DNA from: Halorubrum sp. CBA1229
GTDB taxonomy: Archaea; Halobacteriota; Halobacteria; Halobacteriales; Haloferacaceae
DNA length: 64,000 nucleotides
Assembly: GCF_003721435.2 (NCBI RefSeq)
Contig: NZ_CP054585.1
Coordinates: forward strand, 248,001-312,000
Direction of reading: 5' to 3'
The notes under the pieces are model-generated. The model made no database searches. It was given only the letters and a program-made list of their open reading frames with translations, and was not told the origin of the DNA. The number at the start of each line of letters is the position of its first letter. The first letter of the stretch is position 1. Shown here in pieces: positions 1 through 64,000 of the stretch. Both the position numbers and the translations under genes were made by a program.

Positions 1-2
1 AG

Positions 3-1163
3 TCGGTCACACTCACTATCGAACTGCGGAACGACGGTGAAGCCACAGGCCAACGAGACGTCGATATCGCGCTTGGTGACGGCACTACTGTCCAGCGAAC
101 CCCCGACGTGCCCGCAGGCGGAACGACACTGACGATCAGCCATGCATACAACGCCACCGGCGAGTACCCCGTCACGGTCGATGAGACGACCGTCGCGAAC
201 GTCACCGTTGTCGACCCGCAAAATAACGGCGGCTCCGGTGGCGGCGGCGGATCGTCCGGGTCATCGGGGTCGTCAGGATCGGCTCCGACGGGCGGGCCAG
301 AGCCAACCGTGATTCGGTCTGAGTCGAACGAGGGCGTCACGGTCAGCGTTGCCGGTGCGACTGGCGAGCGCTACGAGATCGCCGTCGACCTTGCCGGCCC
401 GTCGGACTCCCAACCCGCCGTGTCAGTGTCCTCGGTCGGAGTGGATCCAGTTGGAGATCCTGCGGTGTACGAAACAACGATCGGCCGACCAACAGCCGAC
501 CCAGCTGGTCGCGATCCCGTCCCCCATGGGGTGGCACTCGGGTACATGGGATTCAATTCGTCGCTTGGCGCAGCCGACACGAGTGCGGCGACACTCCAAT
601 TTACGGTCGATGAGGAGACGATCCCGGATGGGCTGGATCAAACGGATATCGCCGTACTGCGGTACTCTGACGGCGAGTGGACAACGGCGACCGTCACCCA
701 TACGATCGAGGATACCACCCACTCCGTGACGCTGCCACACGCTGCGCCCGTGGCTGTGGTCGCACTCGAACCGGGGCGAGTCGATATCGTCGAGAGTGGA
801 GTGCCAGCCGATCGGGTGCGGGCGGGCTACGAGACGACGCTCCGAACGACCGTCGAAAATCCCGGTGACCGCTCGGCAACCCGAACACTCACCGTCAGCA
901 TGAATGGTGAGGCGGTCACCGAACGAGAGGTGACACTCGGCCCCGGTGAGAACACGACCGTCGAGATCAGGTTCCAACCACCCGAAAGCGGACCAGTCTC
1001 ACTCGAGGGGAGCGAGGTCGGCGCGATCTCCCTGTTCGGTGACGACGGAGGCGACGCGACGTCACCGGGCGCCGAGACGGACGAGAGCGCGCCGGGGTTC
1101 GGTGTGATCGCCACGGTGCTTGCACTCGTTGTGACAGCACGTGTGGTCCGGCGTCGACGATAG
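3..1163 (+). CDS. PGF-CTERM surface protein, 5' end outside window
   Basis: The frame is open to the left edge, so this is the C-terminal 386 residues of a longer secreted protein. It begins in a beta-rich CARDB/PKD-like segment, passes a Gly/Ser linker of about 20 residues, then a beta domain of the PGF-pre-PGF type and a second CARDB-like domain. The last 25 residues hold a PGF motif, one hydrophobic helix and an Arg-rich tail. That is the PGF-CTERM signal, which in haloarchaea is processed by archaeosortase ArtA and replaced by a lipid anchor. The role is probably structural or adhesive at the cell surface; the specific function is not recognisable. Confidence 0.85.
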   Translation, partial: SVTLTIELRNDGEATGQRDVDIALGDGTTVQRTPDVPAGGTTLTISHAYNATGEYPVTVDETTVANVTVVDPQNNGGSGGGGGSSGSSGSSGSAPTGGPEPTVIRSESNEGVTVSVAGATGERYEIAVDLAGPSDSQPAVSVSSVGVDPVGDPAVYETTIGRPTADPAGRDPVPHGVALGYMGFNSSLGAADTSAATLQFTVDEETIPDGLDQTDIAVLRYSDGEWTTATVTHTIEDTTHSVTLPHAAPVAVVALEPGRVDIVESGVPADRVRAGYETTLRTTVENPGDRSATRTLTVSMNGEAVTEREVTLGPGENTTVEIRFQPPESGPVSLEGSEVGAISLFGDDGGDATSPGAETDESAPGFGVIATVLALVVTARVVRRRR

Positions 1164-1235
1164 TGGGTGACGATTCGAAAAATTCGGCACGCAGAATTCA
1201 ACGAGCAGTCGAGTCGTCGGCGCGTCCGGCTCGCG

Positions 1236-2063
1236 TCACACGACGACTGAGACGATCCCACCGCCGACGACTGCGAGCCCGCCAAGCCCGAAACAGACGG
1301 CCCAGAACGGGACACGTTCGACGACGCGCATGAGCGCGTCAATCGTGAGATAGCCGACGAGAGCACTGACGCCCAGTGCAACGGCCGCGGCTGTGGGACG
1401 AATGCCGGGGAGCCCACCTGCACTCAGCAGCGTGAGGACTGCAGCGCCGAGACTCGCCGGAATAGACAACAGAAACGAGAGTCTGAATGCGGCCGGTGGT
1501 TCGTAGCTGCGGAACAGAAAGACACTCGTGGTCATTCCCGATCGCGAGATGCCGGGCAAAATCGCGAGCCCCTGAACGGCGCCGACGAGAACTGAATCCG
1601 TGAGTGTTGGGGCTGTATGGCCACCCATCGAGACGGATTCGGAGGCGAGCTGGAGAACCCCAGTTGCGATCAGTAAGAGACCGATCACGGCGATGAACAC
1701 GCCACCTGTGAGTTGCCCGGCCAAATCGACGGCAAAGATGTAGAGCGGGATGCCGACGATGCCCGTCATGAACGACGCGATCACGATATACGACGCGATC
1801 GCGTTGTCGCCCTCGTAGGCAGCACGGGGGCGCCAGCCCGGCACCGCCGCGAGTGCGGTCTGGAGTTCGTGTCGGTAGTACGTCGCCGCCGACAAGGTCG
1901 TGCCGACCTGCAAAAAGAGCGCGAGCTGGATCGCAACCGCGGGGTCGGTCCCAACCAGCGTCAGGACCAACGACAGATTCCCCTGACTGGAGACGGGAAG
2001 CCACTCGACGATGCCCTGCACAATCCCGGCGAGGATCGCAATCAGCAGATCCGAGAGCGTCAC
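1236..2063 (-). CDS. uppP: Undecaprenyl/polyprenyl-diphosphatase, UppP (BacA) family
   Basis: A 275-residue protein with about eight hydrophobic helices, the normal size for UppP. Motif 1 is seen as Q16-x3-E20 followed by LPVSSQGN, and motif 2 as PGISRSGMTTS around residue 170. The family removes a phosphate from polyprenyl diphosphate carriers; in archaea the carrier would be dolichol-type and used in glycan export or N-glycosylation. The usual His after SSxG is Asn29 here, a difference from bacterial BacA. It converges with the upstream surface-protein gene and shares no operon with its neighbours. Confidence 0.88.
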   Translation of the reverse strand: MTLSDLLIAILAGIVQGIVEWLPVSSQGNLSLVLTLVGTDPAVAIQLALFLQVGTTLSAATYYRHELQTALAAVPGWRPRAAYEGDNAIASYIVIASFMTGIVGIPLYIFAVDLAGQLTGGVFIAVIGLLLIATGVLQLASESVSMGGHTAPTLTDSVLVGAVQGLAILPGISRSGMTTSVFLFRSYEPPAAFRLSFLLSIPASLGAAVLTLLSAGGLPGIRPTAAAVALGVSALVGYLTIDALMRVVERVPFWAVCFGLGGLAVVGGGIVSVVV

Positions 2064-2174
2064 TATTGGGAGTGGGTCGGGCTGGCTACTTAAGCGACAC
2101 AGATTCGCGGTGGGTCACTACGAGTGGGTCGCTCACTCGGTCTGGAACTGTTGCTGAGTGAGCGCCCCTGCCGA

Positions 2175-3353
2175 TTAAAACAGAGATTCCAAATCGTTGT
2201 CGTCGCCGAGCAGATCCTGTCGCTTGTCCTCGCTTTCGTCCTGAATCGTGTCTATATTTTGTTTCGCTTCGATAGCGACCTGCTGGAGTTCTTTGACACG
2301 GGGTACATTCGTGACCCCTGCGAGCAAGACGACCGTCGCGACGACGCCACTACCCTGTCGTGGATAATCTCCGCCCCGAACCTCCATCGACCCGGTCTGT
2401 TCTTCGAGCCACTTGCGGCTGCGCTCGATGCCTTTGCGGTTGAGGAGGGGCCCGGCGCCGGCGACCACAAGGAGGGCGCGTTCGGTACCCTGAACCTCAC
2501 AGGGGAGGGTCAGGCGGCCGAGAGTGGCTTTCCGAACGAGACTCGTGATCCGGTTGGTGGTGTCCGCACTGTCGAACGACTCACTGCTGTTACCGCCACC
2601 CGAAAGCCGCGAGAGCAGACCCTGCCGTTGTGGCTCGTCGACAGCCGCCTCCGCGTAGCCGAGCGTCGAGATGCCCCCGCCGGCGAGCGTGTTGATGATC
2701 TCCGAGGAGTCGACGACGCTCTCCGCAACGTCGTTGCCAGCGTGGATCTCGCCGGCGCTGAACAACAGCCCGAACCGCTGGACAATCTCCTCGTTGATCG
2801 CTGCAAAGCTCTCAGTGACGGATTCGGCTGTTTGCCGCCAGGCGTCGTTGTCGAACAACAGTAGATTGTCGACCTCGCGCACGAACGTCTGCAACGATCG
2901 CGCCGCATTAAGCGTGTAGATCCCACCCTCATCGCTGCCGGGCAAGATGCCAAGCCCGTAGACGGGCTCGGTGTAGATTCGCTTGAGGTATTTGCTAATG
3001 ACTGGCGCCCCGCCCGAGCCCGTCCCGCCGCCGAGGCCGGCCACGACGAGAAAGGCGTCAATTTCATGCGACGGGACCGTATCCAACGCGCCCTGTATCT
3101 CGCCCAGATCGCGTTCAATCACCTCGGCGCCGAGCTCGTTGTCGGCGCCAACCCCGTGACCCTTCACCTCCGCTTGGCCGACGAGAATCCGCTTGTCGTC
3201 GGGGATGTGAGTGAGCCCGCGCAGATCCGCTCTCGCGGTGTTGATGGCGACCGCACCACGGACGATGTTGGCACCGTGTGTTTTGTCGTATTCGATGAAC
3301 CTATCAACGACTTTCCCGCCTGCTTGACCGACGCCGATGAGTGCGAGTTTCAT
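2175..3353 (-). CDS. cetZ: CetZ tubulin/FtsZ-family cytoskeletal GTPase
   Basis: A 392-residue protein starting MKLALIGVGQAGGK, the nucleotide-binding N-terminus of the CetZ group. The tubulin signature GGGTGSG is at residues 108-114. The length and the acidic C-terminal tail fit CetZ rather than FtsZ1/FtsZ2. In Haloferax volcanii CetZ1 controls cell shape and rod development for motility; other paralogues are less well defined, and I cannot tell from sequence which one this is. It is transcribed alone, with an AT-rich TATA-like stretch about 45 bases before the ATG on the minus strand. Confidence 0.93.
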   Translation of the reverse strand: MKLALIGVGQAGGKVVDRFIEYDKTHGANIVRGAVAINTARADLRGLTHIPDDKRILVGQAEVKGHGVGADNELGAEVIERDLGEIQGALDTVPSHEIDAFLVVAGLGGGTGSGGAPVISKYLKRIYTEPVYGLGILPGSDEGGIYTLNAARSLQTFVREVDNLLLFDNDAWRQTAESVTESFAAINEEIVQRFGLLFSAGEIHAGNDVAESVVDSSEIINTLAGGGISTLGYAEAAVDEPQRQGLLSRLSGGGNSSESFDSADTTNRITSLVRKATLGRLTLPCEVQGTERALLVVAGAGPLLNRKGIERSRKWLEEQTGSMEVRGGDYPRQGSGVVATVVLLAGVTNVPRVKELQQVAIEAKQNIDTIQDESEDKRQDLLGDDNDLESLF

Positions 3354-3499
3354 AGGAGGGCTCGGTACGCAGATTCTTTGCTCTGAGATAACATAAAGCC
3401 GGCTCTCGTGACGGGGTCTCGCGTGTGCGATTGCCGTCGCGCGCGGCGAGCATCAAATCGTGACCGGAGAGAGGTGACGCGGTTCCACGTCGTTCCAGG

Positions 3500-4165
3500 T
3501 CACTCAGTCTGGGTCGGCTCTGAGTCTGCTGGCTCGGTGTCGTCAGTTTGTGACGACTCAGTCGGCGCGGATGGGTTGGCGTCCTCCCGTGAAGGCGTCT
3601 CGTTATCAGCTGCGGTCTCTGGGGGCTCCGGCGGCTCTAACGCGGCAATCATGAGAGTTACCGGCCGTGTCTCCCGCAGTGTGGCCCAGTCACGGTCGTC
3701 TCGCATCGCGATGAGCCCGCCAACGGCGAGGCCCACCCCGACAGCAAGTGGCGTCGTCGAGACACCACCGAGAAGGCCGCTGCCGGCGACGGCGAGGCCG
3801 ACCAGCACGGTCAGGAGTCCGGCCACACGCAACGGCGCCGCACGCGTTGCGATGACCCCACGCTGCGCGACGGCGACGGCACGGGAGTCCTCGGCCGCAT
3901 CGACGAGTCGATCGACGACCCAGTCGAGCACGCGCAGGAACGGGCCGACGGTCCACGTCTCGCGGAGATCGATCACGATGACCTCCGGGTCGGGCTCGGC
4001 AGTGAGCCACTGATACAGCGCCGAGTGGCGCACCCACGACGCACCGCGCGTGCTGGCGGCCCGTAATGCCGACACGAGCCGGGAGCCAGCCAGCGTGGCT
4101 GGGAGATCCGTTTCTGCGGACGCTGGCGTGCCACTATCAGACTCATCTGGAGAGTGTGTGCTCAT
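3500..4165 (-). CDS. Conserved haloarchaeal membrane protein, two adjacent TM helices
   Basis: 221 residues with an acidic, disordered N-terminus. The middle soluble part (about residues 55-110) includes EVIVIDLRETWTVGPFL. Two hydrophobic helices follow around residues 113-150, and the C-terminal tail is long and rich in Pro, Glu and Ser/Thr. I do not recognise a named family. The gene lies just downstream of, and in the same direction as, the DUF4330 gene with only about 70 bases between, so the two are probably co-transcribed. Base composition is like the flanks, so no transfer is suggested. Confidence 0.7.
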   Translation of the reverse strand: MSTHSPDESDSGTPASAETDLPATLAGSRLVSALRAASTRGASWVRHSALYQWLTAEPDPEVIVIDLRETWTVGPFLRVLDWVVDRLVDAAEDSRAVAVAQRGVIATRAAPLRVAGLLTVLVGLAVAGSGLLGGVSTTPLAVGVGLAVGGLIAMRDDRDWATLRETRPVTLMIAALEPPEPPETAADNETPSREDANPSAPTESSQTDDTEPADSEPTQTE

Positions 4166-4235
4166 ATCGGACGCCCCCCTGTCGGAGCACGTCGGGCGAA
4201 CAAGGAGACCTGTGGAGAGCGACCACGCACAAGCA

Positions 4236-5330
4236 TCAGGTGACGCTCACCACCTCGGCTTCGATGATCCGCGTCCCGAGATCGAGCGTGATGGTGGTCC
4301 CGCCGCGGAGCGGCTCGCCTTTGAACTGGACGCCAGTGGGCGTGTCGCGCACCTGAATGTCGGCAGTGATCGTCACGTCTCGGTTGATCGGGTGGTCCAC
4401 GACGTTAACACTCCCGTCCTCACCGGTGGCGATGATGAGCGACGGTTCGGTGTCGACGTCGGTAATCTCCGCCACGGGATCGGTGACCGAGCCTTCGGTC
4501 ATCCCCGGGCGAATAGCGTCGGCGGTGTCGTCACGCACCTCCGTCATCCGGAGTGTGACCCGTCGCGTCGACGTTTCGCCCAGCTGGAGATCGCCGTTCA
4601 CGCGTTCGATCTGGCCAGTAATGGTGTACTCGTCAGCTGGGAGTGTCAGCGACTGGCCACGCTGGAGGGGGACACCGCCGAAGCGGGCCTGGCCGCCTTC
4701 GTAGTGTGTCGTCAGATTCGTTTCGACGAGGACACGCGTGCGGGCAGGATTGTTCGTGGCGTACGTAGCGACGTCGTCGATGGTTGCGACCGTGCGGCCT
4801 GCAAGCCGTATCTCATCGCCTGGCGTGACCGCAGTAGCGGTCTCAGCGTCGAGTGTGTCGCGAACGATGACCTGTTGGCGGTCGCCAGCGAGGGCGTCGG
4901 CATCGCCGGTGTCGCGGATCTGGCCGCTCACCTCGTACTGCGACGTCTCGATAGCGAGTGTCCGGCCCAGCCGTGGTGGGGCGTTTGCGTAGGTGATCGC
5001 GTCGCCGTTGGTCTCACCTTGGAGTTCAACGCGGAGGGTGACGCCGATATCGTTTCCGCGCGGCGTGAGGTGGACATCCGTGATCGTGATCGTGGATGTA
5101 TCGTCGGGCGCGTAAGTGTCACCCTCGTTGATCGCGTCGACGATATAGGCTGGTTGCGTGCCCATATCGAGGGTGGCGTACGTTGTGTCGGTGTCGGGTT
5201 CTGGCGCTGGATCATTCGAAAAGACGAGTGCGACGCCAGCGACGACGACTGCAAGCACCACCAGCACGACGAGTGCGTCGACGACGTTGACGACACCAAA
5301 GAGATCGCCGTCGTCGTCGATCAGTTCCAT
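4236..5330 (-). CDS. DUF4330-family membrane-anchored protein
   Basis: 364 residues. It opens with the sequence LIDDDGDLFGVVNVVDALVV, followed by a single strong transmembrane helix (about residues 13-37), the arrangement typical of DUF4330 proteins. The rest is a beta-rich extracytoplasmic region with three internally similar segments of roughly 90 residues. Each segment has a 'Gly-x-x-Leu-x-Leu-x-x-x-x-Tyr/Ile' pattern, as though one unit was repeated. Function is unknown. It is the likely first gene of a two-gene unit with the next minus-strand membrane protein. Confidence 0.75.
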   Translation of the reverse strand: MELIDDDGDLFGVVNVVDALVVLVVLAVVVAGVALVFSNDPAPEPDTDTTYATLDMGTQPAYIVDAINEGDTYAPDDTSTITITDVHLTPRGNDIGVTLRVELQGETNGDAITYANAPPRLGRTLAIETSQYEVSGQIRDTGDADALAGDRQQVIVRDTLDAETATAVTPGDEIRLAGRTVATIDDVATYATNNPARTRVLVETNLTTHYEGGQARFGGVPLQRGQSLTLPADEYTITGQIERVNGDLQLGETSTRRVTLRMTEVRDDTADAIRPGMTEGSVTDPVAEITDVDTEPSLIIATGEDGSVNVVDHPINRDVTITADIQVRDTPTGVQFKGEPLRGGTTITLDLGTRIIEAEVVSVT

Positions 5331-5582
5331 GAGAGACCACCCGTGAGTCGCATTAATGCGTGGGTATTGGGCGGGGAGTAAAACGGTTCCCCTTTTGAGA
5401 GCGTGAAGATTCGGGCGTACTGACGTTCATAGATGAGAGCGTACATTTCGTGTGCTTTCGATCGACGACGGTGCTGAGAGAGAGTGGATTTCGTGTGTTG
5501 TCCCTCTCATCCTCGGAAAGCTACGAGGAGACAACGGATGAGCCAGCGGGTCGGTGAAATAAAGGGATAGAAGTGCTTGGCG

Positions 5583-6122
5583 CCCCACCGTGTCAAGTGC
5601 TTGCCTCATCGGAGCAGCAGTTGGATACCCCACCATGTCGAGTGTTTCGTCCGTGGGGACCGTCTGGGGCACGTTGATCGGGCAGTTACTCGGTGGACTC
5701 GCATACGATGACGCCGTTCGTCCGAGTTTGCGGTAATCCGCCAGCGTCTCACTGAACCGGATGGAGGACACGTATCCGGATCCTCACACCCTGTACCGTG
5801 TAAAACTGGTTTCAGACGTCGTGTCGCGGGAACACCCACTCCACCGTGTCAAGTGTTTTTCGAAGGCAACCACCGACAGTTTTCTACCAAATTCTACTGC
5901 GTCGAGTAGTCGATATCGATGGCTGGACGTCTCCATGTCTCACCCCACCATGTCGAGTGCTCTTGGAGATCACCAACGACAGTTCTCGTACCATACCCCA
6001 CGGCGTCAAGTGTTCGGTGTGGATGACTGAAGATCCCCATGCCCCACCCCACCGTGTCGAGTGTTACTCGGAGTTGCTCTCGGTGCGAACTGATCAGAAG
6101 TCACTCCACTGTATCAAGTGCT
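5583..6122 (+). repeat. Upstream direct repeat array (ORB-like), seven good copies plus degenerate ones
   Basis: Good copies start at 5583, 5628, 5838, 5943, 5996, 6047 and 6103, each about 20 bases, with the core TGTCRAGTG preceded by CCCCACC or ACTCCACC. Degenerate copies are visible near 5788 and 5894. Spacing of the last four copies is 51-56 bases. Copies vary at fixed positions (C/A after CCCCAC, A/G in TCRAG), suggesting an aged, selected set rather than a recent duplication. Between copies I see no gene; 5331-5582 also holds none that I can support. Confidence 0.85.
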
Positions 6123-6159
6123 AACCGGAAGACCCCAATCATCTGTGTTTTCATACGAT

Positions 6160-6178
6160 ACACTCGACGCAGTGGTGT
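6160..6178 (-). repeat. Inverted ORB-like copy next to the orc1 promoter
   Basis: ACACTCGACGCAGTGGTGT is the reverse complement of the repeat consensus with few changes. It sits about 35 bases before the orc1/cdc6 start codon and directly abuts the presumed TATA box. Binding of the initiator here could repress its own gene. Confidence 0.75.
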
Positions 6179-6187
6179 TATACGTGT
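6178..6187 (+). promoter_or_regulatory. Presumed TATA box of orc1/cdc6
   Basis: The run GTTATACGTG lies about 30 bases upstream of the ATG at 6212, the distance expected for a leaderless haloarchaeal transcript. It is flanked by the inverted ORB-like copy, suggesting autoregulation. Confidence 0.45.
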
Positions 6188-6211
6188 AGACCGAGTCGAA
6201 CACAGTAGAGG

Positions 6212-7423
6212 ATGGCTACGTTCACACGAGACACGGAGATCTTCCGCAACGAGGATATGCTCCGTGAGGATTACCAGCCGGATTCGATCACCGCTCGCGA
6301 GGACGAGATTTCGACATACACTGCTGCGCTTCAGCCGATCGTCAACGGCGCACAACCCCGGAACATCTTCTTGTACGGAAAGACGGGCGTTGGGAAGACC
6401 GCGGTATCTCGGTACCTACTGGAGCAGCTACAGCGGGACACGGAGCAGTACGACGACGTCGATCTCTCGGTCTGCTGGCTCAACTGTACGAACCTCTCGT
6501 CATCTTACCAAGTCGCGGTTAACCTCGTGAACCAGCTGCGACCCGCAGACGATCAGATCAGCACGACCGGGTATCCCCAACAGCGCGTCTTCGACATTCT
6601 ATACGAGGAATTAGACCAGGTCGGCGGGACCGTTCTCCTCGTCCTCGACGAGATCGACCACATCGGCAGCGACGACGAGATCCTGTACGAGATCCCGCGA
6701 GCCCGGTCGAACGGTTACCTCTCGAAAGCGAAGCCGGGCGTGATCGGCATCAGCAACGATTTTGGCTTCCGCGACGACCTCTCTCCGAAGGTGAAAGACA
6801 CCCTCTGTGAGGAGGAGATCCACTTTTCGCCGTACAACGCCCCGGAACTGCGAGCTATTCTCGACGGGCGAGTGGCCGGTGCCATGTACGATGACGCGGT
6901 GGACGATGCCGTGATCGCCTTGTGTGCTGCCATCGCAGCACAAGACACGGGAAGTGCCCGTCAGGCGTTGGATATTCTGTACAAATCTGGTGAGATCGCA
7001 CGGACGAACAGCGAGAAGCGACTAACAGAGGAGCACGTCCACCAGGCTCGTGAGAAGCTCGAACAGAGCCAAGTCGAACACGGGATGCGCGAACTAACGA
7101 AACACGGACATCTTGCACTCGTAGCGATGTTACAGCTCGCGTTCGAGCAGGAGACCCCGGCACGGATTCGCGACGTATACCCGTTGTATCGACGTATTGC
7201 AGACGCTTCTAACGTCGACCCGCTCGTTCGTCGTCGCATGCACGACCATCTCGCGGATCTAGCGATGCTTGGCATCCTCGATCGGCAGATGAAAAATGAG
7301 GGACGGGCAGGTGGACACTACTATCAGTACAAGTTCGACGTGAACTTAGATATCGTCGGCGACGTCGTTCGAGATTTTGACTCGATTGTGCTCCCGACAG
7401 GTGTGGCGACACGGGTCACATGA
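6212..7423 (+). CDS. orc1: Orc1/Cdc6 replication initiator
   Basis: 403 residues, the normal size for an archaeal Orc1/Cdc6. The AAA+ module has Walker A GKTGVGKT (residues 56-63), Walker B LVLDEID (143-149) and a sensor-1 region GISNDFGF (179-186). The C-terminal winged-helix domain occupies about residues 300-400. In archaea this protein binds ORB repeats and loads the MCM helicase. Its position inside an array of repeats supports a role as the dedicated initiator of this origin. The N-terminus ([14 protein letters not shown]) is the standard haloarchaeal form, which confirms the ATG start. Confidence 0.93.
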
Positions 7424-7475
7424 CGCTGTAAATTTGGTCGGAGGCTGTTCGAATGGTCCCCGGATCGTCCCATCC

Positions 7476-7552
7476 GAACACGTGACGCGGTGGGGTGTCG
7501 GGGGATAGAGTTCCATCCATTCTCAGAGAGAACACTCGACACAGTGGGGTGG
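7476..7552 (-). repeat. Downstream inverted ORB-like repeats, two copies
   Basis: Copies at 7476-7498 and 7531-7552 are reverse complements of the upstream repeat (CCCCACCGCGTCACGTGTTC and CCCCACTGTGTCGAGTGTT when read on the minus strand). They lie 50-130 bases after the orc1 stop codon, so the repeats enclose the gene. Confidence 0.8.
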
Positions 7553-7584
7553 TGACGAGAGTAACAGAGAGCAGTCGAGCTGCA

Positions 7585-8033
7585 GTCCCTACGACGCCGT
7601 GACTGCGAACGATTCTGGAGTATCTAGCGGATCGCGCCTTTGCGGACGAGACACGTCGCCGATCGCGAATGTGACCGAACTGGCCGCGCAAGACAGGGAA
7701 AACGCGCGGCAGGGCGCTCAAAACTGCTCCGCGTACGGAGTTAGCTGAACAGAACGGTGAGACGCCAGTCACGGACGAGTACATCGAGACCGCACGGGAG
7801 CGAGTATAGCTCGGTCGGGTGGAGACCGATATCCAGAACCAAACGGAACACGTCCAGCACACCTTAGAAACGATCGCGAACCTCCAGACCAGCGGTGAGG
7901 CTCTGGCGCGGTCGAAGGAGATCCAACAAACGCACAAGCAGATGGCGGACTCGCATGCCGTGTCCTCCCTGTCGACGCTAAAGAGCATCCCGGACCGGAT
8001 CTCCCGGAGGACGTCTTTCACGCGTGTGCGCTG
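7585..8033 (+). pseudogene. Decayed second orc1/cdc6 gene (C-terminal half)
   Basis: With frameshifts and one in-frame TAG allowed, this stretch spells the familiar Orc1/Cdc6 order: YDA, then LRTILEYLADRAFADET, IANVTELAAQD, ARQALK, then LAEQNGETPVTDEYIETAR, stop, and DIQNQTEHVQHTLETIANL up to STLKSIPDRIS. This covers the AAA+ lid and the start of the winged-helix domain. No N-terminal ATPase half remains. It is closer to the common haloarchaeal Orc1 type than to the intact neighbour, so it is probably the relic of another initiator rather than a copy of it. Confidence 0.75.
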
Positions 8034-8190
8034 CTCCGGCCATCGGCCGAGGGCGAGTACCAGCTAAGCGAGGCCGTGGGCTGTTGGTGCGGGCGGGCTA
8101 CGACGTTGCGACGGTTCGGTTGGGTGAGCGCGTGAACGTGAACACGCCCGCAGACGTGGAGCGGGCGAGCGGGTTAGTGTGTAGGGAGTG
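8034..8190 (+). pseudogene. 3' remnant of a sugar nucleotidyltransferase
   Basis: Two frames joined by one shift read LRPSAEGEYQLSEAV and then VRAGYDVATVRLGERVNVNTPADVERAS before a TGA. The RVNVNTPxDVERA ending is characteristic of haloarchaeal glucose-1-phosphate uridylyl/thymidylyl-transferases (AglF-like). Only the last 50 residues remain. It directly follows the orc1 relic, so both look like debris of one rearrangement. The next 146 bases up to the flippase stop hold nothing recognisable. Confidence 0.65.
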
Positions 8191-8336
8191 AGGGCTGGCA
8201 GTTAATATCGGCAAGTGTATGATCCACAACAGGGGTGCGAAACTCGACATCCTCCACAAAATTCCGAACGATCCCAAATCCACGACTCGAAATGTCGCTG
8301 AGGCGTCATCTATAGGTCGTCTATCCAATCTCTCGA

Positions 8337-9845
8337 TTATTTAAATCGAGGTCTGATATTTTCCGCGTAGAATTCCTGGTCATCCTGTTCGATACCCAAC
8401 AAAACTAGCACTGCGACGAACACGAGGGCTCCTGTTGCAGCTCCGATTATTAGTAACGGGTATCCGGAAAGGAACGATCGCCACCCGAGCATGACGAGAA
8501 TACTAATCAGACCAGCAATTATTGGTTTCCAATATTTTTTCGAATACGGAGTCATTCCTTCGACGTACCAGACCTCAATCACCCGAACGACGTTGATGAC
8601 GGTCAACGTCCCTGCTGTCGCTACTGCTACACCAATGAATCCGAACTCGAGTATAAGTACGTAATTGAGAACGACGTTTAGCACTCCAAGCACCCATTGG
8701 TTGACCAAATTCAGATATTGATGATTCGTCATCATGAGCAACAATCCACTTGGACCAACGGCACAGTTGGTCAGTTGAGCGATCCCGAAGAAGAGTAAAA
8801 CGAGCCCGCCCCCAGAGAAATCGTCGCCAAAGATACGCAGTACCTCAGAACTGTAAACCGTAAGCACCAGCGCGGCAGGAATCACTACGGTGAACACCCA
8901 CCGCGTTACGATTTTATAGATCGATTCGAGCTCGTCTATCCTTCCATTAGAATACAGTCCGGAAGCGATAGGGGGAAACAGTTGGTTGATCCCGGACAGG
9001 GGAAGCGTGAGAAACGTTGCGAGTAGGATCGAAACACGATACACACCGACGACTGACCCGGACAAGAAAAATCCAACCATGAGAATATCAACGCGGGTGT
9101 AGAGTTTCTGTCCGAGATCCTTCAGAGTCAGCGGAAGTGAGAAGTTGTAGAATTCGGAGACGCTTCCTCGCGATCGCTTTCCGGTTGGATGAATATCTGT
9201 TCTCGAGTATAGAAGCGAGATAGCGATCCCGAACGTCAGAACGCCTCCGATAGCCAACGCGGCAACTGCTCCGATCAGGGAATACCCCAACGTGAACGCC
9301 GACAGAACGGCAAGAATCCGGATTATCGGCTTGAGGACGTTCGTTATGATGATCTGATATTCAAGTTGTTCCGTGGCGCGAAACACGGAATTAGTGAGAT
9401 TACTGAGGGTATTGAACGGAAGGACGATTGCCAATATCCGGAGTACGTCGACTAGAAGTGGTTCTTCGAGAGTGAGAGTGTTAATTATCGGTGCTAACAC
9501 GAACAGTGCAGTTCCGATCACGACACTTCCGAGTAAGGCAGTCAGGTACGCGAGACCTGTCACCCAATTCTGTCGAGCAGGTTCGTTCGACGAACTGGGA
9601 ATGAATCGGAGTAGTGATTTTCCGGTTCCGAGTCGGGCAAAAACGACGAAGAAGCCGGTGATCGTGTTCGCGTAGGTGTAAATCCCGTAAAGCGTCGCTC
9701 CGAGAACACGGGTTAAAATCAGATTGAAAACGAATCCGAGACCGTTCGATAGGACCTTTCCTCCGAAGAATAGCGACGCTCCATCGGTGATCGAGCGTAA
9801 CGAATCACCTTTTTCAGATTTTGTTTCAGTAGCTTCCTCAGGCAT
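8337..9845 (-). CDS. Polysaccharide/oligosaccharide flippase (Wzx/MATE-like)
   Basis: 502 residues with about 14 hydrophobic helices. The N-terminal segment SLFFGGKVLSNGLGFVFNLI followed by TRVLGATLYGIY is typical of the polysaccharide-biosynthesis transporter family. Such proteins move lipid-linked oligosaccharides across the membrane for glycan assembly or N-glycosylation (as AglR is proposed to do in Haloferax). It is the last gene of a minus-strand series with the sulfatase-like and FkbM genes. The GC content is lower than that of the mobile region further right, as is usual for surface-glycan clusters. Confidence 0.88.
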   Translation of the reverse strand: MPEEATETKSEKGDSLRSITDGASLFFGGKVLSNGLGFVFNLILTRVLGATLYGIYTYANTITGFFVVFARLGTGKSLLRFIPSSSNEPARQNWVTGLAYLTALLGSVVIGTALFVLAPIINTLTLEEPLLVDVLRILAIVLPFNTLSNLTNSVFRATEQLEYQIIITNVLKPIIRILAVLSAFTLGYSLIGAVAALAIGGVLTFGIAISLLYSRTDIHPTGKRSRGSVSEFYNFSLPLTLKDLGQKLYTRVDILMVGFFLSGSVVGVYRVSILLATFLTLPLSGINQLFPPIASGLYSNGRIDELESIYKIVTRWVFTVVIPAALVLTVYSSEVLRIFGDDFSGGGLVLLFFGIAQLTNCAVGPSGLLLMMTNHQYLNLVNQWVLGVLNVVLNYVLILEFGFIGVAVATAGTLTVINVVRVIEVWYVEGMTPYSKKYWKPIIAGLISILVMLGWRSFLSGYPLLIIGAATGALVFVAVLVLLGIEQDDQEFYAENIRPRFK

Positions 9846-9875
9846 CTGTGAAGCCTCGTTACTCGAATTCTAGGG

Positions 9876-10832
9876 TCACGTGTTTACGTATCCGAGATCG
9901 GCGAGGCGATCAACAACGACATCCGAGTCCCCGTTCGTATGCTCCTGTGGTTCCTCCTCATGGATCTCCTTGCGAGTTTCGCCGCTAATGACCAGCCACG
10001 GTACTTTGCGTAATTCGTCCGTGTACGTCTCGATCGGATGTCCGGATACCCGCTTCCCGAATGGAGTGATCCGTTCGTTCACAAGATTGCCGTGATCGGA
10101 CGTAACCACTACTTTCTCGTCGAATGTGTTCACTAACCGCTCGACATGAGGAAGAGCGATTTCCAAGTTCTCGTCATATGCCCTCCAGACGGCTTCCACG
10201 TCGACTTTACCCTCGTCAAGCAGCGCCCATATAGTCGAATGATCCCGCGTAGCGTCCTCTCCTTGAACGCGTCTGTATGCCCATTCGTATCCAGCATGGT
10301 CTCCTATTTCGCGTGCGGAGTCCCCAATAAAGGGGTAGTGAGGCTGCATGAAGTGTGATATAATCCGCTTACCCGGGAATTCCTCATATGCCTCCAAGGT
10401 CGCCTCAGCCATCTTCTCAGGTCGGACAGTCTTCTGTTGATCGTCCCACTCGGACCCCCACACGTCAATCACCTCATGAAAGACGTCCTTGAGGCTCTTT
10501 GTCCGGTACATGGGATTTGCGGTAATGTACACCGTATCGTGGTGCGTTGTTCCTTCGAAGTTCTTTGTCAGAAACTCTGGCGTACCAGATCCAAGAGACG
10601 TTCGCGTTTGTAGGTCTCCATTAATAGTGTTCAAGCGTTCGAACTGGTCAAACCGACACGCATCGAGAAGTATCAGATTATCCCAATCCTCGGACATTAA
10701 TCGACAGATTGGTGCGTCCGGGTCATAACGAATAGAAGAATAACTCTTGGCCGTCTGAGATCGAGCGAAAGGTATCGCCGATTCTACCCACCATTTGGGT
10801 TTGTGAAAATTCTTGAGTGCCTTTTTCATCAT
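9876..10832 (-). CDS. Sulfatase-like (alkaline phosphatase superfamily) protein
   Basis: 318 residues. Metal-site motifs of the superfamily are visible: LILLDACRFDQF near residue 55 and VVVTSDHGNL around residue 245. A Ser/Thr-rich stretch, SLGSGTPEFL, sits where the nucleophile is expected. There is no signal peptide. Related genes are common in haloarchaeal glycan clusters, where they may transfer or remove sulfate or phosphate groups; the substrate is unknown. It lies 30 bases upstream of the flippase and is probably co-transcribed with it. Confidence 0.75.
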   Translation of the reverse strand: MMKKALKNFHKPKWWVESAIPFARSQTAKSYSSIRYDPDAPICRLMSEDWDNLILLDACRFDQFERLNTINGDLQTRTSLGSGTPEFLTKNFEGTTHHDTVYITANPMYRTKSLKDVFHEVIDVWGSEWDDQQKTVRPEKMAEATLEAYEEFPGKRIISHFMQPHYPFIGDSAREIGDHAGYEWAYRRVQGEDATRDHSTIWALLDEGKVDVEAVWRAYDENLEIALPHVERLVNTFDEKVVVTSDHGNLVNERITPFGKRVSGHPIETYTDELRKVPWLVISGETRKEIHEEEPQEHTNGDSDVVVDRLADLGYVNT

Positions 10833-10891
10833 GTTTTTTTAACTTGAGATCGGACAAACATGTCCAGAATCGCTTCGGATTTGTAAAGAGA

Positions 10892-11716
10892 CTACTTTGA
10901 CGCCCGTAAAAAGACATCGCTTCCACGCTGGAAGGTCTCTGCCACTTCAAACCCAGCATCTGTGAGGAGTGTTTTCACCTCAGATACTTCTCCATCAAAG
11001 TCCTCGATCTTTTCCTTGTGTACTTCGACGTACACCAGTTGACAGTTCTCGCGAAGGGTTTCTCGAAGTCCTCGGAGTACGGAGAGTTCGGCTCCCTCAA
11101 CGTCGATCTTGACGACTGTGGGTTTCGGCAGTTCGCGTTCCTTGATTATCGAGTCACCTCTGGCAGTCTCAACTTCAAGAGTCTGTCCGTCATCACCGGT
11201 CGCGATGGCGTGTTTACCCTCGCCTGCCTCGTCGCCAGTGAGAGCGAGATCGACGGTACCGTTAGTGTTAGATAGCGCGATCTGAACGATTTCGGCGTCA
11301 AGATTGTTCAGGTCGAGGTTTTCTCGTAGTCGATCCGCATTCTCTGGTTCGGGTTCGAACGCGAACGTCCTACCAGGACCAAGTTTGGCAGCAGCAAAAC
11401 AAGTGTAGGTTCCGACGTTGGCACCGATGTCGTAGAAGATGTCGTCCGAATCGAGATCGTTTAGCAGATCTTCAACGACGGAACGTTCGCCAGCAAGATC
11501 GCGAAAGCGCATGAATTCCGTGAACGTGTTTGTCCAGAAGTCTATCGAATGATTGGCAAGGTCGTGAGTTTGCGTGTTTTCAGAGAGAACATATACGGGC
11601 CGCCAGTATGGCCCAGAAAGAAGTTTGTTGAGGCCAATCCAGCGAATCGATTGACGGACCAATCCGGAATAAAATCGATCATGTGCACGGCGTAGAATCG
11701 TTGCGACAAGACTCAT
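10892..11716 (-). CDS. FkbM-family methyltransferase
   Basis: 274 residues. The SAM-binding motif is clear in DIFYDIGANVGTYTCFAAAK (about residues 93-112), followed by an acidic loop FAFEPEPENADRL. The FkbM-type core VVKIDVEGAELSVLRGL is near residue 200. The family O-methylates sugars or other small molecules, and within this cluster a methylated glycan residue is the likely product. It begins a minus-strand run with the sulfatase-like and flippase genes. Confidence 0.88.
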   Translation of the reverse strand: MSLVATILRRAHDRFYSGLVRQSIRWIGLNKLLSGPYWRPVYVLSENTQTHDLANHSIDFWTNTFTEFMRFRDLAGERSVVEDLLNDLDSDDIFYDIGANVGTYTCFAAAKLGPGRTFAFEPEPENADRLRENLDLNNLDAEIVQIALSNTNGTVDLALTGDEAGEGKHAIATGDDGQTLEVETARGDSIIKERELPKPTVVKIDVEGAELSVLRGLRETLRENCQLVYVEVHKEKIEDFDGEVSEVKTLLTDAGFEVAETFQRGSDVFLRASK

Positions 11717-11799
11717 AGGTATGATGTTAATAAACGATAGCTGATGGAGTGTATTAGAATTTCCGCATTATCATTCCCGGTTCCGCTGCCAGTCATCAA

Positions 11800-12414
11800 A
11801 GATATCTTGAGGGATTGTAATGCGCGAACAACCGGTGACGCAGCAGGAGTCGGACGCCCGCTGATCGGAGAGCGTCCCGGAGCGGTTGGTCATCATAGCC
11901 CTTGTCGGCGGCGAGACACTCGATTTTTCGGTGTTATGAAGGGCAACACTATGGCCGGTTTGGGGGTTGTGAGGCTAGTGCGCCGAGTAGTGAATATCGA
12001 GAATGGCACACGAGTCTGTATCGCTCAGGGCCGTCGTATTAACCGTATATATATGGCGATCCGAGCGGCATCAATAATGCCTCGATGCCGTTCGCGGTCG
12101 AAGAGCATGGCATCGATGGCACCGTGCGAGCCCTGATCACAAATGTTCGCGGACTTTCGAAGGAATCCACGCCACACCGACATGAGAACCTTCTCAAACG
12201 ACCGATACAGCGTTGAGGGTGCGGGAAATGCCGTTCGAGCGAGATGAACAGACCACGAACGCGATCCATTTCACTCGCCCAATCGACGATCTCGCGGTAC
12301 ATCGCATCCAGGTGAAGCCGTACCAAGTGGAGCGTAACATGCTTCCAGCCGGGAAATCCGTGGCCAGTCAGATCACTCAGCTCCGTTGGCTGGCAGCACA
12401 GATTTTAACGCCAG
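11800..12414 (-). pseudogene. Broken IS5-type (ISH) transposase
   Basis: Minus-strand fragments in shifting frames read YREIVDWASEMDRVRG, APSTLYRSFEKVLMSVWRG, SANICDQGSHGAIDAMLFDR and LAADKGYDDQPLRDALRSAG. This is the order seen in haloarchaeal IS5-group transposases: N-terminal domain, STLYKSF segment, DDE region with A-IDA-F-DR, then AADKGYD. Several frameshifts and a missing centre make it inactive. No terminal inverted repeats could be paired with confidence. Confidence 0.7.
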
Positions 12415-12433
12415 CGACGCGGCTTAATTAACA

Positions 12434-12473
12434 AAGCGGAAGAGTAGGTTGGCCACATTCGACTCTTCCGCTT
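12434..12473. repeat. Perfect 12-bp inverted repeat
   Basis: AAGCGGAAGAGT (12434-12445) and ACTCTTCCGCTT (12462-12473) are perfect complements separated by 16 bases. It lies between the transposase relic and a low-GC membrane gene. It could be a terminal or target structure of the old IS, or a transcript end; no T-tract follows. The rest of 12474-12668 is AT-rich and holds no gene I can support. Confidence 0.6.
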
Positions 12474-12668
12474 AGCTACTGCCTTCAGAGCGACGCTATC
12501 CTGTCGCCTTCTGTGGATTAAACAGAGCAGAAGTAACCTACTGTATCCAAATCATATTCTAATTCGAAACAAATGAATTCACACATATTGTATCAGTAGT
12601 TTAGACTCAGAATCGTATTGAGCAGAGTAAGAAAACATATTAGTCCCACCAATTCAGATGCCTATCAC

Positions 12669-13805
12669 GTGCGAGTTCGAAACTTGAACAGCAATTTTAG
12701 ATCAGGTCTTATTGTTCTAATACTTATATTTTCTATTAGACTTATTGGTGTTGGAGTCACAATTTATACTGGACAGAATCCGTATGCCCAGGCCGATGTT
12801 ATTGGATTTATTGCGAGCGCTGAAGAGATAGCAATAGGGTTAGAGAACGGAAATTATGTTAATGTTGATCGGCCGACGGCGTATCAACGGTGGGGGGCTT
12901 TCTTAGCACCATTCTGGTTACTACCAGGTCCCAGTCTAGTGTATGCCAGCATTGTGAATGCTCTCATCGGATCACTAGCCGCATATAACGTCTATACTAT
13001 CGCTCAATACTACCATTCACGTTCTGCTGCAGTAGTTTCTATCGTCCCCCTAATGATTTATCCGAGTATTGTGCTTGTACACTCTACACTTCTCCGGGAA
13101 GCCGTTGTTCTGTTCGGAATAACCGCCGCAACAAAATCTCTATTAATACCCAACCATCGAAGTCAAAGTAAAAATATCATTATTGTCGTAGGTGGGCTTT
13201 TCGTCGCAGGGATTCTTCGGCCAGACAATATACCACTGTACATCATAGCAATCGGTGTTGGGACTTTTGTCCATATATATTATTTAGATATAGTCCGTAA
13301 TATTATCATGTATATGATTATACTCGGAGGAGCTACGAGTACGTTATTCTTTTTAAATCGAATACAAGAGGGTATCTCGTATTTAGCCAATCTGCGGGAG
13401 GTGCGGACTCGAGGTCGAACCGCATACCTAGTAGATATATACGCAACACAGATCCCGGAAGCGATTGCGTTTAGTGGAATCGGGGTAGCGTACTTTTTGT
13501 GCTCTCCATTTCCTTGGATGATCTCAAATGTAAGTGATTTCGTAGTGGGTGTAGAAGCTCTCGTTAATTTAATATTTATTTTGATAAGTCCGCTTGGCTT
13601 CCGAGTTTTATTTCAACGAAATCCAGCTGGGGCAGTCGGATTAGGGACTGGAGTGATCGTTGGAGTAATACTCTATGCACTAGCAACTGGGAATGTAGGT
13701 ACAGCAGTCCGACATAGACAAATGTTCATGTGGGTTTTCTTCTTGCTAGGTGGTATAGGAATCACACAGCACACGCAAATCAAAACGAACAACAATAGTA
13801 GATGA
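12669..13805 (+). CDS. Polytopic membrane protein of a glycan cluster (GT39/polymerase-like)
   Basis: About 378 residues from the GTG chosen here, or 395 from an upstream TTG. There are roughly nine hydrophobic helices. The loop after helix 1 contains NPYAQADVIGF and a TAYQRWGAFLAPF segment, resembling GT-C glycosyltransferases or O-antigen polymerases; the family is not certain. The gene is strikingly AT-rich compared with most of the window and probably forms a unit with the next glycosyltransferase, both on the plus strand against the surrounding minus-strand genes. Confidence 0.65.
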   Translation: MRVRNLNSNFRSGLIVLILIFSIRLIGVGVTIYTGQNPYAQADVIGFIASAEEIAIGLENGNYVNVDRPTAYQRWGAFLAPFWLLPGPSLVYASIVNALIGSLAAYNVYTIAQYYHSRSAAVVSIVPLMIYPSIVLVHSTLLREAVVLFGITAATKSLLIPNHRSQSKNIIIVVGGLFVAGILRPDNIPLYIIAIGVGTFVHIYYLDIVRNIIMYMIILGGATSTLFFLNRIQEGISYLANLREVRTRGRTAYLVDIYATQIPEAIAFSGIGVAYFLCSPFPWMISNVSDFVVGVEALVNLIFILISPLGFRVLFQRNPAGAVGLGTGVIVGVILYALATGNVGTAVRHRQMFMWVFFLLGGIGITQHTQIKTNNNSR

Positions 13806-13886
13806 TCTCAAATCAGATAGTAATTATCTCTGTTGATTCTGCGGAATCATGAAGTATAAATAAACTCGTTATATATCCTCTAAGAA

Positions 13887-14786
13887 ATGCCAAGAGTAAG
13901 TGTAGTCATACCAGTATACAATTCATCAGATACTCTCCCCCGAGCACTTACGAGCGCTCTGTCTCAAACTTATGATGATATTGAAATAATCGTAATTGAT
14001 GATGGATCAATTGATGATACAGAAGAAGTCATGGCCTCTTTTGACGATCGACGTATTCGGTTCTTCCAGCACGAAAAAAATCGGGGTGGAAGTGCTGCGA
14101 GAAATACAGGAATTGAACACGCTACCGGTGAGTATATTGCCTTTTTAGATGCAGACGATGAGTGGTTTCCATCTAAAGTAGAACGGCAGGTTAATGTGCT
14201 AGAATCCCGCTCTGACCAGTGGATAGCTACATATTCTAATTTTAAACAGAAACGTTCGAATGTCATTATCGAGTTCATAGACAAATATATTTCTCGCCCA
14301 ACTGGATTTGAAGGAGACGACATCATTATCGACAATATATTGAGAAGAACGTTTTCGCACGGGGGGACATCTTCACTACTAGTTAAGAAAAGCGCTATCA
14401 ATTTGATAGATGGGTTTGATGAAATGTTCCAAAGACATCAAGATCTGGAATTTATATTAAGACTTCTCCAAGTAGGAAAGATGGCCTTTACCGACGAGAT
14501 ATTGTTCAAAAAGTATGACACAGGTTCCCCAGAAGGAGACAGTGTCGCAGAAGCTATCGATCAATTCTACGATAAGTTCTTAGACTTGATTCGAGAACGC
14601 GGTATGGAAGAAGAAGCGAAGGGAGTGCTCCGATATATAAAAGCAAAGCAATATTTATCTAGTGGACAGTTTCGTGAGGGATTTGCGTATCTCTGGAGTT
14701 CCAGCATCCCACATAAAAGAGATATACTTGGAGTCGGATTTGCGATCTTCAGAGGAGTAAGAACACATCTTGATAGATTGTCATAA
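13887..14786 (+). CDS. Family 2 glycosyltransferase
   Basis: 299 residues. The GT-A fold start is clear: VSVVIPVYNSSDTLPRALTS, then IIVIDDGSIDDT, a GSAARNTGIEHATGEYIAFL stretch, and the DxD-type site DADDEW near residue 92. The last 80 residues are helical and form no membrane anchor. It transfers a sugar from a nucleotide donor, probably to a lipid-linked oligosaccharide. It shares the low GC content of the preceding membrane gene, indicating a recently acquired pair. Confidence 0.9.
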   Translation: MPRVSVVIPVYNSSDTLPRALTSALSQTYDDIEIIVIDDGSIDDTEEVMASFDDRRIRFFQHEKNRGGSAARNTGIEHATGEYIAFLDADDEWFPSKVERQVNVLESRSDQWIATYSNFKQKRSNVIIEFIDKYISRPTGFEGDDIIIDNILRRTFSHGGTSSLLVKKSAINLIDGFDEMFQRHQDLEFILRLLQVGKMAFTDEILFKKYDTGSPEGDSVAEAIDQFYDKFLDLIRERGMEEEAKGVLRYIKAKQYLSSGQFREGFAYLWSSSIPHKRDILGVGFAIFRGVRTHLDRLS

Positions 14787-14887
14787 TGATGTGTTTAATA
14801 TCACCAATATTCTGTTAGAAACCTGTCAGCGACAGGGTGAGCAACAATAAACAGAATGGTATTAACAACCACGAATCACAATAATCC

Positions 14888-15820
14888 TCATTCGGAATAT
14901 TCACCCATTGGGACACATTTGATCAAATCTTCTCGAACAAGTTCATCTACTATCATAAGTATTCGTTCGAGCCTGTGACAATCTTTTTCAGGAGAATGTC
15001 CAAGGTTGAACGGATGGAACCACAGGTGAAATGTCTTACCTGTCCGAGCAGCACGTTCCAGTCCTTTTTTTGCACGCTCCACGCTGCACTCGCCGGGTGT
15101 GTATTGCCACCCATCGTGTGAAGGACGAAAAGTCTGTGATCCCGGAATTTCGAGGATACCGTTATGTTCGATGGGTTCAGTTACTGGTGGAGTTCCACGG
15201 ACAGCCTCGTCGACAAACCTACACGGTGGTTTTATTATGTTCGGTACGGACGCGCGCTCATACCAGTATGCATCTCTTCCTCGATAAACCTTGATCCCAT
15301 GCTCCCTTAGAACGTCCACGTGGCCGACATCATTTCGTGGAAACACGAAACTTTTCGGCTCAAGGCCGTGTTCACGAAGTGTTTTGACCGCAACATCTAT
15401 TTCTTCCTCCGCATGCTGCCGCGAACAGCCATCGGCACCCAACTGCATGTGAGTCGAGCCATGTAATCCGATCTCTTGGGCGGTCTCGCAAGCCTGTAAT
15501 CGATCGATGAGCCACGGAGCAAACCATAATACATCATCGAATCCGTTCACGCATGGGAGTTCAGCAAACCAGTCATCGATCCATTCGAAGTTTGGAGATG
15601 TTCGGTCGGTATGGGCCTTGTCACAGTCCATGAGCAAATGAGAGACGATCGCCCATGTAGCAGAGATGTCATATTCATCAAACATATTACATAGATGATC
15701 TACCACATCGGGCGTATTTCGATAGGCATTCTCATAATCCCCGACGTTGTCCTTGTCGAACATTCCCCACGCGAGTTCCGTATCTAGTGAAAGAGTGAAT
15801 ATCCCTTTGTTATCAGTCAT
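14888..15820 (-). CDS. Polysaccharide deacetylase-family protein
   Basis: 310 residues. The NodB-homology motifs are visible: FTLSLDTELAWG at the N-terminus (catalytic Asp), ISATWAIVSHLLMD near residue 52, and the zinc-binding HGSTH (H-x3-H) around residue 120. The family removes acetyl groups from amino sugars in polysaccharides, with no signal peptide here, so it acts on cytoplasmic precursors. It starts one base after the stop of the upstream alkaline-phosphatase-like gene, which implies translational coupling. Confidence 0.85.
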   Translation of the reverse strand: MTDNKGIFTLSLDTELAWGMFDKDNVGDYENAYRNTPDVVDHLCNMFDEYDISATWAIVSHLLMDCDKAHTDRTSPNFEWIDDWFAELPCVNGFDDVLWFAPWLIDRLQACETAQEIGLHGSTHMQLGADGCSRQHAEEEIDVAVKTLREHGLEPKSFVFPRNDVGHVDVLREHGIKVYRGRDAYWYERASVPNIIKPPCRFVDEAVRGTPPVTEPIEHNGILEIPGSQTFRPSHDGWQYTPGECSVERAKKGLERAARTGKTFHLWFHPFNLGHSPEKDCHRLERILMIVDELVREDLIKCVPMGEYSE

Positions 15821-15821
15821 A

Positions 15822-17375
15822 CTACTCCATGTACCCGAGATCCTCGAGTCGGTCTGTTACGTTATGGTCGATGGTTTGTGTATCTACGCTATCCCCATAC
15901 TGAGCGTCGGTTTGAGTTACTTCTTGAGTCGCTGGAACCGAGTCTGGCTCAAATAACTCTCGACGGACTTCACCCTCCATCACCCTTGGGACAGCAGCAC
16001 CGTGTAAATGAAGCAGTGTCGGTGCAAGATCTAGAATGTGTAGGTCGGATAATTCAGTCGTTCCATCGATATCCGATCCGTATGCTATGAACATTCCCGT
16101 GTCTTTGTTTTCACCGTGCCACTTGCTCGGCGATTCGAACATCGATTCATTACCGATCTTCCCCTCAATATGGACACCAGAGGCCTGATCGAGGACGACA
16201 TCTGGGCCCAGATCCGAGTATGGTCCATCGTATACTTCACTACCAGGAAGCACCTGGTCAAAAACAGGATTCCCGTCTTCATCAGTCAAGTCTTCAAGAT
16301 CGTTGACTAATTCGTTAGCGATTTGCTCCCGTTGCTGAGGATCTTCAGAGAGGACGTATACTGGCCCCTGACCGCTTGCGACCGCCCGTGAGCGTTCCCA
16401 GTTGATAACGTCTTCTTTAGCGCTCTTGTCAACGGATCCCTCTTCACTAGGGAGGTACATCTGGACTCGCTCCGGGAGCAATCGCCGAGCCCACCACTCG
16501 ACCCCAAGTTTCGCCAGTATCGGCCGTACACGTTCTTGAGTAATTCCTGCCCCATAGAGGTAATCACTAATTCCCGATTCCGTCTGTAAATAGTCGTGCT
16601 GTTCCAGCCATGTGTTGATACGGAATGTCGTTCGGATCTCGTTTGAGCCGTGATCAGACATCACGAAGAGATTGTCGAGCTCCTCGTGTGATAGAAGACG
16701 AGCGACACGGTCGTCGATTTTCTCCCATGCTTTCTTAACCACGCCCATGTCCCAATAAAAATGCTGGAGGACGTTCAAGTAGAATACAGTTATATGGATG
16801 AGTTCGTACTCTCCGGTTGAGAGTTCACTCTCTAACACGTCAAAACGCATCTCGATCAGATCATAGATCTCTTCGACACATTCGTTGTCCGGATCGTTCC
16901 CTGATAGCAACGACATCTTCTCCGGATGTACCGCATAATCGTATTCCTCCTTGAGTTGTACCTCCAAAGATTCGGGATATGTGTATCCAGTCTGTTCGGC
17001 ACCGGGGCCGCCGGCAATATGGATACCATCGATCTCAGCGGGTGGGTATGACGTTGGTAGATTAATGACCGCAGTCTTATCCTCAAGCAGATGCCAATAG
17101 TGAACACCGTTGAAGTCGCCCGCTGTACTCCTATTTTCTATCTTCTGTTTCTCGCGATCAACGCTCTCCCACCAGAATACACCCAATCTGCCCGGATTCG
17201 TTCCAGTCGCATAGCACTGCCAGTTCGGACACGTAACTGGTGGTAGACAACTCTGCATATCCTCTGCGACGCCGTCTTCGGTCATTTTGGCGAACGTGGG
17301 AAGTGAATTATCGTCGATCCACGGCTGTATCAGTTCGAAACAACCCCCATCTAATCCAAGAACGATCGTCGTCAT
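15822..17375 (-). CDS. Alkaline-phosphatase-superfamily protein (type I phosphodiesterase-like)
   Basis: 517 residues. The N-terminal metal-site motif IVLGLDGGCFELI, the nucleophile region PPVTCPNWQCYATG (Thr-Cys-Pro-x-Trp, as in nucleotide pyrophosphatases) and FVMSDHGSNE about residue 235 are all present. This family hydrolyses phosphodiesters or transfers phospho-groups; in haloarchaeal glycan loci the substrate is not known. It is followed immediately by the deacetylase gene and preceded at 113 bases by a GT4 gene, all on the minus strand. Confidence 0.85.
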   Translation of the reverse strand: MTTIVLGLDGGCFELIQPWIDDNSLPTFAKMTEDGVAEDMQSCLPPVTCPNWQCYATGTNPGRLGVFWWESVDREKQKIENRSTAGDFNGVHYWHLLEDKTAVINLPTSYPPAEIDGIHIAGGPGAEQTGYTYPESLEVQLKEEYDYAVHPEKMSLLSGNDPDNECVEEIYDLIEMRFDVLESELSTGEYELIHITVFYLNVLQHFYWDMGVVKKAWEKIDDRVARLLSHEELDNLFVMSDHGSNEIRTTFRINTWLEQHDYLQTESGISDYLYGAGITQERVRPILAKLGVEWWARRLLPERVQMYLPSEEGSVDKSAKEDVINWERSRAVASGQGPVYVLSEDPQQREQIANELVNDLEDLTDEDGNPVFDQVLPGSEVYDGPYSDLGPDVVLDQASGVHIEGKIGNESMFESPSKWHGENKDTGMFIAYGSDIDGTTELSDLHILDLAPTLLHLHGAAVPRVMEGEVRRELFEPDSVPATQEVTQTDAQYGDSVDTQTIDHNVTDRLEDLGYME

Positions 17376-17488
17376 TTGCTGGTACTAGTTATTCAACGAT
17401 TTAAAACCATAATAACTGTTTGGATAAAATCCTCTGAATAGTTATATATTTGTGAACATTCGGCAAGACATTCGAGATTATTTGCCTA

Positions 17489-18601
17489 CTATGACGTCAA
17501 ATCTGTATACATATTTCGATAATCAGACACCATACGTTTCGTCTCGAAATGATCCGATCGATTTTGACCAGTGTGACCAAATTGTTCACGCTGGTTCAAG
17601 TTTTGTATAAGCTCATTCATTCGAGAAGCCAACACATCGGAATTGCCTGGTTCAATAAGGTAACCAGTCTTTGCATCGTCTATAAGTTCCGGAATCCCCG
17701 AAATATTCGTCGCGATGACTGGAAGTCCAGCTGCCATCGCTTCAATAATCACGAGTGGAGTTCCCTCACGAAACGATGGGAGAACGAGGATATCGGATCC
17801 TGCCATCACGTTCGGTATATCGGTTCGATAGCCGAGTAGATGGACGGTATCCTCGAGATCCCGATCATGGATCTCATCTTCGAGGTGGCTCCGTAATAGG
17901 CCGTCACCGGCGATCAGCATCGAAACATTCTTTTTTTCGAGTGATTCCACTGCATCGAGTAAGACATCGAATCCTTTCCCTTCCGCGAGTCGACTCACCA
18001 TCAGGACACGTGGTTCCGTCCCTGGGAGATCTGTCGCGGGTTCCACGTCTCGAAAGTCGTCGAGATCGATACCGTATCGAATCGTCCGATACTGCTCCTC
18101 TCGGCCGATCCCACGGGAGAGGTACTCCTCAGCGATGACTTCGGCGATCGAGACCTGGACATCGGTCCATCGAGCGGCTACCCGTTCACATCGTTCGACG
18201 AACCAGTTCAGGAGATCGTTCCGGTCTTCTGCGAATGGAACGCCGTGGATCGTGTGAATCACGTGGGGCACGCCAGCGAGACGCGCGGCCGCACGGCCGA
18301 TGATGCCCGCCTCGGTACTGTGAGTGTGTACGATGTCAAAGTCCTCTCGGTTAATGAAACGCGCAACGGTAAAGACCGCGCCAATAGCAGTGACGGGATT
18401 GTAGTGTCGAATCAGCGGGAACTGCCTCGTCTGAACGCCGGCCTCGTGAAGCGCATCGATGTTGTGTTGATCCACTTCCGAACCGTATCCGACGGTCACG
18501 TCGAACCCGTCGATTTCGGTGGCGATCGGGAGAAGCGCGTTGACCGCTCCCCCGTCGATGAGTCGGGTAATGAGGTGAAAGATGCGGGGTTCCGACGACA
18601 T
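17489..18601 (-). CDS. Family 4 glycosyltransferase
   Basis: 370 residues in the GT-B fold. The N-terminal domain starts FHLITRLIDGGAVNALLP. The C-terminal nucleotide-sugar site shows RVLMVSRLAEGKGFDVLLDA and then FREGTPLVIIEAMAAGLPVI (E-x7-E type). It adds a sugar to a lipid-linked or nucleotide-linked acceptor in the cytoplasm. It is divergent from the epimerase gene 85 bases away, so the two share a short promoter region. Confidence 0.92.
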   Translation of the reverse strand: MSSEPRIFHLITRLIDGGAVNALLPIATEIDGFDVTVGYGSEVDQHNIDALHEAGVQTRQFPLIRHYNPVTAIGAVFTVARFINREDFDIVHTHSTEAGIIGRAAARLAGVPHVIHTIHGVPFAEDRNDLLNWFVERCERVAARWTDVQVSIAEVIAEEYLSRGIGREEQYRTIRYGIDLDDFRDVEPATDLPGTEPRVLMVSRLAEGKGFDVLLDAVESLEKKNVSMLIAGDGLLRSHLEDEIHDRDLEDTVHLLGYRTDIPNVMAGSDILVLPSFREGTPLVIIEAMAAGLPVIATNISGIPELIDDAKTGYLIEPGNSDVLASRMNELIQNLNQREQFGHTGQNRSDHFETKRMVSDYRNMYTDLTS

Positions 18602-18685
18602 TAGACCGTCCTCTTTCGGCGAGATTCAAAACAATCCCGATCCCGAACCCGGAGGCTATTAAACACTCACTCGAGAGGATTCCGT

Positions 18686-19597
18686 ATGACCGCTACTCCA
18701 ACGGATCGAAACGTCCTCGTCACCGGTGGCGCGGGATTCATCGGGAGCCACCTGGTGGACGCGCTCGTCGGAGCCAACGACGTAACGGTCCTCGACGACT
18801 TCTCGACCGGCTACCGTGAGAACGTCAATCCGAAAGCGACCGTGATCGAGGGCGACATCCGCGACCGCGACACCGTCGAGAGCGCGATGGACGGGATAGA
18901 TTTGGTGTTTCACGAGGCCGCCCTCGTCAGCGTTGACAAGTCGGTCGAACAACCCCAACTCTCCCACGAGACGAACGCGACACCGACCCTGTCGATCCTC
19001 GACGCTGCCCGCGAGAACGACGCTCGCGTCATCCTCGCGTCGAGCGCTGCGATCTACGGTCGACCGTCGAGCGTTCCGGTCACTGAATCGGAGCCGAAAC
19101 GCCCGAACTCGCCCTACGGGATCGATAAACTCTACCTGGACCATCACGCGAGGACGTATCACGACCTGTATGGGCTCGAAACGGTCGCCCTCCGCTATTT
19201 CAACGTGTACGGCCCCCGCCAGCGAGGAGGACCGTATAGCGGCGTCATCAGTATCTTCGCGGATCGATTGGCGAACGACGAACCGGTGACCGTTCACGGC
19301 GACGGCACACAGACGCGGGACTTCGTTCACGTCTCAGACGTCGTCCAGGCGAATCTACTGGCCGCGGAGACGGACGCCGTCGGGGAGGCGTTCAACGTCG
19401 GAACCGGGTCAAGTATCTCGATCCGGGAGCTGGCGGACTTGATGCGAGAGTCGACGGAGAGCACGTCCGAAATCGTTCATACTGAGGGCCGGTCCGGAGA
19501 TATCGAACGGAGCGTTGCGGACATCCGAAAGGCGAAAGACAAACTCGGATACGATCCGACGATCGATCTCGAAGACGGAATTCGAGACGTTGTGTAA
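18686..19597 (+). CDS. NAD-dependent sugar epimerase (UDP-glucose/UDP-GlcNAc 4-epimerase type)
   Basis: 303 residues, extended SDR family. The NAD site VLVTGGAGFIGSHLVDALVG is at the N-terminus, the catalytic Ser/Tyr/Lys are in ASSAAIYG and YGIDK (Y-x3-K), and RYFNVYGPRQ follows. It interconverts nucleotide sugars for glycan assembly; the exact substrate cannot be read from sequence. It lies divergent to the GT4 gene and is followed by a degenerate region with the remnant of another epimerase. Confidence 0.88.
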   Translation: MTATPTDRNVLVTGGAGFIGSHLVDALVGANDVTVLDDFSTGYRENVNPKATVIEGDIRDRDTVESAMDGIDLVFHEAALVSVDKSVEQPQLSHETNATPTLSILDAARENDARVILASSAAIYGRPSSVPVTESEPKRPNSPYGIDKLYLDHHARTYHDLYGLETVALRYFNVYGPRQRGGPYSGVISIFADRLANDEPVTVHGDGTQTRDFVHVSDVVQANLLAAETDAVGEAFNVGTGSSISIRELADLMRESTESTSEIVHTEGRSGDIERSVADIRKAKDKLGYDPTIDLEDGIRDVV

Positions 19598-19755
19598 TCC
19601 GATCTCCCGATCACAGCGCGACCCGGAGGATCCACATTACGCCTCCCCTACCGAACGCCCGCAAACAAACGTACCGATCCGCACTTCTCGAACAATATCC
19701 ACCGGCCAATACCGACAATCGATGACGTAATGCGAATTCTGTCCGAGGATCGGAC

Positions 19756-19970
19756 ATGAACGACAAGCGTCCTCGTCACCGGCGGCGCAGGCTTCGTCGG
19801 CTCGAACCTCGCGAACCGCCTCGCCGCCGACAACGACGTGATCACCGTCGACGACTGCTACCTCGGCGACCCGAACAACCACACGGACGACGTGGAGTGC
19901 GCGAGGTGTCCGTCCTCGGGAACGACTACCCCGCCGACATCAACGCCGTCAAGAATGTCATCGAGGTAGT
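19756..19970 (+). pseudogene. 5' remnant of an NAD-dependent epimerase
   Basis: After an apparent start ATGAACGAC a one-base shift opens the frame SVLVTGGAGFVGSNLANRLA, followed by DNDVITVDDCYLGDPNNHT. This is the NAD-binding half-domain of an SDR epimerase, but not a recent copy of either intact epimerase nearby. After RSVLGNDYPADINAV similarity ends. The remainder of 19598-20214 holds only short unrecognised frames. Confidence 0.65.
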
Positions 19971-20214
19971 CCAGAACCTCTGTCATACCCTGACGAGATC
20001 GTCACGAACACGAGTCTCAATCGGTGGGCGAACTTTCAGAGGCGGAGCGATTCGGCAGAGGAGTATACAGATGAGCCGTGCACGTTTCCGTCAGAAGTTC
20101 CGACACGCCTTGTTTGGGAGATCATGTTTGTCTGAGCAACTTGAGTCGGAGTAGCCGCCCAAGTCATTCACTGTACAGGTGAATCTTTTTGATGACATTA
20201 GGAGACATTCCCAC

Positions 20215-20412
20215 ATGGGCAGACTCGGAACGCAGTCGACAACCGCGGATCGGCAGTTTGCGCTCGCCTGGGTCGGCATGGGGTTCGTGATGTCACTGGC
20301 TGTCGCCACGATCGATTTTTTGCCGCTCCCGTTGGAGGCTGTGTATGTCTTCGCCGCTGGCGTCATGCTTCGTGAGACCCTTGGTCTTGCGTATTGGATC
20401 CTGCAGAAATAA
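20215..20412 (+). CDS. Small two-helix membrane protein, unrecognised
   Basis: 65 residues from the ATG at 20215. A short polar N-terminus is followed by two hydrophobic segments (about residues 18-34 and 38-60) and a final ILQK. I do not recognise a family. It is the only clean frame in a debris-rich stretch, and its hydrophobic pattern looks selected rather than random. It could be an isolated genuine gene or the tail of a lost one. The 40 codons after it (to a TGA near 20505, ending RYQRAVID) look like another gene fragment. Confidence 0.4.
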   Translation: MGRLGTQSTTADRQFALAWVGMGFVMSLAVATIDFLPLPLEAVYVFAAGVMLRETLGLAYWILQK

Positions 20413-20634
20413 AGAGGCCTCCGAACAGTTCAGTACCGACACCGAAGCGGAATTTGACGAGCAGCGTGAAATGCTTCGCCGTTACCAGCGGGCGGTCATC
20501 GATTGAATAGCGGAGGTAAGGTTGCGTGGTCGACGAACGGGTCGTCTCTGTCAGGCTCGAACAGATTGAACAGTACGACCAGCCAACTAGCGAAGGCAGA
20601 ATCCTTATCATTACCTGAATTGAATGATTTGCTT

Positions 20635-21390
20635 ATGAAAGCAGTCGTACTCGCAGCCGGAGAGGGCACGCGCCTTCGTTCGCTCACAGAAGACAAGCCC
20701 AAGGGCATGGTTGAGGTCGCCGACAAACCACTCATCACGCACTGTTTCGATCAGCTGATCGAACTCGGTGCGGACGAACTCATCGTAGTCGTCGGCTACA
20801 TGAAAGAGAAAATCATCGACCACTACGGCGACGAGTACGATAGCGTCCCGATTACCTATACTCACCAGCGCGAACAGAAGGGGCTCGCCCACGCGCTGCT
20901 CACCGTCGAGGAACACATCGACGACGACTTCATGCTTATTCTCGGCGACAACATCTTTCAAGCAAACCTCCAAGACGTGGTCCGCCGCCAACGTGAAGAC
21001 CGTGCAGACGCCGCGTTCCTCGTCGAGGAGGTTCCGTGGGAGGACGCCTCTCGCTACGGTGTCTGTGATACCAACCAGTACGGCGAGATCACAGACGTTG
21101 TTGAAAAGCCGGAGGACCCACCGAGCAATCTCGTGATGACCGGCTTCTACACGTTCACGCCCGCCATCTTCCACGCGTGTCATCTCGTCCAGCCGTCGAA
21201 CCGCGACGAATACGAGATATCCGACGCGATCGATCTGCTCATCCAGTCGGGGCGGACCATCGACGCCATCGGTCTTGACGGGTGGCGCATCGACGTCGGC
21301 TATCCCGAAGACCGTGATGAGGCCGAGCGCCGCCTCACCGGCGAAGACACCGACGACACCACCGAAGAGGTTGTTGAGTCCGACGCGTAG
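20635..21390 (+). CDS. Sugar-1-phosphate nucleotidyltransferase (AglF-like)
   Basis: 251 residues from the ATG at 20635; the start is fixed by the family N-terminus KAVVLAAGEGTRLRSLTEDK, so upstream in-frame codons are not coding. Other conserved parts are KPLITHCFDQL, the metal-site LILGDNIF and a C-terminal GWRIDVGYPEDRDEAERRL. It makes UDP- or dTDP-sugar from sugar-1-phosphate, as AglF does in Haloferax N-glycosylation. It is shorter than bacterial RmlA. A frameshifted relic of a close relative lies about 290 bases downstream. Confidence 0.88.
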   Translation: MKAVVLAAGEGTRLRSLTEDKPKGMVEVADKPLITHCFDQLIELGADELIVVVGYMKEKIIDHYGDEYDSVPITYTHQREQKGLAHALLTVEEHIDDDFMLILGDNIFQANLQDVVRRQREDRADAAFLVEEVPWEDASRYGVCDTNQYGEITDVVEKPEDPPSNLVMTGFYTFTPAIFHACHLVQPSNRDEYEISDAIDLLIQSGRTIDAIGLDGWRIDVGYPEDRDEAERRLTGEDTDDTTEEVVESDA

Positions 21391-21678
21391 CGAATCACCG
21401 ACGAGAGCTGGCTCGACCGGAGTTCGGGTCGTCTTCGCCGCCGTTCGTGAGAGCATGTGTAAGCCACAGTATTCCAACGCGAGAATCCTTGCACTAAAGA
21501 TCGATATGAATGTTAAGAAATGAGAGAGATCAGCCACGTTTCAGTAGTCGTCGCTCCGATTTAGTGTATTCACCGTTTGTCTTCCCGTTCATGATCGTTG
21601 CAGGAGCGATCGTGTGGAGTGCCTACGGCATCAGATACGACGTGTCAGGGAATGAGATGCTCATCTTTGAGCTCCGGC

Positions 21679-21895
21679 GTCCACGCTCGCGATCTTCCAC
21701 GCCTGCTATCTTATTTGGCCCTCAAACCGCGACGAGTACGAGATCGCCGATCCGATCGAACGCTTCATTCAGTCTGGCCGAAGCACCGACACTATCGGGC
21801 TTGAGACGTGGCACATCGCGTCAACTACCCCGAGGACTATGATGAAGCGAAACAGCGTCTCTCGGAGACCGCTAACGCGGACTTGGTACACTGGG
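21679..21895 (+). pseudogene. C-terminal remnant of a second nucleotidyltransferase
   Basis: The frame STLAIFHACYLIWPSNRDEY, then IERFIQSGRSTDTIGLETWH, shifts by one base to VNYPEDYDEAKQRLSE. It matches the C-terminal third of the intact nucleotidyltransferase upstream (FHACHLVQPSNRDEY, then IQSGRTIDAIGLDGWR), so it is a diverged tandem copy. Weak traces of the preceding part are visible around 21600-21660. The remaining 21896-22038 contains an AT-rich promoter-like stretch for the next gene. Confidence 0.72.
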
Positions 21896-22038
21896 GTGCT
21901 GTCGAGACAGGTGACCGCTCATTACACGTTGGGCCTAACTATACTTGAAAAGACACGGTGGAGTATCGTCGTTTTTGTTTTTTGATTTGTATGACTCACA
22001 AGCTTAAGGTATCTCTATCCCGCAGTCCATCTTAATAC

Positions 22039-23013
22039 ATGACCGTTTTAGTCACCGGCGGGGCCGGCTTTATCGGGTCACATCTCGTCGATCACCTCCT
22101 CACAGAAACCGACGAGAACATCACCATCCTCGACAACTTTTCGACAGGAAGCGACTCGAACCTCTCGCATCTTGAGACCGATCGCGTTGACACGGTTGAC
22201 GGTGATATCCGCGACGCATCACTTGTTGCTGACCTCATCGCCGACGCCGATACAGTATATCACCTCGCGGCCGCGGTCGGCGTAAAACGTATTGTCGAGA
22301 ACCCGCTCGACTCCCTACGAACGAATCTTGAGGGCACAAAGAACGTGCTCGAAGCAGCCGCTCAGGATGCGACGCCAACGTTTATCGCCTCGTCCTCAGA
22401 GGTATACGGCAAATCGGAAGCGATTCCCTTCGCAGAAGACGACGACCGCGTGTACGGATCAACGGCATCACCGCGCTGGGGCTACGCGACTGCGAAGGCA
22501 GCCGACGAGTTTCTAGCGGTAGGGTTTCAGAAGGAACACGGACTGCCCGTTGTCGTCGGTCGGTATTTCAACATTGTCGGGCCGCGACAGACCGGACAGT
22601 ACGGCATGGTGATCCCGACGTTCGTCAAGCAGGCACTTGCTGGGGACGATCTGACTGTGTACGGCGACGGCACACAGATCCGAAGTTTCACGCACGTGGC
22701 AGATGCGGTCTCGATCACACACGAACTCTTGTCGACGCCCGCGGCGCATGGTGAGGTCTTCAATATTGGTGCTCCGGGACCCACATCGATCAATAATCTC
22801 GCAAAACGAGTCATCGAGCTCACTGACAGCGACTCTGCGATCACACACATCCCGTTTGAGGAAGCGTATGATGAGGACTTCGAAGAGCCCGATGCCCGTG
22901 AGCCCGACATCTCTAAGCTCCGCGCAACGATTGGACGTGAACCAGAGGCTGATCTCGATCGGATTCTCCGAGATGTTATTGCCAACCGGACTGATAGGGT
23001 GAGTATCGAATGA
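22039..23013 (+). CDS. NAD-dependent epimerase/dehydratase (UDP-sugar epimerase)
   Basis: 324 residues. The Rossmann start is VLVTGGAGFIGSHLVDHLL; the catalytic motif is SSSEVYG with Y-x3-K in GYATAK; GRYFNIVGPRQTGQYGMVIP follows. This is the WbpP/UDP-glucose-4-epimerase-like group of extended SDRs. The last four bases overlap the start codon of the nucleotide-sugar dehydrogenase (ATGA), so the two are translationally coupled and probably act successively on one UDP-sugar. Confidence 0.88.
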   Translation: MTVLVTGGAGFIGSHLVDHLLTETDENITILDNFSTGSDSNLSHLETDRVDTVDGDIRDASLVADLIADADTVYHLAAAVGVKRIVENPLDSLRTNLEGTKNVLEAAAQDATPTFIASSSEVYGKSEAIPFAEDDDRVYGSTASPRWGYATAKAADEFLAVGFQKEHGLPVVVGRYFNIVGPRQTGQYGMVIPTFVKQALAGDDLTVYGDGTQIRSFTHVADAVSITHELLSTPAAHGEVFNIGAPGPTSINNLAKRVIELTDSDSAITHIPFEEAYDEDFEEPDAREPDISKLRATIGREPEADLDRILRDVIANRTDRVSIE

Positions 23014-24335
23014 CCGATATTGAAGAACGGCTCGCCACTCGTGACGCACAGGTTGGTGTCATCGGCCTCGGATACGTCGGGCTCCCCCTCAGCCTCGCGT
23101 TCGTTGAGGCCGGATTCGATGTTCGTGGCTTCGATATCAACGAAGAGCGCGTCGACCAGCTCCAAGCTGGAGCAAGCTACGTTGACGATGTGACCGACGC
23201 CGACCTCAAGAACGGCCTCACCGACGGCTTTACCCCTGATTCCAATCCCGATGTTGTCGCCGACTGTGACGTATACATCATCGCCGTCCCGACTGGTGTT
23301 GCCGATGGAGAGCCAGCGATGGGCGCAGTGAGAGCAGCAGCCCAAACCGTTTCAGAACAGTCAGGCTATCGCGAGACACTCGTTGTCGTCTCAAGTACGG
23401 TGTATCCAGGCGCGACACAGGAAGTGGTCAAACCGATTATTACTGACGAGCGACCCCCTGCGTTGACGCAGTTTGCGATGGTTCCAGAGCGACTCAACCC
23501 CGGTGGGGATCATGAGATTAGTGAGATCCCACTCGTGGTGGGTGCAGATGACGCCCCTGCACGAACCGCAGCCAGTACCCTCTTTGGAGCGATCACAGAC
23601 ACAGTTCCGGTCGCCGCGACGGAGACGGCTGAACTCTCGAAAACACTCGAGAACACGTATCGAATGGTCAATATCGCGCTCGTGAACCAACTCGTCGCTC
23701 TCACAGAGCGGTTAGATGCCGACGTGTGGGAAGCGGTCGACGCAGCTGGGAGCAAACCGTTTGGGTTTCAAGCATTTGAGCCCGGCCCAGGCGTTGGCGG
23801 CCACTGTATCCCGATCGATCCACAGTTCTTGACATGGCGCGCAAATGAGTTGGGGACCGAGTTGCCGTTTATTGACCACGCACAACAGGTAAATGAGGAA
23901 ATGCCAGATCGAGTTGTCGAGGGGGTCATCACCGCACTCAAGGCCCGCGGCGTGACCCTTACTGACGCGTCAGTCCTCGCCTTGGGGGCCGCCTACAAGC
24001 CGAACATTACCGACCCACGAAATTCACCCGCAATTGAAGTGGTGAAGTCGCTCCGTCAACAAACCAACGTCACTCTTGTTGATCCCCATGTCGATTCTGA
24101 GGAAGCACGTATCCCACTCACAAATACCGTGAGTGACGAGACGGTACAGGCGGCTGACGCAGTGGTCCTTCTCGTAGACCACGATGCGTTCAATCTCACA
24201 CGGCTTGGCAACCAAGCGTCGTTTGTGTATGACGCAAAAAATGCGATGCCAGAAGACGCTTCCGCGACAGTAGTGACGCTCGGCGAAACAGCCGAAGCTG
24301 CTGATGTCCTGGCTAAAAGTCGAGTAATCAAATAA
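23010..24335 (+). CDS. Nucleotide-sugar dehydrogenase (UDP-ManNAc/UDP-glucose dehydrogenase family)
   Basis: 441 residues. The NAD-binding site is VGVIGLGYVGLPLSLAFVEA near residue 14. The catalytic Cys sits in GPGVGGHCIPIDP around residue 265, and the C-terminal UDP-binding domain includes ALGAAYKPNITDPRNSPA. The enzyme oxidises C6 of a UDP-hexose to a uronic acid; the sequence is nearer the WecC/UDP-ManNAc dehydrogenase type than AglM, but this is not certain. It is coupled by ATGA overlap to the epimerase. Confidence 0.88.
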   Translation: MTDIEERLATRDAQVGVIGLGYVGLPLSLAFVEAGFDVRGFDINEERVDQLQAGASYVDDVTDADLKNGLTDGFTPDSNPDVVADCDVYIIAVPTGVADGEPAMGAVRAAAQTVSEQSGYRETLVVVSSTVYPGATQEVVKPIITDERPPALTQFAMVPERLNPGGDHEISEIPLVVGADDAPARTAASTLFGAITDTVPVAATETAELSKTLENTYRMVNIALVNQLVALTERLDADVWEAVDAAGSKPFGFQAFEPGPGVGGHCIPIDPQFLTWRANELGTELPFIDHAQQVNEEMPDRVVEGVITALKARGVTLTDASVLALGAAYKPNITDPRNSPAIEVVKSLRQQTNVTLVDPHVDSEEARIPLTNTVSDETVQAADAVVLLVDHDAFNLTRLGNQASFVYDAKNAMPEDASATVVTLGETAEAADVLAKSRVIK

Positions 24336-24360
24336 GTATGGCAACTGCGTTGCAGTAGTG

Positions 24361-24645
24361 AGGTATCACTGAAAATATTCTGGCTACCGATGGATTCATC
24401 GACCGCAACGTGATTCGGAGCGGCTCCATCTGTCAGCTGTAGATCGACCTTCTGTACCCACGGGCCGTGGTTCGATGGCGATCGATACCCAACCTCTCAA
24501 AAATCGGGACGGTATCCGACAGTGATACTCCAGCCAGCTGAAGTCGGATACTGAACTTCATCGCTGGCTCGGGTGTCGCCTCTCGTCCCAGAAAATCTAA
24601 CTCGATACAACCGTTGTTGGCACTGAGCCGGTCGAAACCGAGCAT
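24361..24645 (-). pseudogene. Remnant of an IS6-family transposase
   Basis: On the minus strand the frame contains CIELDFLGREATPEPAMKFS and IRLQLAGVSLSDTVPIFERL, followed after frameshifts by KVDLQLTDGAAPNHVAVDES. This is the N-terminal HTH and the first catalytic Asp region of haloarchaeal IS6 (ISH) transposases. The rest of the DDE domain is gone. The flanking 24646-25034 contains one short minus-strand frame at 24765-24983 that I cannot assign, and otherwise nothing. Confidence 0.7.
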
Positions 24646-25034
24646 GAACCACTCAATTTTTTGACCGCCTCATCCTTTGACCTTATTTCAACACAACCAG
24701 CAATTACGACTTTAGGTGATACTGCGCCAGCCAGAAAACAGAATGAGTGAACGATAAGACAATTCTACTCTGTTGAATCCGCAGAAGGCATCGGGATCGG
24801 ATCTCTGTGGAGTCGGTTCAGCAGTACTGTCAAGTGAATTTCAGATGATTCTCGAAGGAAGCAGACATCGTCGAGAGACCGATCAATACTTGACGGCGAA
24901 GTGCAGAACAATCCTAGTTTAGATATTGTGATCATTAATGTATTCTGATTTAACAGAGTAAACTTATATTTTGGCGTTTCCATACTGACCGCTCTTATCT
25001 CACCTCTAAATCCGGTATGATTACCGATCGGGGA

Positions 25035-26453
25035 TCACCGAACCGTTTGCAGCACGTCTACCATTACCTTCCAGATTTGTCGTACGACCAGCTTCATATC
25101 ATAAGTGAACGACTGCTGTTTGACATACTGGAGGTCATACCGAAGCTTCGTATCCGGCTCAGCACCGGTCACGTCGTTCACCTGCGCTAGGCCGGTCAGA
25201 CCAGGTTTCACAAACCAGCGCTTTCGCCAATCAACAACTCCCGATTGGATATCAGAATCAAGCTCTGGCCGCTCAGGTCGTGGACCAACCACACTCATAT
25301 TACCCTTCAATACAGCCCAGAGTTGCGGGATCTCGTCAAGATGGGTCTGACGCAACACGCGTCCAACGCGGGTTACACGCGGATCAATCCCACCATCATC
25401 TTCATCACTAATTGTCGCACCAATCTCATCCTCAGCGTTTTCGATCATCGACCGAAACTTGAACACCTCGAACGTCTCTCCGAACACCGCAGTCCGCTCC
25501 TGACTGTACAAAATTGATCCACCATCATCGAGCTTAATTGTCACTACGATTGCACAGATGACGGGACTCAACACCACTAACCCAAACAGTGAGAACAAAA
25601 CATCAAAGCTGCGTTTGAGGATGTGGTCTTGGATATCCCACGGTTCAATATCGACGGTGACGAGAGTCCCGACATTAGTGTCAGCACTTAACACCTGATC
25701 GGCGTGATCACGGTGGACGAGAACATCGACACCGTGTTCGTAACATGCATCAAGTGCGCCGAAGAACTCTGCGCGGTCTGTGTGCCCAAATGTTAACACG
25801 ACAGTATCAATATCGTACTCAACAAGGACGTCCTCAATTCGAGAGAGGCCACCTAACCGGTCTAGCCCGTTTAGCTGAAAACCTCCATCGGCAACAGCTG
25901 CTATCCGGTTCGGCGATTCAGTAGTCCTGTAGGCGCTCGTGGGACAGAGATACCCGAGGAGTGGGATATCGATATCGGCTGCAAGCTCTTCGATCGAACT
26001 CGGATCGTCCCCGACGATAATCGCACGCTCTGCATCACCATTCGGTCGCTGCCGAATCCACACGAACCACGCAGGCAACACCACGAGTAACAGCGGCGTG
26101 ATCGCGATGAGCGTCGCCCGCGGCAGCCGATAGGTATAATCAAAATACCCGATCGCAGCGAGGGTCACCATCGCGACCATGACCCGCTTTTGGGTAAGCG
26201 CCACCGTATCGAGAATGCGTCGCGGCCGTGGCTTGTACAACGGGAGAAACGCCGCCGTGACGATGACGACCGTCGTAAGCATCTCGAACACGAGTTCGGC
26301 ACCCATCGGCGCATCCGCTGCCAGTCGCCCAACAACTGGCAGCCGCGTGAGCAGCGCGTGGGCGACTGTGCTGTTGGCGACCACAACCGCGAGGGCAGTA
26401 ATGACTGCGACGCCGCTGACGCTGCGCAGCCGATACTGCCATCCGGAGAGCAT
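25035..26453 (-). CDS. Polyprenyl-phosphate sugar transferase (initiating glycosyl-1-phosphate transferase)
   Basis: 472 residues. Four N-terminal membrane helices and a CoA-binding-like middle domain precede a fifth helix (DVLFSLFGLVVLSPVICAIV). The C-terminal catalytic domain has KFRSMIENAED, LRQTHLDEIPQLWAVLKGNM, VGPRPERPEL and KPGLTGLAQVN. Such WbaP-type enzymes put the first sugar-phosphate on the lipid carrier. It is therefore the likely starting enzyme for the glycan built by this cluster, and it marks the cluster's right border before the conjugation genes. Confidence 0.9.
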   Translation of the reverse strand: MLSGWQYRLRSVSGVAVITALAVVVANSTVAHALLTRLPVVGRLAADAPMGAELVFEMLTTVVIVTAAFLPLYKPRPRRILDTVALTQKRVMVAMVTLAAIGYFDYTYRLPRATLIAITPLLLVVLPAWFVWIRQRPNGDAERAIIVGDDPSSIEELAADIDIPLLGYLCPTSAYRTTESPNRIAAVADGGFQLNGLDRLGGLSRIEDVLVEYDIDTVVLTFGHTDRAEFFGALDACYEHGVDVLVHRDHADQVLSADTNVGTLVTVDIEPWDIQDHILKRSFDVLFSLFGLVVLSPVICAIVVTIKLDDGGSILYSQERTAVFGETFEVFKFRSMIENAEDEIGATISDEDDGGIDPRVTRVGRVLRQTHLDEIPQLWAVLKGNMSVVGPRPERPELDSDIQSGVVDWRKRWFVKPGLTGLAQVNDVTGAEPDTKLRYDLQYVKQQSFTYDMKLVVRQIWKVMVDVLQTVR

Positions 26454-26698
26454 TAGCTGTACATTAGGATGACACTATATAAATGAACTACGATGTCCGT
26501 GACTGCAGCGTGGTAGTCTCAGAATTACGGTCCGCTAGGGGAGGAAAAAACGATTAGTGGCCAGCCTAGTAGCGCCTTCGACAATCTAATCGTGAAGGTA
26601 TGACCTACGTTGCTATGGAAGCCCTGAGCATGTTCTGACAAGCACAGACATGATCTGGAAGAGCCCAGATTGGGTGTGTTCAAACGGAATGTGTGTTC

Positions 26699-28708
26699 TC
26701 AATCGTACTCGTTCTCGATTACGGCCGCTTCAGCGTCCAACGCCCGCACCTCGATCCCGCGCCACTCCCCGTCAACCCCAACGAGCGCCTCCGCATACCC
26801 GAGTTCCTCATTTCCCGGCACCGCCTCCTGCACGAACCGCTTCTGGGCGTGATTTAACCCGAATTCGTCGGCCCAGTGGTCGTCCATCCCATCCAACCGA
26901 TGGAAGTACTTGATCGCACACTGGTCGAGGATCATCTCAGCTTCGGGCCGCTCAAAGAACTCATCGACGGTTTGGGTAACCAACTGCAGCGACAGATCGT
27001 GGTGGCGGTGATGCCGAAAGATGGTCTCTAAGAAGGCGAGATTCTCGGCATCACGCAACACGTACCGCGCTTCATCAATCACGAACACCACCTCCTTGTC
27101 CGTCTGTTTGGCTCGCTCGTATACCAACGAGATTAACAATTGCATCACCAGCGTCGTACGCCCGCCGACCCGCCCCTCCTGCTGGGCTAAATCCAAATAG
27201 AGCAGATCGGTATCCGCAAAATCGATCTCGCTCGACCGACCGAGATGTGCAAACTGCCCGTCCGGCGCAAACGGCCGCAACTGGTCGATAAGCCACGTGG
27301 CATCCGCCTGCAGCTTCTCCGCTTCGGCCTCGATCCGGAGCGTCTGCTGTTCTGGGGCCGCCACAAACGCTTCAAGCACATCAATTACATCCCGCAGCGT
27401 CGGACTCTCGCGATCGTGGGTCGTCAGATCCTCCGTAATGCCCGCCTCCCGGTACGCGGCATCAATCGCTAACTCCAGCGTCGTGCGCCGATCCCCAAGC
27501 GTGATCCCCCGCTGCGCGAAGAAGTTCGTCAGAAAGCTCACCACGCGCTCTTTCTTTTCGGTGAAGGGACTCGCATCGGCCCCCAGTTGTTCGCGCACCG
27601 GTTGTGGCATCGGCGTAATCTCGAGCGGATTGATTCCCCGGGTGCCACCCACGGTAATGCGCTGGGCACCTAATGCGTCTGCCACCCCCGCCCAATCGTT
27701 GAGCGGCTCTAAGATCACCCCAATTCGGTCCTCGTGATGCGCCACCGACCGAATAAACCGCTGTTTCGCGCCGAAGCTCTTCCCGGAGCCCGGATCCCCA
27801 ACAGTAAACGTCGCGTACCCGTTCTCACGCGCAAACGGGTCGATCACCACCGGCGTGTCCGTATGTCGATGCACCCCCACCTCGACGCCATCTGACTCCA
27901 ATAACGTGGGGCGATGCGGCGACGCCAACAGCGCGCCCACCGCGCCGCTGACACACGTCGTCCTGCGATCCAACACGGGCCCGCCGAGCGGTGCCGCCCC
28001 GCGCAACGCCCGGTCCTGCGCGCAGATTGCGGTCTTCGGCGCCAGCTCCGCCGGCTGCTCACGGAGCGTGCGCTTCACGCGGCGCACATCCCGATCAAGC
28101 GTCTCCCGGTCGTCGGCCCGGACGGTCACGAGCAGCGCCTGTGAGAACACCCGCGCCCCGGCTTCGACAGCCCGATACATCGCCGCTGCCTCACTCGCCC
28201 GATCCTGCAGATACGTGCTGCGGACGCTCGACTCGAGATCCGCATCCACTTTCAGATCGTCGGCGGTCGCCTGCAGCTGGTCGAGCGCCCGCTCCTGATC
28301 CTGCGGTCGGAAATGCGCCATCACGTGAAACCGGACGTCGGTGAGGGTGAACAGCTCACTCAGGTACCCATCGCTCGGATAATCCGGCCAATCCGCGATA
28401 TAGAGCGTGGTCGTCCACTCATCGCCGACCCGTGCGCACCGACTCTCCCACTCGACAGCTGCCGGCGCGACCGCAGCCTGTTGGCGCTCCCGGGGTGGGG
28501 CCACCTCCGTATCCCGCTGTGGCGCTCTCTCAGGCGGCTCAACGAACGCCGACAGATCCACCTCCGGATCACGATCGGGTTGGCGCGCCTGCATCCACAC
28601 CCCCAACAGGAGCCCCACAACGAGGATGCTACCCCCCGCCATCAGCCCGCCGACGAGCAGCGACGGCGAGAGCGACTCAACGCCACTGATTACGAGCGCC
28701 TCACGCAT
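26699..28708 (-). CDS. VirB4-like type IV secretion ATPase
   Basis: About 669 residues from the ATG at 28708, which overlaps the upstream gene's stop by 8 bases (ATGCGTGA); a GTG 30 bases earlier is possible. An N-terminal transmembrane helix (residues 10-35) is followed by a CagE/TrbE/VirB-like region. The ATPase has Walker A GDPGSGKSFG (near residue 314) and Walker B VVFVIDEARYVL (near residue 560). VirB4 powers pilus or channel assembly at the inner face of the membrane. It is the last gene of a six-gene, tightly overlapping minus-strand operon. Confidence 0.88.
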   Translation of the reverse strand: MREALVISGVESLSPSLLVGGLMAGGSILVVGLLLGVWMQARQPDRDPEVDLSAFVEPPERAPQRDTEVAPPRERQQAAVAPAAVEWESRCARVGDEWTTTLYIADWPDYPSDGYLSELFTLTDVRFHVMAHFRPQDQERALDQLQATADDLKVDADLESSVRSTYLQDRASEAAAMYRAVEAGARVFSQALLVTVRADDRETLDRDVRRVKRTLREQPAELAPKTAICAQDRALRGAAPLGGPVLDRRTTCVSGAVGALLASPHRPTLLESDGVEVGVHRHTDTPVVIDPFARENGYATFTVGDPGSGKSFGAKQRFIRSVAHHEDRIGVILEPLNDWAGVADALGAQRITVGGTRGINPLEITPMPQPVREQLGADASPFTEKKERVVSFLTNFFAQRGITLGDRRTTLELAIDAAYREAGITEDLTTHDRESPTLRDVIDVLEAFVAAPEQQTLRIEAEAEKLQADATWLIDQLRPFAPDGQFAHLGRSSEIDFADTDLLYLDLAQQEGRVGGRTTLVMQLLISLVYERAKQTDKEVVFVIDEARYVLRDAENLAFLETIFRHHRHHDLSLQLVTQTVDEFFERPEAEMILDQCAIKYFHRLDGMDDHWADEFGLNHAQKRFVQEAVPGNEELGYAEALVGVDGEWRGIEVRALDAEAAVIENEYD

Positions 28709-29795
28709 CAGATCCACCTCGCTCCGTGTGGTCCACACCCGCCCGGTCAGCGACGGGCGTCTCTGTGAGCTCAGTCCCGTTCCAAAACTGCGTGGCCAAC
28801 CCTAGAATCTCCGCTGTTGACAGTCGGCGCGCCGTACAATCACTCGTTTTGGCGACGAACTCTGTCTCAACCGTCCGCACCCGCTCGCGCAGCTTTGCGA
28901 GCTGGGCGCCCCGCAACTCCGCGTCGGTGAGCCGATCGCGACGCGTCACGAAGGGCGTCGCCAGCACGCCAACCACCGGCAGCGTGGTGAGTCGTTCAGC
29001 TGGCGTGCGCTCCTCGGGATGCCGCTCGTACACCTCGTACGGCGCCACGGACACCCCCAGAAAGTACCGCACCTGCTGGGTCTCTGCGAGCTCGGCCGGC
29101 CGCTGATCACGGTAGGCGGCGATCAACGCCCGCACCGACTCCCGCTCGCTCACGTCCGGGTCGGCGAGGCGATCATCCAACTGGTTGACCAGCGTCGCCG
29201 CCGGGTACGGATCGGTCGTGGTGTACAACGTGAGCTCGAAGGTCAGCTCCTGATTCGCGAACGCCTCACCCACGGCCTGCCGGGCGGCCCACTCGTCAGC
29301 CATCGCGAAATCCATGTTGCCCGGCGTCAGCTCAAGAAACGTCTCCATCCGCCCGTCCGTTCGTTCAACGGCGCCGTGGCCAGGCCACGCCCGCTTGAGC
29401 GCGGTCAACTCTTGGGTGTGCTCGTCGACGACAAACGGTTGTGGGACCGTCGTCTCACTGTCCGGGTCCGGTGTCGACGCGGCCCCCACCGCCTCATGGA
29501 GGGTCACCCGCGGCCGGCGCAGATAGAACCGCCCCAGATCGGCGAGCCACGTGCTCGCCGGGAGCTGTCTGGGAGCCGCATACACAACAGCCACCCCGAT
29601 CGCAAAGCCGACACACACCAGCGGGAACACGAGCGGCTCGACCCCCAGCGCCGCCCCCACCACGAGCCCCGCAATCGGAAAGCTGAGCAACACGTACAGA
29701 TCGCGTTCATACACGCCGACGATCGGGAGTCGCCGGTCGGCGTCAAGCGAGCGCATCACGCGACGGGTCGCGGGGGTGTCTGAATCCGTGCTCAT
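28701..29795 (-). CDS. PrgI/VirB3-like membrane protein with VirB4 N-domain features
   Basis: 364 residues. Two adjacent membrane helices (about residues 28-72) end in the segment LPASTWLADLGRFYLRRPRV, the layout of PrgI-family T4SS proteins. A soluble domain follows with TPGNMDFAMADEWAARQAV, resembling the N-terminal domain of VirB4-like ATPases. So part of a normal VirB4 may be encoded separately here. Start and stop overlap both neighbours (4 and 8 bases), showing translational coupling. Confidence 0.72.
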   Translation of the reverse strand: MSTDSDTPATRRVMRSLDADRRLPIVGVYERDLYVLLSFPIAGLVVGAALGVEPLVFPLVCVGFAIGVAVVYAAPRQLPASTWLADLGRFYLRRPRVTLHEAVGAASTPDPDSETTVPQPFVVDEHTQELTALKRAWPGHGAVERTDGRMETFLELTPGNMDFAMADEWAARQAVGEAFANQELTFELTLYTTTDPYPAATLVNQLDDRLADPDVSERESVRALIAAYRDQRPAELAETQQVRYFLGVSVAPYEVYERHPEERTPAERLTTLPVVGVLATPFVTRRDRLTDAELRGAQLAKLRERVRTVETEFVAKTSDCTARRLSTAEILGLATQFWNGTELTETPVADRAGVDHTERGGSDA

Positions 29796-30931
29796 GGACG
29801 TGGTTCATTTTCCGTGCGGCGGTACGACGCCCATCCCCCCTCGTGACTGCGCACGGTGGGGGATGACGTCGCTGCCGTCGAGGTTGGCTCACTGGTTGAA
29901 TCAGCATTCGAGTCCGAACTGGTCTCGGTCCGAGCGACCCGCTTGGCGACGGTATGGCCTACAGCCGCTTTCGGCCCCCACCGGGCCGCCGTGGCGCCAG
30001 CCCACGGCCCCGCGACCGTCGCAGCCCCAGCCACGGCGCCGGCGGTCACGGTGAGCCCGGTCACACGACTGACGCTCCGAACCAAGCGTGGCGTCGTATA
30101 CGCAAACAGCTTCCAGATGATCCAAACGCTGAGCACCGGCAGCGAGACCGCGATGATGTATCTAAAAAATGCGCTGTCAGGAGTAAGAAGTGAGTCTGGA
30201 CCGTTAGGAAACAGGAGTCCATAACCGCGAAATAACAGCCCAACTGGTAGTGGCATTATTGCAAGAGGGATGAATTTGACAGCAACACGTGTTGCTAAAT
30301 TCGATATAACTGGCAAACCACTGTATGCCACCGCTATTGCTATCGGCATAGCATAGGTCGCGACGTACAAGAGGATCTCCCGGAGGAACAACAGTGCTTG
30401 GAGTGTCCACATCGCTACCGCGCCTATAAAAGTGAGAAAGAATCCAAGAGGTGGATTCGAGATAGTGACTGTGAAGAAATCGGCTAAACCAGTAGCCACA
30501 GTACCTATAGAAGGAACAAGCAAAATCGCAAACCCATCAACAAGATATAATGCAATCACAGCAACCCAATACCAAGTCGCTATCAGAATTCCCCCTGTCC
30601 ATGCAGACCGGCGAACCTGTCTGCTCCTAATTGGATCTGTGAGATTGAAAATTCGAAGTGTGTGACGTCCTTGGACACATACGAGTAGAATCAGGAAGGC
30701 AATTAGTGTCACATCACCAGCGACTAGTGACTCATGAATGCGTATCCATGGCGTGTTTTCCGGCGGTCCTAGAGGAAGTCCATTTGAAGTTTCTGGCACG
30801 GGAGTACCGAATAGTGCCTCCGTGAGATCGCGATACCCATTTGTGATAGCCTCTGTGAACCATTCGATTAGCTGGCTGAGAATATCGATAAACCACTGAA
30901 ACCCAACATCAACAAGTGAGACCCCACTCAT
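29792..30931 (-). CDS. VirB6/TrbL-like polytopic membrane protein
   Basis: 379 residues with about seven hydrophobic helices and a Ser/Thr-rich acidic C-terminal tail. The N-terminus has an amphipathic segment (FIDILSQLIEWFTEAITNGY). Position between a PrgI/VirB4 pair and a lipoprotein, and the topology, support a VirB6/TrbL role in the secretion channel; no sequence signature proves it. The N-terminal 260 codons are markedly AT-rich, while the C-terminal 120 codons return to the high GC of the operon, so the gene itself is a composition mosaic. Confidence 0.65.
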   Translation of the reverse strand: MSGVSLVDVGFQWFIDILSQLIEWFTEAITNGYRDLTEALFGTPVPETSNGLPLGPPENTPWIRIHESLVAGDVTLIAFLILLVCVQGRHTLRIFNLTDPIRSRQVRRSAWTGGILIATWYWVAVIALYLVDGFAILLVPSIGTVATGLADFFTVTISNPPLGFFLTFIGAVAMWTLQALLFLREILLYVATYAMPIAIAVAYSGLPVISNLATRVAVKFIPLAIMPLPVGLLFRGYGLLFPNGPDSLLTPDSAFFRYIIAVSLPVLSVWIIWKLFAYTTPRLVRSVSRVTGLTVTAGAVAGAATVAGPWAGATAARWGPKAAVGHTVAKRVARTETSSDSNADSTSEPTSTAATSSPTVRSHEGGWASYRRTENEPRP

Positions 30932-31740
30932 TAGGTCTCCCTCTCAATAGTTATCTGACAGTCTGAGAGGCTACTCCCTCTGTAGGTGACGTTGTATGTC
31001 TGTTCAGTATCTTGTTCAACTACATTACTGGATAGCGAGATTCTAAATTGGCCACTATTTCCTTCAGATGTACATTCTACCTCACTTCCGCTTGGTGAAA
31101 ACGGGAGGCTTTCAGAGTAGATGGTAAGGAGTTCATTTGGCTCAATAATGGGATTAGTATATCGTACAGGCTTCTCTATCGCTGCAATCCCGCTCCCAGA
31201 GAACTCATCGGGTGTTGGGTTAGGAACATCACCGCTAAATCGTAGTTGGGTGATTTTCTCTGGACCAGTACCTGTATTTTTGACATCCAAAATGACTTCT
31301 GTGGAGATGGTTAGCTCCTCAGCCTCTTCGTACATTTCCTCAGGGTGATTTCGACCGAGTTTCAGATCCTGAATCACAAGCTCTGGTCGCAACAACTTCT
31401 CAACGGCAGCCACAACGCGATCAGCATCAACCAGCTGGACGGTGTACGTCCCCGGCGGGTACGACGTCCCGATCGGAATTGTCTCCTGACTCGCCCCCGG
31501 CGTGAGCTCCCGCTCGGCAAACGCCTCGCCGGAGGGCGCAATCACAGCCAGTCCGGTGGCGCTCGTCTCCGCGTCGTACTCGACGACCAACTCGGTGCCC
31601 TCGACATGGACGTCCGATAACGCGCCTTCTCCGGGCTCGCTCGATTCATCGCTGGCACAGCCGACGACAGAGACGAGTCCGCCGGTCGCGATCGTTGTGA
31701 GCACGGTGCGACGTCGTGGGGATGATAGTGTGTGACTCAT
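30931..31740 (-). CDS. Tat-type lipoprotein in the T4SS operon
   Basis: 269 residues. The N-terminus has Arg-Arg-Arg (SPRRRTVLTTIATGG) followed by a hydrophobic stretch and a lipobox ending VVGC, the haloarchaeal Tat-lipoprotein pattern with the anchor on Cys28 or so. The mature part is beta-rich. It overlaps both neighbours by 1-4 bases. The composition changes from GC-rich (N-terminal third) to AT-rich (rest). It is a probable outer-face component of the conjugation apparatus; I do not recognise a specific family. Confidence 0.7.
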   Translation of the reverse strand: MSHTLSSPRRRTVLTTIATGGLVSVVGCASDESSEPGEGALSDVHVEGTELVVEYDAETSATGLAVIAPSGEAFAERELTPGASQETIPIGTSYPPGTYTVQLVDADRVVAAVEKLLRPELVIQDLKLGRNHPEEMYEEAEELTISTEVILDVKNTGTGPEKITQLRFSGDVPNPTPDEFSGSGIAAIEKPVRYTNPIIEPNELLTIYSESLPFSPSGSEVECTSEGNSGQFRISLSSNVVEQDTEQTYNVTYRGSSLSDCQITIERET

Positions 31741-33398
31741 GGCGGTGATTCACGGGACAGGAGGTGGGCCAGCTGCCGGCCGGCAACCCACGCGACAGCG
31801 ATCGGGATCACTCCCCACAGCACGGTCTCAAGCAGCTGCACCCAACCGGCGACAGTACTGAGCGGATGCCAGCGCACGGTGTCGCTGGCGGCCACATACG
31901 CGGGCGTGGTGGCGCGCCACGAGGCGGGCTCGAACCGAACCGTGTAGAGGCCGGGCTCCGAGAGCGTGCGTCGCGCCGTGCCGTTCGGCCCGAAGGTGAG
32001 CCGCTCGCCGTTGAGCCACAGCTCGCCGGGCGGCGCGTCGGCCACAATCGGGCGGGTGGCGTTCGACCGACGTGGTCGAATCGGCGCGCCCGTCACGGGA
32101 TCGGTCAGCGTGACCACCAGCGTCGCGGAGGCCACACGCCGATCCGTGAGCCGTACCGACAGCTCGGGCCGGCGAATCGGTCGCTCGGTCGGCGTGACTG
32201 ACGTCACGGGAGCCGACACGCCACGCACGATGCCGTGGAGCCGGACCGCCTCGAGCTGCATGGCGTCGCTGCGCACTGCCAACCCATACGATCGGGTGTA
32301 TTCGCCGTCGACCACACCAACAGAAACGTTCTCGTGGAGCCGCGCGGCCGGCGTCGCCGTCTCCACACCCCACACCGCGGTTAGGGTGGGGCCATCACGC
32401 ACCGGCATCGTACGCGGGCCGATCCGTGACGGGTACGCGACCACCTCGAGCGATGGCACCCCCTGCTCGAGGCGACTCGTTCCGGTCGCTCGCGCCACCC
32501 GAAGCCGCTCCCAACGAGGATCCCGCGCCGTATAGTAGCGCCAGACGCCACGGACGCGGTGGGTATCATTCGCAGTGAGCGTGAGCCCATGCCACGGCTG
32601 GCCCTGATACACGGCGAGCCCGCGACTCCCGTCCGGATACTCGGCGGTGTACGCGTCCGGGCGGAGCCGATGAATCCACACCGACCGCGTGTCGCTGACC
32701 GTCACCGTCTGGGTGGTCGCGTTCGCCGGCGTCCCGTTGGGCGCGGTCGTCACCGCAATCTCGGCCGTGACGGTGAGCGGCTGGTCGCCGGTGTGGGTCG
32801 TGGTGTACGAGAGGGCAGGCGTCTGTGTTCCGGTGGTCGTAGCGACCGCCTCATCGCCGATCGTGACGGTGACACGCTGCACTCTATGACCGATCAGCGA
32901 CCGATTCGGGCCAAACGCTCCCCGCACCCGGTAATCGACGAGCGCCCGAACGGTCCCCGTCGGCGCAATATACTGGCGAGTGGTGGTCGCATCGAGCTGG
33001 ACCCGGGTTGCAGGATGAATCGCGACCACGGTGGCGTGCGCGTCAGCGATCGCGCCCCGCGAGACGCGGTCGGCGTGTGGAGGATAGACACTCGCGTTCG
33101 CACCGCCCGGCTCGAGCGCCGCAAACGCCTGGGCAGTCATGGTCGCGGCGTGGGCGGGTGGCGCGTCGTACGTCAGATCCGTACATGTCGCCAGCTGTTG
33201 GGTGGGGGTGGGCGCCTGACCGTACGTGGCGTTATACTGCGCCGGCGACAGACACGGATCCGGATCGCGGGCGTCGACAGTCCGGGTCTCGTTCGCGGGC
33301 GGCGGCTCTGCGGGCGTCGCGGCGGCACTCACGGCCAGCACCGACACGAGAGCCACCAGCGAGAGTGCGAGCCGGGAGCCCCAGTGGCGCACGCGCAT
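31737..33398 (-). CDS. Large secreted/membrane-anchored surface protein of the T4SS operon
   Basis: 553 residues. There is a signal peptide (hydrophobic residues about 10-28, then AAATPAEPPPANE), a long beta-rich extracytoplasmic region, and one C-terminal transmembrane helix (ETVLWGVIPIAVAWVAGRQL) before a short tail. Haloarchaeal conjugative modules usually carry one such large protein, which may face the recipient cell; that role is inference. No enzymatic motif is seen. The stop codon overlaps the start of the lipoprotein by 4 bases. Confidence 0.65.
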   Translation of the reverse strand: MRVRHWGSRLALSLVALVSVLAVSAAATPAEPPPANETRTVDARDPDPCLSPAQYNATYGQAPTPTQQLATCTDLTYDAPPAHAATMTAQAFAALEPGGANASVYPPHADRVSRGAIADAHATVVAIHPATRVQLDATTTRQYIAPTGTVRALVDYRVRGAFGPNRSLIGHRVQRVTVTIGDEAVATTTGTQTPALSYTTTHTGDQPLTVTAEIAVTTAPNGTPANATTQTVTVSDTRSVWIHRLRPDAYTAEYPDGSRGLAVYQGQPWHGLTLTANDTHRVRGVWRYYTARDPRWERLRVARATGTSRLEQGVPSLEVVAYPSRIGPRTMPVRDGPTLTAVWGVETATPAARLHENVSVGVVDGEYTRSYGLAVRSDAMQLEAVRLHGIVRGVSAPVTSVTPTERPIRRPELSVRLTDRRVASATLVVTLTDPVTGAPIRPRRSNATRPIVADAPPGELWLNGERLTFGPNGTARRTLSEPGLYTVRFEPASWRATTPAYVAASDTVRWHPLSTVAGWVQLLETVLWGVIPIAVAWVAGRQLAHLLSRESPP

Positions 33399-33401
33399 CG
33401 C

Positions 33402-33803
33402 TCACCACGGAGTCAACTCCACACACTCCGCGAGCGGGAGGTTCATCACGCTACCGGCAACCGTATACAGCGGCCCGAGCACGACCAAAATCACCGTCGA
33501 CCGCAGCGCGGTCCGCTTGTGGCGTTTGAGCCCCTCCCGCTGTTCGGGCCGAAACGTGAACAGCTCGATCAACGAGTCGGCCTGCCACACAATCACCAAG
33601 CCGAGCAGCCCGACCGCGGTGGTCAGCTGGAAGAACCCAGAGATCATGCCTGGCAGGCGATCGACCTCACAGACGGCGCTGTCTTGGGCGGCCGCTGGCT
33701 CGACGGCAACCAGCAGGAGGACCAGACCGCCGACTGCGACGCGGCGACAGGCCGCGCGGACCGAGACACGGACGGGACGTGACGGCGGGGCACGGGTGTC
33801 CAT
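33402..33803 (-). CDS. Small two-helix membrane protein, possible VirB2-like pilin
   Basis: 133 residues. A cleavable signal peptide with a long Arg-rich n-region ends VEPAAAQD. Two hydrophobic helices follow (about residues 52-74 and 98-118) joined by a basic loop (EGLKRHKRTALRS). Signal peptide plus two helices and first place in a T4SS operon match VirB2-type major pilins, but there is no sequence match to prove it. The operon promoter should lie in the AT-rich 33804-33900, where CAATAATAAAATTTG is seen. Confidence 0.55.
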   Translation of the reverse strand: MDTRAPPSRPVRVSVRAACRRVAVGGLVLLLVAVEPAAAQDSAVCEVDRLPGMISGFFQLTTAVGLLGLVIVWQADSLIELFTFRPEQREGLKRHKRTALRSTVILVVLGPLYTVAGSVMNLPLAECVELTPW

Positions 33804-34187
33804 GAGTGGAGGGGGCGAACGTTGATTGTGGTGTGGTATCGTGGGACATGACTTCTATTGTGACTCTCAATAATAAAATTTGTCCAGCGCTGACAAAATG
33901 GTTACCAGACTGACTTGTGAAACGGCGGTGTTAACCAACAACGCGGGCGACTGGCGGCCGGTGTTGGTTAAGACTGAGCACTCTTACGCGGATTCACCGT
34001 CTCGATAGGCTGTTTCTGCTTGCTCGGCAATTGCGTCCCAGTCGTATTGCCGGGCGTTGGCGACGGGCGATGTCGGTGGGCGGGCACCACCCAGCGCGGC
34101 GTCGATCCGCTCCGTGAGCGCGTCGACCGTGGACTCGACGAGGAAGCCGGCGTCAGCGAAACTGGACGGATACATACCCAAACGGCG

Positions 34188-34198
34188 CTACTAAGTAG
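34188..34198. promoter_or_regulatory. Palindrome over the presumed TATA box of the UPF0175 gene
   Basis: CTACTAAGTAG is a perfect 11-base palindrome centred 27 bases before the ATG at 34220, where a TATA box for a leaderless transcript would sit. Self-repression by the antitoxin-like product is plausible. Confidence 0.4.
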
Positions 34199-34219
34199 CA
34201 TGATGCCGAATCAGTTTGT

Positions 34220-34468
34220 ATGAGTAGTATCGATCTCCCATCCGACGTGCTAGATGCGATTGCGGCACCGCCGGAGGATCGAGAACCGATCGTCCGGCAG
34301 GAGCTCGCAGTGTCACTGTACCGGGAAGGATATCTCTCGTTCGGGAAGGCACGAGAGCTAGCCGGTCTCTCGAAGGCGGCGTTCCACCGGCTGCTCGATG
34401 ACCGCAAGATCCAGCGCCACTACACGGAGGCGGACTTCGCACTCGACGTTGAGTACGCGCAGGAATGA
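34220..34468 (+). CDS. UPF0175-family antitoxin-like protein, orphan
   Basis: 82 residues. The pattern LAVSLYREGYLSFGKARELA followed by GLSKAAFHRLLDDR is typical of UPF0175, a small HTH family normally paired with a DUF3368/PIN toxin. No toxin gene follows: the next bases are the relic of a glycosyltransferase on the other strand. It sits exactly in the gap of that relic, so it entered with, or caused, the break. Function as a lone regulator is possible. Confidence 0.8.
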   Translation: MSSIDLPSDVLDAIAAPPEDREPIVRQELAVSLYREGYLSFGKARELAGLSKAAFHRLLDDRKIQRHYTEADFALDVEYAQE

Positions 34469-34740
34469 CCCCGAGCGTGGCGTTGTGGTCGGCGGCGACC
34501 GCGTCGAACGCCTCCAAGAGCACGTCGACGTTCTTGTGCTCTATCAGCCGGCCCGCGAAGAGCACGTCGTAACCCCCATCGCCGTCGTCGCCGGGCAGCG
34601 GGCGCGCTGCAAGCCTCGTGGGTGGCGACAGCTCAGTGAGAACCGTCTCGCCCCCAGCGAAGGCTTTGAACAAGCGCCGTCGAGCTGCGAGCGGGGGTCG
34701 GTTGCAGGGAGCTCCCCGCCGCAATCCCCAATCGGTGAAC

Positions 34741-35285
34741 TAGCTGAAAGCGAGACGCGCGGCCGTCGCTTCCCACACAGCACAACGCCACACACAGGTA
34801 CGGGAGCCACCGAGAGCGGTCGCACCACAGCCTGACGCCGCACCAGCGCGGCGGCCGTCACTGAGCGCGATAGCGAGCCACTGCGCACACGACCACGAAT
34901 ACCGCTGTCCGAGAGCTGATAGGCGATCGCCGTACTCCCGGATCACCCCCGCGACCATGGGGGTGGTGACGGCGATCTCGCCTTTCGGCGATCTGAGATA
35001 TCGTGAGGGGGTCACGCACGCAACGCGCTGGCCCGACCGGCGCCTGCAGGCGCGCCACCCGGCCGCTGTCCGGCAGTTTGTGAGTCGCTGGCGCCGCGTG
35101 TGCGTGGGGCCACCCTGCGATCGGGTGCGAGGGGATGACAACGACCATCTCGCGCGAACAGTTGCACCCGTTGCACCCAGGGTGATTGCGGAGGACCCAG
35201 CCCCTGGGGAGCCGCGATGTTCGCGGGCGAGCGCCCATGCTGCGGGACCATTCACTGCGGAGCGGTGACACGTAGCGAGCGGAAG
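34741..35285. other. Gene-free stretch
   Basis: Several short frames are open on both strands because the DNA is GC-rich, but none shows a recognisable domain, a consistent acidic haloarchaeal composition or a promoter. It lies between the broken glycosyltransferase and the left end of a TnpB element, and is probably decayed sequence. Confidence 0.5.
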
Positions 35286-35338
35286 CCCACCCCTTCAGGG
35301 GTGGGTCCGAGCGACAGCACACCGTAGCAAACCACGCG

Positions 35339-35482
35339 CTACGACTCGTTTGGATGTTCCACCGCTTCGAGACCTGTTTTAATAATCTCTCGGTAGGCTT
35401 CATCAAGAGCCATATCCTGCTGTTTGGCGTAGTCTTTCACTCGACCATTAAGGGTGTGTGAGATGTCGATGTTCGGGCGCAT
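35339..35482 (-). CDS. Small RHH-type protein of the TnpB element
   Basis: 47 residues from the ATG at 35482, divergent from tnpB with 47 bases between the two starts. The short beta strand NIDISHTLNGRVKDYAK and the following helices (MALDEAYREIIKTGLEAVE) fit a ribbon-helix-helix DNA-binding protein. I recall the same small divergent gene beside other haloarchaeal TnpBs, but I cannot check that here. A role in repressing tnpB from the shared promoter is an inference. The reading frame extends upstream, but the ATG with the RHH strand is the natural start. Confidence 0.65.
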   Translation of the reverse strand: MRPNIDISHTLNGRVKDYAKQQDMALDEAYREIIKTGLEAVEHPNES

Positions 35483-35529
35483 CTGTGTCCAAAAGACATT
35501 TTGACAGATAGCCACAAACATCTGTTGTC

Positions 35530-36828
35530 GTGAGGCGAACCAACACGTTCGCAGTACGCCCGCTGTCAGATGATGATAAGCAGCTTCTGTTGGACCTGTT
35601 GGACGCCTCTGCGAGTCTGTGGAACGAGTTGAACTACGAGCGCCGCCAGCAATTTTTTGACGGCGAATCAGTGTGGGATACCGACGACTACCGGAAACAG
35701 TACGTCGATGTTCTCGGCTCTGCCACCGCACAGCAAATCATTCGGAAGAACAAGTCAGCGTGGCAGTCGTTTTTCGCCGTCCACCAGAACGGCGAGGATA
35801 CTGCCCCGCCGGGCTACTGGGGCAACGAGGATGATGGCCGCGAGCTACGCACGTACATCCGTAACGACCAATACACGCTGGAAACTGGCGAACGGTCACG
35901 AGTTGAGATACCAGTCGGCCACGCCCTGAAAGACGAGTATGGTTTGGGCTATCACGACCGCCTGCGCCTCGAAGTGTGTGGCGCTCCCAAATGGGACGGC
36001 GAACAGGGCCGCTTGGAGATACAGTACGATGAGACAGACGACACGTTCAGGGCTTTCCAGCCTGTCACTATACCCAATTCTCGACAGGATTCACTATTGG
36101 CTTCGGAAGAAGCCGCGCTGGACGTAGGCGCGAACAATCTCGTCGCCTGTACCACCACGACCGGCCAGCAGTACCTCTACGAAGGGCGCGACCTGTTCGA
36201 CCGCTTCCGCGAGACGACCGCGGAAATCGCCCGTCTCCAGTCCAAACTCCGCGAGGGGCGGAACAGCAGTCAGCGGATTCGGCGGCTGTATCGCACACGG
36301 ACGCGACGGCGCGACCATGCACAGGACGCGCTGGTTCGAGACCTGATGGAACGGCTCTACGCCGAAGGAGTCGCCACGGTGTATGTGGGCGACCTCACGG
36401 ACGTTCTTTCGACGCATTGGTGTGCCGATGTGAACGCAAAGACTCACCAATTCTGGGCGTTCCGGGCGTTCATCAAGCGGCTGTCGCACACCGCCGAGGA
36501 ATACGGTATCACCGTCGAGGTACGGTCAGAAGCCGACACAACCCGAACCTGCCCGGCGTGTGGCGAGCAGGACGATACCGACCGCGACGGCGACGTGTTC
36601 CGGTGTCCGTGCGGTCACGAAGGTCACGCCGATCTGTGCGCGTCTCGCACGTTCCTCGAACGACAGGCTGGCGAACCCGTTGGGTCGATGGCTCGGCCCG
36701 TGCGTCTCAAGTGGGACGACCACAACTGGTCGGAGATACCACACTCTCCCGAGAGGGCAAGTCCCAACGAGAAGCGCACAAACCAGAGTACCGGCGACGG
36801 GAAACTTGCCTCCGTGGGTGCGGAATAG
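35530..36828 (+). CDS. tnpB: TnpB (IS1341-type RNA-guided nuclease), RuvC-II Glu missing
   Basis: 432 residues from a GTG. RuvC-I is LDVGANN (Asp198). The zinc ribbon has C341, C344, C359 and C361. RuvC-III is [11 protein letters not shown] (Asp368), where the usual Asn two residues later is Cys. At the RuvC-II position, where the other two TnpBs in this window read AFEDLTDI and VLEDLTDI, this one reads YVGDLTDV: the catalytic Glu is Gly287. Either activity is lost or another acid (for example Asp288 or Glu334) substitutes. Family TnpBs cut DNA guided by an RNA from the element's right end. Confidence 0.88.
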
Positions 36829-36880
36829 CCAACATCCCCACCGGAGGAATCCCACGGCTTCAGCCGTGGGAGGAAGTCAA
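36829..36880 (+). ncRNA. Putative omega/reRNA 3' part and right end of the TnpB element
   Basis: Directly after the tnpB stop comes the hairpin CCCACGGC-TTCA-GCCGTGGG and a short tail to GTCAA. In IS605-family elements the guide RNA covers the 3' end of tnpB and the right-end hairpin, with the guide taken from flanking DNA. Here the guide would begin near 36881. Confidence 0.5.
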
Positions 36881-37016
36881 ACCAGATCGGTGGCCTGCCG
36901 CCCAAGGCGCGCTCGATGGCATCCCACCAGCCGACGTCCGTCCGTGTGAGCCTCCGTGCGCTGCTGGCAGCGATACTTATTTGCGTGTGCTGTGTGATCA
37001 GGCCACACGATCAGCG

Positions 37017-38342
37017 ATGGGCGAGGTACCCACGGCTGACGCCCTCCCGGCGGCGCTCACCGACCGTGACCAGTGGGTGTGTTGGCGCACCCACGAACGG
37101 AACGGAACCCCCACCAAGGTCCCGATTGTCCCCGAGACAACCCAGTTTGCGTCGACGACCGACCCGGACACGTGGCGACGCTTTCAGACGGCGCGCGAGG
37201 CGGTGTCCGCAACAGGGATGGCTGGAGTCGGCTTTGTGTTCACCGCCGACGATCCGCTGATCGGGATCGATCTGGATGACTGTCGGGATCCCGAGACGGG
37301 CAAGCCCACCGACTGGGCCGAGACCATCATCGATCAGCTCGACTCGTATACGGAGGTGAGCCCCTCGGGGACGGGATATCATATTCTGATTGCCGGGACG
37401 CTTCCAGATGGCCGAAACCGGGCCGGCAACCTCGAGTTGTACGACCGCTCGCGCTTTTTTACGGTGACCGGCGACCACGTCGCTGACACGCCGCCTGACG
37501 TCCACGAGCGAACTGACGCTATTGAGACGGTCCACGACACCGAACTGCTGGACGCACATTCGGGGTCGAAACCAAACGCAGAGACGACACCGGCTGATTC
37601 AGAGGGCGCGACGAGCGACCAGCCCTCAGCACCCCCAGACGCCACCGCTCCCGATGCCGCGGCCGTGTCGGACGAGGAGCTTCTCGAGCGGGCCCAAACC
37701 GCCGCGAACGGCGAGAAGTTCACGCGGCTGTGGAACGGCACCACGAGCGGCTACGAGAGCCACTCAGAAGCGGATCTGGCGCTGTGTCGCCTGCTCGCCT
37801 TTTGGACGGATGGTGACCCCCAGCGTGTGGATCGGCTGTTTCGCCGCTCGGGACTCATGCGTGACAAGTGGGATGACGTCCACTACGCCGACGGAAGCAC
37901 CTACGGCGCAAAGACCGTCGAGCGCGCGATCGCCCACACCGACGAGGGGTACACCCCGCCCGAGGCGACCACGGCATCGACTGGGGATGGCTCCCCGGCG
38001 GAGTCGGCCCCCGCAGACACCAACGCCGCTGCTGGGGAGGCGACAGCCACAGCCGACGCCGCCACACACGACGCGATGTCAGCACCAGCCACCGCATCTC
38101 TCGATTCGGACGGTGACGGCACAGCGAGCACAGCCCTGGCTGGGGATCCCGATCTGCCAGCCGCCCACCCGCAGCGTGTCCAGGCACGGCGTGCTCGTAT
38201 TGAGGAGCTCACGGAGCAGGTGGAGTCACTGTTAGCAGAGAACGAACGCCTGCGAGAGGAACTGCATGACGAGCGTGAACGGCGACAAGCGCTCGAGGCG
38301 GCACGTGAGGAGTCAGCAGCGAGCTGGTGGCCACTGTGGTGA
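37017..38342 (+). CDS. Primase-polymerase-like replication protein (NrS-1 polymerase/AEP group)
   Basis: 441 residues from the ATG at 37017; the sequence before it is IS and spacer although the frame stays open. The N-terminus (LPAALTDRDQWVCWRTHERN, then TKVPIVPE) and the acidic pair IGIDLDDCRD with SPSGTGYHI are the archaeo-eukaryotic primase-polymerase core seen in NrS-1-like plasmid and phage proteins. A helical DUF-like domain follows (SEADLALCRLLAFWTDGDPQ), then a disordered linker and a C-terminal coiled coil (RARIEELTEQVESLLAENER). It would prime transferred or plasmid DNA. No helicase motif is present. Confidence 0.78.
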   Translation: MGEVPTADALPAALTDRDQWVCWRTHERNGTPTKVPIVPETTQFASTTDPDTWRRFQTAREAVSATGMAGVGFVFTADDPLIGIDLDDCRDPETGKPTDWAETIIDQLDSYTEVSPSGTGYHILIAGTLPDGRNRAGNLELYDRSRFFTVTGDHVADTPPDVHERTDAIETVHDTELLDAHSGSKPNAETTPADSEGATSDQPSAPPDATAPDAAAVSDEELLERAQTAANGEKFTRLWNGTTSGYESHSEADLALCRLLAFWTDGDPQRVDRLFRRSGLMRDKWDDVHYADGSTYGAKTVERAIAHTDEGYTPPEATTASTGDGSPAESAPADTNAAAGEATATADAATHDAMSAPATASLDSDGDGTASTALAGDPDLPAAHPQRVQARRARIEELTEQVESLLAENERLREELHDERERRQALEAAREESAASWWPLW

Positions 38343-38577
38343 CAGTCCGTCCGTAGCGCGGTTCCGGTCGGTTCCGTCCGAGTGGGCGGGTAAGAACTTC
38401 GACAACCCTGATCTTGTCTGTTTTTTCGACGTCACCGAACAGCGCGCGAGCCGCGTCTTCACTCGAAGAGTCGGTTAGCTGGCCGCGGACGAACCCCTCA
38501 CAATTCTGCTTCTATCACGACTGGCAGCGCCTCCCGTCTACACCCTTTTGAAGTCAAATGGGACTGATCCGAAGGAC

Positions 38578-38585
38578 TATATTAC
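38578..38585 (+). promoter_or_regulatory. TATA box of the DUF7342-like regulator
   Basis: TATATTAC lies about 25 bases before the ATG at 38606, a textbook distance for a leaderless haloarchaeal mRNA. The spacer 38343-38560 holds no supported gene. Confidence 0.5.
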
Positions 38586-38605
38586 TCTACATCGTGTGTT
38601 CGGAT

Positions 38606-39196
38606 ATGAGCGCTGACGACCCGCCCGAGACGTTTGCCGACGTTAATGAGGCCGTCGGCGAGGAGTGGGAAGCGGACACAACCCCCTACGAGCGCATTCG
38701 ACACGTGATTGCGCATACGTACACGCCCGTCTCAGTTGCTGCCGTCGCCGACGATGCACGCACGGCTCCGAAGACGGCTCGCAAACACTTGAACACACTC
38801 GCTGATGAGGGATTCGTCGAGACGACACCTGGCGAGCACGGAGCGACGCTGTATCAGCGGTCATCGAAATCGCTTGTTGTCGAGCAGGCCGCTGATATCC
38901 TCGCACAGGTCTCGACCGATGAACTGGTGACACGAATTGGGGAGTTACGCGAGCAACTGGCTGCGTATCAGTCCACGTACGGCGTTGACTCCCCCGAAGA
39001 ACTGACCGTCTCAGAGACGAATCAGACGCTCTCGGAGTCCAGGGCCCCACAACAGGAGATCGACCCAGAGACGCTCCGTGACTGGCAAACCCTCCGCCGG
39101 AACCTTGCGTTCGCCAACGCGGCCCTCGCAGTCGGTCACGCCGAGCAGTTCGTCGACGACGACCGTCGCACCACGGATGAGAGCCTTCCTGCGTGA
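38606..39196 (+). CDS. Winged-helix transcriptional regulator (DUF7342-like)
   Basis: 196 residues from the ATG just downstream of a TATA box; an earlier ATG at 38558 is inside the promoter. An N-terminal acidic segment precedes a winged helix (residues 25-85: TYTPVSVAAVADDARTAPKT, then ARKHLNTLADEGFVET). A helical, coiled-coil-prone region follows (VSTDELVTRIGELREQLAAY). I place it in the haloarchaeal DUF7342 group from memory. It is followed after three bases by a 160-residue conserved gene, suggesting a two-gene regulator-effector unit. Confidence 0.72.
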   Translation: MSADDPPETFADVNEAVGEEWEADTTPYERIRHVIAHTYTPVSVAAVADDARTAPKTARKHLNTLADEGFVETTPGEHGATLYQRSSKSLVVEQAADILAQVSTDELVTRIGELREQLAAYQSTYGVDSPEELTVSETNQTLSESRAPQQEIDPETLRDWQTLRRNLAFANAALAVGHAEQFVDDDRRTTDESLPA

Positions 39197-39199
39197 GCG

Positions 39200-39682
39200 A
39201 TGTCGGAGCCATCGACACACACAGAAGCACATCTCCTTCGTGGCGCGACAGATCGCCCTGCGCTGCTCACCATCCGAGATGTGATTGAGCGGATGGAGCC
39301 GCTTGCGACACCCAGTCTTGACGACTATCTCAACCCCTCAGTACTCGAGGTGACGCTCGCAGATGGCCTCTGTGAGGCCGACGAGGCCCGGATCGACGTT
39401 CAGTGGACGACACACAACGACTACAAATTCCACTATACGGATACCGCAGACGTAGATTTTCGCTGGGGGAACCATCCACATGACGGAGATTATATCCACG
39501 TTGCTGGCACAGCGCACTACCACCCGCCCCCTGATGCGAGTTCGGCGCCTGCCGATGTTGTAGAGTCGTGTATCGAGCAGTCTCCTGTCGCGTTGGTTAC
39601 GCGTGCCGTCCTCAAACTGTGGCGAGTCGCCTATCATACAAACTCATACGCACGACTAAACGCTGGCAGCAACCCACCCTAA
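39200..39682 (+). CDS. Conserved haloarchaeal protein paired with the winged-helix regulator
   Basis: 160 residues. The core is beta-rich: VIERMEPLATPSLDDYLNPS, then VDVQWTTHNDYKFHY-like strands and a His-rich patch WGNHPHDGDYIHVAGTAHYH. No catalytic signature is recognised. A start three bases after the regulator's stop implies a common transcript. The pair resembles a toxin-antitoxin or repressor-effector arrangement, but nothing in the sequence proves toxicity. Confidence 0.6.
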   Translation: MSEPSTHTEAHLLRGATDRPALLTIRDVIERMEPLATPSLDDYLNPSVLEVTLADGLCEADEARIDVQWTTHNDYKFHYTDTADVDFRWGNHPHDGDYIHVAGTAHYHPPPDASSAPADVVESCIEQSPVALVTRAVLKLWRVAYHTNSYARLNAGSNPP

Positions 39683-39745
39683 GGGAGCGTCCATCTCGAG
39701 AGGGACGGCGATACCCACAACGACCTGAATCCAGATGGACAACCG

Positions 39746-42700
39746 TCAGGCATCGTCCAGATACGTATCCCGCACAGACTGGAACGTGTGGACATCGGTG
39801 AGGCCGGGTTGGTTGATGGTGAACGCGGCGGGGCGCGTCTGTTCGCCGTAGGATTTCTGCACGCGTGGCTCGCCGTCTGGGGGTGTGTTAAGCGCCTCAA
39901 CAACCTCGTGGGCGGCGGCCCGATTTTTGACGATCCAGATGGCTGCTGCTGGCGCTTGGGCGGCCAGCTTGTCGTAATCCTCGGGGACGGCCCGGGTGAC
40001 GTCGTGGTTGATGCGTTCGGCCTCAAGCGCGGCCACAACGTCGCCCGTCTCGTCGACGGCCGCCGCATCGAGCCGGCCCTCGGCCACCGCATAGTACTGT
40101 TCGACCCGAACCGCCGCGGAGTCCGGATCGGCGACGTACTCAGCCTCGAGCAGCGCTGTGCCCACCTCCACCATCGCCACGTGTAGACTCGACTCGCTCA
40201 GATCGCCTTTTCCAGCGCCGTGGGCAACCCCCTCCCGGTGGCGCACGCCGATCGCATCCCGGCCGTCTGGGGTGACCGTGTACAGCGTGTGTGGGTAGCG
40301 ACAATCACGGGTGAGGAGGCCCGCCTCCCGCAGTTCCTCGATTTCGTCGACGTCGATCCCCACGTACTCGGCGAGCCGACGCATGCTGTCGCGGGTGATG
40401 TCGTACTCAAGGTCCGGGTCGTACTGGCCTTGGTGGGCGGAGTAGACGGCCTGCAGAAAGCGGAGGCCAGCGTCGCTCACGGGGCTTTCCTGGCGTTCGG
40501 CGTATGACAGCTTCAGCGGCAACGCACAGATCGGACAGTCGTCGCGGTCAACCGCATCGGCATCGTGACAACAGGTGATGGCCGCCCGCAATCCGTCTGG
40601 CGTGGGATCATACCACGTCTCACACCCCGTACAGCCGAGTGCGTGGCGCTGGTCGTCGTACACCACGGGGTCGGGGAGCCGCTGGGTGTACGGCAGCGCC
40701 GAATCGATGCGTGCCGGGGCGGCCGTGTCGGCGTCGGATGAGTCGCCGTCCGACTCAGCGTCGCTCGGGCCGGTCGTCGCTTGGGTGGAGCGGACATCAA
40801 GCCCGTACTGCTCCCGGGTGCGGTCGCGACACGCATCGATCCGAGCGGCAGCCGCGGTCTCGCGGGCCGGCCGGAACCCCTCGCTGTCTGGATGCCCCCG
40901 TGGGAGCGGCGCGCTCGCGAGCAGAAACGGGGCCGGTGGCGTCTCACTGAACGGCGCCGGGAGCCGCACCAGCCACTCGCCGCGGCCGAGCGCGCGCAGC
41001 CGATTCCCGATCGCCGCGGGATCCTGATCGGCGGTTGCGAGCCGTTTGGTCAGCGGCGCATCCACCGGGACGCTCCCGGTGACGACGGTGGCGACGTTGT
41101 TGAGGAGCTCCACGTACGCCGCCTCATCCCGCACCCGCAGCTGGCCGGGGAACTGCGTGGCCAGGGTGACACTACAGCCAAATGAGCGGCCCTGCGCGAG
41201 CAGCTCGTCGATGACCCCCGAGGTGACAAGCTGGGCCGCCTCCTCGAGATACAGATTGACGAGGCGGCGGTCGTCCGACCCGGTGGTCTGGGCGCGCCGC
41301 TGGAGGGCGGTCCACAGCTTCGAGAGCATCGTCCGGGTGAGCGCCTGCTGGCTCGCCGTGCGTAGCGCCCCCGTATCGATGATGACGACCGCATCCTCGT
41401 CGATCACCGCGCGCAGATCGAAGTGGGGATCGCCCGCCTGGGGGACGTGATCAAAGAGCTGGCCGACGCGTTCGTCGAGTGGGATCTTCTCGATGCGGTT
41501 GTGGACGCCCTGCAGGAGCTCGTCAAACGACTGTTGGCTGTTGGCGGCGACGTTGTACAGCATCGATTGGAGCTCATCATCCACGACAGCTGGGGGTTCA
41601 CCCGTTTCATGAAAGCGGGCGGCCGCCTGTTGGAGCTCGCGATGCGCGAACGCGTCGCTGCCGTGGACGGGATCGAACAGCGCTTTCACCAGCTGGCGGA
41701 TGATGTCGGGCGAGCGCACGGCTTGGTAGAACCGCTCGTCGCCCATGATCCCGGCCAGAATCTCGATATAATGGTCGGTGATATCTTCGACGGCGGTTGC
41801 CCGGTCAATCCCGGCCGCGAGCTGCGGGCGAATATCAAAGAAAGAGAGCGCTGGGAGTGTCTCGGCACAGTCGAAGTAGTAGACGTCGTCGAGCGAGCCG
41901 TACTCGGCATAATGGGCCCGCACGTAGGCCTCGGCCATCGCGTCGCCTTTCGGCGTGATAAGAATCTCGGCGCCGTCCGTGGCCGCGTGATTCGCGAGCA
42001 GCCCCGTGATCAGACTCGTTGATTTGCCCGAGCCCGTTTTGCCGAACCACGCCACGTGCAGCGACTGGAGGTCCGGAGGGACCGCAATCGGGTCGGCGAC
42101 GGGCTCACCATCCTGATCGAGCGGCTGTCCGAGTGTGAGCCCGGGCGTCTGATACCGGGCGAGCTGGTCATCGGGTGGTGGTGGAAGGGCAGTCCGGTCG
42201 GCTGTGGGCGGCGCCACAGCACGACTCCCGCTTGCGGTGAGCGCCGTCCCATCAACGAGGCCAAATGCGGGCGCACTCGCCGCATCAGCGATAATCCCGC
42301 GGCTGCGATTCTGTGTCCACGGGAGTTTGGTGGTGAGCGTGTCATAGGCGGGCTCGTGGACCGTTCGCTCGCGGATCGCCGTTGCTACCGGCTCCGGATC
42401 CTCTGTCTCAACGTGGGCCGCAATTGTGTAGTAGCGGCCAGAGAGGTCGGTAAGCGTGCCGGCAAGCCGCTCGGCGATCGCGGGCGCGTCGTCACCCCAC
42501 AGGAGACACCGGGCGTTCACAACGAAGGCGTGTTGCGGGTCGGTGTCGGCCAGCGCGTCGATGCGCCCAGCGGCCGGATCGGCGGTCGCGCTCGTGGTCG
42601 TCGTCTCCCCTTCGATGTCGCCAACAACATCATCGAGCACGCGGCTCGCTGGCGTATCCCGGCCGTCCTCCAGCTGTTGGCGGCGGTGGCGAACATCCCC

Positions 42701-43267
42701 TCGGTAGTCGCGAAACGGCCGACACACTGCTTGATAGGTGGCTGCCGTAGGGGTCTCGGCGAGCGTTTCTGCGATCGCGGCCAGCGGGAGGCGGGCGTCA
42801 TCGCTGTCCGTAAACGCGTCGAGCGGCGTCAGGCGGGTCTGCCAGTCGTCGCGACGCTCCGCGTCACCCACCCACTCGACGGCGGCGACGGCCGCATCCG
42901 TGGGCTCACCCTCGCCATCGAGTTCGGGGACTGCAGGCGGTGTCGCTGGCGTGAGTTCGTACTCGTTCGGACAGGCCGTCCGCACTGCCTCACGAAGCGT
43001 CTCAGTCGGCGCCTGCGTGACGTCGACGTACAGCTCGAGCGTCCCAGTGGTCTCGCTCGGACTGTGGAGTCGCCACTCGATCGTTGGCTGTGTCGCGGAT
43101 CCAAGGAGGCGATCCCGCCAGTTGGCTGTGGTGTGAGTGGTGAGCCCGTGGAGGCGTCGAAACCCCTGCTCGACGGTCGCGGCTGTCAGGGGGGTGTCTG
43201 TCGGCCGAATCCGAAGGTGGGTGTGATCTGTGGACTCAGCAGGTGGGGATTCAGCAGTGCGCCCCAT
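39746..43267 (-). CDS. Very large coupling-type ATPase (VirD4/TraG-HerA-like)
   Basis: 1173 residues from the ATG at 43267. Walker A is WFGKTGSGKSTSLITG (about residue 415) and Walker B RRLVNLYLEEAAQLV (about residue 650); IIDTGALRTASQQALTRTML is typical of TraG/TraM-recognition ATPases. The N-terminal 380 residues contain no clear membrane helix, unusual for a coupling protein. After the ATPase come a Cys-rich zinc site (LGCTGCETWYDPTPDG with DDCPICALPLK) and a winged-helix domain, then an RE-like acidic region. It probably carries DNA to the T4SS encoded at 26.7-33.8 kb. Confidence 0.85.
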   Translation of the reverse strand: MGRTAESPPAESTDHTHLRIRPTDTPLTAATVEQGFRRLHGLTTHTTANWRDRLLGSATQPTIEWRLHSPSETTGTLELYVDVTQAPTETLREAVRTACPNEYELTPATPPAVPELDGEGEPTDAAVAAVEWVGDAERRDDWQTRLTPLDAFTDSDDARLPLAAIAETLAETPTAATYQAVCRPFRDYRGDVRHRRQQLEDGRDTPASRVLDDVVGDIEGETTTTSATADPAAGRIDALADTDPQHAFVVNARCLLWGDDAPAIAERLAGTLTDLSGRYYTIAAHVETEDPEPVATAIRERTVHEPAYDTLTTKLPWTQNRSRGIIADAASAPAFGLVDGTALTASGSRAVAPPTADRTALPPPPDDQLARYQTPGLTLGQPLDQDGEPVADPIAVPPDLQSLHVAWFGKTGSGKSTSLITGLLANHAATDGAEILITPKGDAMAEAYVRAHYAEYGSLDDVYYFDCAETLPALSFFDIRPQLAAGIDRATAVEDITDHYIEILAGIMGDERFYQAVRSPDIIRQLVKALFDPVHGSDAFAHRELQQAAARFHETGEPPAVVDDELQSMLYNVAANSQQSFDELLQGVHNRIEKIPLDERVGQLFDHVPQAGDPHFDLRAVIDEDAVVIIDTGALRTASQQALTRTMLSKLWTALQRRAQTTGSDDRRLVNLYLEEAAQLVTSGVIDELLAQGRSFGCSVTLATQFPGQLRVRDEAAYVELLNNVATVVTGSVPVDAPLTKRLATADQDPAAIGNRLRALGRGEWLVRLPAPFSETPPAPFLLASAPLPRGHPDSEGFRPARETAAAARIDACRDRTREQYGLDVRSTQATTGPSDAESDGDSSDADTAAPARIDSALPYTQRLPDPVVYDDQRHALGCTGCETWYDPTPDGLRAAITCCHDADAVDRDDCPICALPLKLSYAERQESPVSDAGLRFLQAVYSAHQGQYDPDLEYDITRDSMRRLAEYVGIDVDEIEELREAGLLTRDCRYPHTLYTVTPDGRDAIGVRHREGVAHGAGKGDLSESSLHVAMVEVGTALLEAEYVADPDSAAVRVEQYYAVAEGRLDAAAVDETGDVVAALEAERINHDVTRAVPEDYDKLAAQAPAAAIWIVKNRAAAHEVVEALNTPPDGEPRVQKSYGEQTRPAAFTINQPGLTDVHTFQSVRDTYLDDA

Positions 43268-43420
43268 AGTGTGTTTTGTGTTCACATGTGTCAGTAAGAA
43301 AGTTACGGCGCACACAACCTGAATCAAAGCTGTGTGGTGGCCAGTGTGCGGGGTGATGGCGGTTCCAGGCTGGCTTCCACAAGTCTGTGCGGACGGGGGT
43401 CCGGGTGTGTGCGTCTGCCA

Positions 43421-43452
43421 GTTTGTGGCGCTCCCGAGGGGTGGGAGCGCAC
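43421..43452 (+). promoter_or_regulatory. Structured 5' leader before the ArdC-like gene
   Basis: GTTTGTGGCGCTCCC-GAGGGGT-GGGAGCGCAC directly precedes the ATG. The arms GTGGCGCTCCC and GGGAGCGCAC pair almost perfectly, and the loop carries GGGGTGG, a possible Shine-Dalgarno-like run. Related leaders precede the genes at 50354 and 52059, and a longer variant precedes those at 54518 and 55577. Confidence 0.65.
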
Positions 43453-44394
43453 ATGGCCGAATCCCACTCTCCGAGCGGGCGCGTCACGTTTGGTGACGCT
43501 GACGCCCGCGCCGACCAGATGGATCAGGCGATTGATCAGTGGCTCAGCGAGCTCGTCGACGCCGTCGACGAGGCGCGTGCCAGCGAGCAGTTCCAGCGGT
43601 GGCTCGACGTCCAGAGCCGATTCCATGACTACTCGCACCGAAACACGCTGCTCATCACCTTGCAGTGCCCTGAGGCGACGAAGGTAGCGGGGTACCGGAC
43701 GTGGCAAGACGAGTTCGATCGGCAGGTGCAGGACGGCGAATCGGCGATCTGGATCTGGGCACCGCTCATCTCACCGCAGTGTCCCGACTGTGGAAACAGT
43801 CCCTCGTACCACGACGACAGCGACTGCGCGTACGATGAGACGCCACCCGACGAGTGGCGTGAGGGCGTGGTCGGGTTCAAACCGGTTCCCGTCTTCGACA
43901 TCTCGCAAACGGAGGGCGAGCCGCTGCCCGAACTGGAGACGGACGCGACGGGTGAGGCTGATGAGCTGTTAGCTGGACTGCTCGCGGCGGCCGACGAGCT
44001 CGGTGTGACCGTCGACGTGGTGCGTACTAATGCGTGGTCGCACGGCGACGCCGACGGCGTCTGTCGCCACGTCGACGACACGCCCCACATTCAGGTGCAG
44101 GAGGCAGATCCTGCAGCCGTCGCGGGCACACTCCTCCATGAGTACGCCCACGCGCTGTTGCATGACCCAGCGGATACCGCCGATCGCGAGGCGCGCGAAC
44201 TGGAAGCGGAAGCAGTCGCGTACGTCGTCGGCCACCATTTCGGGGTGGAGATGGATGGATCGGCGCTGTATCTTGCCGCGTGGAGCGAAGACGACGCAGA
44301 TCGGCTTCTCAGGCGGTGTGAGCGGATTCGAACGACAAGTACGACATTGATCGACGGGATCGCTGCACAGCGCGACCCGATTGATCATGAGTAG
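43453..44394 (+). CDS. ArdC-like antirestriction protein with metallopeptidase domain
   Basis: 313 residues from the ATG after the leader hairpin. The N-terminal domain (residues 25-100: FQRWLDVQSRFHDYSHRNTL, then GYRTWQDEF) matches the ssDNA-binding ArdC-N domain. A zinc-ribbon insertion follows (CPDCGNSPSYHDDSDC). The C-terminal domain has the HExxH site HEYAH (229-233) with a downstream EAEAVAYVVGHHFG helix. ArdC proteins of conjugative plasmids protect incoming single strands from restriction. It is divergent from the coupling ATPase, in keeping with a role on entry. Confidence 0.85.
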   Translation: MAESHSPSGRVTFGDADARADQMDQAIDQWLSELVDAVDEARASEQFQRWLDVQSRFHDYSHRNTLLITLQCPEATKVAGYRTWQDEFDRQVQDGESAIWIWAPLISPQCPDCGNSPSYHDDSDCAYDETPPDEWREGVVGFKPVPVFDISQTEGEPLPELETDATGEADELLAGLLAAADELGVTVDVVRTNAWSHGDADGVCRHVDDTPHIQVQEADPAAVAGTLLHEYAHALLHDPADTADREARELEAEAVAYVVGHHFGVEMDGSALYLAAWSEDDADRLLRRCERIRTTSTTLIDGIAAQRDPIDHE

Positions 44395-44451
44395 ACGGTG
44401 TTTGGGGAGTTCAGGCCCGCCTTTTTATTGTCGGCACACCTACGATCTCGC

Positions 44452-44739
44452 ATGGCAGTGACGACGTACCGGATCGTCTCCGCAGACGAGTCGAGCATCC
44501 ACGACGAGCCCCATCTCGAAAGGAGTCGGGTGACGGTTCGACAGCTCCACGCTGTCGTTGAGAAGGCGGGTCAGCGTCCCGATCGGGTCGCAGATCGCCA
44601 TGGACTCGACGTTGGTGAGGTGTACGAAGCGCTTGCGTACTACCATCGGAACCCCGAAGAGATGCAGCGAGTTGAGGCCCGTCACACCCGCGCCGCTACA
44701 GAAGCAGCACGACAGTCTTCCGTGACGCCTGAGGAATGA
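44452..44739 (+). CDS. DUF433-family antitoxin
   Basis: 95 residues from the ATG at 44452. The C-terminal half has the DUF433 pattern RPDRVADRHGLDVGEVYEAL followed by AYYHRNPEEM, a small HTH. The last four bases overlap the next start (ATGA). DUF433 proteins are the antitoxins of DUF5615 nuclease-like toxins in many archaea and cyanobacteria. The preceding gene is ArdC, 57 bases away. Confidence 0.85.
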   Translation: MAVTTYRIVSADESSIHDEPHLERSRVTVRQLHAVVEKAGQRPDRVADRHGLDVGEVYEALAYYHRNPEEMQRVEARHTRAATEAARQSSVTPEE

Positions 44740-45077
44740 GCTATCGACTCCTTCTCGATGAGAACATTGAATATCGGATTGTCCACAAACTTCGAAATTA
44801 TGGACATGATGCCGAACATGTTTCTGATCTGAGCACCTTTGGAAAAGGTTCAACCGACAAAGAACTCGGCCAGTATTCGAACTCAGACGACCGGCTGATC
44901 CTCACTTACGACGACGATTTTGTTCTGGAATTAGATAGCTCAGCATATCGAGCAGTGCTGTACGTAAACGACGTGACGATACCATCCAGAAAGATTGCTG
45001 ATGCGGTTCATCGGATGTCGAAACAGTATCCTCACGATGAAGTCACTGGTGTAGTCTATGTTGATGAGTGGATCTGA
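44736..45077 (+). CDS. DUF5615-family PIN-like toxin
   Basis: 113 residues. The PIN-like core is clear: YRLLLDENIEYRIVHKLRNY with Asp7 and Glu8, then GHDAEHVSDL and DRLILTYDDDFVLEL (acidic trio). These proteins are predicted RNases neutralised by their DUF433 partner encoded just upstream with a 4-base overlap. It is intact and of normal length, so the pair is probably active. Confidence 0.85.
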   Translation: MSYRLLLDENIEYRIVHKLRNYGHDAEHVSDLSTFGKGSTDKELGQYSNSDDRLILTYDDDFVLELDSSAYRAVLYVNDVTIPSRKIADAVHRMSKQYPHDEVTGVVYVDEWI

Positions 45078-45371
45078 GAACGCAGTCCATCCTACACCCT
45101 CTTTGAGGTAACGCTTAGTGTGTCGCGGCACGTGACGTGGGTACATCGACTCGATGTCGACGCCGAATATGAACGACTCAGAGATGCCTGATCAGCTCGA
45201 TGCGAAACACGAGCGCAATTGTGAGCACCGCATCGCGGCGATCAACTAAATCGGTAGCGCGGAGTCCCCTTCCTCAAGGAGCGACCGGAGGGAGCAAGTA
45301 GGGAGGGGAGGAGCGCGTTCGTGTCAGTTACAAACATTATTTATAAGTAGCCTTCTAGTCACACTGAACGT

Positions 45372-46628
45372 GTGGCGGACGACTACGTGCGTCGGACGGC
45401 AATTACTCGTCTCGAAGTCACAGACGAGCAACGCGACCTGCTCGAAGAGACTATCTCTGAGTGGAAGCGTGGATGCCAACTCGCCACGGACATGGCGTGG
45501 GGCAAATGCAACGCGAAAAGCGACGTACAGCCCCTCGCTTACGACGACGTGCGAGAACATACCGACCTCGGGAGTCAACACGCGGTTCTCGCCACCCACC
45601 AAGCAGCCCAAGCCATCACCGGCTGTCTCGAACGCCGCTCGAAAGGGAAGAACGTCAGCAAGCCCACCTTCACCGCTCCGACGGTGACGTACGACACGCG
45701 GACGCTGACGCTGTTCGATGACGAGACGGTGTCGCTCTCCACCACGGAGAGTCGGGTCCGATGTGAACTTGCTCTGCCTGATGCCGACGATGGCTATCAA
45801 CGGCAGTATCTTGACTCGGACACATGGAGCGTCACGGAAAGTACACTCACCGCCCGTAACGGTGACTACTTTTTACATCTCGGCTTCCGCCGACCAAAGA
45901 CCGATATGGAGCGGAACACCGCCGAGGACGGAACGGTCCTCGGGGTTGACCTCGGTATCGAAAACCTTGCTGTCACCAGCACTGCCTCCTTTGTCAGCGG
46001 GCGAGAGCTTACTCACAACCTCCGAGAGTTCGAGAAGGTGCGCGCCGGACTCCAACAGACCGGGACGCGAAGCGCCCACCGAACGCTCGAACAGTCGAGT
46101 AGGCGAGAACTTCGCTACATCCGCGACGTGCTACACAAAGCGTCGAACGCCATAGTCGCGGAAGCGCTCCGGTACGAGTGCGACGTGATCGCGTTCGAGG
46201 ACTTAACTGACATCCGCGACCGCACGGGAGCGTCGTGGGGGCACAAGTGGGCGTTCCGAACGCTCTATGAACAAGTGGAATACAAAGCCGAAGCTGAAGG
46301 TATCACGGTGAAGCAAGTGGGGTCGGCGTACACGTCGCAACGATGCGCCGAGTGTGGATTCACAGCAGACGAGAACCGTCCGGCCCGCACCGAGTTCTCT
46401 TGTCAGAAGTGTGAGTCGGAAGCGAATGCGGATTACAATGCGGCGAAGAATATCGGGATGCGGTATGTCCGTCGAGGCCAACAGTCGTCTCGGCGGACGG
46501 GCAACAGTCAGCTCGCCCTGAAGTCTGGAACGGTGACGCCGAGTGGCGGATTCACCGCCCACCCGGACGGGTTCGAGGCCGAGCTCACGGACAAGCCCCT
46601 CCCTCAACGAGCGAAGTCGGTAGACTGA
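45372..46628 (+). CDS. tnpB: TnpB RNA-guided nuclease, complete active site
   Basis: 418 residues from a GTG. RuvC-I GVDLGIENL (Asp193), RuvC-II AFEDLTDI (Glu276), zinc ribbon C325/C328 and C344/C347, and RuvC-III NADYNAAKN (Asp354) are all present, so it should be catalytically competent. The N-terminal beta barrel and helices (TRLEVTDEQRDLLEETISEW) are typical. It is only distantly similar to the other two TnpBs here. The 3' end of the gene runs into the right-end hairpin. Confidence 0.92.
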   Translation: MADDYVRRTAITRLEVTDEQRDLLEETISEWKRGCQLATDMAWGKCNAKSDVQPLAYDDVREHTDLGSQHAVLATHQAAQAITGCLERRSKGKNVSKPTFTAPTVTYDTRTLTLFDDETVSLSTTESRVRCELALPDADDGYQRQYLDSDTWSVTESTLTARNGDYFLHLGFRRPKTDMERNTAEDGTVLGVDLGIENLAVTSTASFVSGRELTHNLREFEKVRAGLQQTGTRSAHRTLEQSSRRELRYIRDVLHKASNAIVAEALRYECDVIAFEDLTDIRDRTGASWGHKWAFRTLYEQVEYKAEAEGITVKQVGSAYTSQRCAECGFTADENRPARTEFSCQKCESEANADYNAAKNIGMRYVRRGQQSSRRTGNSQLALKSGTVTPSGGFTAHPDGFEAELTDKPLPQRAKSVD

Positions 46629-46650
46629 GCGAAGTAGGGTGGGGTAGTTG
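46596..46650 (+). ncRNA. Putative omega/reRNA scaffold at the right end of the second TnpB element
   Basis: The CCCCTCCCTC arm, GAGCGAAG repeats (two copies 17 bases apart) and the AGGGTGGGG arm form a structured end overlapping the last codons and stop of tnpB. The guide would start at 46651, inside the disrupted host gene. Confidence 0.5.
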
Positions 46651-46939
46651 ACACGCTGGGTATCGTACATTCAGTCAGAGCCACCCGAGGTGTGGGGGCC
46701 ACAACAGAACGCGGTAGTCAACGGTCAACTCACTGCCGCCCAACACGAGGCAACCTCGGCGGCACATCAGCAACATGTGGCCGATGTTGCTCAAGAGATA
46801 CTTGATATCCAAGACGATGCCAGCGACGCGGCGGGGTCGCGAGACCGTCGCTAGTCTCCCTGTTTCAGCGTTGCCGGCGACTACAGCTGGGTTTCATCTC
46901 CGGCCGCTCCGAGTGTCCCGACTGGAACAGCTGGCCTAG

Positions 46940-47456
46940 TCACTCACACAGTGCCAACCGCACCGCGTCCGACAGCCCACTCACGCGGGCAGCATGCTCC
47001 CAGGATTCTTCGCGAATGCCGTTGGTGACGTACGCAAAGCCGACATTTCGCTCTGGATCACCCCACCCGAAAATGCTCCCCAGTCCTGCATGGCCGAACA
47101 TCCGCTCGCGACTCATCGAGCCAAACATATCGTTCGCGAGCCCACCGGTCCAAAAGCCAAGGCCGTATCGGGCCGGTCGCGAGAGCGTTCCGTCCGACTC
47201 GGTCTCTGCATGGGTCTGGGTTGTGTGGGCGACGGTCTCTGCGTCAAGCAGTCGTGTCCCGTTGAAGGCGCCACCGTTCGCCATACAGGCGTAAAATCGT
47301 GCCATCTCACGTGCCGTGCTAATCCCGTTTGCGGCCGGGATCACCGCGCGGCGGACGGCTTCGTCGTTGAACGCCGCTGCTGACTCGGCGGCTGGGATTC
47401 CGAGGCCTTCACCGGGATCGCGACACCGGTCGTACATTTCGAAGCCGGATAGAGTG
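46940..47456 (-). pseudogene. 5'-truncated beta-lactamase-family (serine hydrolase) gene
   Basis: About 170 C-terminal residues remain: ANGISTAREMARFYACMANG, then YGLGFWTGGLANDMFG, MFGHAGLGSIFGWGDPERNV and AYVTNG. The HAGxGS motif corresponds to the third catalytic motif of class C beta-lactamase/esterase-like proteins. The S-x-x-K-containing N-terminal half is missing; the gene ends abruptly at the right end of the third TnpB element. No N-terminal half was found on the other side of that element. Confidence 0.8.
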
Positions 47457-47461
47457 GCGAC

Positions 47462-47536
47462 TTGACCTCCTCCTCCGCGTGAACGCGGAGGAATCCCACC
47501 ACGGGATTTCAGGCCGAACGAAGCGGCCTGTTGGTT
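47462..47536 (-). ncRNA. Putative omega/reRNA scaffold of the third TnpB element
   Basis: Reading on the minus strand after the tnpB stop: GGCCGCTTCGTTCGGCC forms one stem-loop, then a CCCGTGGTGGG stem and the terminal CGCGGAGG hairpin. This is the expected place for the guide RNA, with the guide taken from the beta-lactamase relic side. Confidence 0.5.
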
Positions 47537-48793
47537 TCAAGACGCATGCGTTCCACGCCTCCTTTGCTGGGTGTCAGCATCGGCGTGGCTGTCTTGTGGC
47601 CCGGTCAACGAGGCCCCATCCGTAGTCGAGTCATCGGCACCAGCCTTCTGCCGGGAGTTCCGATCGCTTTGGCGGTGACTCTCTCCACTACGGTAGCGGT
47701 CTGCAATATTTATCGCCCCGTTCACGTCGGCTTGATACTCACCGACCCAACAGTCGTCGGTCGAGCAGCGAAACATCGCCTGTCGTGGCCGGGAGCCGTG
47801 TTCACCGCACGCGTGACACGCCTTCGACGTGTTTCGAGGATTCACCGTCTCGACGGGAATCCCCTGCTCGGCGGCTTTGTAGCGAATCTGTGCGTGGAGT
47901 TTGGCAAACCCCCACCCGTGTAACCGCCGGTTCATGTATTCGCCGTAGTCCATGTTCTCGCGGATGTCCGTCAAGTCTTCCAGCACCAGTACTGGGTTCT
48001 CGACGGACTCAGCGTACTCAACGACCTCGCGGGTCACGCGGTGAAACACATCGTCAATCTGGTTCCATACTGTATCACCGTAGGATGCTGCGATGCGCTC
48101 ACTGCCTCGTTTCTGCAGCCGCTGCTTGGCAGTGAAGTAGGTTTTGCGGAGCCGACGAACGGCCTTGCCGTCGTCAGCCCACAGTTCGGGGCGAACAGGA
48201 GAACCACGCTTGTCGCGGTGACACACCGTGACAAGACTCGCTTCTCCAATATCCACACCAATCGGCGTCCGCTCGTCGGCGGACACTGCGGAGTGTTTTT
48301 CTACCTCTCGAGTGGCGGTGACGTGAAGATACCACGTTCCGTCCCGCTCGAACAGCCGACTCTCACCCATCGTCGCATCGTCTGCGTGCAACGCTTCGAG
48401 CCACTCCCGCTGGTCGGGATTGGCGCGTACCGGAATCCAGAGGCTGTAATCCTCGTGGTGCGGGATTTTGACGTACCACTCGATGGCGTTCTGTGGCTTG
48501 TGATCGAGGCGGATACCTTCGTTGGTGAACTTCACCGAGTGGTCCTCGGAGATCTCGTCGGCGTCGTAGCTGGTGTGGAGTTGCGGGACGAACTGTTTGA
48601 GCGCGTTTTTCGCATAGCCGCTTAAATCGTACTCGACGACAACGTCGTTGGCAGCTGACTGGGTCGGACAGTGTGCGTCGAACGCGGCCTGAAGTGCCTG
48701 CTGATAGGCCACTCGCGTCTCTCGAAGTTTCCGCCGCTTATTGGTGGTTGGATCGACAAGCTGGAGTTCCAGCGTTTTTGTCACAGCAGGCAT
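47537..48793 (-). CDS. tnpB: TnpB RNA-guided nuclease, complete active site
   Basis: 418 residues from the ATG at 48793; earlier in-frame codons lie in the element's leader. RuvC-I is GVDIGEASL (Asp181), RuvC-II VLEDLTDI (Glu272), zinc ribbon C326/C329 with C343/C348, and RuvC-III QADVNGAINI (Asp356). This belongs to a different TnpB branch from the other two (N-terminus TKTLELQLVDPTTNKRRKL). It should be an active nuclease. The C-terminal 45 residues are polar and disordered. Confidence 0.92.
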   Translation of the reverse strand: MPAVTKTLELQLVDPTTNKRRKLRETRVAYQQALQAAFDAHCPTQSAANDVVVEYDLSGYAKNALKQFVPQLHTSYDADEISEDHSVKFTNEGIRLDHKPQNAIEWYVKIPHHEDYSLWIPVRANPDQREWLEALHADDATMGESRLFERDGTWYLHVTATREVEKHSAVSADERTPIGVDIGEASLVTVCHRDKRGSPVRPELWADDGKAVRRLRKTYFTAKQRLQKRGSERIAASYGDTVWNQIDDVFHRVTREVVEYAESVENPVLVLEDLTDIRENMDYGEYMNRRLHGWGFAKLHAQIRYKAAEQGIPVETVNPRNTSKACHACGEHGSRPRQAMFRCSTDDCWVGEYQADVNGAINIADRYRSGESHRQSDRNSRQKAGADDSTTDGASLTGPQDSHADADTQQRRRGTHAS

Positions 48794-49002
48794 CAGACTG
48801 TACCGGATATAATAACTGATGGCACAATAAGGGTCAGCCATCCGGAGTGAAAGTACTCCTCCAACTATCGGAAATCCGCTCTCGCCATCGCCCGTGGCTT
48901 TTCAGGAGCTCGTCCACTTGACCTCCGCCTGAAGACGGAGGTATGCGCTCGTAACCCTATCATCTGAATATTGGGAGTGCGACGACTGCTATTGTTCTTC
49001 AA

Positions 49003-49039
49003 ACCAATAGACTTATGCTATTGGTCTGCATACCAATAG
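49003..49039. promoter_or_regulatory. Operator: three alternating ACCAATAG half-sites next to the TumE start
   Basis: ACCAATAG (49003-49010), CTATTGGT (49018-49025) and ACCAATAG (49032-49039) alternate in direction with 7- and 6-base gaps and run right up to the ATG at 49040. This looks like an autoregulatory operator for the toxin-antitoxin pair downstream. Confidence 0.7.
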
Positions 49040-49384
49040 ATGAGGATGGCCTCACTGACCGACGACGATCTCGATGGCGTGAGTGAGGGGCGAAAGTACC
49101 CTGACGGGACCGTCGTCCGCGTGTTTTGCATGCGGACGGACCGTGACGCGTACCCGTCTGGGTGGGCCTACAAGCTCCACTACGGCGCGACGGAGCCGGA
49201 CCCGCCCCGCACGCTTGACGATGGGACGATTCGTCGGTACGACAACTCGCACGAGGACACAAAAGGGCACGAACTGCACGTTGCACCGGATCCCGACCCA
49301 GACAGCATCACGTTCCCCGGGATGGTCGAACTCTGGGAACGGTTCTGGAGCGAGATTCCGAAATCCGAGTTCGAGGTCACGTGA
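49040..49384 (+). CDS. TumE-family toxin-like protein
   Basis: 114 residues (a second ATG two codons later is also possible). The pattern EGRKYPDGTVVRVFCMRTDR, then GWAYKLHYGATEPD and RYDNSHEDTKGHELHV matches the TumE/DUF6516 toxin family, which has a central His near NSHxDTKGHE. It is followed after 24 bases by an HVO_A0114-type HTH protein, the usual TumA-like antitoxin. It has an operator with repeated half-sites at its start codon. Confidence 0.8.
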   Translation: MRMASLTDDDLDGVSEGRKYPDGTVVRVFCMRTDRDAYPSGWAYKLHYGATEPDPPRTLDDGTIRRYDNSHEDTKGHELHVAPDPDPDSITFPGMVELWERFWSEIPKSEFEVT

Positions 49385-49408
49385 GGCCATCACACCACGG
49401 TGATACCC

Positions 49409-49858
49409 ATGAACGATACCACGCCGCCGCTGCATCCGATGGAGCGCGAACAGCTTCGGGCCGAATCAACCCTCGTCGTGACCGTGAAGTCGTCCAGTGA
49501 GTTCCACGACGGTGTCGCCGACGGGATCGAGGCGCTTGAACGAGGCGACGCGGTGGATTCCACGCCGACGCTCTCATTCACCAGCTACGACGATCTGATG
49601 GAGACGCTGACGCCGCGCGTCCTCGATCTCATCGAAGCCATCCGCCGGGAAGCGCCAGCCAGCATCAACGAGACCGCACGGGTCGTTGACCGGGACGTGA
49701 AGAACGTCCACGAGGAACTCACCCGCCTCGCCCAGCTGGGCATCATCTTCTTCGAGGAAGACGGCCAGAGTAAGCGCCCGGTCGTCTGGTTCGACGAACT
49801 CCTCATCGACCTCCCCTTCGATCCAGAGGCTGGCGACACGGCAGCCGGTGCACCTTGA
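49409..49858 (+). CDS. HVO_A0114-type HTH antitoxin (TumA-like)
   Basis: 149 residues from the ATG at 49409. The HTH is at residues 75-125: LDLIEAIRREAPASINETAR, then DVKNVHEELTRLAQLGII. This is the winged-helix type found with TumE toxins in archaea. It probably binds the ACCAATAG sites upstream of the operon. The last codons abut a solo IS right end (TTGACATCCTCC), which supplies the stop. Confidence 0.82.
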   Translation: MNDTTPPLHPMEREQLRAESTLVVTVKSSSEFHDGVADGIEALERGDAVDSTPTLSFTSYDDLMETLTPRVLDLIEAIRREAPASINETARVVDRDVKNVHEELTRLAQLGIIFFEEDGQSKRPVVWFDELLIDLPFDPEAGDTAAGAP

Positions 49859-49890
49859 CATCCTCCCTGCGCTGAAGCGCGAGGATTCCA
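49857..49890. repeat. Solo right end of an IS1341-type element
   Basis: TTGACATCCTCC and a hairpin of the type CCTC-x-GCGC-TGAA-GCGC-x-AGG, followed by ATTCC, match the right end of the third TnpB element. No tnpB is attached. It provides the stop codon of the TumA-like gene. Confidence 0.6.
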
Positions 49891-49924
49891 ACAGCACCGT
49901 ACCGCTGGGTTGAGATATTGTGGT

Positions 49925-50173
49925 TTACTTGGTGTTGTTGTTGGCGTCAAAAGCAGCTTGGGCAGCGTTCAAACGGTCGCGGTCACGTCCGCGCAGATCT
50001 GCCACCGCCTCTTTGGCTGCGTCGGCCTCCTCTTCAGTCAGGAGTCCAGCGACATCATCCGGGTGCGGACCACGCGTCATGCGACGCAGCGTTTCTTCCA
50101 TCGTTTCGTCATCCTCCTTGTGTGCAGTCAGCCACTCGTGGAATTCCTCCGATACTCGAATAGTTTTGACCAT
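49925..50173 (-). CDS. VapB-like antitoxin, small
   Basis: 82 residues from the ATG at 50173. VKTIRVSEEFHEWLTAHKED followed by DETMEETLRRMTRG is the classic haloarchaeal antitoxin N-terminus (strand, then two helices; RHH/AbrB-like). The C-terminal half is an acidic helix (EEEADAAKEAVADLRGRDRD) that would wrap a toxin. No PIN-type toxin gene is next to it, so it is an orphan or acts in trans. Confidence 0.7.
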   Translation of the reverse strand: MVKTIRVSEEFHEWLTAHKEDDETMEETLRRMTRGPHPDDVAGLLTEEEADAAKEAVADLRGRDRDRLNAAQAAFDANNNTK

Positions 50174-50322
50174 GTGATATATTGAGATATCTGCGTTTAA
50201 GAAGGTTTGACACAGATTGCACCTATTACAATTTGAAATATATTTGAGTCTCCAACAACACCACCGTTTTATCACCAGATTGGTGCCGCCGAGTCTGCTG
50301 GCTTGCTTGGTCGCAAGTGTCG

Positions 50323-50353
50323 GTTTGTGGGGTGCCCTGAAGGGGTGGACACC
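50323..50353 (+). promoter_or_regulatory. Structured 5' leader before the GHKL-protease gene
   Basis: GTTTGTGGGGTGCCCT-GAAGGGGT-GGACACC runs straight into the ATG. Arms GGTG(C)CC and GG(A)CACC pair, and the loop has GAAGGGGTGG. The first eight bases and the GGGGTGG loop match the leader at 43421, with compensatory changes in the stem. Confidence 0.62.
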
Positions 50354-52024
50354 ATGTCCAAGCAGTCATCGTCCCCGGATCAGTCCGGGATCGAGACGCG
50401 GCGTACCGAGACGGTCGAAATGACCACGGCCGATCAGGTCGCACAGTATCTAATCGAAGATCAGATGGCGGATCTCACGGATGCAATTCGTGAGGCCGTC
50501 CAGAATGGGGTTGACAGTCCCGGCTCCACACGCGTCTTGGTGAGCGTCACGCCCGAACAGACCGTCGTCTGTGATGACGGGGCGGGCGTTGATTTGGGGA
50601 GTGACGAGGGAACGCGGGATCTCTCCGTGCTTGGCGCCGGGACGAAAGCCCGGGCGGACGACACCACGCTCGGCGAGTGGGGGATTGGGACGGGTGCGAT
50701 CATCGCGAAGGGCGCGGTGCGCATCTGGAGCGGCGGGCACGCGCTGTGTTTCGACTATCAGGATCAGCGGACGACTGGGCCGTTCGCAGACGTGGCTGGC
50801 CGTGAGGGGGTCGTCATCGAGACCGAGCACGCGTTCGACGGCGTCTGCGTGAGCATCGACCATTACGCGGGTGAGGTGCCCGATCCCGAGAGCTACCGGT
50901 GGCGCCGGATCGTCGAGCGGCTCCGCGAGCGGTTCGCGTATCTCACCTTTCGGACGGATGTTGCGGTGGTCGTCAACGGCGCGCCCGTGGATCGCGGGCA
51001 TCCGTTCGAAGCGGTCGCCGACAGCCGGGCGCACGTAACGCGTGAGACCGAGGACGCGTATCTAGCCCTTGAGCAGGCGCCCGAGGACGGACTGGCTGTG
51101 TACAGCAACGGCCTGTTCGTCACCACGGATCACGACGTCGGCGTGGGGGGCGTCGTTGTCTCAAAGGGGAATCTGACGCTCAATTTTGGCCGGACGGCGA
51201 TTCAATCGGGATGTGACCGCTGGGGCCGAATTCAGGAGACGATCGCTGCCGCCCGTCGCGACCTATACGACCAGGTGAACGATGACCAGCTCGACAGCCA
51301 GACACGCGCCAAGATGGCCGAACTCCTGGTCAGCGACGAGACGCTGCGGGAGCGCTGGCGGGATCGTGATCTCTTCCAGTTGGTGACAGCGACGCCAGTG
51401 AGTCTCGCACGAATTCAGGCGGCGCCACAGATCGCGTGTCAAGAGGGCGCCAGTCACGGCGGCGATGCGCTCGTCGAGCGCGGGGCCATCATCCTCGATA
51501 CGACCGATCCAGCCACCAAGCGACTGGCGGCGGCAGCACGCGATAGTGAGACCGACGTCGCGCTGCCATCGCGGTTCGACGTCGCAGCGCGGGCGGAAGA
51601 AGCCGGCGTCTGGCAGGGGTATCGTCGGCTGGCAGACACCGACCTCTCGACGCGGCAGGCGCGGTACCTCTTGTTCGCGCGAGCGCTCGCTGAGGCGATC
51701 GAAATCGACCGCACAATTTACTGGGGCGAAGCGACGGCCGACGCATGGACGGATGGGCGGACGCGGATCGTGTTGACGGATTCGGCAGTGACGAGCTCGA
51801 AACGCGCGGTGTGGACTCACGACCTCTTCCTCACCCTGTGTCACGAGGCGGCCCATGATCGGTCGGACAAGCGCCGCCCCGCGCATGGACGGCGCTTCGA
51901 GAGTCGGTTTCGTGACCTCGTTGAGGATCCGGAGGTGCGGGCGGCGTACGCCGAGTTGGTGACCGCCGTTCACGAGCGGGGGTTCCAGCCGGTGTTCAAC
52001 GAACGGGGAGTGACGCTCAGCTAG
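50354..52024 (+). CDS. GHKL ATPase fused to a SprT/WLM-like metalloprotease
   Basis: 556 residues. The ATPase domain has an N box REAVQNGVD (Glu47, Asn51), a G1 box DDGAGVD (74-80) and a G2 box GEWGIGTGA (107-115), as in Hsp90/MORC/MutL-type GHKL folds. A middle transducer-like domain (residues 180-330) follows, then helical regions. The C-terminus has HEAAHD (497-502) and, nine residues on, HGRRF with His511, the spacing of SprT/WLM-type zinc proteases. Role unknown: ATP-dependent DNA-protein or protein remodelling with proteolysis is a reasonable guess. It carries one of the shared leader hairpins. Confidence 0.8.
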   Translation: MSKQSSSPDQSGIETRRTETVEMTTADQVAQYLIEDQMADLTDAIREAVQNGVDSPGSTRVLVSVTPEQTVVCDDGAGVDLGSDEGTRDLSVLGAGTKARADDTTLGEWGIGTGAIIAKGAVRIWSGGHALCFDYQDQRTTGPFADVAGREGVVIETEHAFDGVCVSIDHYAGEVPDPESYRWRRIVERLRERFAYLTFRTDVAVVVNGAPVDRGHPFEAVADSRAHVTRETEDAYLALEQAPEDGLAVYSNGLFVTTDHDVGVGGVVVSKGNLTLNFGRTAIQSGCDRWGRIQETIAAARRDLYDQVNDDQLDSQTRAKMAELLVSDETLRERWRDRDLFQLVTATPVSLARIQAAPQIACQEGASHGGDALVERGAIILDTTDPATKRLAAAARDSETDVALPSRFDVAARAEEAGVWQGYRRLADTDLSTRQARYLLFARALAEAIEIDRTIYWGEATADAWTDGRTRIVLTDSAVTSSKRAVWTHDLFLTLCHEAAHDRSDKRRPAHGRRFESRFRDLVEDPEVRAAYAELVTAVHERGFQPVFNERGVTLS

Positions 52025-52031
52025 CGTGGGA

Positions 52032-52058
52032 TTGTGTGGCTCCCAACGGGTGGGAGCT
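52032..52058 (+). promoter_or_regulatory. Structured 5' leader before a small zinc-site gene
   Basis: TTGTGTGGCTCCC-AACGGGT-GGGAGCT precedes the ATG at 52059. GGCTCCC pairs with GGGAGC(T); the loop has CGGGTGG. It starts eight bases after the stop of the GHKL-protease gene, so translation of the small gene may be controlled separately from the same mRNA. Confidence 0.6.
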
Positions 52059-52226
52059 ATGTTCAAACGGCTAGTGATGTTCGTATTCGATCCTACTGCA
52101 CTGCGTGAGCAACCGACGTGGGGGTCGTGTTCGCATCCACGAACAGCGCGAGCACAGTATGCCACACCACGGGGGCGGCTCGTCGCCTGCGAACGCTGTG
52201 GACGAGTGGACCCACAGAGTCAGTAA
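52059..52226 (+). CDS. Small zinc-site protein, unrecognised
   Basis: 55 residues. A hydrophobic start (FKRLVMFVFDP) is followed by GSCSHPRTARAQYATPRG and CERCGRVDPQSQ. The CxH plus CxxC arrangement can hold one zinc ion. The leader hairpin fixes the start. It follows the GHKL-protease gene by 34 bases and is probably its operon partner. Confidence 0.6.
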   Translation: MFKRLVMFVFDPTALREQPTWGSCSHPRTARAQYATPRGRLVACERCGRVDPQSQ

Positions 52227-52316
52227 TGGGACCTACGAGGAGTGTCCACGGTGTGAGGGCGGCGGTCGCGCTCGTCGCGGCGTGTTGCCTGCAGACCGCG
52301 ATCTATCGCGTACCTG

Positions 52317-52499
52317 TTAATTGTATGGTTCGACGATTGCAAGCACATCAGCCGCCTCATACCAGCGGTTTCGCTGCTGACCGGTCGTTTCACGCAGGAT
52401 ATCGTCATCCCATAGCTGCCGGATAGCTTGGTTGACAGCCGGTTGTGACCGATCGAGGGCTTCCACTGTCTGCGGCTCCGTGAGATACGGATGCTCGTT
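52317..52499 (-). pseudogene. C-terminal remnant of a Fic-family gene
   Basis: Reading to the TAA at 52317: EHPYLTEPQTVEALDRSQPA, then NQAIRQLWDDDILRETTGQQ, RNRWYEAADVLAIVEPYN. This is the winged-helix tail of Fic adenylyltransferase-type proteins (TGQQRNRxYxxxxVLxIxE). The catalytic HxFxxGNxR part is missing because an IS end starts at 52498. Confidence 0.7.
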
Positions 52500-52995
52500 G
52501 ACATCCTCCTCCGCGTGAACGCGGAGGAATCCCGAGCGGTGGGAGTTTCAGGTTTACAGTCCAACCACCGGACTACCACACCTTTCGGGCACGGATAGTC
52601 CCACAGCGTCGATGTGGTGGACTGCTGCCGGTGCCAAGCCGGCGTTACCCCTATCCTCGACCGTGTACGGCGTCCCAGTGTTATTTTTGCCACGGGGACG
52701 CTGGCAGGCATCAGCGGAGTTGGGGGTATCGTGTTACGAGCTTTGAGCAGTCGGCAGAGACACACCCTTCAAGAATGTGGCGTTCACCGACTGCCCTTTC
52801 GGATACTGCCTCGTTGCGCGGGCGGACAGGCCGCCTCCGAAGGACGGTTCGGAATCCGCTCCGTTCCGACCGATTCCTACCTTCGCATAGAGTGGCCTGT
52901 CAATTAAACCTCGGTATGTGAAACTCGGTACAGACGTTCGGCTAGTGGATTGCTTCCCACCATGTCGGCTTCATCAGCCGCCTAAAGGCGGGTGT
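52498..52995 (-). mobile_element. Decayed IS1341-type element without intact tnpB
   Basis: The right end TTGACATCCTCC with hairpin CCTCCGCG-TGAA-CGCGGAGG (52508-52527) is nearly identical to that of the third TnpB element. The other end has a CGCCT-AA-AGGCG hairpin (52978-52989). About 400 bases between hold only a minus-strand frame with a TnpB-tail-like ending (DCKPETPTAR); the RuvC part is gone. It truncated the fic gene. 52996-53190 holds no supported gene. Confidence 0.6.
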
Positions 52996-53191
52996 ATTCG
53001 CCTTCTAGTCTGTATAATAAAATCGATGAGTTCGTGGATGACCACGCCCTGACCTTGATACTGCTCCCCGGTAGCTGTCACGCAGCGCCAATATAGATAA
53101 CGATATTACTGTTTGCCTATCCAAAATCATCCATTCTGCGTTCTAAGATAGATATAAGCGAGGGTGGCTATCCTAGTAGCAGCGATCGAGA

Positions 53192-53243
53192 CTCACAATA
53201 GACACACGCCAAGAACTACCAATATTGGCTCACAATATACACA
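53192..53243. promoter_or_regulatory. Operator region of the RHH/Doc module
   Basis: Two 15-base direct repeats CTCACAATAKACACA (53192-53206 and 53229-53243, one mismatch) flank the palindrome CCAATATTGG (53219-53228), and the second repeat ends two bases before the ATG at 53246. Such paired sites are typical of autoregulated TA operons. Confidence 0.6.
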
Positions 53244-53245
53244 TA

Positions 53246-53548
53246 ATGGGTAGCGACAAGAAGCGCGTCCAGTTTCGGGCGCCCCACCGTCTGATTGATC
53301 GCACCGACGCGCTCGCGGCTGTTCTTGGCGAGGATCGGACGGATATCCTGGTGACCGCGCTCCGCGAGTATCTCCAAGAGACCACCCATGATGACGCACT
53401 CACCCAAGAAATCGCGGCCGTCTACTACAACGAGGAGCTCTCGTTTGCGCAACTCAAAGCGCTCGTTGGCGCCGAAGAGGCGGCCAACCTCCGCGTATTG
53501 AAACAGCAGCTGGATGAGGACTTCATCGACGAGGTCGCAGACGCATAG
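53246..53548 (+). CDS. RHH-type antitoxin of the Doc module
   Basis: 100 residues from the ATG at 53246. The N-terminus KKRVQFRAPHRLIDRTDALA followed by LGEDRTDILVTALREYLQET is a ribbon-helix-helix domain. The C-terminal half (IAAVYYNEELSFAQLKALVG, then EEAANLRVLKQQLDEDF) is a HTH-like unit resembling UPF0175 and the gene at 57774. A Doc toxin gene follows 83 bases later. Confidence 0.78.
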   Translation: MGSDKKRVQFRAPHRLIDRTDALAAVLGEDRTDILVTALREYLQETTHDDALTQEIAAVYYNEELSFAQLKALVGAEEAANLRVLKQQLDEDFIDEVADA

Positions 53549-53631
53549 CTGGCCGACCCACATGGTCGGCGACGAGGCCTGGTATCAACAGTTGAGAAAC
53601 GGTTAATGGGTGGCGTGAGAAAGTCAAGTAC

Positions 53632-54030
53632 GTGACTGACGGGTTCGTGTATCCCTCTGTCGAACTTATTCTGGATCTCCACGACCAGATCGTGGCAGAA
53701 GGCGACACCACGGAACCAGGAGTTCGGTCAGAACCTGCAATTGCCTCCGCGATTCAGTATAGCTCCGAGGGGTTCTTCGGGGAGGTGCCCGAGACGATCC
53801 ATGACAAAGCGATCCATCTGATGCGACTGCTCGTTGCGGATCATCCATTTGTCGACGGAAACAAGCGAACAGCGCTCCGGACGGTGGCCGTTTTCCATAT
53901 GCTGAACGGATACACGTTCGACTACGGTGATGAAATTCGGGCTCTCTTGCACCGCTTCGCAACCGACGAAGCCGCGGTCGATACAGACACTGCAGTCATC
54001 TACTTCCGGGCCTGTGCTCGCCACAACTGA
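53632..54030 (+). CDS. doc: Doc (Fic-fold) toxin, death-on-curing family
   Basis: 132 residues from a GTG. The Fic motif HPFVDGNKRTAL (about residues 72-83) is complete, and the N-terminal FVYPSVELILDLHDQIVAEG with PGVRSEPAIASAIQYSSEGF is the Doc form. Doc proteins phosphorylate EF-Tu in bacteria; Fic relatives AMPylate targets. The target in archaea is unknown. The upstream RHH gene is the expected antitoxin, though RHH instead of Phd is unusual for Doc. Confidence 0.88.
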   Translation: MTDGFVYPSVELILDLHDQIVAEGDTTEPGVRSEPAIASAIQYSSEGFFGEVPETIHDKAIHLMRLLVADHPFVDGNKRTALRTVAVFHMLNGYTFDYGDEIRALLHRFATDEAAVDTDTAVIYFRACARHN

Positions 54031-54063
54031 TAAACGGATACACAGAGTACCATTACCAGAACG

Positions 54064-54234
54064 ATGGCGTCCAGTACCGATTCCTCGACGGCGGTCGACG
54101 ACGAGGTCCGCCAGCTCTATGAGCGGTATCAGGCGGCCGAGAGCGACGCCGAACGCCGCGAGATCGCCCTTGAGATGGGGAAGCTTGACGGGCGCCGCCA
54201 CGCGGAGATTTATGCAGCGCTCGAAGACGAATGA
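54064..54234 (+). CDS. Small acidic helical protein
   Basis: 56 residues from an ATG 33 bases after the Doc gene. It is one long charged helix pair: DDEVRQLYERYQAAESDAER, then REIALEMGKLDGRRHAEIYA. No family recognised. The position suggests it belongs to the Doc module. The frame continues after its stop into 54310-54417, which has a further helical sequence, so a longer ancestral gene may have been cut by a stop codon. Confidence 0.5.
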   Translation: MASSTDSSTAVDDEVRQLYERYQAAESDAERREIALEMGKLDGRRHAEIYAALEDE

Positions 54235-54309
54235 GCACTCTACAGACAGGCATCCAGCGCTGCTGATCACGACGCCGACAGTGCGTCAGTTCTCGTTTGC
54301 CCCGAGCAG

Positions 54310-54417
54310 GTGGCAGTGACCGATGCACTGAGGCTTCTCGACGAGATGAGCGGCGCTCGCAGTTGGGACACGAACAGCTACGTACAACGGGCCCGCTCGT
54401 TGCTCGAGGAGTCGTAA
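54310..54417 (+). CDS. Very short ORF, possible gene tail
   Basis: 35 residues from a GTG (AVTDALRLLDEMSGARSWDT, ending RARSLLEES). It is in the same frame as the preceding small gene and helical in character. It may be the end of that gene after a nonsense mutation, or a separate short peptide; support is weak. Confidence 0.25.
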   Translation: MAVTDALRLLDEMSGARSWDTNSYVQRARSLLEES

Positions 54418-54465
54418 TCTCGCATCGTCTCCGATCATGCGGCAGCCGGAGCGGACCGACTGTGG

Positions 54466-54517
54466 GTTTGTGACTCGCCGCGATGGGCGCCGGCGAGCCA
54501 CTCGCCGGCGTGATCCG
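54466..54517 (+). promoter_or_regulatory. Structured leader, first copy of a duplicated block
   Basis: GTTTGTGACTCGCC-GCGATGGGCGCC-GGCGAG and the second inverted pair CTCGCCGGCG lie just before the ATG at 54518. The start GTTTGTG and a loop with GATGGGCG relate it to the leaders at 43421 and 50323. Almost the same 45 bases recur at 55531-55576. Confidence 0.6.
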
Positions 54518-54703
54518 ATGTCGACACGGTGTCAACTCCGGTTCGTCCGTGACCTCGAGGCGGGCCGGACGACCGATCCGACCGACCCAGTCGCACAGGT
54601 GTACACCCACGCTAACGGGGACCCAGCAGGCGTATGTAGGGTCTTCGAACAGTTCACACCGCGGTTCCAGAGACATCTGGCATACGGTGGACCGAGTACC
54701 TAG
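54518..54703 (+). pseudogene. Truncated copy of the gene at 55577
   Basis: The first 36 residues (STRCQLRFVRDLEAGRTTDP, then TDPVAQVYTHANGDPAGV) match the N-terminus of the protein encoded at 55577 with a few changes. After PAGV the similarity stops and the frame ends soon afterwards. Leader and start codon are intact, so a short product might still be made. Confidence 0.7.
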
Positions 54704-54784
54704 CTGTGCAGTGGATACAGAAACCAAGTTCAAACAATACCAATATTCCAAATAGCTATGTCCCAACAGTACCAACAGTAGCCC

Positions 54785-55144
54785 ATGTCAAGCGATGCCA
54801 TCGATATCGAGACGTTTGAGAACGCCGACGACGATGCGTTTGCAGCACAGAACGACACAGAGCGGATCGTGGTGTTTCTTGACGAACACGATGATCGGGC
54901 GTGGAAGGCAGCGACGATTGCCGAGCGACTTGAGTTGGAGACTGATACCGTGAGCGCGATTTTGTCCCGGCTGAAAGAGCGCGGGCTTGTCCGGCACAAG
55001 CGTCCTTACTGGGCGATCACAACTGACACGGATCGACTTCGAGCCGCCTACCAACTGCACCAGCGGCATGCGGCCGCAGACGACCAGTACGGCGATGAGG
55101 AACTCGAAGAACTGCGGACGGACGAGATGGAGAAGGTGCAGTGA
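54785..55144 (+). CDS. MarR-like winged-helix antitoxin for a MazF-type toxin
   Basis: 119 residues. The winged helix is in residues 25-85: TERIVVFLDEHDDRAWKAAT, then IAERLELETDTVSAILSRLK. The C-terminal tail is charged and helical (ELEELRTDEMEKVQ). Its last four bases overlap the next start (GTGA). The upstream 70 bases hold repeats of AACARTACCA (near 54733 and 54765), a possible operator. Confidence 0.78.
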   Translation: MSSDAIDIETFENADDDAFAAQNDTERIVVFLDEHDDRAWKAATIAERLELETDTVSAILSRLKERGLVRHKRPYWAITTDTDRLRAAYQLHQRHAAADDQYGDEELEELRTDEMEKVQ

Positions 55145-55482
55145 CCGAGTTTGCTGAACTCGAGCGTGGCGACATCGTCTGGGGAACAGATCCACTCTCC
55201 AAGAAGGGGCGCCCGCTGCTCATCTTAGGGGCACCGAACCTGCCTGCACACGGCGTACAGCTTATCACCGTTCTCATTTCGACAAAAACATATCATGAGG
55301 ATTCACTCATGCTGCGCGATGAGGACTACGACGGTGAGCCACTCGGAAAACGGAGCCATGTCCTGCCGTGGTCAATTGTCACGCTCAACAATACGCCAGA
55401 AGTCGAGTACTATATGACAGCAATCAGCAATAAGCGCGTCGAAGACGTCGCTGAACGATCGATCAGTTATATTGCTGGGTGA
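55141..55482 (+). CDS. PemK/MazF-like toxin
   Basis: 113 residues from the GTG in the GTGA overlap. The fold signature is LERGDIVWGTDPLSKKGRPL followed by LILG, then VQLITVLISTK and KRSHVLPWSIVTLN. MazF-type enzymes cut mRNA at short motifs. A winged-helix partner instead of a MazE-type protein is the notable point. Coupled translation supports a TA pair. Confidence 0.8.
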   Translation: MTEFAELERGDIVWGTDPLSKKGRPLLILGAPNLPAHGVQLITVLISTKTYHEDSLMLRDEDYDGEPLGKRSHVLPWSIVTLNNTPEVEYYMTAISNKRVEDVAERSISYIAG

Positions 55483-55523
55483 GCTTCTGCCTTCTCAGTA
55501 ATCTTAATCAAAACCGACTCGGT

Positions 55524-55576
55524 GGTTTATGCCTCGCCGCGATGGGCGCCGGCGAGCCACTCGCCGGCGTGATTTG
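55524..55576 (+). promoter_or_regulatory. Structured leader, second copy
   Basis: GGTTTATGCCTCGCC-GCGATGGGCGCC-GGCGAG and CTCGCCGGCG directly before the ATG at 55577. It is nearly identical to 54472-54517 except for the first bases and a CC/TT change before the ATG. Confidence 0.6.
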
Positions 55577-56149
55577 ATGTCGACACGGTGTCAACTCCGG
55601 TTCGTTCGGACCCTCGAGGCGGGCCGGACGACCGATCCGACCGACCCAGTCGCACAGGTATACACGCACGCTGACGGGTATCCAGCGGGTGTGCTTGAAC
55701 GTCTCCACCAGCTCAAACAGCTGTTGGAGGCGACGACCAGTGTGCGCGGGCCAGCGTATACGGCCGCACAGTACGTGTTCCTCGAGAAGCTCACCGCGAT
55801 TCCGTTGTATCTGGATCCGTCACGCGAGGCTGAGCGGCGTGTTGACGCGAGCTCACCCGCGGATGTCTGTGATCCGACTCGGATGCAGCATCTTGCCCAG
55901 CCGCTGTTTCTGCTCGGCCACGGGATCGAAGATCCGCGGGCAGGCATTCACGGTGACGAGGAGTATCTGTACATCGTCGAAGTCCCACCCTACGAGGTGG
56001 CGCACGTTGAGCCGCCGGCGTGGCAGGTGGCCGTGAGCGAGCCGTGTGGATTCCCGCGGTGGGACGCTCAGACCGATGGGGCCTTCAGCGACGCAACATG
56101 GCAGTTTGAGGGGTCGCTTGCCGAAGCGATCGACCGATTCGGTGATTAA
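55577..56149 (+). CDS. Conserved haloarchaeal plasmid-type protein, unknown function
   Basis: 190 residues from the ATG after the leader; the in-frame sequence upstream is the hairpin. The N-terminus STRCQLRFVRDLEAGRTTDP-like motif, then QVYTHADGYPAGVLERLHQL, resembles proteins I associate with haloarchaeal plasmids. The middle is helical (AAQYVFLEKLTAIPLYLD) and the C-terminus beta-rich with DEEYLYIVEVPPYEVAHVEP. No catalytic motif is recognised. A truncated copy lies 1 kb upstream, on the other side of the MazF-type module. Confidence 0.7.
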   Translation: MSTRCQLRFVRTLEAGRTTDPTDPVAQVYTHADGYPAGVLERLHQLKQLLEATTSVRGPAYTAAQYVFLEKLTAIPLYLDPSREAERRVDASSPADVCDPTRMQHLAQPLFLLGHGIEDPRAGIHGDEEYLYIVEVPPYEVAHVEPPAWQVAVSEPCGFPRWDAQTDGAFSDATWQFEGSLAEAIDRFGD

Positions 56150-56265
56150 CCAACACTGAAGCCGATCTGCAGAAGTTGTTGGTTAACAGAGTATCGGTGT
56201 GCCGTTGAACCACCAACTGTACCGTCGTATGGAACAGCTCATCGCGGCGCCCGGGGAGTGACCAA

Positions 56266-56294
56266 ACACTCTTTACCGGTTCACTGTAAAGTGT
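56266..56294. promoter_or_regulatory. Imperfect inverted repeat upstream of the HTH gene
   Basis: ACACTCTTTAC and GTAAAGTGT (one extra base on one arm) are separated by nine bases and end 15 bases before the GTG at 56310, overlapping the expected TATA position. Probable binding site for the gene's own product. Confidence 0.55.
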
Positions 56295-56309
56295 AATCAA
56301 GAACAACCT

Positions 56310-56888
56310 GTGTCACGCACCTCACACCACGCCGACGGCGATATCGTCCAGGACTTCCTCTCGGTCGCTGACCTCCTCGAGGAGCCACAGCTGGCACAGC
56401 TGTACGCGTACCTCGCCCGGGAGGGGGAAGCAACCGTTCAGAACGTGATAGACGACCTCGAGCTCGCACAGGGGACTGCTTACAGCTATGTCAATCGGCT
56501 CGTCGACGCCGGCATCGTCGACGTCACCGACAACGAGCAGCCCCGGCGATACGCCGCCCGGGAGATCGGCCTCACTGTAACGACGGCCGCCGGCGACCGC
56601 GAGTACACGATCACGCCGGCGCTCATCGACGCCGTCGGCCGCCGCGAGACGAACGCCGACATCGATACCTACATCGACCGCCACGGCGTGGCTGGCCTCG
56701 CGACGGCGCTCACCTACGCGACCGCCCGCGAACGCGGCGAGGTGACCCACCGGCTGATGGCGGAGGATCTGGACATCTCGCCGCTGGCTACGGAGATGAT
56801 CCTCCAAGCGCTCCGGCCCGTCGTCCACGAACACTGTGAGATCGATGCAGACGTACGTCATGATACAGAAGAGGGTACGAACAGATGA
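56310..56888 (+). CDS. TrmB-like HTH regulator (DUF7437-like)
   Basis: 192 residues from a GTG. An N-terminal helix precedes a winged helix (QLAQLYAYLAREGEATVQNV, then LELAQGTAYSYVNRLVDAGI). A beta segment ends in REYTITPALIDAVGRRETNA, then a helical domain (RHGVAGLATALTYATARERG). I associate this layout with the haloarchaeal DUF7437 group; the number is from memory. The preceding inverted repeat suggests autoregulation. The next gene starts about 70 bases later. Confidence 0.72.
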   Translation: MSRTSHHADGDIVQDFLSVADLLEEPQLAQLYAYLAREGEATVQNVIDDLELAQGTAYSYVNRLVDAGIVDVTDNEQPRRYAAREIGLTVTTAAGDREYTITPALIDAVGRRETNADIDTYIDRHGVAGLATALTYATARERGEVTHRLMAEDLDISPLATEMILQALRPVVHEHCEIDADVRHDTEEGTNR

Positions 56889-56957
56889 ACATCGAACCGA
56901 TTGGTCGGACCCACGTGACGCAGCGCTTTGTTTATCGGCGTTCCATGGAGGAAACGG

Positions 56958-57569
56958 ATGGAACTCAGTGACGATACGCTCACGGTGTCACGGGAGCTCT
57001 CAGCACTCGACAAAGACGTCCTTGAGTTCACACGAATTCTCGACGCCTGCGACGTTAACTACGTTATCGTCAGTGGGTACGTCGCAATCCTCACTGGGCG
57101 CTCCCGATCGACAGAAGACATCGACGTCATTCTGGAGTCGTTGTCTAAAACGGAGACTGAGCAGTTAGTTACCGAGCTCAAAAATCGGGGATACTGGGGA
57201 ATGGCGATGCCGCTTGATGAGATGTATTCGATGCTGAGCGAGGGCAGTCGGATCCGGATCGCCGAGGATGGGGAGATGTACCCGAACTTTGAGACGTGGT
57301 TTGTCTCAAACGATGTGGAACGCGAGGCCCTCTCGAACCCTCTCACGGTTACCTTCGACGAGGGAGATATCGAGATCAGTCCGCTTGAACTTCAAATTGC
57401 ATACAAACTCCGGCTCGCGCAAGCTTCTGACAGTCTTAATGGGAAGGATTTCGAAGATGCACTCCACCTATACTTGACCTTCGAGGAACGATTTAACACG
57501 GAGCAGCTCGAAGCGTATGTCAACGAACTTGGAGTAGAGGACTACTATGCTGAACTCACAGGAGTTTGA
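56958..57569 (+). CDS. MNT/DUF6036-type nucleotidyltransferase, toxin-like
   Basis: 203 residues from the ATG at 56958, chosen because a strong Shine-Dalgarno sequence GGAGG (56947-56951) lies six bases before it, unusual in haloarchaea. The pol-beta-fold motif is VNYVIVSGYVAILTGRSRST followed by EDIDVIL (D-x-D). A long C-terminal domain (ISPLELQIAYKLRLAQASDS) follows. Family members add nucleotides to tRNA or proteins and act as toxins. It overlaps the next gene by 23 bases. Confidence 0.8.
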   Translation: MELSDDTLTVSRELSALDKDVLEFTRILDACDVNYVIVSGYVAILTGRSRSTEDIDVILESLSKTETEQLVTELKNRGYWGMAMPLDEMYSMLSEGSRIRIAEDGEMYPNFETWFVSNDVEREALSNPLTVTFDEGDIEISPLELQIAYKLRLAQASDSLNGKDFEDALHLYLTFEERFNTEQLEAYVNELGVEDYYAELTGV

Positions 57570-57777
57570 AGCTGATCAACGCCGGAACGCAGAGCAACGG
57601 CGTGTAATGATCAAGCGCTGGGCTGAATACGTTCGGACGCACGACGACGAGGAGTGGTCACGCCAGCAGAATCGAATTATTGACTCGCAGCTCCAGTCTG
57701 CAAACGACATGGCTGCCGCTGGCGACACGGATCCTATTCGGTTCGCAGCTGCTCGTGATCGACTGCGCGACCGATGA
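57547..57777 (+). CDS. Small partner protein of the nucleotidyltransferase
   Basis: 76 residues, overlapping the nucleotidyltransferase by 23 bases and the next gene by 4 (ATGA). The sequence is helical: DQRRNAEQRRVMIKRWAEYV, then DEEWSRQQNRIIDSQLQSAN. The gene split by a TnpB element at 45154-46854 is its paralogue. Conservation of the RWAEY and Q-N-xx-xx-QL positions in both indicates a selected function, probably as antitoxin or substrate recognition. Confidence 0.72.
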   Translation: MLNSQEFEADQRRNAEQRRVMIKRWAEYVRTHDDEEWSRQQNRIIDSQLQSANDMAAAGDTDPIRFAAARDRLRDR

Positions 57778-58001
57778 GCGACGGTAACGCGGATACGCAG
57801 GCGATCGCGACGGCTTATTGCGATGACGGGGTATCCGTCGACCAGCTCACAGCCCTTGTCGGTGCCAAGACCGCCCAGCGACTCCGTCTTCTCAAAGCGG
57901 ATCTCGAGGACGAGCCACTCGATCTCGCTGCCCCCGAGGACATCGACGTCTACGATGGCGACGCGACAGCGGTCGAGACTGCATCCGATAACGATCGATG
58001 A
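57774..58001 (+). CDS. Small antitoxin-like protein (C-terminal unit only)
   Basis: 75 residues, coupled to the preceding gene by ATGA overlap. IATAYCDDGVSVDQLTALVG, then AKTAQRLRLLKADLED matches the C-terminal half of the RHH antitoxin at 53246 (IAAVYYNEELSFAQLKALVG). The N-terminal RHH domain is missing. It is either a compact antitoxin for the following PIN-like remnant or a third member of the nucleotidyltransferase unit. Confidence 0.6.
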   Translation: MSDGNADTQAIATAYCDDGVSVDQLTALVGAKTAQRLRLLKADLEDEPLDLAAPEDIDVYDGDATAVETASDNDR

Positions 58002-58008
58002 GCGGCCG

Positions 58009-58227
58009 TCGACACCGACGCCCCGGACCTGTTTCAGTATCTGTCCCTGTCGTGTGTGGTGATCGTTCCACCAGAAGTGGTTGCGGAGTTCCGCGACATC
58101 ACGCAGTATCAGGACATCCACGGGGCAACCACGAGGAACCAGACACCAAGTAGCTACCATCCACGAGCGGTACACCGAACACTCAGTAGCTGGTTCGTCG
58201 AGCGACGGGGTCGGCTAGCCAGCTGAT
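58009..58227 (+). pseudogene. Possible remnant of a PIN-type (DUF3368-like) toxin
   Basis: The frame after the stop of the antitoxin-like gene reads DAPDLFQYLSLSCVVIVPPE, then VVAEFRDITQYQDIHG. The 'PPEVVAEF' part is like the loop of PIN/DUF3368 toxins, but the N-terminal catalytic Asp segment is absent and there is no start codon. Weak assignment. Confidence 0.28.
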
Positions 58228-58722
58228 ATGTCACGGCTCGCCCCGCTCGCCGCTGCCGCCCTCCGCTTGCTCACGGCTCACTCCGTTCGCCGTTCGCATC
58301 GCGGCGCTTCCTGCGGTCGCGCCGCGCTTTGCTCGCGACCGACCAGTCCGGGCTGACGCGGCCTCACTGCTCGCGGTACTCCCCGCTCGCGTCCCGTGGC
58401 CTCTCGTCGGTCGGCCACGCGCCGCTCGGCCGCGTTCCGGGCTCAAGTGGATGTGCCCTCGACGCCAGCGGGAAAGCGCGCAGGGTTGCGCGACGTGGCT
58501 GCTCACCCCGCACGCTTTCTCCGCTGGCCGCTCGCGCCGGGCGGTCTCGCCGCGCGGGGCTGGCTGGCCCGTCGCGCAACGAGCGCGCGCCGCTCGCGCC
58601 CAGGGGGCGCTCGCGAAGGCGCGAGCGGCGCGCGCAGATGCCTCGTGTCGGTGTGTGTGAGCCCTCCCGCGTTGAGCGCGGGTGGTAGCGCGTCGTGGGC
58701 GCCTTCAGGTGCTAGAACTCTC
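58228..58722. other. Extremely GC-rich tract without a supported gene
   Basis: Made largely of short runs such as CGCTCGC, GCGCGC and GCCGCTCG, with open frames in several directions only because AT-rich stops are rare. No protein domain can be read on either strand. A related but shorter run occurs at 59690-59740 on the other side of the RPA-like gene. Function unknown. Confidence 0.55.
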
Positions 58723-59574
58723 ATGCGTCGGAACCACGCTCGAACAGAACCGGTTTCGGTCGATGCACAGGCGCTCAACGAGGCGACAGCGGACCCCGTC
58801 GAGGAGGAACCGATGCGCCCCACGGTCGAGATGGCGACGCAGGCGACGGTGGATGCGAACCATCCGGATGCGGGCCGGCACGGATTGTCACTCGCAGCCG
58901 AAGAGAAGGCGATAGCGCGTGAGGCTGAAAAGGCGCGCACTCGAGAGCGGTGGGATCGCCGACAGACGGCCGATCGGGAAGCCCGGACACGACAGGTCGC
59001 AGCAGCGGGCAGTCGGAAGCGGCGTGATGCGTTCGCCAAGCGGCGCGCAGCCGTGGACCCGTGGGCGGATCCGAACCGTGCAGATCCCCGCGAGGCACTC
59101 GCTCAGGACGCACTCGCGCGGGTGAATGCGGCGGCGCGGCGAATCGCCACGACCCGGGAGGGGTGGACGGCCGCGGCGGTGAGCAGACAGATCGCCATGC
59201 AGGTCGCTGACGGACGCGAGATGACAGCAGCGGTGGTGCGGACCGCCGAGCAGGTGCAAACGGCGCCCGGAACCGTCATTCCAATCGACGCAGTCGCCGA
59301 CGTCGATCGCGGCACGGTGAGCATCGCCGGCGAGTGGGTCGATGACTGGGAGCCCACAAGCTCGGCCATCAGCCAAGTCGGATTGCTCGCCGATGAGACG
59401 GGGCAGATCAAAGTGACCATCTGGCGGAAATCGGACCAGCCACGCATCGATGAAGGTGAGCGTGTCCGCATCTCCAACGCGAAGACGAGCTGGTACGAGG
59501 GCCGCGTGTCGGTGGCGCTGACGCGGCGCTCTCGGGTCGGATTCCCCGAGCGCGACCGGTGGTGGGACAGGTAG
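58723..59574 (+). CDS. RPA/SOSS-like single-stranded DNA-binding protein
   Basis: 283 residues from the ATG at 58723; the longer open frame upstream is the GC-rich tract. Residues 55-165 are a highly charged helical arm (EKAIAREAEKARTRERWDRR). The C-terminal third is an OB fold: GTVSIAGEWVDDWEPTSSAI, then LADETGQIKVTIWRKSD and VRISNAKTSWYEGRVSVALT. This is the haloarchaeal RPA-related type common on plasmids. It would cover single strands during transfer or replication. Confidence 0.8.
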   Translation: MRRNHARTEPVSVDAQALNEATADPVEEEPMRPTVEMATQATVDANHPDAGRHGLSLAAEEKAIAREAEKARTRERWDRRQTADREARTRQVAAAGSRKRRDAFAKRRAAVDPWADPNRADPREALAQDALARVNAAARRIATTREGWTAAAVSRQIAMQVADGREMTAAVVRTAEQVQTAPGTVIPIDAVADVDRGTVSIAGEWVDDWEPTSSAISQVGLLADETGQIKVTIWRKSDQPRIDEGERVRISNAKTSWYEGRVSVALTRRSRVGFPERDRWWDR

Positions 59575-59818
59575 GCCAACATCGCCTTTTTTTGCCGTGC
59601 GATCGCCGTGGTGGATGGCCGATCGTCGCAGCGGGGACCCACTGATCGGTGTGTCCGCACCGTCCAGCCACGCCCCACCACCCCACCCACCGCTCCGTGC
59701 TCGCTCCCGCGGTCGCTGCGCGCGCAGCCACGACCTCAAGAACTGATCTTATTTCCAGGCTGACTCTCGCTACCACGGAAAAATCACCTGCAAATCTAAA
59801 CCTCGAACGTACTACTAA

Positions 59819-60817
59819 TTAGAGGTCAAGCGTCGCGTCGACGAACAGGTCATCCAGATCGTATTCGTGAGGAATCACTCCTTGATTGTGTGCGTAGTCC
59901 ACGAACGTGTTCAGTTCTGTTCTCGTCTTTTCCGTGAGGCCGTACTCCCACACAGACTCCGGAGGGCCCATGATGCGCTGCTGTTCAAGATCGTGGAGGT
60001 GAGACCATGTCGATGACAGGTCCGCACTCGGACTGCGCTTGCGGTCAAGACACTGATCGCGCGCGTCACACAGTGCTTCGTAGACGCTGAGTGCGACCCA
60101 CGGATGTTTGTCCAGAATCTCGTCTCGAATGACAATCACGTGCATGATCGGATGGATGCCAGTTTCTTGGAAATATCGCTGTTCTTCTCCTAACGGATCA
60201 TCGAAGAGGAAATCAAGATTGTCAGATTGCGCTACCTCACTGAAGAGGGATCCGGAGGGGTCCATCGCGGCATCTAACTCTCCCTCAAGTAGGGCTTGCC
60301 GCACGGGCGCGCGCCGGGCAGCATCACCCTCCTTTTCACCCGGAAGGACGTTGACATCAAAGCGATCCGGCACACCCAGACCCACGTCGTCTTCTTTTCG
60401 CCGGTACCACGTGACATCCTCTAGATCAAGGCCGTACTGCTCTCGGGCAATCCCACGAATCCAGACGGTCGCAGTCGTCTGCCATGACTGAGTGGCGACA
60501 TTCTTGCCGGCCAGATCACCGAGATCGGTCATGTCGGAGTCGGCCCGCTTGTACACGAACGAGTGGCGAAACTTCCGATACGGGAAGACGGGAAGCGCGG
60601 TGAATTCGTAGTCGTTGCTGACCGTCCGCGAAGAGAGATACGACGCCAGCGATATCTCACAGATATCGTACACCGGGTGCTCGAAGAACCGGCGGTGACG
60701 CTTCGATGGGCGATTCGCAATAGTGGTCAACTCCACGCCATCGGGTTCGACAGCATCGTTCAGCAACGGTCGCATAATGTCACTATCCGTACATCCGAGC
60801 GAGAGGTGAACAGCCAT
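59819..60817 (-). CDS. Periplasmic-binding-fold protein (dihydroxyphthalate decarboxylase-like), no signal peptide
   Basis: 332 residues from the ATG at 60817 (a GTG 15 bases earlier is possible). VHLSLGCTDSDIMRPLLNDA, then YDICEISLASYLSSR, LPVFPYRKFRHSFVYKRADS and LAGKNVATQSWQTTATVWIR follow the pattern of the ABC-type binding fold used by 4,5-dihydroxyphthalate decarboxylase and relatives. There is no signal peptide or lipobox, so it is probably a cytoplasmic enzyme or ligand sensor rather than a transport component. It is divergent from the ABC ATPase gene. Confidence 0.75.
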   Translation of the reverse strand: MAVHLSLGCTDSDIMRPLLNDAVEPDGVELTTIANRPSKRHRRFFEHPVYDICEISLASYLSSRTVSNDYEFTALPVFPYRKFRHSFVYKRADSDMTDLGDLAGKNVATQSWQTTATVWIRGIAREQYGLDLEDVTWYRRKEDDVGLGVPDRFDVNVLPGEKEGDAARRAPVRQALLEGELDAAMDPSGSLFSEVAQSDNLDFLFDDPLGEEQRYFQETGIHPIMHVIVIRDEILDKHPWVALSVYEALCDARDQCLDRKRSPSADLSSTWSHLHDLEQQRIMGPPESVWEYGLTEKTRTELNTFVDYAHNQGVIPHEYDLDDLFVDATLDL

Positions 60818-61043
60818 GGTCTGAGTTCCCACAGTTATGTAATATATTTATCGAAAAGCTCGAAAATGATCTAGGGCAGATGGGCGAGTTCTGTCAAGTA
60901 GTGGCACGACGTCGCCTGGAAATGGATGCACTACCGTTTACCGTAGCTGACAACGATCAAACCCACGTAAAGACATCACACAAGATGGGAATGTGATACG
61001 GCCAACACAAGACTTTTTCAGCGTCTCGCGAAACAATCGCGGG

Positions 61044-62195
61044 ATGACCGACCCGAAGCTCCGCATCGAGGGGCTGACAAAACGGTTCGGCAACGAGACT
61101 GCAGTCACCGATCTGTCGACGTCGGTCGCGAGCGGCGATTTCCACTCTATCCTCGGCCCGTCTGGCTGTGGGAAGACGACGACGCTCCGGTGTGTGGCGG
61201 GACTGGAACAACCAGACAGCGGGCGGATCTACATCGACGACGAACTGGTGTCAGCGCCCGACCAGGGCGTCCACGTAAAACCGAAACACAGGGGGATCGG
61301 GATGGTGTTTCAAGAGTATGCTGTCTGGCCCCACCTTACGGTCGCGGAGAACGTCGCCTTCCCGCTGGAGGTCAGAGATATCGGCGACAGCGACCACAGA
61401 CGCGAGCGGGTCCGCGAGATGCTTGCACTCGTGGGTCTCGAGGACCGGCTCGACGACCTCGCGACGAACCTCAGCGGCGGCCAGCAACAGCGGGTCGCCA
61501 TCTCCAGAGCGCTCGTGACCGAACCGGCGATACTGCTGTTCGACGAGCCCCTCTCGCACCTCGACGCCAAATTACGCCGCGAGATGCGCGTCGAGATTGA
61601 GCAGATCTGTACGGAACTGGACATTACGACGCTGTACGTCACCCACGATCAGGACGAGGCGATGTACCTCTCCGACAGGATTTCGCTCATGCGTGGCGGC
61701 TCCCTCGTCGAAGAGAACGACCCCGTATCGCTGCACACCGCGCCCAAGACGCTCTTCGGGATGAACTTCATGGGCCAGTGTAACGTCCTGACGGGTGAGG
61801 TCGCGTCGGTCGAGGCCGACAGCGTGACCGTCGCCACCTCTACCGCCGGCGTCAGGGCCCCCCGTGAGAGCTTTGTGGGCCAGCCCCGCGAGGGGCAGAC
61901 GGTCCAGGTCTGTTTCCGACCCAAGTACTGTACGTTCGACGGCGACAGCGCCGTGACGTTCTCCGGTGAGGTGGACAGCGTGTCGCAGACGGGGGATTTC
62001 GTTGAGTACGAGGTCACACTCGAGGAGGACACGGTGCGGGTACGCCTGCTTGAATACGATTCCGTCGACCCCGGCGATTGCGTCGATATCGCCGTCGACA
62101 GCGGACAGGTCCGGATGTACGCGACCCCGGAGAGCGAGGAAGCGCCAGAGCCGGGGTGCGAAAGCCTCAGTGCCGGCCGGCCGGGGTCGTCATAA
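61044..62195 (+). CDS. ABC importer ATPase (FbpC/PotA type)
   Basis: 383 residues from the ATG at 61044. Walker A GPSGCGKTTT (about residue 40), Q-loop MVFQEYAVWPHLTV, signature LSGGQQQRVAISRAL, Walker B ILLFDEPLSHLD and H-loop VTHDQDEAM are complete. The C-terminal OB-type (TOBE) domain, residues 240-360, is typical of ATPases for iron(III), thiamine, polyamine or phosphonate importers. It converges with the permease gene (38 bases between stops). Confidence 0.93.
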   Translation: MTDPKLRIEGLTKRFGNETAVTDLSTSVASGDFHSILGPSGCGKTTTLRCVAGLEQPDSGRIYIDDELVSAPDQGVHVKPKHRGIGMVFQEYAVWPHLTVAENVAFPLEVRDIGDSDHRRERVREMLALVGLEDRLDDLATNLSGGQQQRVAISRALVTEPAILLFDEPLSHLDAKLRREMRVEIEQICTELDITTLYVTHDQDEAMYLSDRISLMRGGSLVEENDPVSLHTAPKTLFGMNFMGQCNVLTGEVASVEADSVTVATSTAGVRAPRESFVGQPREGQTVQVCFRPKYCTFDGDSAVTFSGEVDSVSQTGDFVEYEVTLEEDTVRVRLLEYDSVDPGDCVDIAVDSGQVRMYATPESEEAPEPGCESLSAGRPGSS

Positions 62196-62233
62196 CCGCC
62201 ACAGTGCGTCGACCAGGAAATCGACAGTGCCCG

Positions 62234-63928
62234 CTATATGTCTGTGACGGCGACGTCCGTGAGGAGGTACGTCCCCACGTAGACGACGAGGATCAGCGCG
62301 ACGATGATCGTGGCGATCGCTGCCGACTGCTCGGCGTTCCCGTTGGCGATGCGACGCCACATGAGCACCTGGATTACCTCGGCGTTCCCGGCACCGAGTA
62401 ACAACGGGATAGAGAGACTCTTCATGTAGTCGATAAAGAGCAACAGATATCCCGAGACCAAGCCGGGCTTGAGGAGCGGAATGAACACCCGCTTGAATGT
62501 TCCAAACAGGCCCGCGCCGGCGATGTTCGCGGCGTCTTCGAGTTCCTGCCCGATCGACCGAAACGAGGAGTTCGACGCCCGGACGCCGTAAACGATGAAC
62601 TTCGCGGTAAAGGCGATCATCACGAGCCAGATCGTCCCGTACAGGCCGAAGACGTTGAAATTCAGGAAAAACCACAGGTACGCTGTTGAGAGGACGAGCC
62701 CCGGGATGACGATCGGAACGAACGTGAGGAAGTCGAGTACGTCACCGACGACCGACTCCGTTTTGATGACGATATACGAGACCAGCGCCGCCAGCACCAT
62801 CCCGACGACCCCACCGACCCCGCTGAGGAGCAGCGTATTTTTCAAAGCGAGTCGGAACGTCTCGGCGGAGCTGCCGACAAAAAAGTGCAGGTAGTTTTCG
62901 AGCGTCCACTCGACGTGTTCGAGGTCGAACCCAAGGAACGTCTGCTGGAACGAAGAGGCGACGAGAGTCACCACCGGGAGCAAGTAGAGAAAGACGATCA
63001 GGGCGAGAAACACGGCCGACAGCACGTGGCCGTAGCGGCCGAGGTCATACTCGGCAGTGGTGACGTTGCCCTGGCCGGCAATCGTCTCGTATTTTTCGCG
63101 GGCGCCCGAGAGGCGGCGTTGAGCGGCGACGCCGAACACAGCGATAAGGAGGAGGATCATCCCGAGGGCGGCGGCGAACGTAAAGTCGTAGGGGTAGCCC
63201 CGCAGGGCCAGATACATCTGCGTCGCGAGGACGAAGACGCCGCCGCGGATACCGAGGATGAGCGGTGTCCCGAACGACTGGAGGAGGCGGGTAAACACGA
63301 TCACAGTCGCGATGAGCAGTGACGGACTCGCCAGCGGGAGCGTGATCTTCCGTAGCGTCATCAGAAGCCCTGCACCGGAGATCTCTGCCGCCTCCTCTAA
63401 TGACGCGGGCACTGACTCGATAGCCCCTTTCGTGAGCAGATAGACGATACCGGCGTAGTGTGACCCCGACACCAGTGCAATACCCCACACACTGAAGATG
63501 TCGACTGGCGGGGCGTCGAACATCGGCAGCGCCAGGAGAACCTGATTGACCGGGCCCTTCGGACCGGCGTAGAACTGCCAGGAGAGCGCCAGGATGTACG
63601 ACGGCAGGAAGTACTGCACGAGGAAGGCAGGCGCGATGAGGCGTCTCCCAACAATATCGGTTTTCGTCGTCACGACAACGCCTCCGACGCCGAGCACGAG
63701 CGCGATCGCTGTGCCCGAGACGGCGACCGCGACCGTGTTCCCGAGCGTGCTGTACACCTGGGGCGAAAACAGTTCCTGGTATCCGCGCAGCGTAGCTGTG
63801 CCACCGAGGCCGGGGGCGGTCGTCCAGAACGATCCCCAGATGAAAAAGGCGATCGGACAGCCGATGATCACCAGCAACACCGACAGCACGCCCCACCGGA
63901 ACAGCACGTTCGGTAGCTGGCGGGTCAC
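62234..63928 (-). CDS. ABC importer permease, fused two-domain (FbpB type)
   Basis: 564 residues with twelve hydrophobic helices in two homologous halves. Each half has the EAA loop that docks the ATPase: EEAAEISGAGLLMTLRKITL and LEDAANIAGAGLFGTFKRVF. Fused double permeases of this size serve iron(III), thiamine or aminophosphonate uptake. The upstream gene on the minus strand is the end of the probable binding protein, 30 bases away, so the operon runs binding protein to permease. Confidence 0.93.
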   Translation of the reverse strand: MTRQLPNVLFRWGVLSVLLVIIGCPIAFFIWGSFWTTAPGLGGTATLRGYQELFSPQVYSTLGNTVAVAVSGTAIALVLGVGGVVVTTKTDIVGRRLIAPAFLVQYFLPSYILALSWQFYAGPKGPVNQVLLALPMFDAPPVDIFSVWGIALVSGSHYAGIVYLLTKGAIESVPASLEEAAEISGAGLLMTLRKITLPLASPSLLIATVIVFTRLLQSFGTPLILGIRGGVFVLATQMYLALRGYPYDFTFAAALGMILLLIAVFGVAAQRRLSGAREKYETIAGQGNVTTAEYDLGRYGHVLSAVFLALIVFLYLLPVVTLVASSFQQTFLGFDLEHVEWTLENYLHFFVGSSAETFRLALKNTLLLSGVGGVVGMVLAALVSYIVIKTESVVGDVLDFLTFVPIVIPGLVLSTAYLWFFLNFNVFGLYGTIWLVMIAFTAKFIVYGVRASNSSFRSIGQELEDAANIAGAGLFGTFKRVFIPLLKPGLVSGYLLLFIDYMKSLSIPLLLGAGNAEVIQVLMWRRIANGNAEQSAAIATIIVALILVVYVGTYLLTDVAVTDI

Positions 63929-63958
63929 GGCTCTGGAGCTGTATGGCTGACCGCGTGT

Positions 63959-64000
63959 TCAGTTCGTCGGGGCACCGATGGCGTTCTGGTAGGTCGTCTC
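63959..64000 (-). CDS. C-terminal end of a probable extracellular binding protein, cut by window edge
   Basis: The 13 codons before the TGA read TTYQNAIGAPTN (with a leading Glu). The gene lies directly upstream of the permease, the usual place for the substrate-binding protein, and the sequence enters the window from the right. Only the very end is visible, so the assignment rests on position. Confidence 0.5.
   Translation of the reverse strand, partial: ETTYQNAIGAPTN

Follow-up and report, generated by a model that had tools for sequence, protein, structure and literature searches.

What could a mobile element gain from a protein that joins a complete GHKL ATP-binding site to a predicted zinc protease site in a single chain? 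This question is raised by an open reading frame in the window, i.e. the 64,000-nucleotide stretch of Halorubrum sp. CBA1229 analyzed here (NZ_CP054585.1, positions 248,001 to 312,000), to which all unlabeled coordinates refer.

An Hsp90-like ATPase with a predicted C-terminal zincin domain

The original prediction had placed both sites in one 556-residue protein next to conjugation genes, and all motifs are indeed present (Table 1): the GHKL motifs E47..N51 (N box), D74-D-G76-x-G78 (G1) and G107..G110-I-G112 (G2) and, in the C-terminal part, the zinc motif H497-E498-A-A-H501, x9, H511-G-R-R-F515. As only 1 of 200,000 shuffled versions of the protein contained the pattern HExxH-x(5-14)-H[GDS]xxF, the zinc motif is not a chance occurrence. 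The ATG start is backed by Halorubrum homologues starting at the same residue. The intact gene is present once in its own genome, which also contains a second, truncated copy (C1:1046760-1047500) with residues 308-555 only, i.e. the zincin half, at 82% identity. This truncated copy adjoins a relative of the window gene 55529-56149. No known family covers the window protein over its full length (Pfam, NCBIfam, PHROGs, PADLOC), and databases annotate the family only as "ATP-binding protein".

Table 1. Features of the putative ATPase-zincin gene and further genes in the window.
Feature	Position	Strand	Basis
CDS of the putative Hsp90-like ATPase-zincin	50354..52024	+	556 aa plus stop, ATG start
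N domain, residues 25-179, predicted GHKL/Bergerat ATP-binding	50426..50890	+	HATPase_c_3; hhalign to HtpG N domain, E 2.1e-9
Middle region, residues 180-424, predicted Hsp90-type S5-fold transducer and next segment	50891..51625	+	hhalign, collinear with HtpG; Foldseek
Putative Hsp90-type catalytic loop, K271..N273-L-T-L-N277-F-G-R280	51164..51193	+	K271 and R280 invariant (24/24)
Predicted zincin domain, residues 425-556	51626..52021	+	AlphaFold2 model; Foldseek
Zinc site, H497-E-x-x-H501 ... H511-G-x-x-F515	51842..51898	+	H, E, H, H, F invariant (24/24)
ArdC-like: ArdC N-terminal ssDNA-binding domain and M78/IrrE-like peptidase	43387..44394, likely start 43450	+	Pfam
VirD4/TrwB-like coupling ATPase, 1193 aa	39746..43327	-	TrwB_AAD_bind 7.8e-6; divergent from the ArdC-like gene
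VirB4/TraG-like conjugation ATPase	26699..28738	-	P-loop_TraG 5.4e-6, marginally under cut-off

Profile comparisons and predicted folds indicate that the ATPase half is more specific than GHKL, resembling the N and middle domains of Hsp90 with the catalytic arginine loop, and that the zincin most likely stands where Hsp90 would have its C-terminal dimerization domain. The Pfam model HATPase_c_3 matches in 13 of 20 haloarchaeal homologues (best 9.3e-9) and its cut-off is passed by most bacterial members scanned, while the NCBIfam model "HSP90 family protein" reaches 5.4e-9 in one homologue (L107), which is under its whole-protein cut-off. When a profile of 24 sequences was aligned with E. coli HtpG by hhalign, window residues 18-395 fell collinearly on HtpG 4-484 (probability 97.2, E 3.6e-11), which sets LTLNFGRTAIQ (R280) on LPLNVSREILQ (R336) of HtpG. 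The N domain alone also matched its HtpG counterpart (Table 1), and residues 180-400 alone did so with E 2.9e-4 in unchanged register; 20 shuffled HtpG sequences used as control gave E 0.097 or worse, and the zincin domain alone (residues 425-556) did not align with HtpG. The AlphaFold2 model of the whole protein has a pLDDT of 78.6 and a pTM of 0.63, and the prediction is poor near the ATP lid (residues 91-99 and 108-116). In a Foldseek search with this model all 50 of the 50 matches listed were Hsp90-family chains (Hsp90/TRAP1, best 1.5e-15), and the TM-scores of mostly about 0.4-0.5 are expected, because the domains shift mutually and the C-terminal part differs. Sequence and predicted fold thus agree with the earlier description of the ATPase as clamp-like.

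The C-terminal part had been described as a SprT/WLM-like protease. For residues 425-556, AlphaFold2 gave a confident zincin model with a His-His-His site (pLDDT 91.6, pTM 0.87), and the fold matches of this model are weak: with nothing passing 0.001, the top Foldseek matches were the minigluzincins abylysin, selecase and jannalysin (E 0.035-0.08, query TM 0.36-0.41), followed by PprI/IrrE and, further down, by archaemetzincin and ArdC. Likewise, phmmer/hmmsearch searches of the PDB with the window protein gave nothing significant, with Spartan and abylysin only at E about 0.6, and TIGR04338 (Rv0185 metallohydrolase) was weakly matched. The minigluzincin group also takes in Spartan and Wss1, and the third zinc ligand of Spartan and the WLM proteases is a histidine; this SprT-like trait, HExxH with a third His in HxxxF, is present here. 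There was no significant Pfam match to SprT or WLM: SprT-like (PF10263) reached 17.3 bits at best in one viral homologue (cut-off 25.6) and did not match the window protein. The cysteines of the SprT zinc ribbon are absent, and residues 425-556 contain a single Cys (C496). As the domain stays under the Pfam cut-off and lacks the zinc ribbon, we do not name it SprT; it appears to be a zincin of minigluzincin-like type with a SprT-style third His and not a member of SprT or WLM. The zincin part of the earlier assignment is retained and the family name is dropped.

Conservation and distribution of the family

In an alignment of 24 archaeal, bacterial and viral sequences reaching down to about 20% identity, E47, N51, D74, G76, G78, G112, K271 and R280 are invariant, and the same holds for W465, T466, H497, E498, H501, H511 and F515. 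Both sites also keep their catalytic residues without exception in 20 full-length haloarchaeal homologues, which are 31-87% identical. All further full-length bacterial members read contain HExxH and HxxxF, with YTDG replacing WTDG in one of them (L113). Homologues without the zinc site would have spoken against the original prediction, and the only one found is a degenerate Deinococcus remnant of 426 aa (L114), in which the GHKL half is gone as well. Haloarchaeal GHKL proteins of 516-539 aa (L087-L089) and a further protein (L090) have no HExxH and were not counted as family members. Comparison of the Halorubrum copies gives an overall dN/dS of 0.13-0.15, with 0.09-0.16 for the ATPase domain and 0.10-0.21 for the zincin, and the gene is under purifying selection.

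The closest homologues are found in Halorubrum genomes, and in the tree the archaeal and bacterial members form two separate groups (100/100) with several long branches. In haloarchaea the gene is rare (20 of 392 genomes), and split or frame-broken copies occur in several of them. Bacterial homologues surfaced with a divergent haloarchaeal query from the viral branch (113 plasmid records), and an Aeromonas member as query yielded 190 plasmid records, 140 of them with at least 80% coverage. The hosts are Acinetobacter, Pseudomonas, Xanthomonas, Burkholderia, Variovorax, Photobacterium, Aeromonas, Bosea and others, with Acinetobacter (89 plasmid records) and Pseudomonas (50) counted by genus. 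The family is mostly located on mobile elements, namely plasmids of haloarchaea, haloviruses with a terminase and about 140 bacterial plasmids. The conjugative plasmids that carry it are of clinical and environmental importance.

Genomic neighborhood in haloarchaea

The conjugation genes of the window are represented by the VirD4/TrwB-like and VirB4/TraG-like ATPases, and an ArdC-like gene is located between the former and the ATPase-zincin gene (Table 1). In the window copy of the ArdC-like protein ArdcN and Peptidase_M78 are slightly under the Pfam cut-offs, and in a homologue (L061) ArdcN is above it. The neighborhood is conserved across haloarchaeal elements: an ArdC-like gene lies within 12 kb in at least 23 of 27 archaeal copies, always upstream and on the same strand, although these carriers are related and do not represent independent events. 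When flanks were clustered separately, an ArdC-like neighbor appeared at 28 of 40 loci. As ArdC-like genes are widespread in the order (219 of 392 genomes) and the ATPase-zincin gene is rare, the linkage and not the co-occurrence is informative; it may, however, reflect a shared element backbone alone. Winged-helix regulators are frequent neighbors as well.

Several genes resembling toxin-antitoxin pairs surround the ATPase-zincin gene in the window, i.e. a pair of DUF433 and a partner (44398-45077), a pair of a small protein and Fic/Doc (53225-54030) and a PemK-like protein (55141-55482), the last judged by eye only. Three close TnpB-like RNA-guided nuclease/transposon genes were recognized by eye (35530-36828, 45372-46628 and 47537-48841), the latter two of which cluster together by sequence, and a fragment at 46940-47437, probably a remnant, resembles part of a serine beta-lactamase-type hydrolase.

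Bacterial plasmids and viruses

On bacterial plasmids the neighbors include ssb, topB, cytosine methyltransferase, ParAB, umuDC, ArdR and zeta toxin genes, and the gene also adjoins T4SS, mobH-traD or topoisomerase genes. The virB11-virD4 interval harbors it in P. syringae pCC1557, with topoisomerase and ssb next in line, an arrangement common to about 20 plasmids. In pPSR1 and others the same two small ORFs flank this position and the ATPase-zincin gene is absent, and some plasmids have a GH25 gene in this interval, alone or beside the ATPase-zincin gene. The position between virB11 and virD4 could suggest a core T4SS part, but in view of these plasmids it is no proof of one; the gene is rather an accessory insertion in a conjugation locus. 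The interval as such (NZ_CP007015.1, NC_005205.1) is an accessory-gene hotspot in the T4SS operon of P. syringae plasmids. Since natural plasmids with and without the gene at one T4SS locus exist, its contribution to plasmid spread can be put to the test.

A viral scan with the single window protein as query gave no match, and viral members were found with the alignment as query. A terminase is present in two gene-bearing IMG/VR haloviral contigs and in a gene-bearing Halobaculum "plasmid", and no VirD4/TrwB-like coupling-protein homologue was found in these three, whereas such homologues are present in the Halorubrum and Natrialbaceae carriers. The latter replicon, Halobaculum halophilum "plasmid unnamed3" (NZ_CP058532.1), has long runs of small co-directed genes besides its terminase and is probably a phage-plasmid or a tailed provirus. 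In a phage collection only two contigs matched, both of "Acinetobacter phage MD-2021a" (CAKLQH020000019.1); their gene block is the same as in the A. baumannii plasmid pMC75.1, and we therefore regard them as plasmid fragments and not as phage. A large viral-classed contig of 350 kb (IMGVR_UViG_3300024259_002152) encodes a member of the bacterial branch, and the Pfam terminase family searched for was not found in it.

Possible function and alternative explanations

In the reading that we propose, and to which we give an even chance, the protein is an ATP-gated clamp-protease that promotes the establishment of incoming DNA, probably through cleavage of a host protein or of a protein bound to DNA. 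The Hsp90-like clamp (N and middle domains) would have a small zinc metalloprotease in place of the C-terminal dimerization domain. ATP bound at N51/D74 and hydrolyzed with the aid of R280 would shut the clamp around a client, or around a protein bound to DNA, which would then be passed to the HExxH/H511 zinc site and cleaved. Mobile elements may use such a clamp-protease against host proteins that hinder entering DNA, be it restriction, other defense or tightly DNA-bound proteins, and it would act during establishment, in haloarchaea beside the ArdC-like antirestriction gene. Proteolytic activity, ATP gating, the client class and action in the recipient cell are what we infer here. The ArdC-like neighbor, ssb, topoisomerase and DNA methyltransferases fit an establishment or anti-defense role, and the optional presence in otherwise similar T4SS loci is as expected for an accessory function. 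Several points speak against this reading: an Hsp90 clamp requires dimerization, yet the usual dimerization domain is missing; the predicted zincin fold has weak matches (E 0.035); the link to ArdC-like genes may stem from a shared element backbone; and ArdC itself does not depend on its protease activity for antirestriction (PMC7213743).

More tentatively, and at clearly less than an even chance, this could be a widespread ATP-dependent protease family, driven by an Hsp90-type ATPase and not by an AAA+ unfoldase, which would serve archaeal and bacterial conjugative plasmids and viruses to destroy blocking host or DNA-bound proteins. To our knowledge the known ATP-dependent proteases use AAA+ motors, and an Hsp90-type clamp with a protease in one chain would be a different design.

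The original prediction proposed that a relaxase or a restriction enzyme is removed from transferred DNA, which is possible. Taken as removal of DNA-protein crosslinks, the protease would cleave a covalent relaxase or a topoisomerase-like adduct on transferred DNA, with the clamp as loader, by analogy to Wss1 with Cdc48 or to Spartan. The proximity to T4SS, mobH-traD or topoisomerase genes and the broad fold group shared with Wss1 and Spartan are in line with this, but terminase-bearing haloviruses without a detected coupling-protein homologue carry the gene too, and the Pseudomonas conjugation locus also exists without it, so that relaxase turnover there does not depend on it. Haloviral carriers and T4SS loci with and without the gene thus argue against a dedicated relaxase-removal role, and we consider crosslink removal unlikely. 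The occurrence on conjugative plasmids and terminase-bearing, tailed viruses rather favors a need common to both kinds of incoming DNA, as assumed for the proposed clamp-protease.

Slightly less probable still is an element-borne defense, in which a GHKL sensor and a protease effector would act against competing plasmids or phages or kill the infected cell, like VcSduA. GHKL-effector fusions are known in defense (PMC12137116), the N domain weakly resembles the defense-associated models TmtA and MzaB, toxin-antitoxin genes are nearby in the window and the distribution is patchy. However, a full-length PADLOC match is absent, viruses carry the gene, and the conserved order is with ArdC-like and conjugation genes and not with defense islands.

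It is very unlikely that the protein is a regulatory protease of the ImmA/IrrE kind that would turn on transfer or lytic genes by cleaving a repressor, with the ATP state as signal: PprI/IrrE structures are among the Foldseek matches of the zincin and winged-helix regulators are often adjacent, but no single conserved repressor stands alongside the gene across archaea and bacteria, and an Hsp90-sized ATPase module is unusual for such a role. A non-proteolytic chaperone or DNA clamp with a purely structural zinc site is equally improbable, because Glu498, which structural zinc does not need, is invariant (24/24) and the zincin and the ATPase have similarly low dN/dS, even though the antirestriction activity of ArdC does not require its protease site (PMC7213743) and a plasmid zincin thus need not be catalytic for a known phenotype.

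Comparison with known systems

The original prediction knew of no described protein with a GHKL and zinc-protease pair, and in the open-access literature we likewise found none that combines a GHKL or Hsp90-like ATPase with a zincin, a prior description elsewhere being possible. Both halves are of known kinds; what appears to be new is the fusion, its spread over two domains of life and its location on mobile elements. With Hsp90/HtpG/TRAP1 the protein shares the N-terminal GHKL domain and the middle domain with its catalytic-Arg loop, collinear over residues 18-395, whereas the identity is about 15% and a predicted zincin replaces the dimerization domain. SprT-like/Spartan, WLM/Wss1 and minigluzincin proteases are small zincins, as predicted for the C-terminal domain here, with HExxH and the third His in HxxxF in Spartan/WLM style, but here H501 and H511 are spaced by 9 and the SprT zinc ribbon is missing. 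Wss1 works with a separate partner, Cdc48, whereas here the ATPase is in the same chain as the putative protease.

ArdC of R388 is plasmid-borne too and combines a zincin with a second module, and an ArdC-like gene is the commonest haloarchaeal neighbor. In ArdC, however, the N domain binds ssDNA and a Glu serves as metal ligand (PMC7213743), where the present protein has the Hsp90-like ATPase and the third His, and Pfam finds ArdcN in the ArdC-like neighbor and not in the ATPase-zincin. In polyvalent proteins of phages and conjugative elements the zincin is the commonest domain, GHKL being unmentioned in that paper (PMC5512222). The Shedu protein VcSduA also has an N-terminal GHKL and a middle clamp domain, proposed as controller of a C-terminal effector (PMC12137116); there the effector is a PD-(D/E)xK nuclease in a host defense system, and neither the Shedu DUF4263 nor another nuclease matched here in Pfam, NCBIfam or PADLOC. 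PHROG RIIA gave weak matches over about 34-41 N-domain residues and no full-length match. T4 rIIA-like phage proteins likewise carry an N-terminal GHKL and a C-terminal domain on mobile DNA, but their C-terminal domains are variable (PMC7824862), whereas the zincin is constant in the family described here.
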